Shown here in pieces: positions 1 to 64,000 of a DNA stretch of 64,000 nucleotides. The DNA is from Leisingera caerulea DSM 24564 (GTDB lineage: Bacteria > Pseudomonadota > Alphaproteobacteria > Rhodobacterales > Rhodobacteraceae). Under the pieces are notes generated by a model. That model was not told the origin of the DNA, made no database searches, and worked only from the letters and a program-made list of their open reading frames with translations. Positions within the stretch are counted from its first letter, which is position 1; each line of letters starts with the position of its first letter. A program made the position numbers and the translations under genes. Location of the stretch: positions 1,924,217 through 1,988,216 of the forward strand of contig NZ_KI421513.1 in assembly GCF_000473325.1 (NCBI RefSeq), written 5' to 3'.

Positions 1-437
1 TTCGATGGCGCGCGTGCGGCAATCCTCTGAGCGGGCGCGCCGGAAGGGCACGCTCAGAGGCGGGCTAGGATCAGTAGGGCGCGCAGGGCGGCACCGCGGA
101 ATGCGGCGGCGGCAAAGAGGATATCTGCGCAAATGCTCATGGCACGGATTTATACAGAGGTGCAGCCGAATGGGAAGGGGGATTTTGACCTTGGGGCATG
201 GCCCTTGCGTTTGCAGCCGCAAACCCGCGTAAAACCGTGTCCGGTATTTTCAAGACAATGTTGAAAAAAGATTATAATCTAATTATGGGCCATAGCCAGT
301 TTCAATGCGACAGTTTGTCTGCACTGCACCTGGCCTTGGGCAGATGCAGCAGAAAGCTTCGCATTGGAGGAATTCCTGGCTCAGGCAGCCAGGATCCGGC
401 GTCTCAGAAAAAGAGGCGCCATCGATAGGAGGAAACA
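1..437. other. Intergenic region before the usp gene
   Basis: I see no convincing gene here; the short open frames have arginine-rich, low-complexity translations. It holds a perfect hairpin (24-60) and an AT-rich patch at 241-300 with a TATAAT hexamer at 273-278. That hexamer could be the -10 of the promoter for the stress-protein/symporter pair, but the matching -35 is poor, so this is only a suggestion. Confidence 0.5.
24..60. terminator. Perfect 10-bp hairpin, possible terminator
   Basis: The arms CCTCTGAGCG (24-33) and CGCTCAGAGG (51-60) pair perfectly around a 17-nt loop. No T-tract follows, so it may be a terminator-like structure for a gene left of the window or an unrelated inverted repeat. 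Confidence 0.35.
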
Positions 438-872
438 GTGTCGAATAAAATTGTCCTTGGGTACGACGACAGCGAGGCGGCCAAATCTGCGCTTGCTTTT
501 GCTGTCAGCCTTGCAAAATCGCAAGGGGCTGAACTGGTGATTGCGCATGTGCTGGAATGGTCACCCTATTCTTTTTTGACCCCGGAAGAGCTCAGCGAGC
601 GCCACAAGCGCCGGGAGGAGGAGCTGAAGCGGGCCGAAGATGCGCTGCTGGCACCGGTGCGGAAAAACCTGGAAGGCAGCGGTGTCAACGTCACCACCGA
701 GCTGAGGTACGGCCATATCGCGGAAACCCTGGTCGATGTGATCAAGGAAAGCGCCGCCGGCCACCTGATCATCGGGCGCACCGGCCATTCCGCACTGTCA
801 TCGCGGCTGTTCGGCTCCGTCGCGGGCAGCCTGGCGCAGGCCGCGCCGGTTCCGGTCACCATCGTTCCCTAA
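438..872 (+). CDS. Universal stress protein (UspA family)
   Basis: A 144-residue single Usp domain, the usual family size. The start is GTG at 438, five bases after an AGGAGG ribosome site. The ATP-binding loop of nucleotide-binding Usp proteins (G-x2-G-x9-G-S) is present near the C-terminus, beginning GRTGHSALSS, so ATP binding is likely. Usp proteins are cytoplasmic and are linked to stress and stationary-phase survival. The gene lies 21 bp upstream of a sodium/alanine-type symporter on the same strand, and the two probably share a transcript. The physiological role is not visible from sequence. Confidence 0.9.
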   Translation: MSNKIVLGYDDSEAAKSALAFAVSLAKSQGAELVIAHVLEWSPYSFLTPEELSERHKRREEELKRAEDALLAPVRKNLEGSGVNVTTELRYGHIAETLVDVIKESAAGHLIIGRTGHSALSSRLFGSVAGSLAQAAPVPVTIVP

Positions 873-893
873 AGATAAACTCAGAGGACAGTC

Positions 894-2438
894 ATGAGTA
901 AATCAATCAAGGCGGCAGCCCTGTCTGCACCGCTGCTGCTGGCAGCAACCGCGCCGGCGATGGCACAATCCGTCGATGAGCGGGTCAACGAGCTGTTTGC
1001 CAATTCGACCGGCTGGTTCGTCAACCTGATCTTCAGCCCGTTCCCCGGCACCAGTTTCCCCTGGATCGTGGCTTGGCTGGTGGTCGCGGCCACCGTGTTC
1101 ACCATCTACTTCGGCCTGATCCAGTTCCGTGCCTTCCCGCACTCGATTTCGCTGGTCAAGGGCGACTATTCCGATCCCAATGACGCGGGCGAAGTCAGCC
1201 ACTTCCAGGCGCTGGCAACCGCTCTGTCGGGCACCGTCGGCCTCGGCAATATCGCCGGCGTTGCGGTGGCCGTGGGCATCGGCGGCCCCGGCGCGACCTT
1301 CTGGATGATCCTGGCCGGCCTGATGGGCATGGCCTCCAAGTTCACCGAGTGCACGCTGGGCGTCAAATACCGTAACGAGTTCCCGGACGGCCACGTCTCG
1401 GGCGGCCCGATGTATTACATGACCAAGGGCTTTGCCGAACGCGGCCTGCCGATGGGCAAGGTCCTGGCGGTGATGTTCTCGATCTTCTGTATCCTGGGCG
1501 CCTTGGGCGGCGGCAACATGTTCCAGGCCAACCAGGCGCATGCGCAGATCTCCGGCGTTATCGGCGAATACCCCGGCTGGATCACCGGCGTGGTGTTTGC
1601 GGGCGTTGTGTTTGCCGTGATCGTCGGCGGCCTGAAATCCATTGCACGGGTGACCGAGAAGGTGGTTCCCTTCATGGGGGTCATGTACGTTTTAACCGCG
1701 CTGGTCATCCTGGCGATGAACGCGGACCAGATCGGCTGGGCCTTCGGCCAGATCTTCGACGGTGCCTTCACGGGCCTCGGCGTCGCCGGCGGCATGGTCG
1801 GCGCCCTGATCCAGGGCTTCAAGCGGGCGGCCTTCTCGAACGAGGCGGGCGTCGGCTCGGCAGCCATCGCCCACTCCGCCGTGCGCACCAAGGAGCCGAT
1901 CACCGAAGGCTTCGTGTCGCTGCTGGAGCCGTTCATCGACACCGTGGTGATCTGCACCATGACCGCGCTGGTGATCATCATCACCGGCCAGCTGGTCCAG
2001 GACCCGAACACCGGCCTCTATCTGCTGGATGAGGGCGCAGCCACAATCCAGACCGTTGACGGCAACAAGGGTGTGGCGCTGACTTCGGCCGCCTTCTCCT
2101 CCGCCTTCGGCTGGTTCCAGTACGTGCTGGCCATCGCGGTGATCCTGTTCGCCTTCTCCACCATGATCAGCTGGTCCTACTACGGCCTCAAGGCCTGGAC
2201 CTTCCTGTTCGGCGAAGGTGAAACCAAGGAACTGGTGTTCAAGGTGATCTTCTGCATCTTCGTGGTGATCGGCGCAGCCGCCAACCTCGGCCCGGTGATC
2301 GACTTCTCCGACGCGGCAATCTTTGCCATGGCGGTGGTCAACATCATCGCGCTCTACTTCCTGATGCCGATCGTCAAGAAAGAGCTGAACAGCTACTTGT
2401 CGCGCCTGAAAACCGGCGAGATCAAAAAGTACGTCTGA
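894..2438 (+). CDS. Sodium:alanine/glycine symporter (AGCS family)
   Basis: A 514-residue polytopic inner-membrane protein of the alanine or glycine:cation symporter family. The conserved segments GTVGLGNIAGVAVAVG and FKRAAFSNEAGVGSAAIAH are both present, and hydrophobic helices run along the whole length. The first 25 residues resemble a cleavable signal peptide ending APAMAQ, with the first transmembrane segment only at about residue 55; this extension is longer than in classical AGCS carriers. It should import alanine, glycine or a similar small neutral amino acid with Na+. The gene follows the usp gene closely and ends before a strong terminator at 2475-2505. The exact substrate cannot be told. 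Confidence 0.92.
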   Translation: MSKSIKAAALSAPLLLAATAPAMAQSVDERVNELFANSTGWFVNLIFSPFPGTSFPWIVAWLVVAATVFTIYFGLIQFRAFPHSISLVKGDYSDPNDAGEVSHFQALATALSGTVGLGNIAGVAVAVGIGGPGATFWMILAGLMGMASKFTECTLGVKYRNEFPDGHVSGGPMYYMTKGFAERGLPMGKVLAVMFSIFCILGALGGGNMFQANQAHAQISGVIGEYPGWITGVVFAGVVFAVIVGGLKSIARVTEKVVPFMGVMYVLTALVILAMNADQIGWAFGQIFDGAFTGLGVAGGMVGALIQGFKRAAFSNEAGVGSAAIAHSAVRTKEPITEGFVSLLEPFIDTVVICTMTALVIIITGQLVQDPNTGLYLLDEGAATIQTVDGNKGVALTSAAFSSAFGWFQYVLAIAVILFAFSTMISWSYYGLKAWTFLFGEGETKELVFKVIFCIFVVIGAAANLGPVIDFSDAAIFAMAVVNIIALYFLMPIVKKELNSYLSRLKTGEIKKYV

Positions 2439-2474
2439 CCGGCTCCGGCCGTCATCACGGATGACTTGAAAACC

Positions 2475-2505
2475 AAGCCTCTCCGGTCCGCCGGGGAGGC
2501 TTTTT
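2475..2505 (+). terminator. Rho-independent terminator after the AGCS gene
   Basis: The arms AGCCTCTCCGG and CCGGGGAGGCT pair over 11 bp with one G-T wobble around a TCCG tetraloop and are followed by TTTTTC. It sits 37 bp after the symporter stop codon and also lies just beyond the 3' end of the convergent MocR gene. Confidence 0.85.
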
Positions 2506-2518
2506 CTTTCGCCAGACC

Positions 2519-3895
2519 CTAAACGCTCTCTGCAACAATTTGGCGCAGGCCGGCAATCTGGCCGGGCAGGTCCCCGGCGCTGGACTGGCAAAAGCCGACA
2601 AGCAGCCCCTGGGACTGGCCGCCGGGGTCCAGCGGCGACAAGGGCTGGACGCCATATCCTGCATCCGCTGCGCGGCGGCAGGTTTGGAAATCTGCAAGCC
2701 CGCCCGCCAGATGATAGCAAATCTGCATCCCAGCATTGTGGCGTGTGAAATACCCGAGCGGTTCGGGCCATGCTGCCAGCGCATCTGCCGCCGCGGCATA
2801 GCGTTCGGCATAAAGCCTGCGGGCGCGGCGGATGTGGCGGTCGTACTGGCCGGAGGCCATGAATTCGGCCAAGGGCCGCTGCGCGGTGATTGCGGCGCCT
2901 GCGCTGGGCTGGATGAACCCGGCCCGGAACCGCGGCACCAGCGCCGGCGGCAGGATCGCATAGCCCAGCCGCAGCGCGTGCGAGAATGTCTTGGAGAAGG
3001 TGCCGACATAGATACAGCGCCCCTCCCGGTCCAGCGCCGCCATCGCGGGCACCGGCTGGCCGGCATAGCGGAACTCGCTGTCGAAATCGTCCTCGATGAT
3101 CCAGCCGTCCCGCTCCCCGGCCGCCTGCAGAAACGCCTGCCGCTGCGGCACCGGCAGGGTGCCGCCCAGCGGGAACTGATGCGACGGCGTCAGCAGCGTG
3201 ACCTTGGCCATCCGCCGCGGCACCTCCGCGCCGCGCTCCCCGGCCCGCAGCCAGCGCACCGGCCAGCCGCGCACCTTGGCAAAGCGCTGCGTCGGGATAA
3301 ATCCGGGCGCCTCCAGCGCGATATCCTCGCCCTCGACCAGGAAATCCATCGTCAGCTCCAGCGCCTCGCGCGCGCCGCTGGTCACCAGCACCTGATCCGC
3401 GCTGCACTCGATCCCGCGCCAGCGCGCGGCATAGGCGGCAATCTCGCGCCGCAGCTCCGGATCGCCAAAGGAATCCTCCTGATGGCTCAGGCTCAGCGGG
3501 TCCATCCGTGCCACACGTGAAACACAGCGCGCCCAGGACCGGGCCGGAAACACATCAGGGTCCGGCGCGCCGGGCTGCAGCATTCCCGGCGCCGGCGGGA
3601 CAGCCGCAGGCTGGGGCCGCGGCGGTGCCTCCGGCGGCCGGATCGGCGCAACGTCGCAGACAAAGATCCCCGCACCCTGCCGCGCCTCGGCAAAGCCTTC
3701 GGCCACCAGCTGCTCATAGGCCGTCACCACGGTGGAGCGCGCCACCCCCAGATCCTGCGCCAGCGCCCGGGTTGAGGGCAGCCGGGTGCCGATTGCCAGG
3801 CTGCCGTCGCTGATCTGGCGGCGCAGCGCGCCCACGATTTGCAGATAGATGGGCTCGGCGCTGCCCTTGGACAGCATGCCGGAAAGGTCAATCAT
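2519..3895 (-). CDS. MocR/PdxR-type GntR regulator with aminotransferase domain
   Basis: A 458-residue MocR-family regulator. An N-terminal GntR winged helix (about residues 10-80, including GTRLPSTRALAQDLGVARST) is joined to a fold-type I aminotransferase-like domain. The PLP-anchoring lysine is visible in GTFSKTFS. MocR proteins sense PLP or PLP-amino-acid adducts and commonly control vitamin B6, taurine or GABA genes. I chose ATG at 3895 (MIDLSG) because the GntR domain starts there; an in-frame upstream codon would add 25 non-conserved residues. It is divergent from the pyridoxamine-oxidase-fold gene at 3993, with a perfect inverted repeat between them (3896-3943). It probably regulates that gene and itself. 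Confidence 0.9.
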   Translation of the reverse strand: MIDLSGMLSKGSAEPIYLQIVGALRRQISDGSLAIGTRLPSTRALAQDLGVARSTVVTAYEQLVAEGFAEARQGAGIFVCDVAPIRPPEAPPRPQPAAVPPAPGMLQPGAPDPDVFPARSWARCVSRVARMDPLSLSHQEDSFGDPELRREIAAYAARWRGIECSADQVLVTSGAREALELTMDFLVEGEDIALEAPGFIPTQRFAKVRGWPVRWLRAGERGAEVPRRMAKVTLLTPSHQFPLGGTLPVPQRQAFLQAAGERDGWIIEDDFDSEFRYAGQPVPAMAALDREGRCIYVGTFSKTFSHALRLGYAILPPALVPRFRAGFIQPSAGAAITAQRPLAEFMASGQYDRHIRRARRLYAERYAAAADALAAWPEPLGYFTRHNAGMQICYHLAGGLADFQTCRRAADAGYGVQPLSPLDPGGQSQGLLVGFCQSSAGDLPGQIAGLRQIVAESV

Positions 3896-3943
3896 ACTGG
3901 ACTGCTCATTTTGCCGGAAAGTGGAAGTTAATTGCAGTCCAGT
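3896..3943. promoter_or_regulatory. Inverted-repeat operator candidate for the MocR regulator
   Basis: ACTGGACTGC at 3896-3905 and its exact complement GCAGTCCAGT at 3934-3943 sit in the 97-bp gap between the MocR gene and the divergent flavin/pyridoxamine-type gene. The first arm directly abuts the MocR start codon. The CTGGACT core resembles the sites I recall for TauR-like MocR regulators. Binding is inferred. Confidence 0.55.
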
Positions 3944-3992
3944 TTGCGCATAGCACTCACCCTGACACAACAGGAATTCACGAGGTCCGCCA

Positions 3993-4658
3993 ATGCGCCA
4001 GCCCGAAACCGAAACCGCCCTGAAAACAGAGCGCAGCCGCCTGCGCCGCGCCCATGAACGCGGGCTCTATGACCGCGAGACCGTGTATCAGGTGCTCGAC
4101 GCCATGCCGCTGGGCCATATCGGCTATCAGATCAATGGCGCCCCATCGGTGCTGCCGACGCTGCAATGGCGCGAGGGCGATCACGTCTATTGGCACGGCT
4201 CCTCCGCCAGCCGGGCGATCCGTGCGATGGAGGGGGCGGAGGTCTGCCTGACCGTCACCTGCATGGACGGCTACGTTCTGGCCCGTTCGGCCTTTCACCA
4301 CTCGGTCAACTTCCGCTCCGCGATGCTGTTCGGGGTGGCGGAGAAGGTCACGGATGAGGATGCCAAGGCGGCCAGCCTCAAGGCGATGGTCGACCACATT
4401 TTCCCCGGCCGCTGGGACGCCCTGCGCCCGATGACCGCGCAGGAGCTGAAGGCCACCGCCCTGATGCGGATGCCGATTGAAGAAGGCGCGGCCAAGATCC
4501 GCACCGGTGCGCCCAAGGATGACGAGGAGGATTACGCCCTGCCGATCTGGGCGGGCGTGGTGCCGATGGCGATGGAGCTGAAGCCGCCGCAGCCGGATCC
4601 TGCCAACCTTGAGGGCGTGGCGATGCCGGACCACCTGAGCCGCATCCGCATCGGCTGA
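3993..4658 (+). CDS. Pyridoxamine 5'-phosphate oxidase-fold flavoprotein (NimA-like)
   Basis: A 221-residue protein of the pyridoxamine-phosphate-oxidase-like split-barrel superfamily, of the group annotated as FMN-binding or NimA-like (nitroimidazole-reductase-like). Near the N-terminus, MPLGHIGYQINGAP leads into the first barrel strands, and AMEGAEVCLTVTCMDG continues the flavin-binding core. The likely role is an FMN-dependent oxidoreductase in the cytoplasm, with unknown substrate. It is divergent from a PLP-sensing MocR regulator, which suggests a link to vitamin B6 or amino compounds (inference). A terminator shared with the convergent MORN gene follows at 4662-4693. Confidence 0.8.
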   Translation: MRQPETETALKTERSRLRRAHERGLYDRETVYQVLDAMPLGHIGYQINGAPSVLPTLQWREGDHVYWHGSSASRAIRAMEGAEVCLTVTCMDGYVLARSAFHHSVNFRSAMLFGVAEKVTDEDAKAASLKAMVDHIFPGRWDALRPMTAQELKATALMRMPIEEGAAKIRTGAPKDDEEDYALPIWAGVVPMAMELKPPQPDPANLEGVAMPDHLSRIRIG

Positions 4659-4661
4659 AAC

Positions 4662-4693
4662 AAAAAAGGCGCGCCGCCCTGGCGCGCCCTTTG
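4662..4693. terminator. Bidirectional terminator between convergent genes
   Basis: GGCGCGCC (4668-4675) pairs with GGCGCGCC (4681-4688) across GCCCT, flanked by an A-run before and CTTT after. It can stop transcripts from the rightward gene ending at 4658 and the leftward MORN gene ending at 4705. Confidence 0.8.
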
Positions 4694-4704
4694 ATCATTC
4701 CGGC

Positions 4705-6126
4705 TTACTCGGTCTGCCCTGTGTCCCCGGCCTCGCTGCGGACCAGCGCGCCGTTTTCCCAGGTGCCGTCCGCTTGCTGGCCGCTGGCGTATTTCATCGT
4801 GCCCGGTCCCTGGCGCTTGCCGTTAACAAAGCTGCCTTCGTAGACGTCGCCATTGGCATAGGTCGCCACGCCCCGGCCGAAGATCTTGCCTTCCTGCCAC
4901 TCGCCTTCGTAGGTGAAGCCGTCGGGCATCACGATTTTGCCTTGCCCGTGCCGCTGGCTGTTGGCGAACTGACCGGTATAGACCGACCCGTCCGCATAGG
5001 TGACCGTCGCCTCCCCGTGGCGCTGCCCGTCCTGCCAGCCGCCTTCATAGCGGTAGCCGTCGGCATAGGTCATCACCCCCTGGCCGTGGTTTTTGGCATT
5101 CTTGAAGCCGCCGGTATAGGTGATGCCATTGGGGTAGGTGGCGGTGCCTTCGCCCTCAATGACGCCGGCCACCCAACCGCCCTCATAGGTGGAGCCGTCG
5201 GGATAGGTGATCTTGCCCTGGCCCTCGGCCAGATCATCGCGGAAATCGCCCTCATAGACCGATCCGTCGGGATAGACCGCTTTGCCCTTGCCTTCGATCT
5301 GCCCCTTCACCCATGCGCCGGTGTAGCTGTAGCCGTCCTTCTCGGTGAAGGTGCCGGTGCCGTGGCGCTGGTCGTTCAGGAAGTCGCCGGTGTAGACATC
5401 GCCATTGGCATAGGTCTGCGTACCGGTGCCGTGGCGGCGGCCCTTTTGCAGCTCGCCTTCATAGATGTCGCCGTTGGGCTGCACCAGGCGGCCGGTGCCA
5501 TGCATCTGGCTGGACATCCATTCGCCTTCGTAGACCAGCCCGTCCGAGGTCTCCAGCCGGCCTTGCCCCTGCAGTTGGCCATCCGCCACGCTGCCCTCAT
5601 AGACGGTGCCCTCGGCATAGGTGATTTTGGCCTGGCCTTGCTGGCGCCCCTCGGCCCAGTCGCCGTCGTAGGTATAGCCGTCGGGCGATTGCATCACGCC
5701 TTTGCCGTGCCGCTTGCCATTGGCAAAACTGCCCTGGTAGCGCACGCCGCTGGCGTAGGCCGACACTCCGTCGCCATGGATCTGGCCGTCCTGCCATTCC
5801 CCCTCGTAGGTGCTGCCATCGGCGCGGGTCAGCTTGCCCAGCCCGTGCGGCTTGCCCTGCGCGAACTCGCCCTCATAGATTGAGCCGTCCGGGAACCGCG
5901 CCACGCCCTGGCCGCGGACCTCTCCATCGACCCACTCGCCGGTGTATTCGTAACCGTTCGGCAGCTTGTAGGTGCCGGTGCCATGCTGCAGCCCGTTGCG
6001 GAAGGTGCCCTCATAGACGCCGCCGATCTCATCCTGCGTGGTGATGATTTCCCCCTCCTGGGCCCAGGCCGGGGCGGCCAGTGCCAGGATCGTGGAAAAC
6101 GCGATTGCGGTGCCGAAACGGGTCAT
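4705..6126 (-). CDS. Secreted MORN-repeat protein (18 repeats)
   Basis: A 473-residue protein with a Sec signal peptide (cleavage after APAWAQ, about residue 22), then an uninterrupted ladder of 18 MORN repeats of exactly 23 residues and a partial 19th. Typical units read YEGEWQDGQIHG and YTGQFANSQRHGQG. MORN repeats form extended beta-hairpin rods used for membrane or lipid association and scaffolding. With a signal peptide the rod should be periplasmic or surface-exposed. No enzymatic domain follows; the tail after the last repeat is about 25 residues, acidic and polar. It is monocistronic, convergent with the flavoprotein gene and divergent from nadE. The function is unknown. Confidence 0.9.
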   Translation of the reverse strand: MTRFGTAIAFSTILALAAPAWAQEGEIITTQDEIGGVYEGTFRNGLQHGTGTYKLPNGYEYTGEWVDGEVRGQGVARFPDGSIYEGEFAQGKPHGLGKLTRADGSTYEGEWQDGQIHGDGVSAYASGVRYQGSFANGKRHGKGVMQSPDGYTYDGDWAEGRQQGQAKITYAEGTVYEGSVADGQLQGQGRLETSDGLVYEGEWMSSQMHGTGRLVQPNGDIYEGELQKGRRHGTGTQTYANGDVYTGDFLNDQRHGTGTFTEKDGYSYTGAWVKGQIEGKGKAVYPDGSVYEGDFRDDLAEGQGKITYPDGSTYEGGWVAGVIEGEGTATYPNGITYTGGFKNAKNHGQGVMTYADGYRYEGGWQDGQRHGEATVTYADGSVYTGQFANSQRHGQGKIVMPDGFTYEGEWQEGKIFGRGVATYANGDVYEGSFVNGKRQGPGTMKYASGQQADGTWENGALVRSEAGDTGQTE

Positions 6127-6308
6127 TCAAAACCTCTGCCTGCCCAGAAATTACGGTGCTGCTGCCATATTGGGTTGCTCGCCCGGAAACTAAGCTACCG
6201 CACGCGGGGCCGCAATGTCTTTTCCCTGGTCGCAAGCCCTTGCTCTTTTCCTTGGCCGTCAATCTGGTAAATGGCTGGGGAAGGATTTTTGCAAAGGGCC
6301 GATGCAGC

Positions 6309-7967
6309 ATGGCAGACCGTTTCCGCGTGACACTGGCGCAGCTGAACCCCACTGTGGGCGATCTGGCGGGCAACGCCGCCAAGGCCCGCGCCGCCTGGGA
6401 GGAGGGCCGCAAGGCCGGCGCCGATCTGGTGGCGCTGCCGGAAATGTTCATCACCGGCTACAACACCCAGGACCTGGTGATGAAGCCGGTGTTCCACCAG
6501 GCCGCCATTGCCGAGGTGGAGAAACTGGCGGCGGATTGCGCCGATGGTCCGGCGCTGGCGATCGGCGGGCCGTGGGTCGAGGGCGGCCGGCTTTACAACG
6601 CCTATCTGATCCTGAAAGGCGGCAAGATCGCCTCGCGCAGCCTCAAGCACCACCTGCCGAACGAGACCGTCTTTGACGAGGTCCGCATCTTCGAGGCCGG
6701 GCCGCTGGGCGGCCCCTATGCCGTCGGCAACACCCGCATCGGCTCCCCCATCTGCGAAGACGGCTGGCACGAGGATGTGGCTGAAACCCTGGCCGAAACC
6801 GGTGCCGAGTTCCTGCTGATCCCCAACGGTTCGCCCTATTTCCGCAACAAGATGGAAGTGCGCTTCAACATGATGGTGGCGCGCGCGGTCGAAACCCATC
6901 TGCCGGTGATCTACCTGAACATGGTGGGCGGCCAGGACGATCAGGTGTTTGACGGCGGTTCCTTCGCCTTGAACCCGGGCGGCGCGCTGGCGGTGCAGAT
7001 GCCGCTGTTTGACGAATGCATCACCCAGCTCGACCTCATCCGCACTGAGGAAGGCTGGCGCGTGGAAGAGGGCGAAAAGGCGCATCTGCCGGACGAATGG
7101 GAGCAGGACTACCGGGTGATGGTGGAATCCTTGCGCGACTACATGGGTAAAACCGGCTTCAAGAAGGTGCTTCTGGGCCTGTCCGGCGGTGTCGACTCGG
7201 CGATTGTCGCGGCCATTGCGGTGGATGCGCTGGGGGCTGAAAACGTCCGTTGCGTGATGCTGCCGTCCGAGTACACCAGCCGGGAATCGCTCGACGATGC
7301 CGAAGCCGTCGCCAAGGCGCTGGGCGTCCACTATGACTATGTTCCGATCAGCGAGGCGCGGGCTGCAATCACCAGCACGCTGGCGCCGCTGTTCGCCGGC
7401 CGCGATGAAGATATCACCGAGGAAAACATCCAGTCCCGCCTGCGCGGCCTGCTGCTGATGGCCATGTCCAACAAGTTCGGCGAGATGCTCCTGACCACCG
7501 GCAACAAATCCGAAGTGGCCGTGGGCTATGCCACCATCTATGGCGACATGAATGGCGGCTACAACCCGATCAAGGACCTCTACAAAACCCGCGTGTTTGA
7601 AACCTGCCGCTGGCGCAACGCCAACCACCGCCCCTGGATGAAGGGCCCGGAGGGCGAGGTGATCCGCCCCAATGTGATCGACAAGCCGCCCTCGGCGGAA
7701 CTGCGCGATGATCAGAAAGACAGCGACAGCCTGCCGGACTACCCCGAACTGGATGCGATCCTCGAAATCCTGGTTGATCTGGAAGGCTCAATCGCAGATT
7801 GCGTCGCGGCGGGCTTTTCCCGGGACGTGGCCAAACGGGTTGAACACCTGCTTTATATCAGCGAATACAAACGCTTCCAGTCCGCGCCTGGCGCCCGGCT
7901 GACGCCGCGGTCGTTCTGGCTGGACCGCCGCTACCCGATTGTGAACCGCTGGCGCGACCCGACCTGA
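6309..7967 (+). CDS. nadE: Glutamine-dependent NAD+ synthetase
   Basis: A 552-residue two-domain enzyme. The N-terminal nitrilase-like glutaminase domain carries the Glu-Lys-Cys triad (E45 in LPEMF, K in SLKHHLPNE, C in PICEDGW). The C-terminal NAD synthetase domain has the ATP pyrophosphatase P-loop SGGVDS at about residue 292. It converts deamido-NAD+ to NAD+ with ATP and glutamine-derived ammonia in the cytoplasm. An in-frame upstream ATG exists, but the start at 6309 gives the normal N-terminus (MADRFRVTLAQ) directly before the first nitrilase strand. It stands alone between the MORN gene and a flavoenzyme gene. Another NAD gene, nadD, lies at 39.1-39.8 kb. Confidence 0.96.
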   Translation: MADRFRVTLAQLNPTVGDLAGNAAKARAAWEEGRKAGADLVALPEMFITGYNTQDLVMKPVFHQAAIAEVEKLAADCADGPALAIGGPWVEGGRLYNAYLILKGGKIASRSLKHHLPNETVFDEVRIFEAGPLGGPYAVGNTRIGSPICEDGWHEDVAETLAETGAEFLLIPNGSPYFRNKMEVRFNMMVARAVETHLPVIYLNMVGGQDDQVFDGGSFALNPGGALAVQMPLFDECITQLDLIRTEEGWRVEEGEKAHLPDEWEQDYRVMVESLRDYMGKTGFKKVLLGLSGGVDSAIVAAIAVDALGAENVRCVMLPSEYTSRESLDDAEAVAKALGVHYDYVPISEARAAITSTLAPLFAGRDEDITEENIQSRLRGLLLMAMSNKFGEMLLTTGNKSEVAVGYATIYGDMNGGYNPIKDLYKTRVFETCRWRNANHRPWMKGPEGEVIRPNVIDKPPSAELRDDQKDSDSLPDYPELDAILEILVDLEGSIADCVAAGFSRDVAKRVEHLLYISEYKRFQSAPGARLTPRSFWLDRRYPIVNRWRDPT

Positions 7968-8146
7968 GGCGCGCGTTAACCCCTTGAAAGCGCGGGTCTT
8001 TTTCGCGCTTTCCTTGACTCCTTCAGGCCCTTGCCGGTGGCGGTAACGTCCTGATATGCGGCGAAAAAATCACAATGGCGCAAAGCGGCGCAGGGCGCGT
8101 CGCCTGTGCGCTGGACCGGCGATTCCGCAGCGGGCATAGAGGCCTC

Positions 8147-9478
8147 ATGCCTGGACCGCGACTGCCTCATTTCCAATCCAATCTGGCCCTGCCCAAGGCC
8201 GTCGATGCCGTCGTGATCGGCGGCGGCATCATTGGCGCTGCCACCGCGCTGGAGCTGGCTGAGCGCGGCCACTCCGTGCTTTTGTGCGAAAAGGGGCAGA
8301 TCGCGGGTGAGCAAAGCTCGCGCAACTGGGGATGGGTGCGGATTTCCTGCCGCGACCCGCGGGAACTCCCGCTGATGGCGGAATCGCTGCTGCTTTGGGC
8401 GGGGCTGGCGGCGCGCACCGGGCAGGAGACCGGGTTCACCCGTTCCGGCATCCTCTACACCGCGGAAACCGCCAAGCGCGAGGCGCAGCTGGAGCGCTGG
8501 CTGCGCAACCTCGACGGCTGGGGGCAGGGCGCCCGCATGGTGCGCGGTCAGCAGCTGGCACAGCTGATGCCCGGCCATCAGACCAAAGCCTGCGGCGGGC
8601 TGCTGACGCCGATGGACGGGCGGGCCGAGCCGCAGCTGGCCACCCACGCAATCGCCACCGCAGCCCAGGCCGCGGGTGCCAAGATCATGACGGAATGCGC
8701 CGTGCGCAGCGTCGAAACCTCGGCTGGCCGCATCAGCGGCGTGATGACGGAACGCGGCCGCGTCGCCTGTTCGGCGGTGGTGGTGGCAGGCGGCGCCTGG
8801 TCGCGGCTGTTTCTGGGCAATGCGGGTATCAGCCTGCCGCAATTGAAGGTCCTCAACTCGGTCCTGCGCACCTCGCCGGTGCAGGGCGGGCCGGAGACCG
8901 CGGTGCGCACCGGCAACCTGGGCCTGCGCAAGCGTGCCGACGGCGGCTACACCGTCTCGGACGCGCTGGAGAACATCGTCGATATCGTGCCTGACAGCTT
9001 CCGCCTGGGCTGGAAGTTCCTGCCCAGCCTGCGGCACGAATGGCGCGCGCTGCAGTTCCGCGTCACCAGCCGCTGGCGCGAGGAGGCGGCCCAGGCCCGC
9101 CGCTGGCAGCCGCAGCAGACCACCCCGTTCGAGCTGTGCCGGGTGCTGGATCCGGCCCCGTCGCAGAAGGCGCTGAAAAGCGGCTGGGCGGCAGCGCAAA
9201 AGGCCTTTCCGGTGCTGCAGGGCGCCGATGTGGTGCAAAGCTGGGGCGGGCTGATCGACGTGACCCCGGACGCGATCCCGGTAATCTCGCAGGCCGACCG
9301 CCTGCCCGGCCTGTTCATCGCCACCGGGTTTTCCGGCCACGGCTTTGGCATCGGCCCGGCCGCGGGCAAACTGGCCGCCGATCTGGTGACCGGCGACACC
9401 CCCGTTGTGGACCCGCACGACTTCCGCCTGTCGCGCTTTACCGACGGCAGCAAATACGGGCCGCAAAGCGGCTATTGA
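8147..9478 (+). CDS. FAD-dependent oxidoreductase (DAO/DadA family)
   Basis: A 443-residue flavoprotein of the D-amino-acid oxidase superfamily. The FAD-binding Rossmann motif VVIGGGIIGAATALELAERG lies at about residues 19-38. The following CEKGQ, the SSRNWGWVR segment and the C-terminal ATGFSGHGFGIGPAAGKL are characteristic of sarcosine/D-amino-acid dehydrogenase relatives. It should oxidise an amine or amino acid, passing electrons to oxygen or the respiratory chain; the substrate is not evident. ATG at 8147 was chosen because it lies closest to the FAD motif and follows an AGAGG-like site. The gene is convergent with the metallo-hydrolase gene, with a 10-bp gap. Confidence 0.87.
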   Translation: MPGPRLPHFQSNLALPKAVDAVVIGGGIIGAATALELAERGHSVLLCEKGQIAGEQSSRNWGWVRISCRDPRELPLMAESLLLWAGLAARTGQETGFTRSGILYTAETAKREAQLERWLRNLDGWGQGARMVRGQQLAQLMPGHQTKACGGLLTPMDGRAEPQLATHAIATAAQAAGAKIMTECAVRSVETSAGRISGVMTERGRVACSAVVVAGGAWSRLFLGNAGISLPQLKVLNSVLRTSPVQGGPETAVRTGNLGLRKRADGGYTVSDALENIVDIVPDSFRLGWKFLPSLRHEWRALQFRVTSRWREEAAQARRWQPQQTTPFELCRVLDPAPSQKALKSGWAAAQKAFPVLQGADVVQSWGGLIDVTPDAIPVISQADRLPGLFIATGFSGHGFGIGPAAGKLAADLVTGDTPVVDPHDFRLSRFTDGSKYGPQSGY

Positions 9479-9488
9479 ACGTGCCCTC

Positions 9489-10421
9489 TCAGCCCATCAG
9501 CTGATAGCTTACGGGCACATAGCGGAAGCCGTCGCCGCGCGTCTCGACAAAGCCCGCAGCCGGGAACGGCATGTGATAGCCGACCATTGGCACCTTGTCC
9601 GCTGCCAGCATCGCCAGCACCCGGCGGCGCGCGGCGCTGGCGGCCTCTGCATCCACATCGAAGCTGAACGCCCAATCGGGGCGGGCAAAGCTCCAGACAT
9701 AATGGTTGGCCAGATCCGCCGTCAGCAGCAGCTGCCGCCCGCCGCTCTCCAGCATGTAGCACATATGCCCAGGCGTGTGGCCAAAGCTGGCCATTGCGGT
9801 GATCCCCGGCGCCACACTGGCCCCGTCATCAATGAAATCGGTCTTCTCCGCCAGCGGCGTCACATTCTTGGCCACCAGGTCGCCGACCCGGTCGCCAGCT
9901 TCCCTTTTGGACCAGAAATTGTATTCCTCGGCGCCCGTCACGTATCGGGCATTGGGAAACGTCGGCGCGCCGTCTGTCATCAGCCCGCCGATATGGTCGG
10001 GGTGCATGTGGGTGATCACCACAAGATTGATCTGATCCGGCGTCACCCCGGCCGCGGCCAGCGCCTTGGCAATGCCGCCATTGCCCAGCCCGGTGTCAAA
10101 CAGCACCAGTTCCCCTCCGGTATCCACCAGAGTGGGTGTGAAATAGAACTGCAGGGTCGCGTCGGAAATGAAATTCTCGGCTGAAACCCGCGCAAACTCC
10201 GCATCGCTGGCCGCTGCCCCGAACATCGGTTTCGGCCCCTCCCGCTGCGCTGACGCATCCAGAAGGGTGGTGACCGGCATCTCTGCCAGTTTGAACGAAT
10301 GGGCAACCGGCGCTTCGGCACGGCCGCCATGGGCACCGGCCAGCAGGGGCGCGGCAGCCCCGGCAAGGGGCAGGGCGGCAGCACCGGCCAAGGCGGCGCG
10401 GCGGGACAGGGAAACAGTCAT
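9489..10421 (-). CDS. Tat-exported MBL-fold metallo-hydrolase
   Basis: A 310-residue protein. Residues 1-30 form a twin-arginine signal (SRRAALAGAAALPLAG). The metallo-beta-lactamase fold follows, with the dinuclear zinc motif THMHPDHIGG, a further metal histidine in FGHTPGHM, and the aspartate in LLTADLANH. Such Tat-exported enzymes hydrolyse esters, lactones or related compounds in the periplasm. The arrangement resembles lactonase or beta-lactamase-like groups, but the substrate is unknown. The start is set by GGAGG seven bases before ATG. It lies between the flavoenzyme and DUF1801 genes and appears monocistronic. Confidence 0.88.
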   Translation of the reverse strand: MTVSLSRRAALAGAAALPLAGAAAPLLAGAHGGRAEAPVAHSFKLAEMPVTTLLDASAQREGPKPMFGAAASDAEFARVSAENFISDATLQFYFTPTLVDTGGELVLFDTGLGNGGIAKALAAAGVTPDQINLVVITHMHPDHIGGLMTDGAPTFPNARYVTGAEEYNFWSKREAGDRVGDLVAKNVTPLAEKTDFIDDGASVAPGITAMASFGHTPGHMCYMLESGGRQLLLTADLANHYVWSFARPDWAFSFDVDAEAASAARRRVLAMLAADKVPMVGYHMPFPAAGFVETRGDGFRYVPVSYQLMG

Positions 10422-10528
10422 GGCATAACCTCCGGTGGAGTTGGACTGGCCATACCCTAGCGCTCCGGCGGCAGCGGGCTGTAAACAATCCCGTGATGCG
10501 GGTTAGGATGCGGTCAGGAGGCCCCGTC

Positions 10529-10957
10529 ATGACCCAGAACAAAACCGTCCCGACCGGGGCGAGCGTTGAGGCATTTCTCGCCAGCGTCGAACCGGCCCGC
10601 AAGGCGGCGGAGGCGCAGCAGCTGGATGCGCTGTTCCGCCGGGTGAGCGGGTTTGAACCGCGTCTGTGGGGCCCGTCGATCATCGGCTATGGCCGCTACC
10701 ATTACCGATATGCCTCGGGGCGCGAGGGCGATTTCCTCGCCACCGGCTTCTCGCCGCGGAAAGCACGCCACTCGATCTACATCATGCCGGGCTATCAGGA
10801 TTACGGCACCATCCTCTCCCGCCTGGGCAAGCACAAGCTTGGCAAAAGCTGCCTCTATGTGAACAAGCTCGCCGATATCGACCTGGAGGTCCTGGCCGAA
10901 CTGATCCGCGCAGGGTTGAAAGATTTGAACGCAATCTGGCCGGTGCAGCCTGAGTGA
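10529..10957 (+). CDS. DUF1801 domain-containing protein
   Basis: A 142-residue cytoplasmic protein with the DUF1801 (YdhG-like) fold. WGPSIIGYGRYHYRYASGRE and the C-terminal KSCLYVNKLADIDLEVLAEL are typical of this family, which has no established biochemical function. I start it at ATG 10529 after GGAGG; an in-frame ATG 36 bp upstream gives an arginine-rich extension with no family match. It sits divergent from the metallo-hydrolase gene and before gltX, with no sign of cotranscription. Confidence 0.8.
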   Translation: MTQNKTVPTGASVEAFLASVEPARKAAEAQQLDALFRRVSGFEPRLWGPSIIGYGRYHYRYASGREGDFLATGFSPRKARHSIYIMPGYQDYGTILSRLGKHKLGKSCLYVNKLADIDLEVLAELIRAGLKDLNAIWPVQPE

Positions 10958-11082
10958 CTGCCGGGCTTTCATCTTTCCCCAAATACTCGCGCCGCAGGCA
11001 CGCGCCGGAGGCGCGTTAACACCTGTGAAACTGGACAATCCGCCGCCCATGTGACAAGGGGCAAGGCAACAGGAGATCCGAG

Positions 11083-12408
11083 ATGACCACCACCCGTTTT
11101 GCCCCGTCGCCGACCGGCTATATCCACGTCGGCAACCTGCGCACCGCGCTGATGAACTACCTGATCGCCCGCAAGGCCGGCGGCACCTTCATCCTGCGCA
11201 TCGACGACACCGACCCGGAGCGGTCCAAGGAAGAATACGTCGATGCCATCAAGCAGGACCTGGAATGGCTGGGCCTGACCTGGGACAAGGTGGAGCGCCA
11301 GTCCGAGCGCCTCGACCGCTACGTCGCCGCCGCCGACCGCTTGCGTGAAATCGGCCGCTTCTACGAGGCGTTCGAGACCCCGACCGAGCTGGACCTGAAG
11401 CGCAAGAAGCAGCTGAATATGGGCAAGCCGCCGGTCTATGACCGCGCCGCGCTGGCCCTGTCGGACGAGGAGAAGGCCAACCTGCGCGCCGAGCGCGGCG
11501 ACGGCGTCTGGCGCTTCAAGCTGGACCATCAGCGGATCGAGTGGACCGACGGCATCCTCGGCGATATCTCCATCGACGCGGCCTCGGTCTCCGACCCGGT
11601 GCTGATCCGCGGCGACGGCCAGTTCCTGTACACCCTGGCCTCGGTTGTGGACGACACCGAAATGGGCGTGACCCATGTGGTGCGCGGCTCGGACCACGTG
11701 ACCAACACCGCCACCCAGATCCAGATCATCGAGGCGCTGGGCGGCTCCGTGCCCTCCTTTGCGCACCACTCGCTGCTAACCGGCCCGCAGGGCGAGGCGC
11801 TGTCCAAGCGCCTTGGCACGCTTGCCTTGCGCGATCTGCGCGAAGCCGGCGTGCAGCCGATGGCGCTGCTGAGCCTGATGGCGCGCCTGGGCTCGTCTGA
11901 TCCGGTAGAGCTGCGCTCGGAGATGGCAGAGCTGATCGAGGGCTTCGACATCAACCGCTTCGGCGCAGCGCCGACCAAGTTCGATGTCGAGGATCTGTAT
12001 CCGCTGACCGCCCGCTACCTGCAGTCGCTGCCGCTGGCAGCGGTGCAGGCCCACGTGGACGCGCTGGGCGTCCCGGCTGAGAAACAGGCCGCCTTCTGGG
12101 ACATGGCCAAGGAAAACATCACCACGCTCAAAGATCTGGCCGGCTGGTGGGAGCTCTGCCGCGATGGTGCCGAGCCGCTGGTGGCGGATGAGGACAAGGA
12201 CTTCATCGCAGAAGCGATGGCGCTGCTGCCCGAAGGCCCCTACGACAGCGAGAGCTGGGGCAAGTGGACCGCCGCAGTCAAGGAAGCGACGGGCCGCAAG
12301 GGCAAGGGCCTGTTCATGCCGCTCAGGAAGGCCGTCACCGGCATGGAGCGCGGCCCCGACATGTCGGCGCTGCTGGCGCTGATGGAAAAGGTCCGGGCGC
12401 GCGGCTGA
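11083..12408 (+). CDS. gltX: Glutamyl-tRNA synthetase (short alphaproteobacterial form)
   Basis: A 441-residue class I aminoacyl-tRNA synthetase. The HIGH-type signature appears as SPTGYIHVGN near the N-terminus and the KMSKS-type loop as ALSKRLGT at about residue 240. It charges tRNA-Glu with glutamate. The length matches the shorter of two GltX paralogues common in alphaproteobacteria, where one copy may also mischarge tRNA-Gln for GatCAB amidation; which copy this is cannot be told here. AGGAGA lies upstream of ATG 11083, and a strong terminator follows at 12434. Confidence 0.96.
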   Translation: MTTTRFAPSPTGYIHVGNLRTALMNYLIARKAGGTFILRIDDTDPERSKEEYVDAIKQDLEWLGLTWDKVERQSERLDRYVAAADRLREIGRFYEAFETPTELDLKRKKQLNMGKPPVYDRAALALSDEEKANLRAERGDGVWRFKLDHQRIEWTDGILGDISIDAASVSDPVLIRGDGQFLYTLASVVDDTEMGVTHVVRGSDHVTNTATQIQIIEALGGSVPSFAHHSLLTGPQGEALSKRLGTLALRDLREAGVQPMALLSLMARLGSSDPVELRSEMAELIEGFDINRFGAAPTKFDVEDLYPLTARYLQSLPLAAVQAHVDALGVPAEKQAAFWDMAKENITTLKDLAGWWELCRDGAEPLVADEDKDFIAEAMALLPEGPYDSESWGKWTAAVKEATGRKGKGLFMPLRKAVTGMERGPDMSALLALMEKVRARG

Positions 12409-12433
12409 GGCGGCTCCAAGCAAGGATAGATAT

Positions 12434-12463
12434 AAGGGCGGAGCCATGGGCTCCGCCCTTTTT
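12434..12463 (+). terminator. Rho-independent terminator of gltX
   Basis: A perfect 12-bp stem (AAGGGCGGAGCC and GGCTCCGCCCTT) with an ATG triloop, followed by TTT. It begins 26 bp after the gltX stop codon. Confidence 0.9.
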
Positions 12464-12773
12464 CGTGCCGCTTTGCCGGAAGGCCGCGGCAGCGCTCCCG
12501 CCCGCCGGAGCTGCATCGCAGATGCATCCCCTGCGGTAGGGCCGGGCGCCGCGCGGGTGCGCGGTGCCATGCCCAACTGAGGGAGGTGCAGCTTGCCTGC
12601 GCCTGAACAGGCGGGAGGGCGCCGCGGGACAGCAGCGCAACAGCCGACTGCCCGGGCTGCGGGTCAGCCGTTGCCGCCCGTGCCCAGCTCCTCGCGCATT
12701 TCCGCTGCGGCCTTGGCCATTTCCGGGTTGGAGTGGTGTTCCAGCTCCTCCAGCGATTTGTGCATCCAGCCCA

Positions 12774-13856
12774 TCACCGAGGGGAATCGCTGCCGCAGCG
12801 GGCAATCGGCGGGAAGGCGCAGCGCAGCAGGTGGCGCGCCGTCACCGGCGGCACTTTCACGTTCGGGAAATCCGGCTTCCGGGTGCTGCTGATCTCATCG
12901 GCGGGCATGTTTTCCCACAGCAGCCGCCCCAGCCGTCCCATCACCTCTATCGCGGTGCCCGGATCGTTGATGCCGGGCGACAGCGCCCGCTGGGCCGTCT
13001 CCGCCAGCAGGGTGAGGCCGAAGGACGGGTCCTGATCGAAACTGCGCACGTCGCCGATGTCGATCGCCTTCGAGGCCGCCTTGCAGAAATCGTTGTCCCC
13101 GCCTGCGGCCCAGGCCACCGGCTGGCCGCGCAGGATGTATTCGCCGGGAGCCCGTGCCAGGGTGATCTCGGTGCCGGTCTCCTCGGCCAGCTCGTCCAGC
13201 TGGGCCATCCCGGCAAAGCGGACAAAGCCGCTGCGGGCGGCCGGGATGGCCACCGCATCGGCGGGAACACCGCTGCTGTCAGCGCATTGGCCGCCGAGGC
13301 AGGGCGCGTCGAGGCGCGCGCGCATGCTGTCGCGGGTCCGGGTCTCGATCAGCCGCAGCGTATGGTCCATGCTGCCAAGCCCCGACAGGTGGTCAATCCA
13401 GCGCAGGATTGCGCCGACAATCAGGACCACGACAATGATGGTAATGCCGAACACCACCAGGGCGCCCTCGGGCGTGTAATACCAGGCCCGGAACAGGATC
13501 ACCCCGCTGAGCGAATAGATGAACCCGCCCACGAATGTCGCCAGCACCCGGTGGGTCACGGTATCTTCCAGCAGCAGCCGGTAGACCCGCGGCGTCGCCA
13601 TCGAGGCGGCGGTGCGGTAGGCGCTGACCATGACGTTTAGCGAAAAGGTGGTGACCGCCAGCATGCCCGACGCCAGGATCGTCAGCACCGGCAGCACCGC
13701 CTCGCGCCCGAAGTCCTCGCTCAGGCTGTCCGGCAGCAGCGGTTTGGCCAGCGGCGCCAATAGCAGCGCCAGCAGCGAGAGTATGGAAATCAGAACCACC
13801 CGGAACCAGAGCTTGCGGGCCATCCGCCGGAGGTTCAAAAGACACTGCTCAATCAT
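12774..13856 (-). CDS. DUF2254 membrane protein, 3' end apparently frameshifted
   Basis: A 360-residue open frame of the DUF2254 family, which are predicted inner-membrane proteins. Four hydrophobic segments occupy about residues 15-150, followed by a soluble domain containing RALSPGINDPGTAIEVMGRL. The frame stops at 12774 directly after PPIARCGSDSPR, short of the family's usual C-terminus. Shifting frame at the four-C tract (12781-12784 on the plus strand) gives a further 38 codons to a stop at 12664, reading MHKSLEELEHHSNPEMAKAA, which looks like the missing tail. So this is either a real truncation or a one-base sequence error. The start overlaps the end of the gamma-glutamylcyclotransferase-like gene by 8 bp, indicating translational coupling. 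Confidence 0.8.
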   Translation of the reverse strand: MIEQCLLNLRRMARKLWFRVVLISILSLLALLLAPLAKPLLPDSLSEDFGREAVLPVLTILASGMLAVTTFSLNVMVSAYRTAASMATPRVYRLLLEDTVTHRVLATFVGGFIYSLSGVILFRAWYYTPEGALVVFGITIIVVVLIVGAILRWIDHLSGLGSMDHTLRLIETRTRDSMRARLDAPCLGGQCADSSGVPADAVAIPAARSGFVRFAGMAQLDELAEETGTEITLARAPGEYILRGQPVAWAAGGDNDFCKAASKAIDIGDVRSFDQDPSFGLTLLAETAQRALSPGINDPGTAIEVMGRLGRLLWENMPADEISSTRKPDFPNVKVPPVTARHLLRCAFPPIARCGSDSPR

Positions 13857-14424
13857 GAGCGGAGCTTATCCTGCGCGCGCCGGTGCTGTCGATCAGATCA
13901 TCGAACAGCGCGCGCTCCGCCCGGCTCAGACGCTGATGCCGCGGATAGCGCGGCGCCGCCCGGTCGTCCAGGAGGGGGGCGTCCCAGCCGTCGGTGGTGG
14001 CGATGAAATCCTGCACGCCAGCTTCGCCGAACACCTGCAAATAGCCCTGCAGCACCACATCCAGGTAGCTCAGCAGAATCGGATGCTGCTCAGTGACGCC
14101 GTTCTGCTTGTCCGCGGCCACGGCATAGACGGAAATTTCCGGCGCGCCCTCCAGCCCGTGCTGCACCTTGTCCGATGCGGGCAGCCGGTCATAGGCGAAC
14201 TCGCGTTCGTCCAGCGCCGCCCAATCGGCTCCGGGCACCTCGGCAATCAGCCCGCCGATGGTGCTGGCGGCGCAGGGCACCGCCGACAGAAACGCCACCT
14301 CGCGCAGATCTGTATGCACCCAGGCGCGACGCCAGCCGCGCAGCCGTGCAGGCTGTGCGCCGCCATAGCCATGTGTCGCCGTGTTCACCAGGCTGCCGTA
14401 GCCAAAGAAGTATGGAGCCGTCAT
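13849..14424 (-). CDS. Gamma-glutamylcyclotransferase family protein
   Basis: A 191-residue protein with the GGCT fold. The substrate-binding YGSL motif sits at the very N-terminus (FFGYGSLVN), and a glutamate-containing segment follows in the DEREFAYDRL region. GGCT-like enzymes release 5-oxoproline from gamma-glutamyl compounds, but many bacterial members have no assigned substrate. I start at ATG 14424 because YGSL should lie near residue 8; an upstream in-frame ATG adds 28 unrelated residues and crosses the FNR-type box. It is first in a two-gene unit with the DUF2254 gene (8-bp overlap) and divergent from the Rrf2 regulator. Confidence 0.82.
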   Translation of the reverse strand: MTAPYFFGYGSLVNTATHGYGGAQPARLRGWRRAWVHTDLREVAFLSAVPCAASTIGGLIAEVPGADWAALDEREFAYDRLPASDKVQHGLEGAPEISVYAVAADKQNGVTEQHPILLSYLDVVLQGYLQVFGEAGVQDFIATTDGWDAPLLDDRAAPRYPRHQRLSRAERALFDDLIDSTGARRISSAHD

Positions 14425-14455
14425 TCGCCGCGCCTTTCTGCCGCAATTCCGGTTA

Positions 14456-14469
14456 TTGATGTATGTCAA
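14456..14469. promoter_or_regulatory. FnrL/NnrR-type box (TTGAT-N4-GTCAA)
   Basis: TTGATGTATGTCAA matches the Rhodobacteraceae Fnr/FixK/NnrR consensus TTGAYNNNNRTCAA exactly. It lies between the divergent GGCT gene (start 14424) and the Rrf2/NsrR-like gene (start 14526), so it could control either or both. Binding is inferred. Confidence 0.6.
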
Positions 14470-14525
14470 ACCGCTTTTTCCGCTGTTGTGCAATAAGCGA
14501 TGTACCATAGCTGCGGGAGCAACCC

Positions 14526-14975
14526 ATGCGGATTACCAAAAGGACCAACATTGCCGTGCGGCTGCTGATGTATTGCGCCGCCCATGAAGACCGCCTGGTG
14601 ACCAAGGCCGAGATCGCCGAATGCTGCAATATCTCGGAAAACCATCTGGCGCAGGTGATCAACCAGCTGAGCCAGCTTGGCTATCTGGCCACCCAGCGCG
14701 GCCGCAACGGCGGCATGAACCTCGGAAAACCCGCGGCAGAGATCCGGATCGGCGACGTGTTCCGGGATGTCGAGGGCAACCTGCCGATGGTCGAGTGCTT
14801 TGCTGATGCGGACAACACCTGCCCGCTGTCGGATGCCTGCCGCCTGAAGGTGGCGCTGGCCGATGCGGCGCAGGCGTTCTACGCCTCGCTGGACGACATT
14901 TCGCTGGAATCGCTGGTCTGCGACAACCACGACCTGCTGCGCATCCTGCAGCCGGTCTCCTGCGGCGCCCGCTGA
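14526..14975 (+). CDS. Rrf2-family Fe-S regulator, NsrR-like
   Basis: A 149-residue Rrf2 winged-helix regulator. The helix-turn-helix includes TKAEIAECCNISENHLAQVI, followed by the wing GRNGGM. Three cysteines in VECF..NTCPLSDACR (spacing C-x7-C-x5-C) match the cluster ligands of NsrR/IscR-type regulators, so an Fe-S cluster sensing nitric oxide or cluster status is likely. The spacing favours NsrR over IscR, but this rests on pattern only. A Fnr-type box lies 57 bp upstream, consistent with control by oxygen or NO. Confidence 0.85.
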   Translation: MRITKRTNIAVRLLMYCAAHEDRLVTKAEIAECCNISENHLAQVINQLSQLGYLATQRGRNGGMNLGKPAAEIRIGDVFRDVEGNLPMVECFADADNTCPLSDACRLKVALADAAQAFYASLDDISLESLVCDNHDLLRILQPVSCGAR

Positions 14976-14995
14976 CGCCGCCGCCGCAGAGCTGA

Positions 14996-17517
14996 TCATT
15001 CGCGGGCCCGCAGGATGCGGGCCGGTTTGGCGGCCAGCGGCCGCAGCGCAAAGGCCAGCCCGGCCAGCAGCGTGGTCAGCACCCCGCCGGATATGACCAT
15101 CAGCGCATTCGGCCAGATCACCGTGTATCCCGTCTCGAACACATAGGCGTTGATCGCCCAGGCCCCGGCAATGCCTGCCGCCAGCGCCACCAGCCCGGCG
15201 GCCGCCCCAAGAAGGGCAGAGCGCAGGGCAAAGCTTGCCAGGATCTGCTTGCGCGGCGCGCCCAGCGTTTTCAGCAGCGCGGCTTCATAGCGGCGCGCAG
15301 GCTCGCCGGCAGCCGCCGTACCCAAAAGCACCAGAAACCCGGTCAGCAGCGTTGCTGCAGCGCCATAGGCGGTGGCGGCGGCCAGTTGGCGCAGGATGTC
15401 CGACACCCGGTCGATGGCGTCGCGCATCCGGATCGCGGTGATATTCGGCATCTCGCGCGCCAGATCGCGCAGAATCGCCGCCTCCGCCTGCTCCTCGGCA
15501 TAAACGGTGGCGATGAAACTGTGCGGCGCGCCGGCCAGCGCGGCCTCGTTCAGTACCATCACAAAGCCCATGCCGGCAGTGGAGAAATCCACGTTGCGGA
15601 AGCTGGTGATGGTGCCGGTGATGTCGCGGCCCAGGATGTTCAGCGTCAGCGTGTCGCCCAGGCTAAGCCCCAGTTCCTCGGCCTCCTCGGCGGCAAAGCT
15701 GATTTGCGGATCACCCGAATAATCCTCAGCCCACCACGTGCCGGCGGTGACCTCGGTGCTGTCGGGCCGGGCGGCGGCATAGGTGATGCCGCGGTCGCCG
15801 CGCACCACCCAGTGATCACCCGCAACCTCGATGGCGGGCTGGCCGTTAATCCGGGTCAGCACCCCGCGCAGCATCGGCGCGTTCTCCACACGCGTGACAG
15901 AGGGATCATTCTCTACCCGTTCCAGAAACGCGGGCATCTGGCTGCGCTGGATGTCGACAAAGAAATAGCTCGGCGCCACATCCGGCAGGTTGCCGGCAAT
16001 CGCCCGGCGCATGTTGCCGTCGATCTGGCCGATGGCGGCCAGCACCGTCAGGCCCAGCCCCAGCGCCAGCACCGCAGGCACCGCGCCGTCCCGCGCGCTG
16101 CCGATGGAGGACAGCGCCCACCGCAGGGCAGGGCGCCCGCGCGCGGCACCGGTGCCGCGCCGCGCCGCAAAGCCGATCCCCAGCGCCGCAACCAGAAGCA
16201 CGAGCAGCGCCCCCATCAGCCCGCCCGCAGTCCACAGCGTCAGTTGAGCGGACCCGCTGAACCACGCGGCCAGCCCGACCAGCGCCGCCAGCGCCAGCGC
16301 GGTCGCCAGCAAATAGCGCGGTGCGGGCAGCCTAGTGCGGCTGACAAAGGCATCCCGGAACAGCGAGGCCGCGCGGATGCGTTCGGCCCGCGCCAAGGGC
16401 CAGAGCGCAAAGATAAAGGCGGTCAGCACGCCATAAACCGCGGCCTCTGCCAGCGCCGAGGGGTAGAGCGAAAACACTGCCGGAAACGGCAGCTGCGCCG
16501 CAATCAGCGGCCCCAGCAGCAGCGGCCCCAGCCCGCCCAGCACCAGCCCGATGCCCACACCGACCAGAGTGAGCGCGCCGATCTGAAGGAAGTAGGTTAG
16601 GAAAATCATCTGCCGCTCCGCCCCCAGCGTGCGCAGGGTGGCAATGGTCGCGGTCTTGGTCGCCAGATAGGCCCGCACGGCGGCAGAGACGCCAACCCCG
16701 CCCACTGCCAAGCCGGATAGGCCCACCAGCACCAGGAACCCGCCCAGACGCTCGACAAAGGTGGTGATCCCCGGCGCGCCGTTGCGGGCATCGCGCCAGC
16801 GCATGCCGGTGGTTTCAAACAACCCCTCAGCCTCCGCCTGCAAAGCGGCCAGATCACTGCCCGGCGGCAGCTCCATCCGGTATTTGGTGTCAAACAACGT
16901 GCCCGGCTCCAGAAGGCCGGACTCTCCCAGATCCTCAGTCCTGACCATCGTGCGCGGCCCCAGCTCAAAGCCTGAGGCCGCGGCATCCGGCTCCAGCGCG
17001 ATCATCGCCATCAGGGTGAAATCCTGCGTGCCCAGCCGGAAGGCATCCCCCGGCTGCAGCCCCAAACGGTCCGCCAGCACCCGGTCCATCACAGCGCCGG
17101 GCAAGCCGTCCGCGCCAGCCAGCGCCGCGTCCAGCGGCATGTCAGGGGCCAGCTTCATCTCCCCCTTCAACGGGTAAAGCCCGTCCACCGCCTTCACCTG
17201 GGTCAGCCCGCGCTCCTCCCCCACCGTCGCCATGGAGCGGAATTCGGCAATTTCGGAATGGCGCAGCGCCGTCCGCTCGACCCAGGCAAGCTCATCTTCA
17301 TTGGCGAAACGGTAGGTGAAGTTCAGCTCGGCATCGCCGCCCAGGATTGTCGCGCCTTCACGCTCCAGCCCGGTCTCGATCGACGCGCGGATAGAGCCGA
17401 TGGCGGCAATAACCCCGACCCCCAGCGCCAGACAGGCCAGAAAGATGCGGAAGCCCTTCAGCCCGCCGCGCAACTCCCGCAGGGCAAAGCGCCAGGCCAG
17501 GCGGAAGGCTGCGGCAT

Positions 17518-17521
<4 letters not shown>
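14996..17521 (-). CDS. ybbP: ABC transporter permease of the FtsX/YbbP family
   Basis: An 841-residue inner-membrane permease. There is an N-terminal transmembrane helix, a large periplasmic domain (about 45-260), a first FtsX bundle (about 260-380), a second set of helices (about 400-480), a second periplasmic domain and a final FtsX bundle at the C-terminus. This double-FtsX layout is that of YbbP. Such permeases with YbbA-type ATPases are mechanotransmission or lipoprotein/lipid-handling systems. The start overlaps the ATPase stop as ATGA (4 bp), so the pair is translationally coupled. The tesA gene sits divergently next to them, as in many proteobacteria. Confidence 0.9.
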
Positions 17522-18222
<701 letters not shown>

Positions 18223-18270
18223 CGGGCCTGCCTGTTGGATCCACCTTTCGGATATGGAGTGTTTGCGGCG

Positions 18271-18912
18271 ATGCGCAAGATACTGGCACTGTTGAGTTTG
18301 CTGCTTTTTTCCGGCGCAGGCTGGGCCGAACCGCTGCGGATCACCGCTCTGGGCGACAGTCTGGTGCAGGGCTACGGGCTGCCGCAGGGCCAGGGACTGG
18401 TGCCGCAGCTGGAACGCTGGCTGAACGAAAACGGCGCCGAAGTGGAACTGCAAAACGCCGGGGTGTCCGGCGATACAACCGCGGGCGGGGCTGAGCGGGC
18501 GGAGTGGACATTGTCAGACAATCCGGACGGTCTGATCGTGCTTCTGGGCGGCAATGACCTGCTGCGCGGGCTGGCCCCGCAGGAGGCGCGCGCCAATCTG
18601 ACCCGCATTCTGGAGACGGCAGAGGCCAAGGGCATTGAAACCCTGCTGGTCGGCATGAAAGCCCCGCGCAACTACGGGCCGGAGTACAAACAGGCGTTTG
18701 ACGCGATCTACCCGGATCTGGCGGCAGAGTTCGGCGCGGTGCTGCATCCGGACGCTTTTGCGGGCATGGCTGCGGAGGCGGGCGGAGATCCTGCCGCGGC
18801 ACAAGCGCTCATGCAGGATGACGGTATCCACCCCAACGCCCGCGGCGTTGCGTTGAACGCCGCTGCCATCGGGCCGGCGGCGCTGCAGCTGATCGAGGCG
18901 ATCGGCGAGTGA
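18271..18912 (+). CDS. tesA: Periplasmic arylesterase/thioesterase I (GDSL family)
   Basis: A 213-residue SGNH hydrolase with a signal peptide (cleavage about residue 19, after GAGWA). Block I is ALGDSLVQGYGL with the catalytic serine, block III GGNDLLRG, and block V DGIHPNARG carries the catalytic Asp-His pair. The enzyme hydrolyses acyl esters and thioesters in the periplasm (TesA/ApeA/PldC type). The gene is divergent from ybbA-ybbP, a conserved neighbourhood. A terminator begins directly after the stop. Confidence 0.94.
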   Translation: MRKILALLSLLLFSGAGWAEPLRITALGDSLVQGYGLPQGQGLVPQLERWLNENGAEVELQNAGVSGDTTAGGAERAEWTLSDNPDGLIVLLGGNDLLRGLAPQEARANLTRILETAEAKGIETLLVGMKAPRNYGPEYKQAFDAIYPDLAAEFGAVLHPDAFAGMAAEAGGDPAAAQALMQDDGIHPNARGVALNAAAIGPAALQLIEAIGE

Positions 18913-18939
18913 AAACAGCCCCGTCAGTCAGGGCTGTTT
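18913..18939 (+). terminator. Terminator after tesA
   Basis: AAACAGCCC and GGGCTGTTT form a perfect 9-bp stem with a 9-nt loop right after the tesA stop codon. The A-rich/T-rich flanks allow it to act also on the convergent cold-shock gene ending at 18971. Confidence 0.8.
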
Positions 18940-18970
18940 GATATTCTCAAAGCAGATCGGAAGATCCGGA

Positions 18971-19180
18971 TCAGGAGACCAGCGCGATATCCACTGCGGA
19001 TTCACGGCCGTCGCGGCCTGCGCGCAGCTCATAGGTCACTTTCTGATTGTCCGCCAGGCCGGTCAGGCCGGAGCGCTCAACAGCGGAAATGTGGACAAAA
19101 ACGTCCTTGCCGCCTTCTTCGGGTGCAATAAAGCCGTAGCCTTTGGTGGTGTTGAACCATTTGACGGTGCCAGTGGCCAT
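18971..19180 (-). CDS. Cold-shock protein (CspA family)
   Basis: A 69-residue single cold-shock domain. RNP1 is present as KGYGFI and RNP2 as VFVHISAV, so it should bind single-stranded RNA or DNA and act as an RNA chaperone. AGGAGA precedes the ATG. The 207-bp upstream gap holds its promoter and probably a 5' leader, as is common for csp genes, but I see no distinctive leader element. Cold induction is not implied by sequence alone, since many alphaproteobacterial csp genes are constitutive. Confidence 0.95.
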   Translation of the reverse strand: MATGTVKWFNTTKGYGFIAPEEGGKDVFVHISAVERSGLTGLADNQKVTYELRAGRDGRESAVDIALVS

Positions 19181-19387
19181 CGTCGTCTTCTCCTAAGTCG
19201 TCACAGTTCTCTGCCCGCTTATGCGGCAGTCCGGCAAGGTTTGCAGATGGTCATGACCGCGCCGTGAAGGGTACAGTGATGGCATTCGCGTAACATCGCC
19301 GTGACAGAATTGAGTACGAATCCCCTCTCGTGCAAGAAAAATGCGTTGCCAGGCAGGGTTTCGCGGCAAAAACCCGCAGACCGGTGC

Positions 19388-19960
19388 CTAAAGCACCGTC
19401 ACAACCGTGCCCAACGGCACCCGTTCGTACAGGTCCACTACATGTTCGTTTAGCATCCGGATACAGCCGTTTGAGACCGAGTGCCCGATGGTCTGCGGCT
19501 GGTTTGTGCCGTGGATGCGGAAATAGGTGTCGACCCCGTTCTGGAACAGATAGAGCGCCCGCGCGCCCAGCGGATTGTCCGGCCCGCCCGGCTGGATATA
19601 CTCGTTGTCGATGAATTTCGCATAGGCCCGGGGGTCGCGTTCGATCATCTCGTCGGTGGGGCGCCAGGTGGGCCAGACCTTCTTGCGTTCGATCACCGCC
19701 TGGCCGGTGAACTCCAGCCCGGCCTTGCCGACACCGACGCCATAGCGGATCGCCTTGCGCGTGTCGGTCACGAAATACAGGTAGTAGGACCGCGGCAGCA
19801 CCAGGATCTGGCCCGGGGCGAAATCCTTTTTGATCCGTACCTCCTGCGGCACGGGATCAAAGACCACTGGGTCCTTTTTGCGGGCCAGGGCAGGCAGCGG
19901 CAGCAAAGAGGCCGCGGCAGCCGCGGTGCCCGTGCTCAGAATCTTCCGGCGTGAAATCAT
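19388..19960 (-). CDS. L,D-transpeptidase (YkuD family), Tat signal
   Basis: A 190-residue protein with a twin-arginine-type leader (MISRRKILSTGTAAAAASLL), followed by a YkuD catalytic domain. The active-site block HGTN...HSVSNGCIRM contains the nucleophilic cysteine and the conserved histidine. It should form 3-3 crosslinks in peptidoglycan or attach proteins to it in the periplasm (ErfK/YbiS type). ATG 19960 has GGGG at an 8-nt spacing; two in-frame alternative starts lie 6 and 27 bases upstream. The gene is monocistronic and divergent from the thioredoxin gene. Confidence 0.9.
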   Translation of the reverse strand: MISRRKILSTGTAAAAASLLPLPALARKKDPVVFDPVPQEVRIKKDFAPGQILVLPRSYYLYFVTDTRKAIRYGVGVGKAGLEFTGQAVIERKKVWPTWRPTDEMIERDPRAYAKFIDNEYIQPGGPDNPLGARALYLFQNGVDTYFRIHGTNQPQTIGHSVSNGCIRMLNEHVVDLYERVPLGTVVTVL

Positions 19961-20192
19961 GGCCATATCCCCGATTGTCTGTTGCAAGTCTTCTCATCTT
20001 CCGGCGGGAACAACGGCCGGTCAACGGCTTTCCGGACCCGGACCGGCAAGTGTTGCATGCAGCACTGCGACGAACCGCAAACAGCTGGCCGGCGGCCCCG
20101 GTGGCGCGCCTGTAATGGCCGCTGCAGCGGCCTTGCACGGCGGCGCGGGACGGCTATACCGGGGCCGTGCGACTGCTTGAGGAGGCGAACAC

Positions 20193-20618
20193 ATGGGAGC
20201 CAAGACGCTGACCTGCCTGTCCTGCGCCCAGCTGAACCGGGTGCCGCAGGACAAGCTGGGCCGCGGCCCGAAATGCGCCACCTGCGGCGCTCCGTTGCTG
20301 CCGGGCACGCCGGTGGAGGTCGATCCTGCCATCCTGCAGAAAGCGGTGCAGAACGACGACCTGCCGCTGGTGGCGGATTTCTGGGCGCCTTGGTGCGGGC
20401 CCTGCCGGTCCATGGCGCCGGAATTCGCCAAGGCGGCCAAGACGCTGGGCGTCACGGCCCGGCTGGTCAAGCTCAACACCCAGGACCATGCGTCCACCGG
20501 CGCCCGCTACCGGATCCGCGGCATTCCCACCCTGATTGCCTTTGAGCGCGGCAAGGAGAAAAAGCGCCAGGCAGGCGCCATGCGGCAGGGTCAGATCGTG
20601 GCCTGGCTCCGCAACTGA
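20193..20618 (+). CDS. trxC: Thioredoxin 2 with N-terminal zinc ribbon
   Basis: A 141-residue TrxC. The N-terminal zinc-binding domain has two CxxC pairs (CLSC and CATC), and the thioredoxin fold has the active site WCGPC and cis-proline loop RIRGIPTL. It reduces cytoplasmic disulfides and in other bacteria responds to oxidative stress. The gene has GGAGG before ATG 20193 and is divergent from the L,D-transpeptidase gene. The catalytic and zinc residues appear intact. Confidence 0.95.
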   Translation: MGAKTLTCLSCAQLNRVPQDKLGRGPKCATCGAPLLPGTPVEVDPAILQKAVQNDDLPLVADFWAPWCGPCRSMAPEFAKAAKTLGVTARLVKLNTQDHASTGARYRIRGIPTLIAFERGKEKKRQAGAMRQGQIVAWLRN

Positions 20619-20643
20619 GGCGCGGCTCTCCCGCTGCCGGCGG

Positions 20644-20895
20644 TCAGAACTGGCGCTGCCCCAATTCCTGCGGTTTATCCGGCGTCTTGCCGGTCTTTGC
20701 GCTGTGCCGGCCGCTGCCGGTTTTGCGGCGGCTTCTGCGCCAGGACAGGGGCGCGATCAGGACCAGCGCCAGGACCGCGGCGGTAAAGGGATAGACCACA
20801 ACTGCGAGCCAGACAGGCCAGCCGCCAAGGAAAACAGCAGCGAGCATCAGCCCCAAGCCGCCGATTGCGCCTATGACCGAACTCACCCAGGCCAT
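20644..20895 (-). CDS. Small two-helix membrane protein (paralogue A)
   Basis: An 83-residue protein starting MAWVSSVIG, with two hydrophobic segments (about 4-24 and 28-50) and a basic, serine/lysine-rich cytoplasmic tail. I recognise no family. ATG 20895 has GGGG seven bases upstream; a TTG 33 bases further out is unlikely. The next gene on the same strand (21063-21284) encodes a very similar two-helix protein that also starts MAW, so the two look like a tandem duplication. Confidence 0.6.
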   Translation of the reverse strand: MAWVSSVIGAIGGLGLMLAAVFLGGWPVWLAVVVYPFTAAVLALVLIAPLSWRRSRRKTGSGRHSAKTGKTPDKPQELGQRQF

Positions 20896-21062
20896 GATAT
20901 ATCCCCAATGCGCCTTGTTTTCTATCAAGGGTAGAAACGGGATTGCCCCGAAACAACTGCCTAAGAGACTAGGGCAGTTGCTTCATAAGGGAAGGATTTG
21001 GCATCCAGTTATGCCCTGAGTGATGAACCCGGGCTTCCGGTGCGCCCCGCCGCTGCGCCGGT

Positions 21063-21284
21063 TCAGGCAGCGGCTGCATCCGGCCGCCGGGTATCCGTCC
21101 AGGGGCCGGGTCCGGGCGGTTCGCTGCGCCAGTACAGCAGGGCAGTGGTCAGCAGCGTGACCGCTGTACCCGCGGCCGCATAGATCAGAAAGCTGGCCCA
21201 CAAAGCCATCCCTGCGGCGGCAAAGCTGATCACCGCGGCGCAAAGGCCCGCAACCATACCCAGAATGACACCTGCCCAGGCCAT
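21063..21284 (-). CDS. Small two-helix membrane protein (paralogue B)
   Basis: A 73-residue protein starting MAWAGVILGMVAG, with two membrane helices (about 3-24 and 28-50) and a short Pro/Arg-rich tail. It resembles the product of 20644-20895 in start, helix spacing and polar tail. GGGGG lies four bases before the ATG. No function is known. The two may have separate promoters, since 167 bp separate them. Confidence 0.55.
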   Translation of the reverse strand: MAWAGVILGMVAGLCAAVISFAAAGMALWASFLIYAAAGTAVTLLTTALLYWRSEPPGPGPWTDTRRPDAAAA

Positions 21285-21470
21285 GAAACCCCCGCAATTC
21301 CGTGCAGCCCGGCGCAAGCGGCCCGCTGCTTCTGCGCCCATCATCCGGCCAAGAGTGTTATCAAATCGTTAAAATCGCGACAGTGCTGACAAATCAGCAT
21401 AAAAACTAGGCGGGCGGGCACTGTTTCGAAGGTCGGGGCGGTTTTGCCGCGTAGATGCCCCTGGCCGGGC

Positions 21471-22307
21471 TCAGCCGTCTTTGAACTGATAACCAAACCG
21501 GTTGATAATCAAGCTCTCGCGTTCGGCGACGAGTTGGCGGGTCTCCGTATCGTAGAAATCCGATCTTTTTGCGGCGGCCGAGCGCGACGCGTTCATCGGC
21601 TTGCCCGCGCCAATCACAGAGTCAAGGGTTTCCGCCTTTGCCAGCTTGTGTTCGAGCATGACCGACCGGAAGTCGGCCGCAAGGGTCTCGGTATGCAGAA
21701 AACGGTCAATATAACAGTTCTCCTCGGCCCATTTCTCAAGAGCAGCGGGATCTCGCAGGCGTCCCGAATGCAGCGTTTTGCTGCCGGAACAATACAGATT
21801 GCAAAACCGGTAGCTGTACAGGCCGCTGCAGCAGTGAAGGCGCGATGAGTAATATGCACCGGACAGGACGGGAGCCAGCTTGGGATCCATCACTTTGCGA
21901 AGCCACGCTCGAAAAGCTTCGGGATTGTCCGGATCGGAATAAAGCTGCAGATTTGCCGTCCGGTCCTGGCGTGCCGCAGCGAGAAGGGCAGGGACGAACC
22001 CGGTTACCGCGCCGTACGGGTTTTGCGTGTAACCACGGCTCTTGAACGGCCGGAACCGGGTCAGAGCCAGGTACGGCCCCGACTTCCCCTTGCGTTTCAC
22101 TCCATAAGACCAGAGAGAAAGGTAGTAATCCCAAGGGTTCCGGATCGTCGCAAATTTCAGGATGCCACTTGAGACGATGGCCTCGTCCGGCTTCAGGTGG
22201 TGTTTCACCTGTCTCTGCGGAAATTTGAGCGCTTGCAGCCAGTTCAAAACAGAAACGCTACCCGTTTTGTTCAAGTCAACGTAAACGAACTCGTCGGATA
22301 GAAACAT
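21471..22307 (-). CDS. Sulfotransferase-family protein
   Basis: A 278-residue protein of the PAPS-dependent sulfotransferase superfamily (family 2-like). The 5'-phosphosulfate loop is seen as LNKTGSVSVLNWL near the N-terminus, and the 3'-phosphate region as TIRNPWDYYLSLWSYG at about residues 55-70. The C-terminal half is cysteine-rich around LHCCSGLYSYRFCNLYC, which is unusual. Such enzymes in marine bacteria modify polysaccharides or small metabolites; the acceptor is unknown. The gene is isolated and less GC-rich than its neighbours, which would fit acquisition by transfer, as is common for cell-surface modification genes. Confidence 0.8.
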   Translation of the reverse strand: MFLSDEFVYVDLNKTGSVSVLNWLQALKFPQRQVKHHLKPDEAIVSSGILKFATIRNPWDYYLSLWSYGVKRKGKSGPYLALTRFRPFKSRGYTQNPYGAVTGFVPALLAAARQDRTANLQLYSDPDNPEAFRAWLRKVMDPKLAPVLSGAYYSSRLHCCSGLYSYRFCNLYCSGSKTLHSGRLRDPAALEKWAEENCYIDRFLHTETLAADFRSVMLEHKLAKAETLDSVIGAGKPMNASRSAAAKRSDFYDTETRQLVAERESLIINRFGYQFKDG

Positions 22308-22669
22308 GAAAAAACCTCAATCTGGGGCGGCTGCTCGGTCTTGCGTGTCTCGTAATCCTCCTTAGTTTAGCGCCGCCGGGCAGACATGCCAGCCGCGCCT
22401 CGCTTACAGCTCTGCGTTTCGGTCCCGCGGGCATCTGAGTCCTGACGGCGGTTTGACGTCTCACAGTCCTGATCATGATTTCGCTGAACAGGATTTTTGC
22501 ACTTTTAGAGAATGGGAGCTGAACAAACGGGAGGCTGTGTTCAGCTTTTGCCTTCTTCGGGCGTGTCACACAGTGGCCCGGGCCCTGTGCTGTGCAGCGT
22601 AGTTCGCAAGCTAGGGTGTTTTTGTATCAAGCTAGCGAATTCTTCCAGCAGCAGGTACAGGCAGTCAAT
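22308..22669. other. Intergenic region, no gene seen
   Basis: A 362-bp gap between two leftward genes. It is relatively AT-rich and contains a short imperfect repeat of AATTCTTCC, but I see no gene, RNA structure or clear terminator. Confidence 0.5.
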
Positions 22670-23281
22670 TCAATAAGCTATGCAGAATTCTTCCGGATGG
22701 CCTTCAATATATTTTACCATTTGAAGTGCCAGGCCGGACACAAAGGTTTCGGCTTCCAAGCGTTGCCCGGTCGCGGACCGGAGCACTGCGTCTTTCATTT
22801 CGGTTTTGGCGCGTCTCAATGCTGAACGAAAGGCACTATTGCGCGCGTCCCCCGGAACCGTATCCAGCTGGCTAAGAATGGGGGCGATATCATTAGCAAC
22901 GCGCTCCACATCGTCAGCTAGTTCTTTTTGGTTGAGCTTCCTTAGGCAGGATCCAACGTCAGCTGACATGAAACCTGCATTGCCCATGAATTGCAGGAAG
23001 CCTCCGTTCAAGATCTGAGCGCGAAAGTACTCCAAGCAAAAGAAGAGCATCTGCCCTTCAGTCAGCAGACCTTTGGAAACCAGTTCCCCCAGCGTGTCCA
23101 GTTTGAAGGCTTCCAGTGCAGCCCAGATTTCTTCTGAGCCAAATTCCCCGAGAAGCCTGTTGTAGTAATCTTCGATCCTCAGGTCGGGGTCAGGTTCGGG
23201 AGACAGATAGTCTGCCTCCCGGATTTTTGGCTTCGGCAGGATCAATTGATTTCCCGCCGAAAGCCATTTCAGCCATTTCAC
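22670..23281 (-). CDS. DUF4375 (DMP19-like) domain protein coupled to ettA
   Basis: A 203-residue protein. Its central part ([19 protein letters not shown]) is the hallmark of the DUF4375/DMP19-like family, whose function is not established. I choose GTG at 23281 ([12 protein letters not shown]), which overlaps the ettA stop as GTGA. The reading frame upstream would run inside ettA and has no family similarity. The coupling implies cotranslation with the ribosome-associated EttA ATPase. Base composition is clearly lower in GC than ettA, so it may be a later addition to the unit. Confidence 0.78.
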
Positions 23282-24933
23282 CGCACAAACTTCTTGTGCT
23301 TCAACCGCTTGGGCTCCAGCGCGTCCGGACCCAGACGGCGCTTCTTGTCCTCTTCGTAGTCTTCGAAGTTGCCCTCGAACCACTCCACATGCGCGTCGCC
23401 CTCGAAGGCCAGGATGTGGGTACAGATCCGGTCGAGGAAGAAACGATCGTGCGAGATCACCACGGCGCAGCCGGCGAAATCGACCAGCGCGTCTTCCAGC
23501 GCCCGCAGGGTCTCCACGTCCAGGTCGTTGGTCGGTTCGTCGAGCAGCAGCACGTTGCCGCCCTCTTTGAGCAGACGCGCCATGTGAACCCGGTTGCGCT
23601 CACCGCCCGACAGCAGCGACAGTTTCTTCTGCTGGTCGCCGCCCTTGAAGTTGAAGGAGGAGCAATAGGCGCGGGAATTGACCTGCGCGTCGCCCAGCTC
23701 GATGATCTCGGCCCCGCCGGAGATTGCCTCCCACACGGTGTCATTGTCGTTCAGGTCATCGCGCGACTGGTCGACATAGGACAGTTTCACGGTGTCGCCG
23801 TATTCAACAGTGCCTTCGTCGGGCTGCTCCTGGCCGGTCAGCATCTTGAACAGGGTCGATTTACCGGCGCCGTTGGGGCCGATCACGCCGACAATGCCGC
23901 CCGGCGGCAGCGAGAAGTTCAGACCCTCGATTAGCTGCTTGTCGCCATAGTGCTTGGCGAGGCCGTTCACTTCGATCACTTTCGACCCCAGGCGCGGACC
24001 GTTCGGGATCACGATCTGGGCGCGGCCGACCTTTTCGCGTTCGGACTGGCTGGCCATCTCGTTATAGGCCTGGATACGCGCCTTGGATTTCGCCTGGCGG
24101 GCTTTCTGGCCCTGGCGCATCCACTCCAGCTCGCGCTCCAGCGTCTTCTGCTTGGCCTTGTCCTCGCGGGCTTCCTGCTCCAGCCGCTTGGCCTTCTGCT
24201 CCAGCCAGGCGGAATAGTTGCCCTCGTAAGGAATGCCGCGGCCGCGGTCGAGCTCCAGGATCCAGCCGGTAATGTCATCCAGGAAGTAACGGTCGTGGGT
24301 GACACACAGGATGGTGCCCTTGTAGTCGATCAGGTGCTGCTGAAGCCAAGCGATGGTCTCAGCGTCCAGGTGGTTGGTCGGTTCGTCAAGCAGCAGCATG
24401 TCGGGCGCTTCCAGCAAAAGCTTGCACAGCGCGACGCGGCGGCGCTCACCGCCCGACAGGTTGGCGGGCATCGCATCGTCCGGCGGGCAGCGCAGCGCCT
24501 CCATCGACACGTCCACCTGGCTGTCCAGATCCCACAGGTTCTGGGCGTCGATCTCGTCCTGCAGCTTGGCCATCTCCTCGGCGGTCTCGTCCGAGTAGTT
24601 CATCGCCAGCTCGTTGTAGCGGTCCAGGATGTCCTTCTTGGCCTGCACGCCCAGCATGACGTTTTCGCGCACGGTGAGGTTTTCCTCCAGCTGCGGCTCC
24701 TGCGGCAGGTAGCCGACCTTGGCGCCCTCAGCCGCCCAGGCCTCGCCGGTGTAGTCCTTGTCGAGGCCGGCCATGATCTTCATCAGGGTGGACTTACCGG
24801 CGCCGTTGACGCCGACCACACCGATCTTCACGCCGGGCAGGAAGGAAAGGTGGATGTTTTCAAAGCATTTCTTGCCACCCGGGTAGGTCTTGGAGACACC
24901 CTGCATGTGGTAGACGTACTGGTAGGAGGCCAT
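23278..24933 (-). CDS. ettA: Energy-dependent translational throttle ATPase EttA
   Basis: A 551-residue ABC-F protein. Two ABC domains carry Walker A motifs GVNGAGKST and GPNGAGKST, signatures [15 protein letters not shown] and [15 protein letters not shown], and Walker B motifs ending [11 protein letters not shown] and [12 protein letters not shown] positively charged coiled linker (about residues 240-310) and an arm insertion match EttA. It binds the ribosomal E site and gates the first peptide bond according to ATP/ADP. It is followed by a DUF4375 gene overlapping by GTGA. Confidence 0.96.
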
Positions 24934-25279
24934 TTGATTGCTCCGTTAAGGGGGGAATTTGCTGGCGGGAGTGATAGCGGAAGGGCGCAGGCGGGGCAAT
25001 GAGGGATGCGGGGCCTGGCCGGGTCTGCCGCCGCACCGGCGCTTTCGGGCCGCCACGCCAGCCCGCCCTTGCCCGACTCACCCCTTCGGGCGCAAAGTGG
25101 GGGGCACCAGAAACATGAGGGCGCCCCGGATTGCCGTTTGCCGCGCCCAGACCTGAAAATGCCGCCGGAGTGCGGGCCGCGCCGGCCCCCGGTATCACAC
25201 CGGGCCGTTCCGGCCCGATGGCGGCGCAGACCTGAGCCAGAGCGGCCCGGGGCCCTTCACAGCACAGGAGGACCCCACG
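24934..25279. other. Divergent promoter region, no gene seen
   Basis: A 346-bp GC-rich gap between the divergent ettA and YbaK-type genes. It must hold both promoters. I see no clear operator, RNA element or short gene. Confidence 0.5.
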
Positions 25280-25747
25280 ATGATCGCCTCACGCCTGAAA
25301 CATCATCTCGAGGCACAGGGCCTGCCGTTCGGCACCGTCCGCCACCCCTACACCGCCACTGCGTCGGAATGCGCGGAATCGGCGCATGTGCCGGGGGACC
25401 ACCTGGCCAAGTCAGTGCTCATCCACATGGAGGAAGGCCCGGTTCTGGCCGTGGTGCCGTCCAACCAGACCGTTGACCTGCACGCGCTGCAAACGATGAT
25501 GGACCGCCGCCTTGGGCTGGCGCCGGAACATGAACTGAACCAGGTCTTTGACGACTGCGATCCGGGCGCGGCGCCCTGCGTCGGCGCGGCCTACCACGTG
25601 CCCACCGTCATCGACGACAGCCTGACCGGGCTCGACAAGGTCTGGTTCGAGGCCGGCGACCACAAGACGCTGATCGAAATGAAGGGCGACGATTTCGACA
25701 CCCTGATGAAGGACGCGAAGCACGGTTCCTTCTGCACGGTCCACTGA
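25280..25747 (+). CDS. YbaK/ProX-type aminoacyl-tRNA deacylase
   Basis: A 155-residue protein with the YbaK/EbsC fold. Segments SECAESAHVPGDHLAKSVLIH and VPTVIDDSLTGLDKVWFEAGDHKTLIEM are typical; the lysine in LAKSV corresponds to the conserved active-site lysine. Members hydrolyse mischarged aminoacyl-tRNAs (Cys-tRNA-Pro, Ala-tRNA-Pro and related). Which substrate this one clears cannot be read. CAGGAGG precedes ATG 25280. Confidence 0.85.
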   Translation: MIASRLKHHLEAQGLPFGTVRHPYTATASECAESAHVPGDHLAKSVLIHMEEGPVLAVVPSNQTVDLHALQTMMDRRLGLAPEHELNQVFDDCDPGAAPCVGAAYHVPTVIDDSLTGLDKVWFEAGDHKTLIEMKGDDFDTLMKDAKHGSFCTVH

Positions 25748-25822
25748 CGCGCCCGCCAGCGGCCCGCAATCCTGATCAACCGGCCAGCTGCCCCGATCCC
25801 CGGGGCGGCGCCTGCCGGTGCG

Positions 25823-26083
25823 TCAGAAATCGAACAGGTCTTCCAGGAAGTTCTTCTTGCTCTTTTTCTTGTACGGCTTGCTGTAGCGCGGGTCGTGATG
25901 CCCGCCGCGGTCCTCATGGCGCTGCGGCTGCGGCGCGGCCTGCGCGGGCTGGGCAGAGCGCTCGATGATCTTGTCCAGCTCGCCCCGGTCCAGCCAGACG
26001 CCGCGGCACTGCGGGCAATAGTCGATCTCCACCCCGGCGCGGTCGGCCATGACCAGAGTGGTTCCGTCAATCGGGCACTGCAT
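25823..26083 (-). CDS. TFIIB-type zinc-ribbon protein
   Basis: An 86-residue protein. The N-terminal zinc ribbon uses MQCPIDG and YCPQCRGVWLDRGELDK (zf-TFIIB-like family), then a His/Gln/Pro-rich linker and a lysine-rich tail ending NFLEDLFDF. One of the usual four cysteines is replaced by an aspartate (CPID). The family is widespread and has no firm function. ATG 26083 follows AAGGAG. Confidence 0.78.
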   Translation of the reverse strand: MQCPIDGTTLVMADRAGVEIDYCPQCRGVWLDRGELDKIIERSAQPAQAAPQPQRHEDRGGHHDPRYSKPYKKKSKKNFLEDLFDF

Positions 26084-26237
26084 ATTCTTCTCCTTGCTCA
26101 ACTCCTGCACTTCACGTGGGCAGTGCACCTGTGCTGCGCAAGACAAAGACAGCGCAAAAAACGCGGATCTTGCGGCTTTCCGCCCATTTCAGGATCGCTG
26201 ACGCATGGTAAGCTGCCCCCAAATCAAGGAGGCAAAG

Positions 26238-26837
26238 ATGAGCAGCAAGACCATCCAGGCGGGGGCTCTCGCCCTGATCCTCGTGGCGGCCCCGGCCTAT
26301 GCCAGGGGCGGAGAGGGCGGCGGCGGCGGAGACGGCGGCGGCGGCCAGAGCAGCGGGCTCAGCTCGCGAACCACGCGGGCGGTTGCCACCACATTGACCC
26401 GCGGTTTCGACCGCTGCGGCGAGCTGCCGCAAGTCTACAAATTCGACTGTTACCGCCACACCTACAAGCTGGCGGCGCAGAAGCTGGACAGCAACCAGTC
26501 CTATGCCGAAGCGGCGCGGGCGCTGGTGCTGGTCGAGGACACCCTGACGCGGGCCGTGAAGCAGAACCTTGACCCGGCGCAGAAACCGGTGCGCAAGGGG
26601 CTGAACTATTACCGGGCGGTCAAACCGGCCGCTGTGCCGCAGGTCAAGCGGCAGGCAGAGCGGGCGATGCAGCAGGCGGAAACGATCCTGCTGCGCTCGC
26701 CCGCGGACAAGAAGGTTCACTTTGCCCGCATCGCCGAGGCGGTGAATTCCAACAAGGTTTTGCTGCGCTCTGCGATGCTGCCCGGCGCCGCAATCCGGCT
26801 GGCCTGGCACCTCCTGAAAAAGGCGGTGCCCGCCTGA
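26238..26837 (+). CDS. Secreted glycine-rich protein of unknown function
   Basis: A 199-residue protein with a signal peptide (cleavage about residue 22, after APAYA), a glycine run (GGGGGDGGGG) and a helical, charged C-terminal domain with one cysteine pair (RCGELPQVYKFDCYRH). I do not recognise the family. It should be periplasmic. AGGAGG precedes ATG 26238. It lies between the zinc-ribbon gene and the convergent usp gene. Confidence 0.7.
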   Translation: MSSKTIQAGALALILVAAPAYARGGEGGGGGDGGGGQSSGLSSRTTRAVATTLTRGFDRCGELPQVYKFDCYRHTYKLAAQKLDSNQSYAEAARALVLVEDTLTRAVKQNLDPAQKPVRKGLNYYRAVKPAAVPQVKRQAERAMQQAETILLRSPADKKVHFARIAEAVNSNKVLLRSAMLPGAAIRLAWHLLKKAVPA

Positions 26838-26852
26838 TCCTGTGAACCCGCC

Positions 26853-27260
26853 TCAGCGCACCACATGCACCGCGCAGGCCGCGTGGCGCACCACATGGCC
26901 CGACGTCGATCCCCAGAGAAAGTCCTGCATCGACGGGCGGTGCGAGGCGAGGATGATCAGGTCCGGCTTGTTCTGCTCGGCCCAGTCCAGGATGGTGCGG
27001 CCGGAATGGCCCTCGATCAGCACGCCCTCGGCGTTGGGCAGGGACTGCGCCAGCCCGTCAAGCTCCGCCTGCAGCGCCTGGCGGGTGTCTTCCATGAAAT
27101 CCGCCGGGACATAGGAAATCGCATAGGCCGGGACCTGTTCGATCACATGCAGCAGCGTCACCTTGGCCCCCGGCGCCGAAAGCAGCCGCGCCACTTTCAG
27201 CGGCCCGGTCACGTCGCGCTCCGGATCAAAGGAAATCGGCACCAGAACATTATGATACAT
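26853..27260 (-). CDS. Universal stress protein (UspF/G-like)
   Basis: A 135-residue Usp domain. The C-terminal loop reads ASHRPSMQDFLWGSTSGHVVRHA, the UspF/UspG-like variant in which the first glycine of the classical ATP motif is replaced by the SHRP sequence. GGAGG lies seven bases before the ATG. A perfect palindrome containing an FnrL-type box lies 59 bp upstream, so induction under low oxygen is plausible. It is convergent with the glycine-rich secreted protein gene. Confidence 0.88.
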   Translation of the reverse strand: MYHNVLVPISFDPERDVTGPLKVARLLSAPGAKVTLLHVIEQVPAYAISYVPADFMEDTRQALQAELDGLAQSLPNAEGVLIEGHSGRTILDWAEQNKPDLIILASHRPSMQDFLWGSTSGHVVRHAACAVHVVR

Positions 27261-27314
27261 AGGTAGCCTCCATTGCTTGAAACCTGCCCCAGACTATCCA
27301 GGCCCCCGGCTTTC

Positions 27315-27336
27315 TGCCTTGACCCGGGTCAAGGCA
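27315..27336. promoter_or_regulatory. FnrL-type box in a perfect 22-bp palindrome
   Basis: TTGACCCGGGTCAA (27319-27332) matches TTGAYNNNNRTCAA and is extended to a perfect 22-bp palindrome by TGCC/GGCA flanks. It is 55-80 bp upstream of the usp start and 22 bp downstream of the monooxygenase gene. It could act as an Fnr site for usp, as a terminator hairpin for the upstream gene, or both; no T-tract follows. Confidence 0.55.
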
Positions 27337-27357
27337 GGCTGCGAGCCGGGCAGGGGG

Positions 27358-27681
27358 TCATGAGCCAAAGACCTCCGCCACGTCGTACATCACCGGCTCA
27401 AAGCTGCGGCACAGCTCATTGATCTTGCGGTTGCGCTCGCGCATTTCCGCGCTGCGCAGCATCGCCATGAAATCCTCGCGGCGGCGCCATTGCGAATAAT
27501 TGGCGATCCGGGTCTGCGCGTCATTCACGTGCAGACCGGCCGAAATGAAGCCGGGCTGCTTGGAGATGAACTCGCGATAGGCATCCTCAAGCGCCTCCAG
27601 CAGGTCCTGACAGGTCCCGGGCGTCATCTCGAAGGTGGTGATAACGGTTTGGATATCAGCGGTTTTTGCTATTTTCGGCAT
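27358..27681 (-). CDS. Antibiotic-biosynthesis-monooxygenase-fold (ABM) protein
   Basis: A 107-residue dimeric ferredoxin-like ABM-domain protein. QPGFISAGLHVNDAQTRIANYSQW is the usual core of the family, which includes small cofactor-free monooxygenases and heme-degrading enzymes. The precise reaction is unknown. GGAGG lies four bases before ATG 27681; the open frame extends further upstream but without similarity. It reads toward the usp gene and may share its transcript if the palindrome at 27315 does not terminate. Confidence 0.75.
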   Translation of the reverse strand: MPKIAKTADIQTVITTFEMTPGTCQDLLEALEDAYREFISKQPGFISAGLHVNDAQTRIANYSQWRRREDFMAMLRSAEMRERNRKINELCRSFEPVMYDVAEVFGS

Positions 27682-27833
27682 TGGCTCCTCCGTTGACTGC
27701 CCCCAGCCTACGCCTGTTCGCGCCGAAAGCGCACGGGTTTTTTTCGCGCACATCCATAAGGTTTTCCGGGATGGTTAATACAACCTTAACCATAAGGCGG
27801 AACCGTTTGCACACGCCAAACTGAGGCCCCGGG

Positions 27834-28493
27834 ATGAAACCTGCCTATGCTGCTGCTCTTGCCTTGGCGCTGGCCCAGCCGGCGGCTGGCGGGGCGTGGC
27901 TGGAACCGCCGGGCCAGGGCTTTGCATCGGCCAGCGCCGCCTGGCGGCACACCGGCCGCACCGCCGCGCTTGAGCTGGGGTATTACGGCACCTACGGGGT
28001 CACGTCCAAGCTCACCCTGGGTGTCGATCTGAACCGGAACGCGGATGTGTCCGGCCACGCGCTGCTCTTTGCCCGGCTGCCCTTGCACACGGGGGAGCGC
28101 GCCCGGCTGGCGGTGGAGACCGCGGCGGGCGGTAATCATTTCCGGGGCCTGTGGCAGCTGATGCAGAAAACCACCCTGTCTTATGGCCGCGGTATCGAGA
28201 CCGGCCGCGGGTCCGGCTGGCTGGCCATTGATGCCGCTTATGAGCTGCGCAACAGCGGTCTGGACGCGATCTGGAAGCTGGACGCCACCATCGGGCTGAA
28301 CCGCTCCGGCAAGCCCGCGCCTATGCTGCAGGCCGAGCTGTCCAAGCCGGAGGGCGGGCAGCTTATCTATGCGCTGACCTCTTCGCTGCGCTACCCGCTG
28401 AAGCAAAAGCGGGAGCTGATTGTCGGCTTGGAATACCGCCAGGCGGGCCAGCGCAGCCTTGGCCTGAAACTGGGCCTGTGGCAGAAGTTCTGA
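27834..28493 (+). CDS. Predicted outer-membrane beta-barrel protein
   Basis: A 219-residue protein with a signal peptide (cleavage about residue 19). The rest is a series of alternating amphipathic strands rich in Tyr, Gly and Leu (ALELGYYGTYGVTSKLTLGV, LIVGLEYRQAGQRSLGLKLG). The last residue is phenylalanine, the usual C-terminal signal for BAM-dependent insertion. I cannot assign a family; it may be a small porin-like or structural barrel. It is followed closely (27 bp) by a pyridoxamine-oxidase-fold gene. Confidence 0.7.
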   Translation: MKPAYAAALALALAQPAAGGAWLEPPGQGFASASAAWRHTGRTAALELGYYGTYGVTSKLTLGVDLNRNADVSGHALLFARLPLHTGERARLAVETAAGGNHFRGLWQLMQKTTLSYGRGIETGRGSGWLAIDAAYELRNSGLDAIWKLDATIGLNRSGKPAPMLQAELSKPEGGQLIYALTSSLRYPLKQKRELIVGLEYRQAGQRSLGLKLGLWQKF

Positions 28494-28520
28494 ACCCTGC
28501 GCCAATTTCCGGAGGTGCCC

Positions 28521-29012
28521 ATGCCCGCGCCGATCCGCCCCACCGATGACGACGCCCGCCAGCTGGCGCACAGCCTGATGGCTGAGGCCCGCTTTGCCGC
28601 GCTTGGCGTGCTGCTGGAGGAGGGCATACCGCTGGTCACCCGGGTTGCCTTTGCCCTGGACCCGCAGGGCGGCCCGGTCAGCCTGATTTCCGACCTGGCC
28701 CAGCACACCCGGGCGCTGCACCGGAATCCTGCCTGCTCGCTGCTGGTGGGGGAGCCGGGGGGCAAGGGCGATCCGCTCACCCATCCCCGGCTCAGCCTGA
28801 TCTGCCGGGCGGAGTTTGTCAGCCGCCAAAGCTCGGAGCACGACCCTCTGGCCGCGCATTACCTGCGCCGCCAGCCCAAGGCCAAGCTGTACCTGCAATT
28901 CGCCGACTTCACCTTTGCCCGGTTCCGGGTGACGGCGGCGCATCTGAATGGCGGTTTCGGCAAAGCCTTCCATCTTGACGCCGCCGACCTGCATCCGCGG
29001 GGCCGGACCTAG
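28521..29012 (+). CDS. Pyridoxamine 5'-phosphate oxidase-fold protein (HugZ-like, short)
   Basis: A 163-residue split-barrel protein, similar in its core (EARFAALGVL, HTRALHRNPACSLLVGEPG) to HugZ/heme-oxygenase-like or FMN-binding PPOX proteins. It lacks the C-terminal DUF2470 domain of full-length HugZ. GGAGG precedes ATG 28521; a GTG six bases upstream is less likely. It overlaps at its 3' end by 4 bp with the convergent beta-helix gene. Cofactor and substrate are not determined. Confidence 0.78.
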   Translation: MPAPIRPTDDDARQLAHSLMAEARFAALGVLLEEGIPLVTRVAFALDPQGGPVSLISDLAQHTRALHRNPACSLLVGEPGGKGDPLTHPRLSLICRAEFVSRQSSEHDPLAAHYLRRQPKAKLYLQFADFTFARFRVTAAHLNGGFGKAFHLDAADLHPRGRT

Positions 29013-31294
29013 GCGTCCATCCTCAGCAGCACCTGAACCTCGCCCTTGAGCGCCTCCTGCCAGCGCAGGCGGATTTCGTCGTTGTTGGCGCCCTGCTGGG
29101 TATCGCAATAGGGCATGCTGTAGCGGTTGCTGTTGCCGCCGGTCCGCACCGGCCCCTGCGGCACCACGCTGTCGACAAAGCGCGCGTAGCCCTGAAACGG
29201 CAGCTGCCCGTTGGCCCTGATTGCCCAGGACGACGACGCGGAGGATTGATTGTGCCGGATCCGCAAGGGGTTGGCGGAGTGGGTCGAGACGTTGTGGTAC
29301 ATGTTGCCTTCGAACACCACATCATTGCACCGGGAGAAATCCAGGTCCGAAAAACTGGTGTCGACCCGTTCCGCCCGGTCGATGCTGCCATTGAGGGAAC
29401 GGAACTTATTGCCGGTCACCGACAGCCCGTTCAGGTAATGGCCGCTGCCGTAGGGTTTGATCACAATATAGCTGAACCAGGGCGCCACGTCGCCGGACAG
29501 GAACACATTGGCGGTCACCGACAGCGCGCTGAAGGAGAAGCCGGTGGTGAAATCCGGGGTCGGATCCCGCTCGTTGGTCCATTCGATAAAGCAGTTGTCG
29601 ATGTAATTGTCCGACACGGTGGTGGTGCAGTTGTTGGCCGCCAGCACCAGCCCGGCAGAGCGGACCCCGTTCGCCACGTCGTCGCCCTGAAAGAAATGAT
29701 TGCCGGTCACCGTGTTGTTGGCGCCTGCCAGCAGCGCGAAATGGCGGAACTTGGTGGCGCGGTTGCTGCGCAGCTTGGCGTCATTGGCGTTCACGTTCAG
29801 GCCGATGCTGACGCGGTCTTCCACGTCCAGCGGATCCTCGGCTGACAGGAACTGGCAATTGTCGACCAGAAGCCCCTGGCAGCCGGTCCCGGTCGAGGTG
29901 ATGCCGCGGTCCTTGGGCCGCGAGAAAAAGCAGCCGTCCAGCGAGAACACGGAGCCTGAGGGCGCCAGCCGCAGGGCGCTGCAGCGGGAATTGCACTGGA
30001 ACTCGATGCCTTCCATGCCGAATTTGCTGAGCGCGCTGAACCCGCTGAAATCCACCAAATACTTGAAATCCCGGAAGGTGAAGTTCTGGGTGCCTGCCGC
30101 ATCAAACAGCGGTGCGGTCAGCGTCAGCTCGCCGGCGCCGTTGTTCTTGGACTTCACATAGATCTCGCGGCCGACCCCGGCACCCTCCACCAGGGAGCCG
30201 ACCTTGATGTTGGCAATGTTGGCGACATTGGTCAGCCTGGTGGACCGCGAGGGGCTGTAGGTCGCCTGCGAGGTGACCACATCGGTGTCCCAGGCGGCGC
30301 TATTGGCAGCCTCCAGCTGGCCGTTGCGGATGATCCGGCGGGTGGCATAGGAGGTCTTGTTCGGCACCGCCGCCTGCATGTCCAGCGGCGCGGTCACGGT
30401 GATCTTACGGCCCATCAGGTCGAGCGATTCATGGTCCACGTTGTTGAGCAGGGCCTGAAACGCCTTCTTGAAGCCCAGCTCCTCGTCGCCGAAAGCCGCC
30501 GCGTAAGAGGGGAAATCGAAGTTCTTTGTCAGCAGCAGCATCTGGCTGGCGGGCATCGACACAGTGCCCTCGAACACCGCTTCGTGGCTCAGCGACACGG
30601 TGCTGGCGAGGTGGAAATCCCCCGCGGGCACCAGAATGCGGCGTCCGGCGGCGGCGGCATCGGCAGCCTCAAACGCGGCGGTGCAGTCGGTGCTGCCATC
30701 GCCCACCGCGCCGTAATCGGTCACGTCCACCACGCTCAGCATGTTGCGCAGGAAGGCGCTGGTTATGTCGGTGATTTCGATATCGTCAATCCGCACGACG
30801 CCGCCGTTGGCGCCGGTGAGGTCGAGACCGAAATGGCCGTAGGCCGCTGTGCGGCCCCAGGGCATGTCCACCCCGCCGCGGCTGCCGCTGCCGACAATGC
30901 CGGTCACTTCCACCACCTCGCCATAGGTGCTGAGCGTCACCTGCGGCGAAAATTCGGTGACGCCGCTGATGTGGCTGCCGCCTGCCGCCGCCGCCCAGCC
31001 CGCCACGCGGACCGCGGGCAGCGCGCCGCTGATGGCCTTGATGCGCACCTTGATCTGCAGATAGCAGCCCGGCTCCAGCGGCGTCTGGCCCATGAATCGC
31101 AACTTTTGAGTGTTCCCGGTCTTCTGCATCTCCAGGCAGCCGCCGAAGTCTGCATCCGCCGCCACAAAGACCGCATTGGCGGCGCCGTCATAGGTGTCTG
31201 AGCCGGGGGTGCCGTTGCCGCTGGACCAGACATTGAGACCCTCTGCAAAGGCCGGGGGCATCAGCTGCAGACCGTCGGTGATTGCCTTGTTCAT
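29009..31294 (-). CDS. Large right-handed beta-helix (pectate-lyase/GH28-related) protein
   Basis: A 761-residue protein. An N-terminal jelly-roll-like domain (about 1-185) is followed by DYGAVGDGSTDCTAAFEAA, the standard entry motif of phage tail-spike and polygalacturonase-like parallel beta-helices. Many NN/DN-rich coils follow (VTGNHFFQGDD, VFEGNMYHNV). No classical signal peptide is visible, so export would need another route. Related proteins process or bind surface polysaccharides; no catalytic triad can be assigned from sequence. It is monocistronic. Confidence 0.82.
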   Translation of the reverse strand: MNKAITDGLQLMPPAFAEGLNVWSSGNGTPGSDTYDGAANAVFVAADADFGGCLEMQKTGNTQKLRFMGQTPLEPGCYLQIKVRIKAISGALPAVRVAGWAAAAGGSHISGVTEFSPQVTLSTYGEVVEVTGIVGSGSRGGVDMPWGRTAAYGHFGLDLTGANGGVVRIDDIEITDITSAFLRNMLSVVDVTDYGAVGDGSTDCTAAFEAADAAAAGRRILVPAGDFHLASTVSLSHEAVFEGTVSMPASQMLLLTKNFDFPSYAAAFGDEELGFKKAFQALLNNVDHESLDLMGRKITVTAPLDMQAAVPNKTSYATRRIIRNGQLEAANSAAWDTDVVTSQATYSPSRSTRLTNVANIANIKVGSLVEGAGVGREIYVKSKNNGAGELTLTAPLFDAAGTQNFTFRDFKYLVDFSGFSALSKFGMEGIEFQCNSRCSALRLAPSGSVFSLDGCFFSRPKDRGITSTGTGCQGLLVDNCQFLSAEDPLDVEDRVSIGLNVNANDAKLRSNRATKFRHFALLAGANNTVTGNHFFQGDDVANGVRSAGLVLAANNCTTTVSDNYIDNCFIEWTNERDPTPDFTTGFSFSALSVTANVFLSGDVAPWFSYIVIKPYGSGHYLNGLSVTGNKFRSLNGSIDRAERVDTSFSDLDFSRCNDVVFEGNMYHNVSTHSANPLRIRHNQSSASSSWAIRANGQLPFQGYARFVDSVVPQGPVRTGGNSNRYSMPYCDTQQGANNDEIRLRWQEALKGEVQVLLRMDA

Positions 31295-31391
31295 GGAAGT
31301 TCCCTTTCCTGCTGCGCATCTCGCGTTCGGGGAAAAGGAAGTACAGGAGCGGCGTTAAAGTCCGCCGAGCGGAGCGTACGCTGCCCTGCGT

Positions 31392-31793
31392 TCAGACGCT
31401 GTCAGCCTGCCCTTTCAGGATCTGTACTGCGTTGATCTTCCAGCCGCTTTCCAGTTTAACCATTTGGTAATCCAAGAGGTGCACGGTGCCGTTCTGATCG
31501 GTGATCATGACCCGCTGCCACAGGTTGCCCGCCACCTCGCGCAGGTCCAGATAGCGCACCTCCGCCGGGCGCCAGACCATCGGGTAGCCCTGGCGCACCA
31601 TCTGGCCGAAGCGGTCCGGCGTGCCGAAAATCCGCCGGATGTTCGGGGAGGCGTAAGTGAACGCCGTCTCAGTGTCGTTGTTCAGGAAGGCATCAAACTG
31701 AGAGCCGATCACGGCTGTGACCGGCTCTCTTTGCGCAAAGGCCGGGAAGGTCAGAAGAAAAACACTTACCCCCGCAAACAGAACACTGCGCAT
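31392..31793 (-). CDS. DUF4864 secreted protein
   Basis: A 133-residue protein with a signal peptide (cleavage after FPAFA, about residue 20) and the DUF4864 core (QFDAFLNNDTETAFTYASPNIRRIFG, quoted here only in part as AFTYASPNIRRIFG). The fold is NTF2-like with no known function; it should be periplasmic. It lies 97 bp downstream of the beta-helix gene's start and is followed leftward by that region, so cotranscription is unclear. Confidence 0.82.
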   Translation of the reverse strand: MRSVLFAGVSVFLLTFPAFAQREPVTAVIGSQFDAFLNNDTETAFTYASPNIRRIFGTPDRFGQMVRQGYPMVWRPAEVRYLDLREVAGNLWQRVMITDQNGTVHLLDYQMVKLESGWKINAVQILKGQADSV

Positions 31794-31922
31794 CTGTCCC
31801 TCCCGGTCCGTTTCTTAAGCTTAGGACAGAATGACGTAGCGTCAAAATGTTTTTTGCGAATTGATAATTTTCTTGCGCGGAGTATCGCCGCCGGCGCTGT
31901 GCGCGGCATGGTTGAAAACGAC

Positions 31923-31947
31923 AAAGGGCGCGGAAAACCGCGCCCCT
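31923..31947 (-). terminator. Terminator after lysS
   Basis: On the minus strand GGGCGCGG and CCGCGCCC form an 8-bp stem around TTTT, followed by TTTGT. It lies about 25 bp beyond the lysS stop codon. Confidence 0.85.
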
Positions 31948-31970
31948 TGCTGATTGCGTTAGATGCGGGC

Positions 31971-33614
31971 TCAGGCCAGCTCGCCCGCCAGCGCCTTTTC
32001 GATCAGCGCGATGGTGTCCTCGACGCCGTAGAGCGCGATGAAACCGCCGAAACGGGGGCCTTGGGAGGCGCCCAGTAGCACCTCGTAGATTGCCGAGAAC
32101 CAGGCGCGCAGCGGCTCGAACCCGTGGATCTTGCCGATGGCAAAGACCACCGACTGCAGGAACTCCTCATCCGCAAAATCCGCCTCGGGCAGCGGGTCGG
32201 TATTGCCTGCGATCTCGTTCTTCTTGGCGATGGCTGCCAGCGCGGCCTCCGGCGATTTCAGCGCATCCGCCAGATCCTGCAGCGCCGCGCGCTCCTGATC
32301 GGTGGGCAGGCGGAAGGTCTTGGCCGGCTTCACGAAGTCGTTGAAGTACCGCACCGCAAAGCCCGCGGCCTGATCCATGCCCGGATGGGTGTCGGGGGTG
32401 GCGTTGGGGGCGTATTTGTTGATGAAGCCCCACATGGTCTCCTTGTCCTCGGCGCTGGAGGCGGAGGCGAGGTTCAACAGCATCGAGAACGGCACCACCA
32501 TATCCGACTGCGGAACGTCGCCGCCGTGGATGTGCCAGACCGGATTGTTCAGCTGTGCCTTCAGGTCCTGGGTGCGGTAGGCACGCAGCTGCTGGTGGTA
32601 TTCGTCCACCGCCTTGGGGATCACGTCGAAATGCATCCGCTTGGCGGTCTTGGGCTTCTGGTACATGAAATACGCCAGGCTCTCAGTCGAGGCGTAGGTC
32701 AGCCATTCGTCGATCGAGATGCCGTTGCCGGAGGATTTGGAGATCTTCTGGCCGTTGGCGTCCAGGAACAGCTCATAGGTGAAATGCTCCGGCGCGCGCT
32801 GGCCCAGCACCCGGCAGATGCCGTCATAGATCGGCGTGTTGGTGGAGTGGTCCTTGCCGTACATCTCAAAATCGACTTCCAGCGCGGCCCAGCGGGCGCC
32901 GAAGTCCGGCTTCCACTGCAGCTTCACGTTGCCGCCGGTCACGGGCAGGGTCCATTCCTTGCCGTCCTCGTCGTCGAAGGTGACGGTGTAGGTCTCGGCG
33001 CAGACCTTCTTCATCGGCACGTACAGAACGCGGCCGGTTTCCGGGTGGATCGGCAGGAAGATCGAATAGGTCTGGCGGCGTTCCTCACGCAGGGACTTCA
33101 GCATGATCGCCATGATGTCGTCGTACTTGTCGACCGCGCGCTTGAGGATCTCGTCGAAGTGGCCGGAGCGGTAGAATTCGGTGGCAGAGTAGAATTCATA
33201 CTCGAACCCGAAGGTGTCCAGAAACCGGCGCAGCATGGCGTTGTTGTGGTGGCCGAAGCTTTCATGCGTGCCGAACGGGTCCGGCACCGAGGTCAGCGGC
33301 TTTTGCAGGTGCTCTGCCAGCGCCTCCTGGTTGGGGACGTTGCCGGGCACCTTGCGCATCCCGTCCAGGTCGTCGGAGAAGCAGATCAGCTTGGCGGGGA
33401 TGTCCGAGATGGTCTCGAACGCCTTCTTGATCATGGTGGTGCGGGCAACCTCGCCGAAGGTGCCGATGTGCGGCAGGCCGGAGGGACCATAGCCGGTTTC
33501 AAAGAGGACATAGCCCTTGTCCGGCGCGCCCTTGGCATAACGTTTGAGAACCCGGCGGGCTTCTTCAAACGGCCAGGCTTTGCTCTTCAGAGCTTCTTCG
33601 CGCACATCAGACAT
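31971..33614 (-). CDS. lysS: Lysyl-tRNA synthetase, class I
   Basis: A 547-residue class I LysRS, the archaeal-type enzyme retained by many alphaproteobacteria instead of class II LysRS. The HIGH-type site is [12 protein letters not shown] near residue 50, and KMSKS appears as KISKSSGNG. It attaches lysine to tRNA-Lys. ATG 33614 has GGAGAA at proper spacing; another ATG four codons upstream lies inside that ribosome site. A terminator follows at 31923-31947. Confidence 0.95.
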
Positions 33615-33877
33615 TATGTTCTCCATCGGCGGCGGTTGCGTCAGTTTCCGGGGTGCCGCGTGATCAGCCCGGATACGCTCCGGAAACCCCTTGGCATCCG
33701 GCCATTCCCTCTATTGTGCCGATGCAGCATGAGTCAATAATGCCAGCCCTGCAGGAGCCGGGATTTGCGGCGTTGCGCCGCGCAAAAAACGGCTCCCGGG
33801 CACAGCCTGTTGTTGAACCTCCCCGCGGGGATACCTATCCTGCCGGGGTCAATACCGCGCAAATAAGGATTTCGTCC

Positions 33878-34300
33878 ATGAGTGAGCAAACCCCGCATCC
33901 GATGACCCCGCAGGACTGCCTGGTGGCCCTGATGGTGGCGGTCTCGGCCTCGGACGAAAACATCCGCACCGCGGAGCTGGTCAAGATCCAGTCGGCGGTG
34001 AACATGCTGCCGGTCTTTGCCGACTATGACATCGACCGGGTGAGCCGGGTATCGCGCACCGTGTTCGACCTGTTCGAGCAGGAGGACGGGCTGGAGGCGC
34101 TGTTCGGCCTGATCCGCGATGACCTGCCGGAGCGGCTGTATGAGACCGGCTATGCGCTGGCCTGCGATGTGGCCGCCGCCGATGGCATCCTGGGCGAGAC
34201 TGAGCTCGAGTTCCTGGCCGAGGTCCGGTATGAACTGAACATCGACCGGCTGCACGCCGCCGCGATCGAACGCGGCGCCCGTGCGCGGCACATGGTCTGA
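33878..34300 (+). CDS. TerB-family tellurite-resistance-like protein
   Basis: A 140-residue helical protein of the TerB/DjlA-like metal-binding fold. Two acidic segments (SASDENIRTAELVKIQ and AAADGILGETELEFLAEVR) are the usual TerB helices that bind divalent metal. Despite the family name, single-domain TerB proteins outside ter operons have no known link to tellurite. ATG 33878 follows AAGGA; the frame continues upstream without similarity. It is divergent from lysS and convergent with the VOC gene. Confidence 0.82.
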   Translation: MSEQTPHPMTPQDCLVALMVAVSASDENIRTAELVKIQSAVNMLPVFADYDIDRVSRVSRTVFDLFEQEDGLEALFGLIRDDLPERLYETGYALACDVAAADGILGETELEFLAEVRYELNIDRLHAAAIERGARARHMV

Positions 34301-34365
34301 CCGCCGTCTGAGGTTTCAAACAGAGCGGCATTGCCCGGGGCAGGGGCCCGGGGCAACGCCTGCCG

Positions 34366-34863
34366 TCAGCTGTAGGCGCCGGCGGAGTAGGTGAGCTCAT
34401 AGCTGTGGCTGTAGAGCTCGAAGATGATCCCGAAAGGGTCTTCCACATAGACCATGCGGTAGGGTTTCTCGCCGGGGAAGTATTCCCGCACCGGCATCCG
34501 CTGCTTGCCGCCGGCCGCGACGATCTTTTCCAGCAGCCCCTCGACGTCCGGGTCCTGCACGGCGAAGTGAAAGGTCCCGTGCTTGCGGTACTGGAAGTTG
34601 TCCTGCGGCGCCTCGTTGCCGTCAAATTCGAACAGTTCGATGCCGATGCCGTCCGCAGTGGACAGATGCGCGATGCGCAGGCGGGTCCAGCCGGGGCCGA
34701 ACACGTCGGTGCACATCTGCCCGATGGCGCTGTCGTCTTCGGTCACTTCGCTGGGCTGCATCAGAACGTAAAACCCCATGACGTCCGAATAGAACTTCAC
34801 GGCCGCGTCAAGGTCCGGCACCGACAGGCCGATGTGGGAGAAAGTTCTGGGTGTGGTGGTCAT
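34366..34863 (-). CDS. VOC-superfamily (glyoxalase/bleomycin-resistance-like) protein
   Basis: A 165-residue paired beta-alpha-beta-beta-beta protein. The metal-ligand positions of VOC enzymes are visible as HIGLSV (His), ELFEF (Glu), HFAVQD (His) and GIIFELYSHS (Glu), so a mononuclear metal site is likely. It may be a dioxygenase, isomerase or lyase on a small organic substrate. ATG 34863 has GAGGAG upstream. It is divergent from the LysR gene at 34965, with a perfect inverted repeat in the gap, so it is probably that regulator's target. Confidence 0.82.
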   Translation of the reverse strand: MTTTPRTFSHIGLSVPDLDAAVKFYSDVMGFYVLMQPSEVTEDDSAIGQMCTDVFGPGWTRLRIAHLSTADGIGIELFEFDGNEAPQDNFQYRKHGTFHFAVQDPDVEGLLEKIVAAGGKQRMPVREYFPGEKPYRMVYVEDPFGIIFELYSHSYELTYSAGAYS

Positions 34864-34922
34864 CTTTGGTCTCCTCATGCTTGGGATGGCAGAAAGGTAG
34901 ACACTGCACTGCTTTCTGTGAA

Positions 34923-34949
34923 ATTATCATTTTGCATGGAAATGATAAT
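34923..34949. promoter_or_regulatory. LysR operator candidate (10-bp inverted repeat)
   Basis: ATTATCATTT and AAATGATAAT pair perfectly around a 7-bp spacer, midway between the divergent VOC (34863) and LysR (34965) starts. The layout contains a T-N11-A LysR box. It is AT-rich within high-GC surroundings. Confidence 0.6.
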
Positions 34950-34964
34950 GCCGCGGTATGATTT

Positions 34965-35855
34965 ATGCTGAACGCCATCTGGCTTGAAACCTTCACGACG
35001 CTGGCTGAGACCGGCCATTTCACCCGCGCCGCGCAGCGGCTGAACATGACCCAGCCGGGCGTCTCGCAGCACTTGCGCAAGCTGGAGGCGCAGCTGGGGC
35101 AGGCGCTGATCGCGCAGGACGGCAAAAGCTTCTCGCTGACCCCCGCGGGGGAGGCGGTGCGGGCGCTGGGACAGGCGCGCCGAGATGAGGAGCACCGTCT
35201 GAGAGAGGCCATCGCCACCGACAGCCCCGATGCTGGAGAGGTGCGGATCGCCTGTTCCGGCAGCTTTGCAACGCTGCTGTACCCCCGCATTCTGGAACTG
35301 CTGGAGGCGGCGCCGGACCTTGCGGCGCATCTGGAAGCGGCGCCGCAAGCCGCGATCAAACGCGGCCTTCTGGACGGAGCGTTCGATCTGGGCATTCTGG
35401 ACCACGACCCCGGCCACCCCCGGCTGGAGGCGGAGCATCTGGGAGAGGAAGAACTGTGCCTTGTGCTGCCAAGCCTTGATGCGGGTGCAGAGGTGACTTT
35501 CGAGGCTCTGGAGGCACGCGGGTTTGTCGCCCATCCCGATGGCTTTGCCCATGCGGATGAGCTGCTGTCGCAGAATTTCCCGGATGCCTATCGGGGCGCG
35601 GACCGGCTGCGCGTGCGGACCTATGTCAACCAGATCGGCCAGATCCTGGACCCGGTTGCGCGCGGCATCGGCTATACGCTGCTGCCGCGCAGCGGGGTTG
35701 AGGCCTATGCGCAGCGGGATCTGCTGGCGGTGATCCCGCTGCCCAAACCGCGGCGCCACGGGCTGTGGCTCACCTTCCGCAAGGGGCGCCCGCTGAGCGC
35801 CCGGCTGCAGCGCATAAAGCGCCTGGCAAAAGAGGTGGCGGCGGAGCTGGCATAG
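34965..35855 (+). CDS. LysR-family transcriptional regulator
   Basis: A 296-residue LTTR. The N-terminal helix-turn-helix reads TLAETGHFTRAAQRLNMTQP..VSQHLRKLEAQLG, followed by the effector-binding domain (about 90-290). It is divergent from the VOC-family gene and likely activates or represses it through the inverted repeat at 34923-34949. The coinducer is unknown. Confidence 0.92.
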   Translation: MLNAIWLETFTTLAETGHFTRAAQRLNMTQPGVSQHLRKLEAQLGQALIAQDGKSFSLTPAGEAVRALGQARRDEEHRLREAIATDSPDAGEVRIACSGSFATLLYPRILELLEAAPDLAAHLEAAPQAAIKRGLLDGAFDLGILDHDPGHPRLEAEHLGEEELCLVLPSLDAGAEVTFEALEARGFVAHPDGFAHADELLSQNFPDAYRGADRLRVRTYVNQIGQILDPVARGIGYTLLPRSGVEAYAQRDLLAVIPLPKPRRHGLWLTFRKGRPLSARLQRIKRLAKEVAAELA

Positions 35856-35870
35856 AGGGACCTGCGCCGC

Positions 35871-36593
35871 TCATGCCCCGGCGTGCTCTGACCTGAGCCG
35901 GGCCAAGCTCCGCTTCTGCTGCCCTTCTGCATCGAAATTGCCGGGGTCGAGCCAGGCCTTGAAAGCCGCCTCCAGCTGCGGCCACTCGCTGTCCAGCACG
36001 GAATACCAGGCGGTATCGCGGTTGCGGCCCTTGTAGACGATGGCCTGCCGGAACAGCCCCTCATAGGTGAAGCCAAGCCGTTCCGCCGCGCGGCAGGAGG
36101 GGGCGTTCAGGGCGTCGCATTTCCACTCATAGCGGCGGTCACCCAGCTCATCGAACACCCGCGCCATCATCAAATACATCGCCTCGGTCGCCGCCCGTGT
36201 CCGCTGCAGCGCCGGGGCAAGGGTGATGCCGCCCACCTCGATCACGCCATGTTCGGGTTGAATGCGCATGTAGCTGGCGATGCCCTCTGCCTTGCCGCTG
36301 GCGCCGTTCACGATGGCAAAACAGGGCTGCGCCTCGACGCCACTGGCTTTCGCGGCCCAGGTGTGCAGTTCCTCGTGGGTGGCGAAGGGGCCATAGGGCA
36401 CATAGGTCCAGATCGCATCCGTGCGGTCCTGCCGGAACGCCGCAAACAGGTCCGCGGTGTGGCGGTCCGCCTCCAGCGGCTCAACCCGGCAATAGCGCCC
36501 CTCCATGCCAATGTGGCCGGGATGGCGGGCACCGGTCCAGTGCGGCAGCGGCGCGCCGATGGGCTGGCCGAGGTCGTTGATGTGGTCCGTCAT
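35871..36593 (-). CDS. GNAT acetyltransferase (RimJ/RimL-like)
   Basis: A 240-residue GNAT-family protein of the RimJ/RimL-like Acetyltransf_3 group. GVIEVGGITLAPALQRTRAATEA carries the acetyl-CoA-binding strand and loop, and NAPSCRAAERLGFTYEGLFRQ the C-terminal conserved motif. It probably N-acetylates a protein terminus or small amine. ATG 36593 was chosen over an in-frame start 156 bases upstream because the extension is low-complexity and overlaps the dacB end. It lies downstream of dacB on the same strand. Confidence 0.85.
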   Translation of the reverse strand: MTDHINDLGQPIGAPLPHWTGARHPGHIGMEGRYCRVEPLEADRHTADLFAAFRQDRTDAIWTYVPYGPFATHEELHTWAAKASGVEAQPCFAIVNGASGKAEGIASYMRIQPEHGVIEVGGITLAPALQRTRAATEAMYLMMARVFDELGDRRYEWKCDALNAPSCRAAERLGFTYEGLFRQAIVYKGRNRDTAWYSVLDSEWPQLEAAFKAWLDPGNFDAEGQQKRSLARLRSEHAGA

Positions 36594-36717
36594 AAGGGCA
36601 TCCTTTGCAAAGCTCTGCCGCCGTGCCCGCGCACCGCCGCTTTGCCTGGATTTGCCATGCCGCTGGTTTGGGCAAAACGTCCAGTAACGGATAATTTTTC
36701 CAGACCAGTCCCGGCTG

Positions 36718-38211
36718 TCAGCTGCCGTAAACGGCGCCCCAGCGCTCAATCAGCTGCTGCTGCAGCTGCTTGGCGCGCCGGTTCCAGCCGCGGGCGCCCT
36801 TGGGCCGTTCGCGCTGGGCGCGCGGAATGCGGGCGCGCGTCTTCAGATCCGCGGTGAAGATGGTGAAGGCGAGTTCGGTCCCGTCGGCCGCGGTCATGAA
36901 GCCGCCGAGGCCGGAGACAAAGTTGAGCGTGCCGGTCTTGGCGGCGACCTTGATCGGGTGGCCCTTGACCACGCGACCCTTGGCGTCGCGCAGCCGGAAT
37001 GGTTTCAGCAGCGGTTTCAGCCGGCCGGAGCGGTAGGCCGCCACCAGCGCGCCGGTGAGGTCTGCCGGGGTCATCCGCGAGTCCTCCCCCAGGCCGGAAT
37101 GGTCCACCAGCCGGGTGCCGGACATGCCGTATTTTTCTCCCGCCCAGCGGTTCATCTCCGCGGCGGAGGCCTTGAGCGAGGCAGGCCGCCCGCTGCGCGC
37201 GGTGCTGGCGGCCATGCCGATCATCTCGGCCATCAGGTTGTTGGAGTATTTCAGCATCGCCTTCAGCATCACGTCCATCGGCGGGCTGTGATGCTGGGCC
37301 AGCAGCTGCGCCCGGGGCAGCGATCTGGCGGCTTTCGCCCGGGGCAGGGCGATGCCGTGGGCCCGCGCCAGGGTGCGGAACACGTCGCCCGCATAAGCCC
37401 CCGGATTGCGCACCGGCAGCCAGCGCGCGCCGCCCTTGCCCAGGGCCTTGCCGGCCACGGTCCACTGATCTGTTCCGGCCTTCTCCGCATAGGTGTAGAC
37501 CGGCCCCTTGCGGGAGGCGATCGTCATCTGCGAGGTGGCGACCTCCGGCCGGTATTTCTCAGTCCGGGCGTCCATGGTGATGGTCCAGCCGCTGGCGGCG
37601 CGCTTCCACTCGAAATGCACCCGGTTGAAGTTCAGCGCAATGCCGGAGACCGCAGGGGAATAGCCCACGTGGTCGGGCTGCTCCGGGTCGATGGTGCGCA
37701 CGTGCGGCAGCGCGCCGTCCCAAACCAGGAACCTGCCCCGCACCTCGCGCACACCGGCGTTTTTCAACGCTTTGGCCATCAGCGCCAGGTGGTCGGTGTT
37801 CAGCATCGGGTCGCCGCCGCCGGCCAGGATCAGATCGCCGCCCACCACGCCGCCCGCCACGCCGCCGGTGGCGAGGATGCGGGTTTCGAAACGGTGATCC
37901 GCCCCCAGCACGTCCAGCGCATAAAGCGCTGTCAGCGCCTTGGCGACGCTGGCCGGCGGCAGCGCTTCGCCGCTGCCCGAGGCTTCCAGCAGCTTACCGG
38001 TTTTCACATCCGCCACCGCGCAGACCGCATGGCCCGGCAGTTTGGCCCGCGACAGCAGCGCCTTCAGCCCGTCGGCCCCGGCCGCCAGCGAGCTGACCTT
38101 GCGCGAAACAGGGCGCAGGGACACCGCAGGCGCGTTGGCCAGCGCAGAGGAGCCCGCCACTGCGGCAAGCCCGGAAAGAAGGAACGTCCGGCGTGAAGTC
38201 ATCTTGTTCAT
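36718..38211 (-). CDS. dacB: D-alanyl-D-alanine carboxypeptidase/endopeptidase (PBP4, S13)
   Basis: A 497-residue penicillin-binding protein. After a Tat-like signal (SRRTFLLSGLAAVAG), the serine peptidase S13 motifs are SVAK (SxxK nucleophile), YSNN (SxN) and KTG in VAAKTGTLNF. The C-terminus has a long basic tail. It cleaves D-Ala-D-Ala and crosslinks in periplasmic peptidoglycan. A second in-frame ATG lies three codons in. It is divergent from the EamA transporter gene. Confidence 0.93.
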   Translation of the reverse strand: MNKMTSRRTFLLSGLAAVAGSSALANAPAVSLRPVSRKVSSLAAGADGLKALLSRAKLPGHAVCAVADVKTGKLLEASGSGEALPPASVAKALTALYALDVLGADHRFETRILATGGVAGGVVGGDLILAGGGDPMLNTDHLALMAKALKNAGVREVRGRFLVWDGALPHVRTIDPEQPDHVGYSPAVSGIALNFNRVHFEWKRAASGWTITMDARTEKYRPEVATSQMTIASRKGPVYTYAEKAGTDQWTVAGKALGKGGARWLPVRNPGAYAGDVFRTLARAHGIALPRAKAARSLPRAQLLAQHHSPPMDVMLKAMLKYSNNLMAEMIGMAASTARSGRPASLKASAAEMNRWAGEKYGMSGTRLVDHSGLGEDSRMTPADLTGALVAAYRSGRLKPLLKPFRLRDAKGRVVKGHPIKVAAKTGTLNFVSGLGGFMTAADGTELAFTIFTADLKTRARIPRAQRERPKGARGWNRRAKQLQQQLIERWGAVYGS

Positions 38212-38313
38212 TTTTAAGGTGCGGACCCGCTCTTCTTCAATCCCCGTTCCCCGCCGCTGCGCCGCAAGGTCCGGGGTTTTGCCCCATCAAAAGTCCTGCT
38301 ACCGCTGGCAGCC

Positions 38314-39141
38314 ATGTTTCAGGCAGTCATCCTCATGTTTGCGGCCATGTCAATGATCCCGGCGGGTGATCTGTGCGGGAAGCTGCTGACCGGCAGCGGG
38401 CTGGCGACGCCGGCATTTGTGGCCTGGTCGCGGTTTTCGATCGGTGCCGCGCTGATCCTGCCGTTCGTGCCGCGCCGGGCGTTCACGCTGCTGGGCGACT
38501 GGCGGCTGTGGATGCGGGCCGGGCTGCTGACCGGGGGCATCTTTTCGATCCAGATGGCGCTGGTGACAGAGCCGCTGGCCAATGTCTTTGCCGCCTTCTT
38601 CATCGGGCCGGTGGTCAGCTATGTTCTGTCGGTGCTGCTGCTGCGGGAGCAGGCGACGGTGCTGCGCAGCCTATTGATGGCGCTGGGATTTCTGGGCGTT
38701 CTGATGGTGGTGCGGCCGGGGTTCGGCGGCTCGGTCAACCTGCTGTGGGCGGTGCTGGCGGGCTGTTTCTATGGCGGGTTCCTGACCAGTTCGCGCTGGC
38801 TGGCGGGGGTGGGCTCGCCGCTGGAGCTGAGCCTGACGCAGCTGCTGCTGTCGGCGTTGCTGATGCTGCCCTTGGGCCTTGCCAGCCTGCCGGAATTCTC
38901 GCCCGTCACCGCGGCGCTGACGGTGGGGAGTGCGGCGTTTTCGATGATGGGCAACCTTCTGCTGCTGTTTGCCTACGGCCGGGTGCAGGCGGTCAAGCTG
39001 GCGCCGATGGTCTACTTCCAGCTGGTGGCGGCTGTGGGGCTGGGCTGGGCGGTGTTCAGCCAGCTGCCGGATGCCTGGACCTGGGCCGGGCTGGCGGTGG
39101 TGCTCAGCGCCGGTCTGGCCTCAGCCCTGCTGCGCCGCTGA
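38314..39141 (+). CDS. DMT-superfamily (EamA) transporter
   Basis: A 275-residue inner-membrane protein with ten predicted helices in two EamA repeats. [20 protein letters not shown] marks the first repeat, and [20 protein letters not shown] the second. The substrate is unknown; family members export amino acids, nucleotides or drugs. Its 3' end overlaps the convergent nadD gene by 21 bp, leaving no space for a terminator between them. Confidence 0.9.
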
Positions 39142-39753
39142 CCATTCGCCGCGGGCGCGCAAGGCGGTAGAGCTGACATCCACCATCGGCAGGTTGACGA
39201 AACACCAGGCCGGGCTGTCCGCCCGCGCCAGCAGCTGGCTTTCGCTGCCTTTCAGCATTGCGTGGCGGTAAATCCGGGCCGCGGGCGAAAACCGGGACGA
39301 AATCCGGTCCCCGGGCCGCGCCAGAACCCCCACGGGCACCGTGTCCAGGATCTGCTGCCAGTCTTTCCAGCGGTGGAAATGGGTCAGATTGTCGGCCCCC
39401 ATCAGCCAGACAAAGCGCACGCCGGGATGGCGGCGGCGCAGGTGGCGCAGGGTCTGGGCGGTGTAGCGGGTGCCCAGCGCGGCCTCGATGCCGGTGATGT
39501 GGATGCGCGGGTGCCGGATCAGGTCCTCTGCCGCTGCGATCCGCCGCTCCAGCGGCGCCGGCTGGCGCGCCTTCAGCGGGTTGCCGGGCGACACCAGCCA
39601 GAACAGGTGGTCAAGCCCGAAACGCTTGAGCGCGGCATGGGAAATCGCCGCATGGCCGCGGTGCGGCGGATCAAAGGATCCCCCCAGCAGCCCGACACTG
39701 TGGCCCGGGCGGATATGCGGCAGCTTGCAAACCATGAGGAGCTTGATGCGCAT
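39121..39753 (-). CDS. nadD: Nicotinate-nucleotide adenylyltransferase
   Basis: A 210-residue nucleotidyltransferase with the family motif [11 protein letters not shown] near the N-terminus and the C-terminal [11 protein letters not shown] (the ISSTxIR-type motif). It forms deamido-NAD+ from nicotinate mononucleotide and ATP, the step before NadE, whose gene is at 6.3 kb. The start may be at 39753 or at an in-frame ATG six codons later. It overlaps the EamA gene tail to tail. Confidence 0.93.
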
Positions 39754-40068
39754 AAATTTCCGGGGAGTTCAATTGCCGGATGTGCGCAGGGGCCTGCGGC
39801 GGGTGGCGGTAAGGCTGGAACCAGCCAGGGCAGCTGGAGTTCGTGGCCCCAAGGTAGTGGTGGAGCTGGGGCGGGACGGGTGCGCGCGAGCGGCGGGCCG
39901 GGGTGAGTGCCGCCTGGGTGCGTGAGGCGGCAGCGGGGATGCCAGAGTCATGTTTCCCACTGCTGCGCCAATCCTGTGGCACGCAGGCTGTCTGCCTAGC
40001 CGGTGGATTGGGCGATTCCGCCCACCGGTTATTTCAGCAGCCGTGGAATGGCCGTCCGCTTACCCGCC
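39754..40068. other. Intergenic region with one hairpin
   Basis: A 315-bp GC-rich gap between uvrB and nadD. It contains a perfect hairpin, TGCCGCCT and AGGCGGCA with a 9-nt loop (39908-39932), without a T-tract. No gene is evident. Confidence 0.5.
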
Positions 40069-42267
40069 CTACGAAAATTTCTTCTGCGATTTCCCCCGGT
40101 ACGCCCGTGTCCCGGCCTTGCCCGCCGTTGACCGCCCCCGCGATTTGACGGCGGCCTCGGAGGCCGCCTCCACCGCCGATTGCCGCGCCAGCGGGTCGTT
40201 GGAAATGGCGAGGTCCACCGCCTCCAGCCGCTTGATTTCGTCGCGCAGGCGGGCGGCTTCCTCGAACTCCAGGTTCTCTGCCGCCTTGCGCATGTCGTCG
40301 CGCAGGCCGTTCAGATGCGCCTCCAGGTTGGCGCCGTGCATCGGCTTGCCGACCGTGGCAGTCACGCGGTTCATGTCCACGTCGCCCTCGTAGAGGCCGG
40401 CCAGAACGTCCTCGACGTTTTTCTTGACCGTCTCAGGCGTGATGCCGTGTTCCTCGTTATAGGCGATCTGCTTTTCGCGGCGGCGGTTGGTTTCGCCCAG
40501 GGCGCGCTCCATCGAGCCGGTGATCCTGTCGGCGTACATGATGACGCGGCCGTCGGCGTTGCGGGCGGCGCGGCCGATGGTCTGGATCAGCGAGGTCTCG
40601 GAGCGCAGAAAACCCTCCTTGTCGGCGTCCAGAATGGCAACCAGGCCGCATTCGGGAATATCCAGCCCCTCGCGCAGGAGGTTAATGCCAATCAGCACGT
40701 CAAAGGCGCCGAGGCGCAGGTCGCGCAGGATCTCGATCCGCTCCAGCGTGTCGATGTCGGAGTGCATGTAGCGGACCTTGATGCCCTGTTCGTGCAGGTA
40801 TTCGGTCAGGTCCTCGGCCATGCGTTTGGTGAGGGTGGTGACCAGGGTGCGGAAGCCGTTGGCGGTGACCTTGCGGATTTCGTCAAGGAGGTCATCGACC
40901 TGCATGCCGACGGGGCGGATTTCGACCTCCGGGTCCAAGAGGCCGGTGGGGCGGATCACCTGTTCGGTGAAGACGCCGCCCGCCTGTTCCAGCTCCCACG
41001 CGGCCGGGGTGGCGGAGACAAAGACGGATTGCGGGCGCATGGCGTCCCATTCCTCGAACTTCAGCGGGCGGTTGTCCATGCACGACGGCAGGCGGAAGCC
41101 GTGTTCGGCCAGGGTGAACTTGCGCCGGTGGTCGCCGCGGTACATGCCGCCGATCTGCGGGACGGAGACGTGGGATTCGTCCGCGAACACGATGGCGTTG
41201 TCGGGGATGAATTCAAACAGGGTGGGGGGCGGCTCGCCCGGCGCGCGGCCCGTCAGGTAGCGGGAGTAGTTTTCGATGCCGTTGCAGTGGCCGGTCGCCT
41301 CCAGCATTTCAAGGTCGAAGTTGGTGCGCTGCTCCAGCCGCTGCGCCTCCAGCAGTTTGCCGTCGCCGACCAGCTGTTCGAGGCGCTGTTTCAGCTCCTG
41401 CTTGATGGAGATGATGGCTTGGTTCAGGGTCGGCTTCGGCGTCACGTAGTGGGAGTTCGCGTAGATGCGGATCTGGTCGAAGGTGCCGGTTTTCTCGCCG
41501 GTCAGCGGATCGAATTCGGTGATCGCCTCCAGCTCCTCGCCAAAGAAGGAGAGCTTCCAGGCGCGGTCCTCCAGGTGGGCGGGGAAAATTTCCAGCGTGT
41601 CGCCGCGGACCCGGAAGGAGCCGCGCTGGAACGCCTGGTCGTTGCGCTTGTACTGCTGGGCGACCAGATCGGCCATGATCTGGCGCTGGTCGTACATCTC
41701 GCCCGCCTTCAGGTCCTGTGTCATGGCGGAGTAGGTTTCGACCGAGCCAATGCCGTAGATGCAGGACACAGATGCGATGATGATCACGTCGTCGCGTTCG
41801 AGCAGGGCGCGGGTGGCGGAGTGGCGCATCCGGTCGATCTGCTCGTTAATCTGGCTTTCCTTCTCGATATAGGTGTCGGAGCGCGGCACATAGGCCTCCG
41901 GCTGGTAGTAGTCGTAGAAGGAGACGAAGTATTCGACCGAGTTCTCCGGGAAGAAGCCCTTGAATTCGCCGAAGAGCTGAGCCGCCAGCGTCTTGTTGGG
42001 GGCAAGGATGATCGCCGGGCGCTGGGTTTCCTCAATCACCTTGGCCATGGTGAAGGTCTTGCCGGTGCCGGTGGCGCCCAAGAGCACTTGGTTGCGTTCG
42101 CCCTCCAGCACGCCCTCGGACAATTCCTTGATCGCGGTGGGCTGGTCGCCTGCCGGATCGAAGGTGGTGTTCATGACAAAGCGCCTGCCGCCCTCCAGCT
42201 TGGGCCGCTGCTGCGGCGCCCGCTGGGTCATCATCGGCATGGACTTGTCGGAATGGGCATAGGGCAT
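40069..42267 (-). CDS. uvrB: Excinuclease ABC subunit B
   Basis: A 732-residue UvrB. Walker [12 protein letters not shown], the damage-handling beta-hairpin region [17 protein letters not shown], helicase motif [14 protein letters not shown] and a C-terminal UVR domain ([14 protein letters not shown]) are all present. It forms the UvrA2B damage-recognition complex and recruits UvrC in nucleotide excision repair. The N-terminus has about 30 extra residues before the conserved core; an internal ATG could be the real start. The gene appears to be monocistronic. Confidence 0.97.
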
Positions 42268-42473
42268 CGGGCGACTCCGTTGGGGACCGCGCTGATTTTG
42301 GTCTGTTTTTGTTCTTGTTCAAGGGGGCATTGGGGCCTGTTGCGGCCAAAAGCCTGTGGCGGCGGGGCAAAACCGTTGAAATACGGCGCATTTGCCACCT
42401 TGCTGCAGCAGCCTATCCGGCGCATAAATGCGCAGCTTCGAGATTCACAGGTTGAGACACCAGGAGACAGCCC

Positions 42474-42785
42474 ATGCAAGCGCGGATTTACCGGCCGGCA
42501 CGCAATGCCATGACCTCGGGCATGGCGAAGACGCGGAGATGGGTTCTGGAATTCGCGCCTGCCAGCGCCCGCGAGGTGGATCCGCTGATGGGCTGGACCT
42601 CCTCCAGCGACACCCAGAGCCAGGTGCGCTTGCGCTTTGACAGCAAGGAAGCGGCGCTGGAGTATGCCAAGGACCATGGTATCGAGGCGCTGGTGGTTGA
42701 GCCCAAGGAGCGCAAACCCAACATCCGCCCGGGCGGCTATGGCGACAATTTCGCCACCAACCGCCGCGGCCCCTGGACCCACTGA
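42474..42785 (+). CDS. NDUFS4-like ETC complex I accessory subunit
   Basis: A 103-residue protein of the 'ETC complex I subunit conserved region' family (NDUFS4/18-kDa subunit), typical of alphaproteobacteria and mitochondria. [38 protein letters not shown] and the C-terminal [18 protein letters not shown] are the family's conserved parts. It is an accessory subunit of NADH:quinone oxidoreductase, on the cytoplasmic arm. It is separate from any nuo operon. CAGGAG lies upstream. Confidence 0.93.
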
Positions 42786-42884
42786 GGCCAGCGCTGCACC
42801 TCAAGCAGTTGCGTTTGTGTTGGCCGGGCTGCGCTGGTTCCCGGGACTGAGGTCCTTGTCTCTTCGGGGCAGGGGGAGAGCGCG

Positions 42885-43526
42885 ATGTATGAACCCGGAT
42901 TTTTGCTGAACGGCGATGTGCCGGGCCGTGCCACCATTCTTCTTGCCCACGGCGCAGGGGCGGCGATGGACACGCCGTTTATGACCGTTATCGCAGAGGG
43001 GCTTGCCGCTCGCGGGCTGCGGGTTGCCCGCTTTGAGTTTGCTTATATGGCAGAACGGCGCAGCGGCGGGCCGAAACGGCCGCCGCCGAAGGTTGAGCTG
43101 CTGCAGGAGGAATTCCGCAGTGCTGCAGACGCGCTCGCGTGCAGCGGCCCGCTGTTCATCGGCGGCAAATCCATGGGCGGCCGGGTTGCCAGCCTGATTG
43201 CAGATGATCTTTGGGCGCAGAACCGGGTCCGCGGCATGGTTTGCCTTGGCTACCCGTTCCACCCGCAAGGCAAACCTGAAAAGCTGAGGACCGCGCATCT
43301 GGCCGGGCTGAGAACCCCGGCGCTGATCTGCCAGGGCACCCGCGACCCGTTCGGCACCCAGGCAGAGGCCGCGTCTTATGACCTGTCCGATGCGGTCGCG
43401 TTTTGCTGGCTGAATGACGGCGACCACGACCTGAAGCCGCGTAAGCGAGTGACCGGCCTGACACAGGACCAGCACCTGGAGACTGCGGCTGAGGAAATTG
43501 CCCACTGGGTCAAGGCGGCGGTGTGA
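42885..43526 (+). CDS. Alpha/beta-hydrolase (KANL3/Tex30-like)
   Basis: A 213-residue alpha/beta-hydrolase fold protein. The nucleophile elbow is GGKSMGGRVAS with the serine nucleophile, the oxyanion region is LLAHGAGAAMD, and the C-terminal acid-histidine residues are seen around CQGTRDPFG and NDGDHDLKP. It belongs to the dienelactone-hydrolase-like/KANL3-Tex30 group; the substrate is unknown. It is cytoplasmic, without signal peptide, and convergent with the LysR gene. Confidence 0.87.
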   Translation: MYEPGFLLNGDVPGRATILLAHGAGAAMDTPFMTVIAEGLAARGLRVARFEFAYMAERRSGGPKRPPPKVELLQEEFRSAADALACSGPLFIGGKSMGGRVASLIADDLWAQNRVRGMVCLGYPFHPQGKPEKLRTAHLAGLRTPALICQGTRDPFGTQAEAASYDLSDAVAFCWLNDGDHDLKPRKRVTGLTQDQHLETAAEEIAHWVKAAV

Positions 43527-43557
43527 GCGCCTGGCAGCGGCCTGCGGGCGCGCGGTT

Positions 43558-44496
43558 TCACGGCAGCTTGAACAAGGCGGCCTGCTGTTTGCGCATCTCT
43601 GAAACCTCGGTCTGCAGCCAGCCGCGCAAGGCCTGATACCCCTCGGTGGCCGCGTTGGCTGGTGTGGTGACCAGCCAGTAGCGGGCGCGGGATTTGACCG
43701 GCGCACCGGCCGCCTCCAGAAACCCGGCCTCCAGATCGTGTTCCACCAGCAGGCTGCGGCCGAGGGCAATTCCCATGCCGCTGATGGCGGCCTGAAGGGC
43801 CAAGTCGGCGCGGGCAAAGGCGTTGTTCGACCGCTCGAACCCGATGTCCCAGCCGCGGCCGGCAAAATAGGCCTGCCAGCTGAACCCGGTGCCGTCGCTT
43901 TCACCGAAACGGTCGACCAACAGGCGCGCTCCGGGCTGCTGGCAATAGTCCTGCAAGGATTGCGGGCCCAGATACCCCGGCCGGCAGACCGGCAGCAGCA
44001 CGGCCTGCAGCAGCGGCTCGGAATGCAGGCCCGGGTAAGGTCCCATGCCATAGCGGATTGCGGCCTTGGCTTCGCCCGCATGCAGGTCGGCCAGGCGGTC
44101 ATCCACGTCGACCAGCAGATCCAGGCCGCTGTCCTGCGCGCGCTGCAGGGCGGGCACGATCCACTTCATGGCTACCGACGATGACACCGACAGCCGCAGG
44201 CTGCGGCTGGTTTTGAGGTCCTGCAGCCGCAACAGCGCGGCTTGCCAGATCCCGCCGCTTTGCTGCGCCGCGCCGCAGACGATGCGCCCGGCCTCCGTCG
44301 GGGTGATCCGGCGGGTGGTGCGGTCGAACAGCGGCATCCCAAGGCCCCCCTCCAGCGCCTTGATCCGGTGACTGACCGCAGATTGCTCTACCCCCAGCCG
44401 CTGGGCGGCGCGGGTGAAGTTCTGTTCTTCCGCAATCGCCTCCAGCAGGGGGGCGCTTTGCAGCAGTCTGGGGAGGAGGCTGTCAGGATCATTCAT
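43558..44496 (-). CDS. LysR-family regulator divergent from phzF-like gene
   Basis: A 312-residue LTTR of the GcvA-like type (helix-turn-helix EEQNFTRAAQRLGVEQSAVS; effector domain about 95-300 with a C-terminal Trp/Tyr-rich part). The divergent PhzF-family gene starts 84 bp away, and CTGAT-N9-ATCAG lies between them (44502-44520). It probably controls that gene; the effector is unknown. Confidence 0.9.
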   Translation of the reverse strand: MNDPDSLLPRLLQSAPLLEAIAEEQNFTRAAQRLGVEQSAVSHRIKALEGGLGMPLFDRTTRRITPTEAGRIVCGAAQQSGGIWQAALLRLQDLKTSRSLRLSVSSSVAMKWIVPALQRAQDSGLDLLVDVDDRLADLHAGEAKAAIRYGMGPYPGLHSEPLLQAVLLPVCRPGYLGPQSLQDYCQQPGARLLVDRFGESDGTGFSWQAYFAGRGWDIGFERSNNAFARADLALQAAISGMGIALGRSLLVEHDLEAGFLEAAGAPVKSRARYWLVTTPANAATEGYQALRGWLQTEVSEMRKQQAALFKLP

Positions 44497-44501
44497 GAAT
44501 G

Positions 44502-44520
44502 CTGATCATAGTTATATCAG
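44502..44520. promoter_or_regulatory. LysR-box candidate
   Basis: CTGAT and ATCAG form a 5-bp dyad separated by nine bases, consistent with a LysR T-N11-A box. It lies 6 bp from the LysR start and about 60 bp from the PhzF-family start. Confidence 0.4.
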
Positions 44521-44579
44521 TATTACAGAAGCAAGAGTTCGATCATGCTGGCATCAGTTCATGAAAAGGAGTTCGCAGC

Positions 44580-45593
44580 ATGACCCGGACCACTACATCT
44601 GTCACCGCCCGTATTGTGAACGGGTTTGTCACACGGCGCGACACCGGCGAGCCGGAGCTGCTTGAGGCCGGCCGCGACGGCATGAGCGATGCGGACCTGA
44701 GGCGGATCAGCCGCGACGGCGGCGGGCAAGTGCAGGCAACCGGCGGCAATCCAGCCGGGGTTGTTCTGGACGCCGAAGGCCTCAGCGATGCGCAAATGCT
44801 TGAGATTGCGCAGAAGGTGGGGCTGTCGGAGACCGCCTTTGTCTCCCGCTCCCGGACCGAAGGGTTCAAGCTGGACTTCTTTACCCCGGCCCGGCGCATC
44901 GCCCATTGCGGCCACGCGACCATCGCAACCTTCAGCTATCTGGCCGAACTTGGCCGGGTGGAAGAGGGGGAAACCTCCAAGGAAACCGTGGATGGGCCGC
45001 GGAAAATCATCATCCGGGACGGTGCAGCCTATATGGAGCAGCTGGCGCCGCGCTACGAGACGGCCGCCGATTGGGCGGATCGCGCTGTTCAGCTGCAGGA
45101 TGTTCTCGCTGCGCTTGGCCTGGACGAGGACAGCCTGGACCCGCGCTTTGCGCCGGTGCTTGCAAATACCGGCAACAGTTTTGTGCTGGTGGCGGTCAAG
45201 GACGCTTCCGTCCTGGCGGCCATCCGGCCCCGGCAGCCGCAGATCGAGGCGATCAGCGAGGCGCTGGATCTGATCGGGTTCTACGTGTTCACAACAGACC
45301 CCGCAGCAACCGCTGCCGATGCTGCAACACGCATGTTTGCGCCGCGCTATGGCATTGCTGAGGAGTCGGCCACCGGCATGGCCGCCGGGCCGCTGGCCTG
45401 CGCGCTCTATGACCACCTTGGTGTGCGCAAGCCCAAGCTGATGATCGAGCAGGGCCACTTCATGGTGCCCGCGTCCCCCAGTGAAATCACCGTTGAGCTG
45501 GAGCTGGAGGCCGGGCGGATTACCGGCCTGATGGCGGGCGGGTCCGGCGCGGTGATGAAGGAAATGGAGATCAGCCTGCAGGACCGGGCCTGA
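44580..45593 (+). CDS. PhzF-family isomerase with an N-terminal insertion
   Basis: A 337-residue PhzF-fold protein. The conserved GGNPAGVVL, GLSETAFV, FFTPARRIAHCGHATIA and SATGMAAGPLA segments are present. PhzF enzymes isomerise dihydrohydroxyanthranilate; most non-phenazine members have unknown isomerase or epimerase roles, and no phenazine genes are nearby. Unusually, about 35 residues (about 17-51) separate the first strand (ARIVNGFV) from GGNPAG. Part of this insert (GMSDADLRRISRDGG) resembles the following GLSDAQMLEIAQKVG, as if partially duplicated. It is divergent from a LysR gene. Confidence 0.87.
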   Translation: MTRTTTSVTARIVNGFVTRRDTGEPELLEAGRDGMSDADLRRISRDGGGQVQATGGNPAGVVLDAEGLSDAQMLEIAQKVGLSETAFVSRSRTEGFKLDFFTPARRIAHCGHATIATFSYLAELGRVEEGETSKETVDGPRKIIIRDGAAYMEQLAPRYETAADWADRAVQLQDVLAALGLDEDSLDPRFAPVLANTGNSFVLVAVKDASVLAAIRPRQPQIEAISEALDLIGFYVFTTDPAATAADAATRMFAPRYGIAEESATGMAAGPLACALYDHLGVRKPKLMIEQGHFMVPASPSEITVELELEAGRITGLMAGGSGAVMKEMEISLQDRA

Positions 45594-45790
45594 GGCCGGC
45601 GGCGGATGCCTTTCCGGGTTTCATGCGCAGGTTTTCCGGATCGTTGCAGCCTCCCGCAGCGGTCCGGTTCCCCGGCGGATGGGGCTGGGGAATTTTCTTT
45701 CCCTGATAGTAAACAGCGGTTAGGGTTCGTGCCAGGCTGGCGCGCTGCGCCGGCTGCTTGCGATGATCCAAGTCAAGATGTTGAGGCCAA

Positions 45791-46315
45791 ATGGCTGAGT
45801 CACAGCACCAAAGCAGCCCGGAAGGCGCCTGCGTTCCGGTGACCGGTATCGAGATCAGCCGGGCCAGCCCGGCAGAGCCGGAGGCCGCCGCGATCATCCG
45901 GCGGCATCTGTCGGCAATGGCGGCGCAGTCGCCAGAAGAAAGCTGCCATGCGCTGGACAGCAGCGGGCTGGAAGGGCCCGGGGTGCAGTTCTTTCTGGCG
46001 CGCAAGGATGGCAAGGCCATTGCTATGGGGGCGCTGAAATCCCTGGGCGGCGGCGCGCGGGAGCTGAAATCCATGCACACGCTGGCAGAAGCCCGCGGCA
46101 GCGGGGCAGGGCGGGCGATGCTGGATTACCTGCTGACCCTGGCCCGCCGCGAAAACGCCACCGGCATCTATCTGGAAACCGGCTCCACGGACGATTACCT
46201 GCCGTCGCGCCGGTTGTATGAATCCTTTGGATTTGTGCAGTGCGGACCGTTTGCGGACTACGGCGAGGATCCTTGGTCGGTCTTTATGCACCTGGACCTG
46301 CGCGCCGCGGCTTGA
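45791..46315 (+). CDS. GNAT-family N-acetyltransferase
   Basis: A 174-residue GNAT domain. The acetyl-CoA-binding loop is ARGSGAGRAMLDYL, and the C-terminal motif reads PSRRLYESFGFVQCGPF, as in PhnO/YkwB-like acetyltransferases. The substrate is not known. It is the last gene before the tRNA-Arg at 46351. Confidence 0.87.
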   Translation: MAESQHQSSPEGACVPVTGIEISRASPAEPEAAAIIRRHLSAMAAQSPEESCHALDSSGLEGPGVQFFLARKDGKAIAMGALKSLGGGARELKSMHTLAEARGSGAGRAMLDYLLTLARRENATGIYLETGSTDDYLPSRRLYESFGFVQCGPFADYGEDPWSVFMHLDLRAAA

Positions 46316-46350
46316 CCCCCGGCATGAGCCTGTCATAACTGGCGCCACGC

Positions 46351-46427
46351 GGTCCCTTAGCTCAACTGGATAGAGCAGCTGACTTCTAATCAGCAGGTTG
46401 AGGGTTCGAGTCCTTCAGGGATCGCCA
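46351..46427 (+). tRNA. tRNA-Arg (anticodon TCT), integration site of the island
   Basis: A complete 77-nt cloverleaf with encoded CCA. The acceptor arms GGTCCCT/AGGGATC pair with one G-T wobble, the D stem is GCTC/GAGC, the anticodon stem GCTGA/TCAGC has loop CTTCTAA, and the T arm holds GGTTCGAGTCC. The 3' half (from 46379) is repeated perfectly at 56631-56680. This tRNA therefore now carries an element-derived 3' half, while the displaced original half sits at the far end of the island. Confidence 0.95.
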
Positions 46428-46428
46428 T
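46379..46428 (+). repeat. attL: 50-bp direct repeat in tRNA-Arg
   Basis: A 50-bp stretch beginning CTGACTTCTAATCAGC and ending GGGATCGCCAT, identical over its whole length to 56631-56680. It covers the anticodon loop, T arm, acceptor 3' strand and CCA of the tRNA. This is the usual attachment core of tRNA-targeting tyrosine integrases. Confidence 0.93.
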
Positions 46429-46832
46429 TTTCTCCTTCAAATTCAGAGCGTTGAGGGTCTGTGCGTTCAGTGGATGTCTTCCGGGCTGTATTTTTCCGGA
46501 ATATTTCCGGATGGATGAGTCTTCAAAACGCGTTTAGGCTTCGCAGTTAGGTTTCTTGGACCAGGCAAGCGGGATTTGTAACCATACATGAGGACCTGAC
46601 CTCTCCCGTCCAACAGGTGAGCCAACTTTTGTGAGTTACCTGCGGCATTCACTTACAATTTGCATCAGGAGGGGGCGGGGTACCCGGCCCGCCGACGGGA
46701 CTCCTGCCTTATCCACTACCTCCCTGACCTGCCAAACGCTCGGAGCAAGTTTCTGGAAACTGTCCAACTGGACGATCCCGCCTGAGGCTTCGGGCTAGGT
46801 TTAGTCTGAATTAACTTCCTAGGAGGACTCTG
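46429..46832. other. Left end of the island, no convincing gene
   Basis: A 404-bp stretch between attL and the small-terminase-like gene. It contains one copy of the 23-bp palindromic repeat (46493-46515). A 61-codon leftward open frame crosses the repeat but shows no family similarity or ribosome site. Packaging (pac/cos) or integrase arm sites could lie here, by analogy with satellites. Confidence 0.5.
46493..46515 (+). repeat. 23-bp palindromic repeat, left copy
   Basis: Identical over 23 bp to 56486-56508 and in the same orientation. Its core is the dyad TCCGGAA-TAT-TTCCGGA. It lies 65 bp inside attL. It may be an integrase or excisionase arm site, or an operator. Confidence 0.8.
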
Positions 46833-47279
46833 GTGGCAAAGGCAGATTGGGAGAAGCGGGCAAAGTTTGCGGAAGCATATGCTGACTCAGGCAATGCAAC
46901 TCAGTCGGCGCTCTACGCAGGTGTGCCGCAGTCCTCGGCGCACAGCATGGGCTATAGGTGGCTGCGTGACCCCCAGGTTACCGAGATGGTGAGAGACGCA
47001 ATGAATGACCGGCTGAAGGCACTCGGCCCTCAGGCAGTAAGGGTTGTGGAACAGATCCTATTGAGCGAAGACGCCAGTCTCCAGTTGCGGTTTCAAGCGG
47101 CTCGCGATGTCCTAGACCGGCTAGGATGGGTGCCGCCAAAACGCCCCGAGCCTGTTGTAAACGCGGGAGTGCGCGCGCTGGAAGAGTATTCGTTAGAGGA
47201 GCTGGAAACTTTGGCCTCCGGCAGCCCATATATTCGGCTGGATGATGAGTCCTTGCGACGAATGGCTGAGCAAGCGTGA
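46833..47279 (+). CDS. Small terminase subunit-like DNA-binding protein
   Basis: A 148-residue protein. Residues 5-55 follow the Terminase_2/TerS helix-turn-helix pattern: KFAEAYADSGNATQSALYAG, then GYRWLRDPQVTEMV. Phage TerS proteins bind pac/cos DNA; satellites such as SaPIs and PICIs carry their own TerS to redirect packaging of helper phage. The start is a GTG-type codon a short distance after TAGGAGG. No large terminase is present. It lies at the attL end, opposite the integrase. An alternative reading is a generic phage-type transcriptional regulator. Confidence 0.72.
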   Translation: MAKADWEKRAKFAEAYADSGNATQSALYAGVPQSSAHSMGYRWLRDPQVTEMVRDAMNDRLKALGPQAVRVVEQILLSEDASLQLRFQAARDVLDRLGWVPPKRPEPVVNAGVRALEEYSLEELETLASGSPYIRLDDESLRRMAEQA

Positions 47280-47345
47280 CGCCATTTGCGTCTCCAAGGC
47301 TATCAATCAGCCACGGGGTCAGGAGTTTTTTGGACTGCACCAGAA

Positions 47346-47441
47346 CGAACGAAACGGTCCCCTAAAGGGAACCGTTCCGTTCGTACCCGCTGCCCTGCAG
47401 TGGCGAACGAAAACGAAAGACTACGAAACGTGACTTTCGTA
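47346..47441. repeat. Inverted and direct repeats between convergent genes (origin or terminator candidate)
   Basis: A long imperfect hairpin (47346-47383; arms CGAACGAAACGGT and ACCGTTCCGTTCG, one mismatch) is followed by a second CGAACGAAA at 47404 and a perfect dyad TACGAAA-N6-TTTCGTA (47422-47441), which ends at the prim-pol stop codon. It may be a bidirectional terminator or, as in many satellites, a replication origin 3' of the rep gene. Confidence 0.55.
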
Positions 47442-49511
47442 TCAGTATTGAAGGGCAAGAGACGCTCCATCCGGAACAAGTGCTCCGTCCCCAGTCAAAG
47501 CTCTCAGTGCATCGTCAAAGGCCCGCCTATTCTTTTTGTCATCCCCTTTGCCCATTTTAGGGACGGCAAATGTCCTAAAGCCTTCCTGGTCAACTGAGCT
47601 AGGCGCGGCTTCGTCGGGGGCTTTGGCGGTTCCGTCAGCTATGCAATTGTTCAGATACTGCTGGAAGAGGTCCAGAACCTTACGCTGGTTGCCTCCTGCC
47701 CCCTTCTTCGCTGCCGTCCAGGCACTAGGGGCCAAGAATTTCACATAGCAGGTGGTCTTTTTGTCGCCGTCAGTATCGAGGCCGAGAAAATGCGGCTCCA
47801 ACTGGAACGGCAACTGGGCACCTGTCTCCACATTGCGCTGCTTTGTGGCCTCGATGTAACGCTGACCATCCTTCTTGCCGCAGAAAATTTCTGTATCCAC
47901 TGCGGCCCTAAGGGATGAGTGCCCGCGCGCACCACGTTCGATGTCCTTACCGGTGTGGTGCACCAGCATAACATTGGCTCCAGTGGCCCTGCGGATGTAG
48001 TCCACGCGATTGATAAGGAGCCCTACATCAGTCCCGGTGTTCTCATCGGCGCCGCCAATCGAGCGAGCCAACGTGTCGATAACAATGAGAGCAGGGTTTT
48101 CACCGTCGCCCAGGATGTCCTTGGCAAGCTGAACAATGGCGTGAACATCGAGCTCATCGCTATAGAGATCGATTGGCTCCGGGACGAGGTGCAAGTTAGC
48201 ACTCGCGCCTCCAGGCAGTGCTACCAAGCGGTTTCCCAAAGAGCGCCCGCCTTCAGCTGCAAAATAGACCACAGGTCCTCCCCGAACACGCTGACCATTC
48301 CATTCCAGGTTCCTTGCAACATGGTTTGCGATGTTAAGGGCGACAAAGGTCTTCCCAGCATTCGAAGGGCCGTAAAGCATTGAGAATTCGGCGCGACCCA
48401 ACCAGCCCTTGATCAAGTAATCCTGGTCCAGGATTGCCTTGGCCTGATCCCCAGCAATTGTGCTGGACCGAAGAACTTGGGCGCGTTGCCTGATCCGCTC
48501 TTCGGCTTCAGTGGCCGCAGCAGAGGGGCTGTGAAGAGCGGCAGGCGTTGTGCAGGCAGTCACCGGTTGAGATTTTAACAGACCGCTGACGTCAATCTCT
48601 CCGAGGGCCTCAGAGGTACGGTACTTCCCCCCGATGGCGCTGAGGTTTGCGCCATTCTGTTGTGCCAGAACTGCAATGCAGGGAGCGCCCGACGACTTGT
48701 CAACTGACAGAGTCTTCCAGATCTGGTCTACTTCCCCCGGCTTGTATTTTGTCCCGCCAGACGACCACTGATCAGCAAGCGCCAGCCCGTCAGACGACCC
48801 GCTTGTTGCGGTATAGACCGCACCCAGCATCCGCAGCCAGTCAATGTATTCAATGTCAGCGGGGACATGAAAGAGAAGCTCTGCCAGTTCAGCCAGTGAG
48901 GTGGTCTTACGCTCGTTCGGACAGGAGCGTTCGCCCTGAGGTGCGAGTGCGGCTTCTGCGGGTTGAGCTGCACTTGAAAGCTTTGGCCAATCCGGCATCG
49001 GTGCGATGGTTTGCTCCAGATCTTCCCAACTGTAGGCGCCAAAGCAAGCTGTTCGTTTAGAGTATGCCTCAGCAGGCGGAGCCAGCACGTAGCCATTGTA
49101 CTTGATTTCAACGCCTTTACACAGTTCCCCGGGGAACCGCAGACCCTGAGGAGCCCTGAAGTAAAGATGCCTGCCTCCACCCGCAGTCCGTGCGCAAAGG
49201 GTGTTAGGGAGTTTCAAACCGTGAACCCCCAGGAAGGTGTCGAAGGCTTCTGCGTTGTCGATGTCGATGACAACAAGGCCTGACTTTGCACAGGCTACAG
49301 CAGGCTGGGCGTCAGGAATGCCTTGCGCCCAAGTGTAGACCTGATGCAGGTCTTGGGTAGCGTCTTTGAAGCCGTGCGCCGTAGCAGGCCGCTTATCTTT
49401 TCGGCAGGGCAAGACGTAAAACCCCCGGTCGATGAGGCTTTTGCAAGCAAAGTAGAAGTCCAGAGCCGCGCCATTGAGCTGATGTTCGCGCGGGACAGCC
49501 TGTCCGTCCAT
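47442..49511 (-). CDS. Primase-polymerase / RepA-type helicase fusion
   Basis: About 689 residues. The N-terminal bifunctional primase-polymerase domain has the metal motif GLVVIDIDNAE and GGGRHLYFRAP; a middle linker with a PriCT-like part follows (about 210-290). The C-terminal RecA/AAA_25 helicase of the RepA type has Walker A LYGPSNAGKTF, Walker B LIVIDTLAR and MLVHHTGKD. It should prime and unwind DNA for autonomous replication of the island. ATG 49511 has AAGGG eight bases upstream; GTG 49520 is an alternative that overlaps the upstream gene's stop. Confidence 0.88.
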   Translation of the reverse strand: MDGQAVPREHQLNGAALDFYFACKSLIDRGFYVLPCRKDKRPATAHGFKDATQDLHQVYTWAQGIPDAQPAVACAKSGLVVIDIDNAEAFDTFLGVHGLKLPNTLCARTAGGGRHLYFRAPQGLRFPGELCKGVEIKYNGYVLAPPAEAYSKRTACFGAYSWEDLEQTIAPMPDWPKLSSAAQPAEAALAPQGERSCPNERKTTSLAELAELLFHVPADIEYIDWLRMLGAVYTATSGSSDGLALADQWSSGGTKYKPGEVDQIWKTLSVDKSSGAPCIAVLAQQNGANLSAIGGKYRTSEALGEIDVSGLLKSQPVTACTTPAALHSPSAAATEAEERIRQRAQVLRSSTIAGDQAKAILDQDYLIKGWLGRAEFSMLYGPSNAGKTFVALNIANHVARNLEWNGQRVRGGPVVYFAAEGGRSLGNRLVALPGGASANLHLVPEPIDLYSDELDVHAIVQLAKDILGDGENPALIVIDTLARSIGGADENTGTDVGLLINRVDYIRRATGANVMLVHHTGKDIERGARGHSSLRAAVDTEIFCGKKDGQRYIEATKQRNVETGAQLPFQLEPHFLGLDTDGDKKTTCYVKFLAPSAWTAAKKGAGGNQRKVLDLFQQYLNNCIADGTAKAPDEAAPSSVDQEGFRTFAVPKMGKGDDKKNRRAFDDALRALTGDGALVPDGASLALQY

Positions 49512-49513
49512 AC

Positions 49514-49765
49514 TCAGCACCCTTGTTGTTTGAAACCGGGGGTGCTGGCAAGCTTCTCCGCCGCGAAGTCCAAAGCTTCCTTGACGTTGTGCACCGCCTT
49601 TTTGTTCGGGTGCTTCACGATGAGAGGCCAGGAGCGAATGGTGCGCGCGGTCACAGGGAACAGACGCTTGCTGATGATTTCGGCCAGCGTCGCACGATCA
49701 GCGTACTCAGGCAGGAGCTCTCCGCACTTGCATACGGCGCGCTTGGGATTGACGTCACTAGTCAT
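49514..49765 (-). CDS. Small DNA-binding protein upstream of the prim-pol gene
   Basis: An 83-residue protein. An N-terminal CKCG is followed by ATLAEIISKRLFPVTARTIR, a helix-turn-helix reminiscent of AlpA/excisionase-like or MerR-type winged helices, then a lysine-rich helical tail. It ends at the start region of the prim-pol gene, so the two are coupled. It is probably a replication accessory factor, an excisionase or an operon regulator; I cannot decide which. Confidence 0.65.
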   Translation of the reverse strand: MTSDVNPKRAVCKCGELLPEYADRATLAEIISKRLFPVTARTIRSWPLIVKHPNKKAVHNVKEALDFAAEKLASTPGFKQQGC

Positions 49766-50210
49766 GACTGGTCTCCAGTAGGTTCGACTACCCGCTAGCA
49801 GACGTGTTTCGCCAGAATCTGTCGTCCCGGTTAGAGGGGTTTTTTTAAGGCATGCGTTAACTAATTGAAAACAAAAGAAACAAATTGTACATTGCCGCCG
49901 TGTTTAGTCTTTCCGGTTCGCTGTCTCCCGCTTCAGGAGAGGGTAAACCTCGCCTCTTCGTTCATGGGCATATCAATGCGCTGGGTCTCTACCCGGCAGT
50001 ACGCCCGTCTGGTGCGGGATTGGGTGAGTTCTATCGAGCTGGATTCCACTTCCTATGGGATGCATTCGATGCGCCGCCCCCAGTTCAGCGTGCTGAGAAG
50101 GGGGCGGTGTCAGATCACATCGAGACTAATTCAGATTATCCAGACGTTCTTTATGAGCGAGAGACCATCCATGGGCAGGTCACGAGTTTGGACTTATACC
50201 CTCGAGGAGG
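49766..50210. other. Region holding an integrase remnant; no intact gene
   Basis: A 445-bp gap between the small DNA-binding gene and the DUF262 gene. Apart from the decayed recombinase segment (about 49945-50080) I see no functional gene. A T7 run at about 49841 lacks a stem. Confidence 0.55.
49945..50080 (+). pseudogene. Decayed fragment of a second tyrosine recombinase
   Basis: One frame reads STRQYARLVRDWVSSIELDS and then YGMHSMRRP, which corresponds to the C-terminal catalytic part of small tyrosine recombinases, including the HxxR box (HSMR). The preceding PRLFVHGHIN lies in another frame, where an LFPSR-type segment is expected. The later LGH and tyrosine boxes are missing. The similarity rests on motif memory. 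It is opposite in orientation to the intact integrase and is probably a relic of an earlier element. Confidence 0.6.
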
Positions 50211-51836
50211 TCATGCGTCCAACCCAACAGCTTCCAGATGTGGTTTGTAGAACGCCTTTTCAGTTGAGGCGATCTTAGCAAGTCGTCGTTCTATGAACTC
50301 GGAATGGTTATTTTGCTTAACTGCGCGAAGCATATCTTCGTCCAAGAGAAAATCGTGCAACATTTCATCGCAGAAATCGCCTTCAAGAAGCTGAGCTTTG
50401 ACTTTGGCGCTATCTCGGGGATCGACAATAAACCGGTTGGCGTAGCTCGAATAAAGAATTTTTTGGCTGTCAGTGCGTGGGAGCAGCTGGACAAGGCACT
50501 CACGGCCAAACTCCTTGAGTAGCGGCTTGCCTGAGTTCTTCGCGTGATTGTCGGGGTTGTCGGCCATTCGCAACGCGAACGCCTTCGCCCGGACTGCTCT
50601 GAAATCGAATTTGCGATTGAGGGCTCTGACTTCGAAGGGGTCAAACTGTGTGAGATGCCAGTTGCCGGAAACGAGACCTTTCTCTAGGTCCTTTCGCGCT
50701 TTTTCAACGCGGTCGCCTGACATTCCGGCGAAATACTCACCATATGTTGTAGCCCAAACCCAGGAAACCAGATCCGTTTCCTGCTGAGAGTTAAATTCTC
50801 CATATTTCCGGAAGGCGTCAGTGAGAAGGATCAATTGAAACGCGTACGGCAGCAAATCTGGACGTGAAATCCCACACTTCTCAACGATAAACGCGACCGC
50901 CTTCCCACAGGCGGAGCCAACCTCATCAACAACATTTGTTCTTTCTTTGAAAGCTGCGCCGATGTCGTCTGCGTGCTTGCTGTAAACGCCAAAGCCCAAA
51001 GCCAATTTGCACGCCTTCAGAAGGACATCGTCATCCAAGGTCCACCAATCCGGATCGGACAGCTGAGCGACTTTTACCTCGTGAAGTCTAGAATTCAGAT
51101 TGAACTCTGAACCCCAGCTAAGCGCATGAATCATATGCGCTTCGTTCATTGGCTTACCCCGACTGTTAAGTCGTTGAAACGTACGAGTAGCCAGCTCTAC
51201 ATCATCTGTCGCGATCGGGATGACAGGAAGCTTGTATTCTCTGAAAGCTGCAGCAAGCTTGTCACAGGACCCAATCATCTCGTCGATCTCTTCGTCAGAA
51301 CCTGACAAGTTCCGCTGAAATTTTAGCATACCCACGCTGTCAAGTAGCAGGCTCATGGGTAGGGTCGGTTTGCTGGAGTTCTTTCTGAAGTCCTGCTCGC
51401 GAACAAAATCACCAGTTTCAAAGTCGTAGTGGACTGCATAGTTCTCAGTGGGTGGCTCACCGTCCGCTTCAACGAATTCGTCTGCGTCCACATCAATTTC
51501 ATCGAGTGGTGAAAGTGCTCCCAGCAATGTTGTTAATCTCTGAACCCCATCAAGGAGGTACTGGGGTGAACTCCCTGAATGCACAATTTTGTGGGGGCCG
51601 ATGCTTCTGTAGCAGTCAAGCGCAGCTTCAGGCGACCTCCAAACATATATTGCACCCATCGGTATCCCATCCCGGATACTACGAAGTAGCTCCAAGCGGT
51701 CTTCCCAGTCCCAGACAAACGGTCGCTGAAATCTTGGAACCTGAATCAGACCTTCACGTATCTCTTCCAGCAGCTGGCTCAGATAGGTGACGTGCGGGTC
51801 TGCATGATAGCTTGGGGTTTTCATTCTTAACGGCAT
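50211..51836 (-). CDS. DUF262 (GmrSD-N/ParB-like) protein, third gene of the defence-like operon
   Basis: A 541-residue DUF262 protein. Residues 33-42 carry VPRFQRPFVW, and residues 93-104 YLLDGVQRLTTL, the family's DGQQR motif with Q changed to V. LNSRGKPMNEAHM follows at about residue 225. DUF262 is a ParB/Srx-fold NTPase/nuclease domain found in the type IV restriction enzyme GmrSD and in several defence systems. No clear DUF1524 HNH domain is visible at the C-terminus. The start overlaps the TOPRIM-like gene's end by 10 bp. It is AT-richer than the chromosome. Confidence 0.85.
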   Translation of the reverse strand: MPLRMKTPSYHADPHVTYLSQLLEEIREGLIQVPRFQRPFVWDWEDRLELLRSIRDGIPMGAIYVWRSPEAALDCYRSIGPHKIVHSGSSPQYLLDGVQRLTTLLGALSPLDEIDVDADEFVEADGEPPTENYAVHYDFETGDFVREQDFRKNSSKPTLPMSLLLDSVGMLKFQRNLSGSDEEIDEMIGSCDKLAAAFREYKLPVIPIATDDVELATRTFQRLNSRGKPMNEAHMIHALSWGSEFNLNSRLHEVKVAQLSDPDWWTLDDDVLLKACKLALGFGVYSKHADDIGAAFKERTNVVDEVGSACGKAVAFIVEKCGISRPDLLPYAFQLILLTDAFRKYGEFNSQQETDLVSWVWATTYGEYFAGMSGDRVEKARKDLEKGLVSGNWHLTQFDPFEVRALNRKFDFRAVRAKAFALRMADNPDNHAKNSGKPLLKEFGRECLVQLLPRTDSQKILYSSYANRFIVDPRDSAKVKAQLLEGDFCDEMLHDFLLDEDMLRAVKQNNHSEFIERRLAKIASTEKAFYKPHLEAVGLDA

Positions 51837-52825
51837 AGCACCATAACCTCTGAAACGACACCATTGACTTCATCCCAGGCATCCTGGTCTTCGCTAGGTT
51901 GGCTGTTTTGAACCCAAGTCTCAGAATAGATATCTGAACCTATGTCATTGCCAAAACCGGTCTGAAGTTGTTCAAGTGCGCCAACGTCAATGCCTTGGAA
52001 TAGCTCATGCGCGCCGCCTTGTATTTCGTTGGCGTCGGCGGCCAAGCCCTTCTTCATGTGGAGGTGACTTCTTTGCTGCATATTGAGTTTGCACAAGCTA
52101 TCCAACCTGCCGAAGGCCTGCTTTCGGGCCTTTCGGTTCGGACGCTTGGTGGCCCATGATCTTATCCAGCTTAGCATCAAATAGTTCTCGATGGCACGGC
52201 GCTTTAACATAAAGCTGGCTATGGAACGTTCCGTGCAAAAGGTTTCCACAGCTTTTGCTTGAGTGGACGGTGCATTCGGCTTTTTCGCATCGGAATCATA
52301 GACAGTTGCACAAACCTCAAAAAACAGCGGGTTTTTGGCCAAGTGGGACTGCACTTTGTTACTAAGATCTCCGATACCACCGCAATGCTCAAAGCGCAGC
52401 AAATTTTCTCGCTCGAGTTCTTCTAACTTCCTTTTTTGCTGGAAATTCGAGAACGTCAAAAGGAAGTTCCGATCTGCATCGCTATTCTCCACAAAAATGC
52501 GGTAGGGTTCTCTGCCTAACCGGGTGGCATCTTCCACCGTAAGTGAAGGGGGTATTGAGTCCACTCCGATCGTGGCCTGTTCACATACAGAGATTTTCAG
52601 TTTCGCGGGCTCTAGAGCCTCAGACTCCATACTTACGTCAAGCGCCAGTTGCCAGCCGTCCGCCAGGTCTGGCGGAAGCGTTTCAAGCCAATTCGCATAC
52701 TCGATGTCTTCCTCGTTTTCGACATAGATACGATGCCGCCCTCTGACCACGAAATCGGCCAACTCTAGCAAGCGTTGTGTCTTGGGGTTCGCGTCGAAAC
52801 AACTATTCTTTATCTCGAAGATCAT
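51827..52825 (-). CDS. TOPRIM-like (DUF4435/OLD-type) protein, second gene of the defence-like operon
   Basis: A 332-residue protein that I assign by motif to the TOPRIM-like fold: RIFVENSDADRNFL at 109-122 (catalytic Glu113), HCGGIGDL at 147-154, TVYDSDAKKP at 174-183 (Asp177/Asp179), and LKRRAIENYL at 207-216, the last typical of DUF4435 and OLD nucleases. A similar RIYVENEEDIEYANWL occurs earlier at 32-47, suggesting internal duplication. It is probably a metal-dependent nuclease effector. It overlaps the ATPase gene by ATGA and the DUF262 gene by 10 bp. Confidence 0.72.
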   Translation of the reverse strand: MIFEIKNSCFDANPKTQRLLELADFVVRGRHRIYVENEEDIEYANWLETLPPDLADGWQLALDVSMESEALEPAKLKISVCEQATIGVDSIPPSLTVEDATRLGREPYRIFVENSDADRNFLLTFSNFQQKRKLEELERENLLRFEHCGGIGDLSNKVQSHLAKNPLFFEVCATVYDSDAKKPNAPSTQAKAVETFCTERSIASFMLKRRAIENYLMLSWIRSWATKRPNRKARKQAFGRLDSLCKLNMQQRSHLHMKKGLAADANEIQGGAHELFQGIDVGALEQLQTGFGNDIGSDIYSETWVQNSQPSEDQDAWDEVNGVVSEVMVLCR

Positions 52826-54078
52826 TGCTGGCTTTTCTTCCTCATCTGGAAGAGACCCCGAGCCAATTTCGAGTTCGTCCTAAAAACATCAATGGGCCAA
52901 TTGTCTTCGACGGGTCGAGCATCTCCGTCGAATTCGATTAGGTCAATGACGGCGCTTTGCTCAGTGCCTCGCACCCAGTGCACTGCGACATCATTGGGGG
53001 AAATTCGCTTCTCAGCAATCGCCAACTGCATTCCAAGTAACAAGTTCTCTGAGTGCGTCTCTACCAGAATCTTTGGCGCAGCATCAGACGCGGCAACTTC
53101 GGCAACTATGTTCGCCAAATGAACATGAGCATCAGGATGAATGTGGAGCTCGGGGTGCTCCAGAGAAATTACAGGATTTTGCCCGAGGCATCTATGCTTT
53201 GCTAGAGTTAGTAAGCCAATAACTGGCAAGACCCGCCCCATACCCTCTCCGGTATCAACAATATCTATGTCGATATTTTCATCAGAATTTGGGTGCAGGG
53301 TAAAGCGATGCCCGCTTGTACCACCAATTGTTATGCGCGACCGCTGGAAACTATATCCTGTCGCTTGTTCATACCATCTCGATATATCTGATATGACTTC
53401 CGGTGAAGCGGCCTGCAGAATAGACATCATACCGTCGCCCCGTGGAGAAACGCTCTTTGCAGGAGTCGTTTCGACGTAAAAGCGTTCCGGCAAGAGGCAA
53501 TCTGCTGAAAGACTTACGAACCCTTCGCCAAAACTTTTGAGGTGCTCAGCGATAGGCCCCAAGAGCCCTTTCAACTCGTCTGGAAAACCGAACGGTACCA
53601 AGCCATCAAAGTCTAGAGTTACTTCGGAGTGCTCCTTTGAACTCGTAAACTTATAGGTTTTTGTTTCCAGTTCTCTTTGATCTTCGTTCGGGAGCCACTC
53701 GAATACACCTGGACCCTCATCTTGAGTTCTTCTTACGATTAACTCTTCGACAACCTGCCGCCTTCTGTCGGGTAAGTTGAGGATTGTGAATTCAACGGAG
53801 AGATCTCCAAACTCGAATGATAAATGCAGCCTAGGTGACGACGAGTGTTTCGAGAGCAGGCTTGAGAAGTCGCCACCCCTCATAACCTCGGACCGCAGAT
53901 TCAATGGGCTACTAGATCTTGAATTCACTGAGTCCGAAAGAAGCTTCAAAAAGCGAAGGGCAGCGCTTTTTCCAGCGCTGTTATACCCGAAAAAAAGCGT
54001 TACTGGCTTAACAGAAAAATTCGCGCGCTTGTAAAACGCTTTATAGTTCTCTAGCGAAAAATGTTGAAGCCTAGTCAT
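52822..54078 (-). CDS. AAA ATPase (DUF3696/COG4938-like, OLD-type), first gene of the defence-like operon
   Basis: A 418-residue SMC/OLD-like ATPase. Walker A is GYNSAGKS at 31-38 after the usual start RLQHFSLENYKAF; Walker B is ISLEHPELHIHP; the H-switch is VETHSENLLL; and the C-terminus carries DNWPIDVFR, similar to the WPxGFF motif of DUF3696. Such ATPases act as sensors or motors for nuclease partners in defence systems. ATG 54078 is the natural start, because upstream codons lack similarity. The stop overlaps the next start as ATGA. Its promoter should lie in the gene-poor region to the right. Confidence 0.85.
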   Translation of the reverse strand: MTRLQHFSLENYKAFYKRANFSVKPVTLFFGYNSAGKSAALRFLKLLSDSVNSRSSSPLNLRSEVMRGGDFSSLLSKHSSSPRLHLSFEFGDLSVEFTILNLPDRRRQVVEELIVRRTQDEGPGVFEWLPNEDQRELETKTYKFTSSKEHSEVTLDFDGLVPFGFPDELKGLLGPIAEHLKSFGEGFVSLSADCLLPERFYVETTPAKSVSPRGDGMMSILQAASPEVISDISRWYEQATGYSFQRSRITIGGTSGHRFTLHPNSDENIDIDIVDTGEGMGRVLPVIGLLTLAKHRCLGQNPVISLEHPELHIHPDAHVHLANIVAEVAASDAAPKILVETHSENLLLGMQLAIAEKRISPNDVAVHWVRGTEQSAVIDLIEFDGDARPVEDNWPIDVFRTNSKLARGLFQMRKKSQQ

Positions 54079-55195
54079 ATTGCAACATCTTAGATTGTTC
54101 CACTCAGTTTTATGATCGACCGACTGCAAGCAACGCCGACGGTCCAGCAAGGTCTTGAAACTCGATGAGATCAGATTTCTCAAGGAGAAGGCATTTCAGT
54201 TTTTGGTCCGCGAAACGCGGCGTCAGTGCCTTTCTCGTCAGAATGTGCAAGAGCAGGCCGTCAACTGCCATCAGTAGGACAAATTCTTCGGCGGTCCAAG
54301 TGTGTTCGTAGTGTGTGATCGATGGGTGTTATGCGCGGTGAAGCTGACCTGGATGAGCGGGTTAGTTGCAACTGATCAGTCGCCTAACGATCTGTGCCTA
54401 AGTAGGAAACCCCAAGATCCTGGTGACGAAGGTCAGCTTTACGCAGCGTGCACACATTTCCGCTGCATTTCCGCGGATGCCGACTTTCCGCCCATCCTTC
54501 TGATGCTTGCGCAAATGCAGCAAGGGTCACGTGCCCGCGGCGAAAGGCAGCAAAGTTGCGCAACCTGGTCACACGATGCCAGTTTCACGCTGCACCCACG
54601 ACGAGCGGCAGTTCTTGATCGCGGCAGCACGGCGAAAATCGAGGCCTGATCTGGCGAAAGGAATGGATTTGCAAAGGGCGCTTTCTGCGCTTCGCTGGCG
54701 CCGCTGTAGCCCACAGCACCGAAGAATGCCAAGTCGCGTCACCGAGCGTCCGCTTCCGGGCAATCCATAGGGGGATGCGCCTTTAACCTGCCGTTCGCGC
54801 ATACTGCAGCGAACGTCCGCAGTCCGCTCGACCCTCATCTGCAAGCTCTTACCTGGTTGAGTGGTCTTCTGGTCAATATGCAAGCTCCAACTCGACGAGG
54901 CCATTCGCGGCTGGCGTCTTCAAACAGCTTTGGCTGTACGTGCTTGAACCAGAGGCTGCAGCCGAGCAAGTCGGTGGCCAGCGCACTGCGGGTCCGTAAC
55001 GGCATTTAGGGCCTGGTCAATGGCCTTTCACCACGTAGACCCGCAGTTGGGCGCCAATGCTTTCGGTCAAAGCGCTTCAGGAGAGACTGGGAGGGGCGCA
55101 GCGCCGTTGAGGTTGAGTTCAGGGGGGTGTCCCTTGGCAAATCCTTTGGCAGCTGTGGCCAAATTTGTAAGCGGAAGGCGAGCGCTGCGCGAGCA
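54079..55195. other. 1.1-kb gene-poor stretch inside the island
   Basis: Several short open frames in all directions have arginine/serine/cysteine-rich translations with no motif. Only the 54110-54328 segment reads like protein. The promoter for the defence-like operon must lie in its left part. I see no RNA gene. Confidence 0.5.
54110..54328 (-). pseudogene. Open 72-codon segment resembling a gene 3' end
   Basis: The minus-strand frame between stops at 54329 and 54110 reads naturally as protein (TWTAEEFVLLMAVDGLLLHI, then LKCLLLEKSDLIEF). It has no plausible ATG at its beginning. The pattern loosely resembles the C-terminal ligand domain of TetR-family regulators. It is best read as a truncated gene remnant upstream of the ATPase gene. 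Confidence 0.3.
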
Positions 55196-56479
55196 CTAAC
55201 GCGCCAATGCGTCCCCTTGCCGCAACTGTGTCACAGCGTCTGCACTTCTCCATTCACCGTATGTGACGGCATGGTGCACAATACCAGCCCAAGCGGCCAT
55301 CATGTAAACTTTTTGAGGCCACTGCTTTGAATGGTTGTAGGCGGCTTTAACACCCGAACGGGTGCTGGATTGACGGTGGTTGAGCAGAGCATCTGCGACA
55401 TTTTCGTCGCCGATTCCAAGGTCGGCGAGCACCGTCGAAAACGTCCTCCTTTGGTTATGAAAGTTAAATTTCTCAACGCTGGAACCGTTGCGGATCCTCT
55501 TGGTCAAAGAGTGTCCGGACTGAAATTTCTTTCCTGTGCCATTCAGCGGAAAGACCCTGTTGTCGCTTTCCAGGCTCGGGCAGACGAAGAGGTCTTTTGC
55601 TTTGTCAGGCAGCGGAATGGAAAACGGATCTCCATTCTTGGTGCGTTTCCCCGAAAGGTGCAAGCGACCGCCAGCAATATCGACCTCATCTTTGGTTAGT
55701 TCCGCGAGTTCCCCAAGTCTCAAGGGTACCAGCAGGCTGGCTCGCAGTAGACGCAACTGCACTGGCGAGAGGCCTGTCGTGTTCCAGAGCGCCTGGACCT
55801 CGCAAGCGGAGTAGTAACGCGTACGAGCTTGCGGCGGCTTGGGGCGCCGTTTTTTGGGAATCGCTGAACAAGGATTGATTGTGACCGCTTCGCGCGCTAG
55901 CAAATCATCAAAGAACCGGCTTAGGGCGCCAAGCCTATGGACCGCCCTAGCGCGGCCATTGCTCAAGGCAAGCATCTTGAGGACATCTGCGACCTGCACT
56001 TCATTGGGAGTAGCATCCCCCAAACCCATTTCCTTGATCGCCAAACGCAAGTTGCTGGCCTCAGTCTTTACGTGCTTATCCGAACCGAAGATGCCATTGG
56101 AGATGTAGGCTTCCGCGGCCTCCTGCAAACTCTCTTTGCGCGTCTCAGCCAAGGAGCGAGCCGCTTTCGCAGACTTTCTTTCTGCGGCCGGATCAATACC
56201 AGAAGCCACCTTGACTTTAATACGTGCTGCCTCTTGCCTGGCCTCAGCCAAACTATGCGAGACTGGTGTTCCGATTTTCACGGACTGAGAGGGGTGTTGG
56301 CGCCCATCTGGCCTGTGACCCGTGGGCTTGTAGTCCAGATAGAAACTGGTGGAGCGGGGGCCAACTCGCAACCGCAAGCCGGGAACCTCGGTATCCCGAA
56401 AATTGTGTGCCTCTCCGCGGTTCTCCATTGCCTTACGGATGACGGCCTGTGTGAGCTTGATCTTGGTCGATTTAGCCAT
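55196..56479 (-). CDS. Tyrosine-type site-specific integrase
   Basis: A 427-residue P4/DUF4102-like phage integrase. There is an N-terminal arm-binding domain (GLRLRVGPRSTSFYLDY), a core-binding domain (about 125-210) and a catalytic domain with box-I arginine VPLRLGELAEL, HxxR as FHNQRRTF, LLNHRQ and the nucleophile in AAYNHSKQ. All catalytic residues are present, so it should be active. It recombines the 50-bp att core in tRNA-Arg. ATG 56479 was chosen; the frame upstream crosses the palindromic repeat, which lies just 6 bp before the ATG and may control the gene. It sits at the attR end and reads inward. Confidence 0.93.
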   Translation of the reverse strand: MAKSTKIKLTQAVIRKAMENRGEAHNFRDTEVPGLRLRVGPRSTSFYLDYKPTGHRPDGRQHPSQSVKIGTPVSHSLAEARQEAARIKVKVASGIDPAAERKSAKAARSLAETRKESLQEAAEAYISNGIFGSDKHVKTEASNLRLAIKEMGLGDATPNEVQVADVLKMLALSNGRARAVHRLGALSRFFDDLLAREAVTINPCSAIPKKRRPKPPQARTRYYSACEVQALWNTTGLSPVQLRLLRASLLVPLRLGELAELTKDEVDIAGGRLHLSGKRTKNGDPFSIPLPDKAKDLFVCPSLESDNRVFPLNGTGKKFQSGHSLTKRIRNGSSVEKFNFHNQRRTFSTVLADLGIGDENVADALLNHRQSSTRSGVKAAYNHSKQWPQKVYMMAAWAGIVHHAVTYGEWRSADAVTQLRQGDALAR

Positions 56480-56485
56480 GAAAAC

Positions 56486-56508
56486 TTTCCGGAATATTTC
56501 CGGATGGA
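56486..56508 (+). repeat. 23-bp palindromic repeat, right copy, at the integrase start
   Basis: Identical to 46493-46515 and in the same orientation. It overlaps the 5' leader and ribosome-site region of the integrase gene, so binding there or RNA folding would affect integrase expression. Confidence 0.8.
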
Positions 56509-56630
56509 ATCTGGCCGATAACGGCACGGAGTGGCAAGTCTGGCCATATAGATCAATTGAAAGATATTGTTTTTATAGCACAAAATATCGCTCTCGGCGG
56601 ATCTCGGCAGATTCTGTCAGGTGCCTTGTT

Positions 56631-56680
56631 CTGACTTCTAATCAGCAGGTTGAGGGTTCGAGTCCTTCAGGGATCGCCAT
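56631..56680 (+). repeat. attR: displaced 3' half of tRNA-Arg
   Basis: A 50-bp exact copy of 46379-46428. The 5' half of the tRNA is absent, so this is not a functional tRNA gene. It marks the right boundary of the island. Confidence 0.93.
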
Positions 56681-57151
56681 ACCTCACCCAGTCTCCTTTT
56701 GCCTGCGGCTTTTCTTGCCGCGCGGGCACAGGATGGAGAGTAGGACCGCTGCCCATAAACTGAGCGCGGCAGGAAGCAGTTTTGCGGTCCGGCCAAGGTC
56801 TGTGCAGACAGGCCTGCAACGGCGCAGGTGTTCCTAGCTGCGCGAGGTGCGGCTGGAGGCCTGATATCGCCGCCGCCTGGAAACAGCAGCTCCTGCCGCG
56901 CGATTTCACCAGCGCGGGCCGGGCGCTTGCTGGTTCAGCCGGGGTTTCACTTTTTGAACATATGGGCCAGAGGCCGCTGGTCCGCGGAGGCGCAGCCGTT
57001 TTGCCAGGCTGCGCCATAAAGCAGACTGGCTGAGGTTTCTGTTTCAGTTTTTTAAATTGTTCTCAACATTCGCTTCTCAGGATGCAAGGCCAGCTCTAGT
57101 CTGCCGGGACGGCCGCAGGGAATTGCCAAAATACAATAATACGGACGTTAA
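56681..57151. other. Chromosomal spacer after attR
   Basis: A 471-bp gap. It contains a perfect 9-bp hairpin (GGCGCAGCC/GGCTGCGCC, 56989-57015) without a T-tract, and an AT-rich stretch at about 57035-57150 that must hold the promoter of the hybrid kinase gene. No gene is seen. Confidence 0.5.
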
Positions 57152-59005
57152 ATGACAAAGCAGCGTGTCACTCGAAGATACCTCCGGCTGCGCAGCGGAA
57201 TCGCCCTGGCGATTTTGCTGGCCGCCGCAGTGGCAGCCTTCTGCGTCACCCTCTCCGGGCAGAGCAGTGTGGCCCGGCGGGCGGAAAACACCAGGGTGCT
57301 GGACCAGATCCTGGTCTCTCTGGCTGAGCTGACGCTGGCGTTTGATGAGTTGAAGAACGATCCTGGCAGCCAGAAGGCGCTGATTGCGCGCGGGCGCATC
57401 CGGCGAAGCGCCGGGCCCGCAGCTGACGCGCTGGCTGAACTCACTGGCCCTGACGCGTTGGGGGCCTTTTCGCCGCAGGCGCAGGAGATCCTATCCCAGC
57501 CGACGCTGAACCCGGTATCTGAGCTTAGGGATATCGTGTTTCTGGCCGGGCTTCTGACCGGACCGGCCGGGACCCGGCAGGCCGGAGCCGATGCCAAGGC
57601 CGCGGCCTTGGCCGCGAATCTTTCCAGGCGGCTGCTGCCGGTGCTGATGGAGGCCAAGGAGGCCGAGGTGCGGACCGGCCGGATTGCTGCGGAAACGCAG
57701 CTGACCTATGCGCTGGCGGCCGTGCTGATCGGGGCTATCGGCGTCTTTGTCGCTGCCCGGTTCGTGCATATGCCGATGGAGCGCTTCATCATCAGCGCGC
57801 AGTCGGAGATCGAGGCAAGCCAGCGCAAGGCAGAGGCCGCGTCGGAGGCGAAGTCCGTGTTTCTGGCGACGATGAGCCACGAGATCCGGACGCCGCTGAA
57901 CGGTGTGCTGGGCCTGGCGGAGCTGCTGAACGATACCGAGCTTGATGACAAGCAGCGCCATATGATCCGCATGATGATCGTCAGCGGAAACTCCCTGCTG
58001 AGCATCATCAACGACGTTCTGGACTTGTCCAAGGCCGAGGCCGGCAAGCTGGAGATGGAGGCCGAGGCGTTCAATGTCCGGGTGCTGTGCCTGGAGGTCA
58101 TTGACCTGTTTTCCGCGCGGGCCCAAAGCGCGAATATCGACCTGAGACTGAGTGAAGGTTCCGGGAGCGGCAATTGGCATGTGCTGGGGTACGGCACCGC
58201 GGTCCGGCAGATTGTTGTCAATCTCATCAGCAATGCATTGAAATTCACCGGGAACGGTTCGGTTGAGGTCAAGCTGCAGGAGCTGCCATCGGCGCAGGAC
58301 GGCACGCGGACGATCCGGATTGCCGTGAAGGACACCGGGATCGGCGTTCCGCCGGAAGCCCAGGAACGGATTTTCGAGCAGTTCGCACAGGCCGATGCAA
58401 CCACGACCACGCGGTTTGGCGGAACAGGTCTGGGCCTTGCCATTGTAAAGAACCTGACCAAGGCGGTCGGCGGCACGATTTCGCTGCGAAGCACAGAGGG
58501 CGAAGGGTCGGAATTCACCGTGGAGTTCCCGGTTGAAGCCGTTCCGCCCCCCGTTGAAGTTCCCCAGCCCGGACCGGTCGGGGCCGCTTTCAGCAAAAAG
58601 GTCCTGGTCGCCGACGACAACCGGGTGAATCAGATGGTCGCGGGCAAGATGCTGGAGCGTTTGGGCTGCACCGTGATGACTGCAGGCGACGGGGTTGAAG
58701 CCGTCGGGCTGGCGCGCAGCTGGGAGCCCGATCTGGTGCTTATGGACGTGCGGATGCCGGAAATGGACGGGCTTGATGCCACCCGGGCGATCAGGGCGAA
58801 GGAGCGGGAGCTGGGTCTGCCGCCGGTGCCGGTCATCGGTTTGTCGGCCAACGCGATGAGCGAACAGCGTGCCGAGGGCCTGGCCGCGGGCATGGACGAC
58901 TATCTTGCAAAACCGGTCAACAAAGCGGCGCTTGCCTCTGCCCTGACCCGCCTGTGGCCGGAAGAGGCCCGCGCAAAAACTGAAGGAAGCTCAAAATGCG
59001 CCTGA
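57152..59005 (+). CDS. Hybrid sensor histidine kinase with receiver domain
   Basis: A 617-residue membrane kinase. TM1 lies at about 15-36, a periplasmic helical sensor at 37-185, and TM2 at about 188-207. The HisKA domain has H243 in TMSHEIRTPLNG, HATPase has N and G boxes (NLISNALKF, GTGLGLAIVKN), and the C-terminal receiver has D532 in LMDVRMPEMDG. No output domain is present, so a phosphotransfer protein is expected elsewhere. Its last 10 bp overlap the start of a periplasmic solute-binding protein gene, which suggests that protein feeds ligand to the kinase. Confidence 0.93.
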   Translation: MTKQRVTRRYLRLRSGIALAILLAAAVAAFCVTLSGQSSVARRAENTRVLDQILVSLAELTLAFDELKNDPGSQKALIARGRIRRSAGPAADALAELTGPDALGAFSPQAQEILSQPTLNPVSELRDIVFLAGLLTGPAGTRQAGADAKAAALAANLSRRLLPVLMEAKEAEVRTGRIAAETQLTYALAAVLIGAIGVFVAARFVHMPMERFIISAQSEIEASQRKAEAASEAKSVFLATMSHEIRTPLNGVLGLAELLNDTELDDKQRHMIRMMIVSGNSLLSIINDVLDLSKAEAGKLEMEAEAFNVRVLCLEVIDLFSARAQSANIDLRLSEGSGSGNWHVLGYGTAVRQIVVNLISNALKFTGNGSVEVKLQELPSAQDGTRTIRIAVKDTGIGVPPEAQERIFEQFAQADATTTTRFGGTGLGLAIVKNLTKAVGGTISLRSTEGEGSEFTVEFPVEAVPPPVEVPQPGPVGAAFSKKVLVADDNRVNQMVAGKMLERLGCTVMTAGDGVEAVGLARSWEPDLVLMDVRMPEMDGLDATRAIRAKERELGLPPVPVIGLSANAMSEQRAEGLAAGMDDYLAKPVNKAALASALTRLWPEEARAKTEGSSKCA

Positions 59006-60075
59006 CGACGATCGCAGCAGCCCTGGCTGCTGCGGCTGCGATGGCTGTTCCCGCCGCAGCGGAGCCCGGCCGGATCTTGCTGTACAACTGGAGCGGCTAC
59101 ATCGCCCCGGAAACCGTTGCGGGTTTCCAGGAAGCCACTGGCACCAGGCTTGTCCTGGATACCTACGGCGAAGCCGATGAGGCCGAGGCGCGGCTGCTTG
59201 CCCGCGGCACCGGTTACGGCCTGGCAGTGGTGTCCTCGGAAACTGTCGGCCGTCTGGTGGAGGCGGGGGCGATCCAGCAGATCGGCGTGTCGGGCATCCC
59301 GAACGCGGCGGCCATCGACCAGCAGCTGCTGCAGCTGTACCTGGACGCCACGCCGCAGGCGGAAGGCTATGCCCTGCCGTATCTTTGGGGCACCACCGGC
59401 ATCGCCTTCGACCGCAGCGCGGTGCTGGAGCGCCTTCCGGACGCGCCGCTTGACAGCTGGGCGCTGGTGTTCGACCCCGCCAACGCCAGCAAGCTTGCGG
59501 ACTGCGGCATTACGATCGTCGATTCCGTTGAGGAGGTTTTGGCGGCCGCGCTGGTCTATCTCGGCTTGGATCCGCAATCGCGGTCAGAGCAGGATCTGGA
59601 GGCGGCCTTTGAGGTGCTGTCCGCTATCGCCCCATATGTCCGGTCGTTTGATGTGGATCAGTATGACGCGCTGCTGGGCGGCGAGGTCTGCCTGGCAGTT
59701 ACCTGGAGCACCGACGGGCTGGCGCCGCTGCTGGAGCAGGGAACGGACCGGTATCATTATGTGATGCCCCGGGAGGGCACCAATTTGTGGGCCGACCTTT
59801 TTGTTATCCCAAGCGATGCCGGCGATCTTGAGGCCTCGCATCAGCTGGTGGATTTCTTGCTCCGGCCGGACTCAATGGCGCAAGCGGCGCTGTTTACCAA
59901 TGCCGTCAGCAGCATCACGTCCACGCGCGCCGAAGCCGGCAGCCCTGGCCGTGAGATCCCTGCCGTCACGCTGCCGCCAGAGGTCCGCGGCAGGCTCTAT
60001 CTCGTCACCCCCCGCAGCGGGGAGGAGAAGCGCTTTCTGGATCGCCGCTGGAGACGGCTGCAGATCGGGATGTAA
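58996..60075 (+). CDS. PotD/PotF-like periplasmic solute-binding protein
   Basis: A 359-residue extracellular binding protein of the spermidine/putrescine type. A signal peptide is cleaved after VPAAA (about residue 22), LYNWSGYIAP is the family's N-terminal hallmark, and YLWGTTGIAFDRS and DLFVIPSDA follow. No ABC permease or ATPase gene is adjacent. The 10-bp overlap with the upstream hybrid kinase indicates coupled translation and a sensory role (inference). The ligand could be a polyamine or amino acid. Confidence 0.88.
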   Translation: MRLTTIAAALAAAAAMAVPAAAEPGRILLYNWSGYIAPETVAGFQEATGTRLVLDTYGEADEAEARLLARGTGYGLAVVSSETVGRLVEAGAIQQIGVSGIPNAAAIDQQLLQLYLDATPQAEGYALPYLWGTTGIAFDRSAVLERLPDAPLDSWALVFDPANASKLADCGITIVDSVEEVLAAALVYLGLDPQSRSEQDLEAAFEVLSAIAPYVRSFDVDQYDALLGGEVCLAVTWSTDGLAPLLEQGTDRYHYVMPREGTNLWADLFVIPSDAGDLEASHQLVDFLLRPDSMAQAALFTNAVSSITSTRAEAGSPGREIPAVTLPPEVRGRLYLVTPRSGEEKRFLDRRWRRLQIGM

Positions 60076-60241
60076 CTGCATCAGGCGGCAGGGCGGCTTT
60101 CACCGCCGCTTTGGCTGTCCGGTGAAAGCGCGCAAAGGCTCCCGTTTCCGGAGGCCGCTTGGCGCGCGGCGCCGGCTGCGATGACGCGGCTTTGGCTCAG
60201 GCCGGGGAAAGACCGCAAAGGCCGGGCAAACGGCCGGGGTG

Positions 60242-60703
60242 TCAGGTGTGCGCAGCGGGAAATTCGACGATCCGCCAATAGCGGCCGATCATTCCAACAA
60301 GCTGCAGAAAATCGCGCCCGGCCGTTTCCTTGACGATATAACCCGCAGCATTCAGGCCATAGGCCGCGTCGATATCCTGGTCATGGCTGGAAGTGGTGAG
60401 GAAAAAAACCACTGTGCTGCTGAGCTCGGGATCCTCTCGCATTTCCCGGACAAGTTCGATCCCGTTCATGCGGGGCATGTTAATATCTGCCAGCAGCACA
60501 AACGGCGCCTTGATCCGCTCTTTGCCGCCTGTTCCCCGCAAATAGTCCAGAGCCTCGACGCCATCGACCGCCCGGGTGATACCATTGGCGACCCGTGCCT
60601 TGCGGAAGGCCCGCAGGACCGCTTTGGCATCGCCGTCGTCATCTTCGGCCAGAAGCACCTTCAAGTCCCCGTGGGGGCGGGCTCGGCTATCGCGGGTTTC
60701 CAT
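60242..60703 (-). CDS. CheY-like response regulator (Rcp1-type)
   Basis: A 153-residue single receiver domain of the long Rcp1 type. The acidic pocket is LLAEDDDGDA, the phosphoacceptor aspartate is in LLADINMPRMNG, and the conserved Ser/Thr and Lys lie in FLTTSSHDQD and YIVKETAG. It has no output domain. ATG 60703 has GGAGG at an 8-nt spacing inside the end of the kinase gene, so it follows that PAS kinase almost directly and is probably its partner. Confidence 0.9.
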   Translation of the reverse strand: METRDSRARPHGDLKVLLAEDDDGDAKAVLRAFRKARVANGITRAVDGVEALDYLRGTGGKERIKAPFVLLADINMPRMNGIELVREMREDPELSSTVVFFLTTSSHDQDIDAAYGLNAAGYIVKETAGRDFLQLVGMIGRYWRIVEFPAAHT

Positions 60704-60704
60704 C

Positions 60705-62192
60705 TCAAGCACCTCCCTGCGGAACCTCCTGCTGCTTGGGCCAAGTGAAGCTGAATGCGCAGCCTTCTCCGGGAGACGACCGGACCGAGATCGTGCCGCC
60801 TGCGCGCTCCAGGTGCTTCTTGATGATCGACAGGCCGATGCCGCTGCCCTCGACCTCGTCGCGCGATTTCAGGGTCTGGAACATCTTGAAAATCTGGTCG
60901 TGGAATTCGGGGGCTATGCCGGGGCCGTCATCAGCGACCGAAAACAAGTAGTGATCCCCGGCGTCCTCCACACTTATGTCGACCGTGCCGCCGCCGCGAT
61001 CATTGTGCTTGATCGCGTTGGAAATCAGGTTTGCGAATATCTGTTTCAGCGGCATGTTCGGCAATTGGATGGCGCCGAAGCCGGGGGCGGTATTTATGGT
61101 GAACCCCTCCGGCTGGTCGATCAGCATCAGAGCTTCGCGCATCAGTTCATTGCCTGGCATGGTTTGCTTGTATCTGCTGTCCTGCTTCCGGCCGGCCCGG
61201 GAATATTCGAGGAGGTCATCCAGCAGCCGTTCCATCCGCGCCACACGCGAGCGGAGCAGTTCCAGATTTTCGCGGCTGTCCTCATCCAGCTCTTCTGCCA
61301 GGTCTTCCTCCAGCCAGCTGGAGGCGTTGGCGATAACCCGGAGCGGTGCCCGCAGATCGTGGGAGGCGACATAGGCAAAATCATCCAGGTCCCGGTTTGA
61401 CCGGGCCAGTTCCTCCATGATGCGCTCCCGTTCCGCTTCAGTGCGCTTTTGTTCGGAGATGTCGCGGACAATGCCGCAGAACAGTACGTGATCTTCGACC
61501 CGGACCTTGCTGACCGAAAGGTGCAGCGGAAAGGTGCTGCCGTCCTTGCGCTGTCCGCGCACTTCGCGGCCTTTCCCTATAATCCTTCTCTGGCCGGTAC
61601 TGTGATAATTATGGAGATATCCGTCATGCGCCGAACGGTCGGGTTCGGGCATCAGAATTCTGACATTCCGGCCAATGGTCTCCTCGGGGCCGTAGCCAAA
61701 TATGTCTTTGCAGGCACGATTGTAGCTCAGGATGGTGCCCTGCGGATCAATGTTGATCAGGCCTGCGATGCTGTTGTCCTGAATCGCCGCCAGCTCATTC
61801 TGTTTCTGTTCGAGCGATGCCTGGATGGATTTCTGCCGGTAGACAACGAAGGCCAAGGCCCACAGGGCGATTACTGTCAGAATCCTGTTGGTCAGCACAA
61901 TCCATTCATCGATTCCGGCACGGGGAAACAGCAGGTACCCAAGAGCCGTGAGCGCGGTTCCGGCCGCGGCATAGGTGTAGGCCTTGGCGGGCTTGCCAGC
62001 CCAGACGGCGCAAAGGACAACAGCGGTGTATATCAGGCCTGCCGCCACCCCGAGCGGTGTCAGGTAGTCGAACACAAAGCCTGCGGCGACAAGCAGGGCT
62101 GCAGTGAGTTGCGCCCGGGTCTCAACGCTGCTGCGGCAACGCGGGGGCTGGTCTGCTTCAAAGTGCCTGGCAAGGGTGCTGGCAAGGGTCAT
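60705..62192 (-). CDS. PAS-domain sensor histidine kinase
   Basis: A 495-residue kinase. An N-terminal membrane region (about 28-118) is followed by a coiled segment, a PAS domain (about 130-250; FGYGPEETIGRNVRILMPEP is FixL-like), HisKA with SHDLRAPLRV, and HATPase (NLISNAIKHN, GSGIGLSIIKKH). The heme histidine of FixL cannot be verified by eye, so oxygen sensing is only a possibility. It is followed by the CheY-like gene, forming a two-component unit of the kinase/Rcp1 type. Confidence 0.92.
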   Translation of the reverse strand: MTLASTLARHFEADQPPRCRSSVETRAQLTAALLVAAGFVFDYLTPLGVAAGLIYTAVVLCAVWAGKPAKAYTYAAAGTALTALGYLLFPRAGIDEWIVLTNRILTVIALWALAFVVYRQKSIQASLEQKQNELAAIQDNSIAGLINIDPQGTILSYNRACKDIFGYGPEETIGRNVRILMPEPDRSAHDGYLHNYHSTGQRRIIGKGREVRGQRKDGSTFPLHLSVSKVRVEDHVLFCGIVRDISEQKRTEAERERIMEELARSNRDLDDFAYVASHDLRAPLRVIANASSWLEEDLAEELDEDSRENLELLRSRVARMERLLDDLLEYSRAGRKQDSRYKQTMPGNELMREALMLIDQPEGFTINTAPGFGAIQLPNMPLKQIFANLISNAIKHNDRGGGTVDISVEDAGDHYLFSVADDGPGIAPEFHDQIFKMFQTLKSRDEVEGSGIGLSIIKKHLERAGGTISVRSSPGEGCAFSFTWPKQQEVPQGGA

Positions 62193-62506
62193 GTCTGTCG
62201 CTTCCCGTTTTTCCGGGCGTCGGGCCGGCGGCCAAATCGCAGGGCAACGTGGTGCCGCATACCGGAGCGCAGCCGCGGAGCCGCTTGATCAGGCCAGGCT
62301 CATGGTACAGCCTCCCGGGAGGCCTCTCAACACAATTGCAACTAAAAGTTGTTTCTTCGTTAAACCGCCGGGCTTTTGCCGCTCATGGCCAGGGCGCGCC
62401 ACTGCCCGCTGCGCCGCAGGCTGGTTGGCGGTGTTAAGAGATTTCTGTCGAAATCGCGCTACTCCGTTCGCGAACACAAAGAATCAGGAATGCGCGGAGA
62501 AGTTTT
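62193..62506. other. Divergent promoter region before the chemoreceptor
   Basis: A 314-bp gap between the PAS kinase and the chemoreceptor. It has a 14-bp palindrome (GCCTCCCGGGAGGC) and a small CAACT/AGTTG dyad, and no gene is seen. Confidence 0.5.
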
Positions 62507-63934
62507 TTGTTTTTCAAATTCAAGGCAGCACAGCCGGCGGAGCAGGATAACGGTGCCAGGCTCATTGCAGACATGGTCGACGCCACTCAAGCCACGGTTC
62601 AGTTCACGCCGGATGGCACCATTCTGACGGCAAACGGCAATTTCCTGGCCGCGCTAGGCTACCAGCTGGAAGAGATCACGGGGCAGCATCACGCCATGTT
62701 CGTGGCACCGGAGCTTGCCGCCAGCACGGACTACAAGGATTTCTGGGCGGGCCTGGCGTCGGGTAAGGTTTTCACCGGGCAGTTCCCGCGCGTGACCAAG
62801 GATGGCACCACCCTTTGGGTCCAGGCCACCTATGCGCCTGTCACCGGAGATGGCGGCGCTGTTGAGCGTGTGGTCACAGTGGCCACCGACGTGACAGAGC
62901 GGCGCCTCGGCCTGCAGGAAATCGCCCGGGGGCTGGAGGCGATGAGCCAGGGCGACCTGGGGGTCCGGGTGGCGCTGTCGGAGCAGGCGGACATCGCGGC
63001 GCTGGGCGAGGCGTTCAACCAGTCGGCCCAACAGCTGGAAACCGCAATCGGGTCCGTGACGCAGGTGTCTGAGGCCGTGGAGCGCACCGCGGAAGAGATT
63101 TCCCGATCGGCCGGCGATCTGTCTCAGCGCACCGAGAGCCAGGCGGCAACCCTGGAGCAAACCGCCGCCGCCATCGAGGAGCTGACCGGCACAGTGCATT
63201 CCTCCGCAGAAGGCGCGGAAAAGGTGGAGGTCATCGTGAGCGACGCCAAGACCGCAGCAGAGCGCAGCGGCCGGGTGGTGACGGACGCCGTCGCGGCGAT
63301 GTCGCAGATTGAGGCGTCGTCCGAGGAAATCGCCAAGATCATCGGGATGATCGACGATATCGCCTTTCAGACCAACCTGCTGGCCTTGAATGCCGGGGTG
63401 GAGGCGGCCCGGGCCGGCGAGGCAGGGCGCGGCTTTGCCGTTGTCGCCTCGGAAGTGCGGGCGCTGGCACAGCGCTCCGCGGGGGCAGCCGGCGAGATCA
63501 AGCAGCTGATCAGCCAGAGCAAGCAGCAGGTGGCCGGCGGTGTGGACCTGGTTGGAAAGACCGGCGAAGAGTTGCAGCAGATCATCGAAAGCGTCGGCAA
63601 TATCTCGGCCCACATCAGCGGCATTGCGGCGGGGGCCAAGGAACAGGCAGCATCGCTGAGCGAAATCAATCTGGGTGTCTCGCAGCTGGATCAGGTGACC
63701 CAGCAAAATGCCGCAATGGTGGAGCAGGCCTCTGCGGCCAGCCGCCTGTTGTCTTCCGATGCCAGCCAGCTGACGCAGGAGGTCTCCAAGTTCAGGGCGG
63801 CCGCAAGCCCGGCTCCGGCGCAGCGTCCGGTCCAGCGGGCGCCTGTTACCGGGTTTCAGGACCGGGTGGCCCCGGCGGCTTCACCCGCTGCTGCGCAGGT
63901 GCTGCCGGCCGCCCAGGGCTGGGACGATTTCTGA
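62507..63934 (+). CDS. Soluble PAS-containing methyl-accepting chemotaxis protein
   Basis: A 475-residue chemoreceptor without transmembrane helices. A PAS domain (about 20-130) is followed by a HAMP-like segment (about 135-185) and the MCP signalling domain with the conserved tip [20 protein letters not shown]. The C-terminus ends GWDDF, a xWxxF-type pentapeptide like those that tether CheR/CheB. The start is TTG at 62507, six bases after GGAGAA; no ATG is available in frame near it. It should sense an internal signal (redox, energy) or be recruited to a cytoplasmic array. No cheA or cheW gene is in the window. Confidence 0.9.
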
Positions 63935-64000
63935 GATGTCCAACGGGCGCCGCTCCGTTGCGGCGTAGTCCCGGGGGGGCTGTAAACTGGCCCCGCCGGG

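Follow-up and report, generated by a model that had tools for sequence, protein, structure and literature searches.

PARIS pairs the ATPase AriA with AriB, which an excerpt of PMC12409363 describes as a TOPRIM tRNase. The rule by which PARIS is called, as worded in a passage of PMC9122126, asks for a DUF4435 (PF14491) partner at ≥27 bits. In BrxU and SspE, according to passages of PMC10952713 and PMC8565348, the DUF262 domain acts as an NTPase and is coupled to a nuclease at the C-terminus. In the OLD nucleases and in GajA of Gabija, ATPase and TOPRIM are found in one polypeptide. Menshen (NsnABC) combines an OLD-type ATPase (NsnB) and a DUF262 protein (NsnA) with NsnC. PDC-M55 is a candidate system in PADLOC-DB 2.0.0; such PDCs are credited to a 2024 preprint by Payne et al., as cited in a passage of PMC12988326. 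The name "PDC-M55" was not found in the literature searched, and titles, abstracts and passages held no description of the three-part system. In the searchable literature it is so far a name without a mechanism.

The window analysed here, a 64,000-nucleotide stretch of DNA, carries three genes on the minus strand between positions 50211 and 54078. Gene A (52822–54078, 418 aa) encodes an OLD-type ABC ATPase, gene B (51827–52825, 332 aa) a predicted TOPRIM nuclease, and gene C (50211–51836, 541 aa) a DUF262 protein resembling BrxU and GmrSD. Each of these adjacent genes is best matched, over most of its length, by the corresponding PDC-M55 model (A, 2.2e-56; B, 9e-34; C, 2.6e-69), and no difference from PDC-M55, itself a prediction, was found. 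The operon is most likely a member of this candidate anti-phage system, carried as cargo by a phage-satellite-like element. A first-pass annotation had thought that the combination might be new. Since all three genes are covered by PDC-M55, it is already catalogued.

The three overlapping genes described in that annotation were recovered as minus-strand ORFs, with A and B sharing 4 bp (ATGA). The 10-bp overlap given for B and C holds if C starts at the ATG at 51836, but not with the next in-frame ATG, which leaves B and C without overlap and is apparently the start used in P0042, a 537-aa copy of C from the database. The overlaps had also been taken to imply stoichiometric production of one complex. 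The A–B and B–C spacings differ among relatives, so that reading was abandoned, and the conserved feature is only adjacency, fixed order and location on one strand. A promoter and terminator scan of positions 49700–55300 returned three of each, against shuffle means of 3.7 and 6.7; both counts lie below the mean, and the scan thus gave no usable signal.

The linkage of the three families is conserved. Two surveys based on B showed A, B and C as three separate genes, in this order, at 27 of 31 loci other than our own, distant genomes included. A search at E≤1e-3 gave 38 homologues in addition to B itself, and all 38 members of the B alignment match PDC-M55B; the nearest named homologues are from Roseibium, Rhodovulum and Pseudovibrio. 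The recurrence of the order in distant genomes, together with these homologues, indicates that the operon is not a chance arrangement. At one locus (L016), a single ORF joins residues 19–242 of B to residues 359–483 of C. The DUF262 core is missing from it, suggesting a deletion or an assembly fault, and we did not count this fusion as evidence of a B–C interaction. On balance, and with modest confidence, we favor the reading that the PDC-M55 operon on this element encodes a sensor–gate–effector complex of C, A and B.

Menshen was the system first proposed for comparison, and the likeness proved partial: it extends to A, which is similar to NsnB, and to C, which is similar to NsnA, whereas the middle protein B is not an NsnC. 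The operon might thus be a Menshen variant by descent, in effect a Menshen subtype in which the NsnB–NsnA pair was kept and NsnC was swapped for an unrelated TOPRIM nuclease. We regard this as possible, though clearly short of an even chance. It is suggested by the PADLOC matches of A to NsnB (1.2e-36) and of C to NsnA (4.1e-10, over residues 19–247), and by the gene order of one NsnC locus (L041), which runs ATPase, NsnC, DUF262-like ORF, as here; this was one of eight NsnC loci viewed gene by gene, the flanks being short at the others. However, the PDC-M55 models match far better than the Nsn models, PDC-M55A scoring higher than NsnB for A, and PDC-M55C reaching the value given above for C. 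The shared operon place had suggested B to be an NsnC homologue. The two profiles do not align (probability 0.1%; nine NsnC sequences), and this homology was rejected. NsnC matched none of the 38 B members, and a B match was found in none of 20 NsnC loci. Four draft genomes (G057, G065, G105 and G185) match PDC-M55B and NsnC on different contigs, so the two look like distinct systems.

The operon sits in an element of 10.3 kb that has direct repeats of 50 bp at a tRNA-Arg(tct) gene (46351–46427, plus strand; ARAGORN; Rfam 65.8 bits), which serves as the attachment gene. The left att copy (46379–46428) covers the 3′ part of the tRNA and is 100% identical to the right copy (56631–56680), a tRNA-like remnant scoring 29.8 bits in Rfam against a cut-off of 29. 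The three genes lie between a tyrosine integrase (55196–56527, minus strand; Pfam Phage_integrase 2.9e-08 and Arm-DNA-bind_3 1.4e-13; phrog_1 1.8e-35) and a Prim-Pol/AAA_25 replication protein (47442–49520, minus strand; Pfam Prim-Pol 6e-28 and AAA_25 2.6e-36; phrog_906 8.8e-54). The start of the replication gene is overlapped by a small ORF of 83 aa (49514–49765, minus strand) without a family match. The element also has a terminase-small-subunit-like protein (46833–47279, plus strand; phrog_51 2.9e-11). The G+C content is 0.48–0.51 over 50000–53999 and 0.625–0.66 outside the element. With the integrase, the att repeats at a tRNA, a replication gene of its own and a packaging-related (TerS-like) gene all present, the satellite location proposed at first pass is supported, the element being satellite-like. 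According to a passage of PMC9122126, PARIS is among the defence systems that P4-like satellites bring as cargo; a satellite-like element in an alphaproteobacterium would join the carriers of such cargo.

The empty site was sought from both sides. Relatives that have the right flank show no tRNA within the loci examined. On the left, three relatives (G407, G399 and G402) share the GNAT–tRNA-Arg neighbourhood with one att copy (49–50 bp), and 13.8–15.5 kb of their sequence gave no match to the integrase, the primase, the TerS-like protein, the 83-aa ORF, A, B or C. A clean empty junction was not found in these three, where the right flank is not directly adjoining (it is about 12 kb away in G407).

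Its position between the integrase and the replication gene may mean that the operon serves the element, by excluding rival satellites or plasmids or by controlling a helper phage, and not general anti-phage defence. Two distant B relatives (L089 and L090) in predicted viral contigs of IMG/VR point the same way. We consider this unlikely. The other PDC-M55 loci hardly show relatives of the element genes: in flanks of ≤8 kb (the 18-locus B survey) or about 1.5 kb (the others), there was one weak integrase match (L002, 1.1e-05) and, outside our own locus, no Prim-Pol or TerS relative. The operon therefore seems to travel independently of the element genes. Searching 50,697 phage records and 72,556 plasmid records with B by tblastn gave no match.

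Returning to the favored sensor–gate–effector reading, protein A has the Walker A motif GYNSAGKS, the Walker B motif ISLEHPE and the H-loop ETHSE. The GKS of Walker A is present in all 29 rows of an alignment of relatives. That A is an AAA ATPase agrees with its Pfam matches to AAA_15 (1.7e-16, 61.2 bits) and AAA_21 (1.2e-12, 49 bits). Its initial labelling as DUF3696-type is unsupported, since Pfam listed no DUF3696 match at E≤1. In PADLOC, A also matches AriA (4.1e-17).

Protein B gave nothing of note in the Pfam search. Structure searches assign residues 104–332 to a predicted TOPRIM fold, and residues 1–100 form a separate domain. The TOPRIM sites are E113, GG149–150, D177, D179 and RRAIENY (209–215). 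E113, D177 and D179, the residues singled out in the first-pass annotation, make up a conserved acidic triad: across 31 aligned rows, E113 is kept in 29 and D177 in all, and D179 is Asp in 29 and Glu in two. The PDC-M55B profile also matches L019 (8.3e-9), a single ORF with an ATPase-type STHS stretch followed by a TOPRIM (LLVEGPKD ... GG ... DSE ... RRAIENYL). By its sequence, L019 is an ATPase-fused TOPRIM protein and links B to such fusions; as it has LLVEGPKD, the Tyr in its E113 column is probably a misalignment. The TOPRIM-like nature of the middle protein is thus borne out both by structure and by this link. When B was aligned by profile to AriA–AriB fusions, the Glu, the GG region and the DxD fell in register, although weakly (probability 2.6%, E 0.017; control 0.1%), and the case for B–AriB homology from sequence alone is weak. 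Lumazine synthase, KaiC and similar rows of the fold search were set aside as generic matches.

The AAA_15/AAA_21 ATPase above the Pfam threshold and the predicted TOPRIM effector fold are shared with PARIS. The operon differs from it in having no DUF4435 match at E≤1, an extra N-terminal domain in B and an extra DUF262 protein. Unlike the single polypeptides of OLD and GajA, A and B are two proteins, joined by a DUF262 protein, and the operon is without the UvrD-like helicase gene of Gabija.

The DUF262 label of C was confirmed by Pfam (GmrSD_N/DUF262, PF03235, 2.1e-25). C is BrxU-like along its whole length and shares with GmrSD and BrxU a DUF262 domain with the DGxQR NTP motif (DGVQR, 96–100), which is complete in 28 of 30 rows. 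It differs from these two, and from SspE and DndI, in that its HNH motif is degenerate, without the DUF1524 HNH (DHIYP/EHILP), and the nuclease is apparently the separate TOPRIM protein. Where EHILP is expected, residues 449–453 read VQLLP (LVQLLP against IEHILP in a global alignment with eight GmrSD-type proteins). We consider it quite unlikely that C is the nuclease, as an HNH enzyme with a shifted or unusual site and with A and B as regulators, in the manner of type IV restriction. The retained BrxU/GmrSD-like architecture would fit such a role, as would N467, aligned with the second HNH position (Asn) and kept in 21 of 26 residues. But the column of Q450 holds no His among 27 residues, Pfam gave no GmrSD_C/DUF1524 match, and the acidic triad of B is much better conserved. 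C has probably lost the HNH histidine and with it the HNH active site.

In the sensor–gate–effector complex, C would recognize a phage cue, possibly DNA or a DNA-bound state by analogy with its relatives, and would switch through NTP binding and hydrolysis. A may play the part that AriA has in PARIS and hold or gate the effector. B, with its OLD/AriB-like acidic triad, would then be released or activated and cut nucleic acid, either phage DNA or, in an abortive response, host DNA or tRNA. A toxin–antitoxin-like module, with B toxic alone and A and C as its antitoxins, is very unlikely: a predicted TOPRIM nuclease is indeed encoded alongside two partners in a tight operon, but in PARIS, the nearest mechanistic relative, deletion of either partner is non-toxic and abolishes defence, according to a passage of PMC9122126.

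More tentatively, and at somewhat less than even chance, the whole family may represent a split type IV restriction enzyme. A DUF262–HNH protein that lost its nuclease would have become a pure NTP-driven sensor licensing a separate PARIS-like ATPase–TOPRIM nuclease, so that GmrSD-type recognition of phage DNA drives an abortive TOPRIM effector. If C is a sensor without a nuclease of its own, the operon would link two large defence classes, type IV restriction (GmrSD/BrxU/SspE) and OLD/PARIS-type TOPRIM effectors, and would suggest an exchange of such parts among systems, at which the Menshen comparison also hints. With the predicted folds and conserved sites, PDC-M55 becomes a machine of three parts that can be tested at named residues.

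The neighbourhoods of the PDC-M55 loci were also scanned, with results that we do not treat as evidence. In one B-based survey, 14 of 18 loci gave 104 flanking ORFs, of which 79 from 12 loci were scanned; the 25 left out include all those of L014 and L016. Among the best 25 of 145 PADLOC families, and without a control set, at least three of the 79 ORFs matched C5-methylases (MTase_II, DruM, DrmMII) and at least three matched mad3. The best 25 of 118 Pfam families, likewise without a control set, included at least three DNA_methylase and at least two Uma2 matches.

The first-pass annotation described a three-gene operon, and its ORFs are found at the places it gave, all on the minus strand and arranged A-B-C. 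The gene for the OLD-type ATPase (A) occupies 52822-54078, the predicted TOPRIM nuclease gene (B) 51827-52825, and the DUF262 gene (C) 50211-51836. The proposed ATGA overlap is common to A and B. The proposed 10-bp overlap of B and C holds with the start chosen here for C and would be lost with the later start that the database copy (P0042), which is four residues shorter, appears to use. In Pfam, C matches GmrSD_N (DUF262), as first suggested, and A matches AAA_15/AAA_21; DUF3696, the type to which A had been assigned, is absent among the matches listed for it. A Pfam search with B gave no family. No NCBIfam model scored above its cut-off for A, B or C, and in PHROGs A and C match families of unknown function only and B has no match. 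The combination had been thought possibly new; when PADLOC was run, the best matches of all three genes were the models of one catalogued candidate system, PDC-M55 (PDC-M55A, 2.2e-56; PDC-M55B, 9e-34; PDC-M55C, 2.6e-69).

The ATPase site of A is well conserved. The Walker A GKS is complete and H342 is kept in 29/29 alignment rows, and the Walker B E307 in 28/29, the remaining row having a gap. A search of approximately 5.8 billion proteins returned 38 homologues of B besides itself at E≤1e-3. We aligned B with 37 of these, leaving out a fragment (P0018), and all 38 members match PDC-M55B (limit E≤10). HamA, PD-Lambda-2_A and PDC-S06 are each also matched by one member, with E values of 0.003-0.008. 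The B profile found two loci in IMG/VR, both distant (28% and 26%).

The linkage of the three families was surveyed in two locus sets. The first comprises 18 loci from a pattern-based scan of species genomes. The second came from searching 398 genomes of the phylum with a PADLOC model; 11 genomes had hits, our own among them, and our own locus aside there were 13 loci. The linkage is conserved: among these 31 loci, some of which share a genome, 27 carry separate genes for A, B and C, all three on one strand and in this order; two of the 27 (L023 and L032) look damaged. The A-B and B-C junctions vary between overlaps and a gap of 26 bp, and the larger overlaps hinge on which start is chosen. 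There are four exceptions. The contig of L012 starts within or just ahead of B, and C was found there but A was not seen. In L016, a single ORF (7944-9347) fuses parts of B and C and the DUF262 core is missing, probably through a deletion or an assembly fault. L029 is a weak match (E 4.8e-4) and was excluded from subsequent counts. L019, from Nitrospiraceae, was ruled out as a PDC-M55 locus: its ORF (920-1636) combines an ATPase-type stretch with a TOPRIM bearing B's RRAIENYL signature. The protein appears to be a single-chain ATPase-TOPRIM relative, with the ATPase half perhaps in the ORF immediately upstream.

Seen from C (PDLC04709, E≤1e-20), A and B lie beside it in 12 of 24 non-own loci. 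Neither was found within the fetched flanks of the other 12, three of which (L065, L071, L076) are close to a contig end. In L066 (1483-3992), a DUF262 protein lies immediately 3' of a 310-aa gene and its neighbours include neither A nor B; this is possibly another two-gene DUF262 system. Nine of the 120 listed C homologues (P0079, P0081, P0084, P0085, P0087, P0091, P0094, P0100, P0103) measure 657-666 aa. Two of them, P0085 and P0091, appear in the alignment, and there the added length is a C-terminal extension of approximately 115 residues.

The operon agrees with the PDC-M55 candidate in every feature tested. Menshen is alike in two genes and unlike in the third. PADLOC ranks NsnB second for A (1.2e-36), and an A-like ATPase is nearby in 16 of the 20 loci that the NsnC model (PDLC03879) found in 299 genomes. 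Neither a single-sequence nor a profile search matched B in any of the 20. Four genomes (G057, G065, G105, G185) each have PDC-M55B and NsnC hits, on different contigs. The likeness to PARIS lies in the ATPase-TOPRIM pair; AriA ranks lower for A (4.1e-17), and the operon falls outside the DUF4435 rule of PARIS. C resembles GmrSD and BrxU, but their HNH site is probably absent from it.

PDC systems were found by guilt-by-embedding, and most are described as awaiting validation (PMC12988326). We infer a defence function for the operon from the PADLOC listing, its parts and its carrier. GmrSD and BrxU are reported to sense modified DNA, and SspE phosphorothioate DNA; such DUF262 proteins use NTPs in the control of their C-terminal nuclease (PMC10952713, PMC8565348). 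The C-terminal nuclease of C appears inactive, and beside C are encoded the TOPRIM protein B, with a conserved site, and the OLD-type ATPase A. From work on BREX-associated genes, it has been argued that ATPases of this kind belong to the OLD-family ABC ATPases and partner with varied nucleases (PMC12839542). It is their class that activates AriB in PARIS (PMC12839542). The economical reading is that C would be sensor and switch, A the gate, and B the effector, whose cut would fall in phage DNA or host nucleic acid.

The carrier is a 10.3-kb element whose ends are a perfect 50-bp direct repeat (46379-46428, the 3' part of tRNA-Arg, and 56631-56680). It contains an integrase, a Prim-Pol/AAA_25 replication gene, a terminase-small-subunit-like gene and the operon, none of which was found near the same tRNA in three relatives. 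The G+C content is 0.48-0.51 over the operon (four 1-kb bins) and 0.55-0.58 in the element's remaining bins, against 0.625-0.66 beyond its ends. The study in which PARIS was described gives a precedent for satellites with defence cargo, namely P4-like elements (PMC9122126). Approximately 1 kb between operon and integrase (54184-55195) lacks a convincing ORF and gave no Rfam match; this stretch may be regulatory or degenerate. Just within each end of the element, 64 and 122 bases away from the 50-bp repeats, lies one copy of a perfect 23-bp direct repeat with two TCCGGA palindromes (46493-46515 and 56486-56508); it could be an arm-type integrase binding site.
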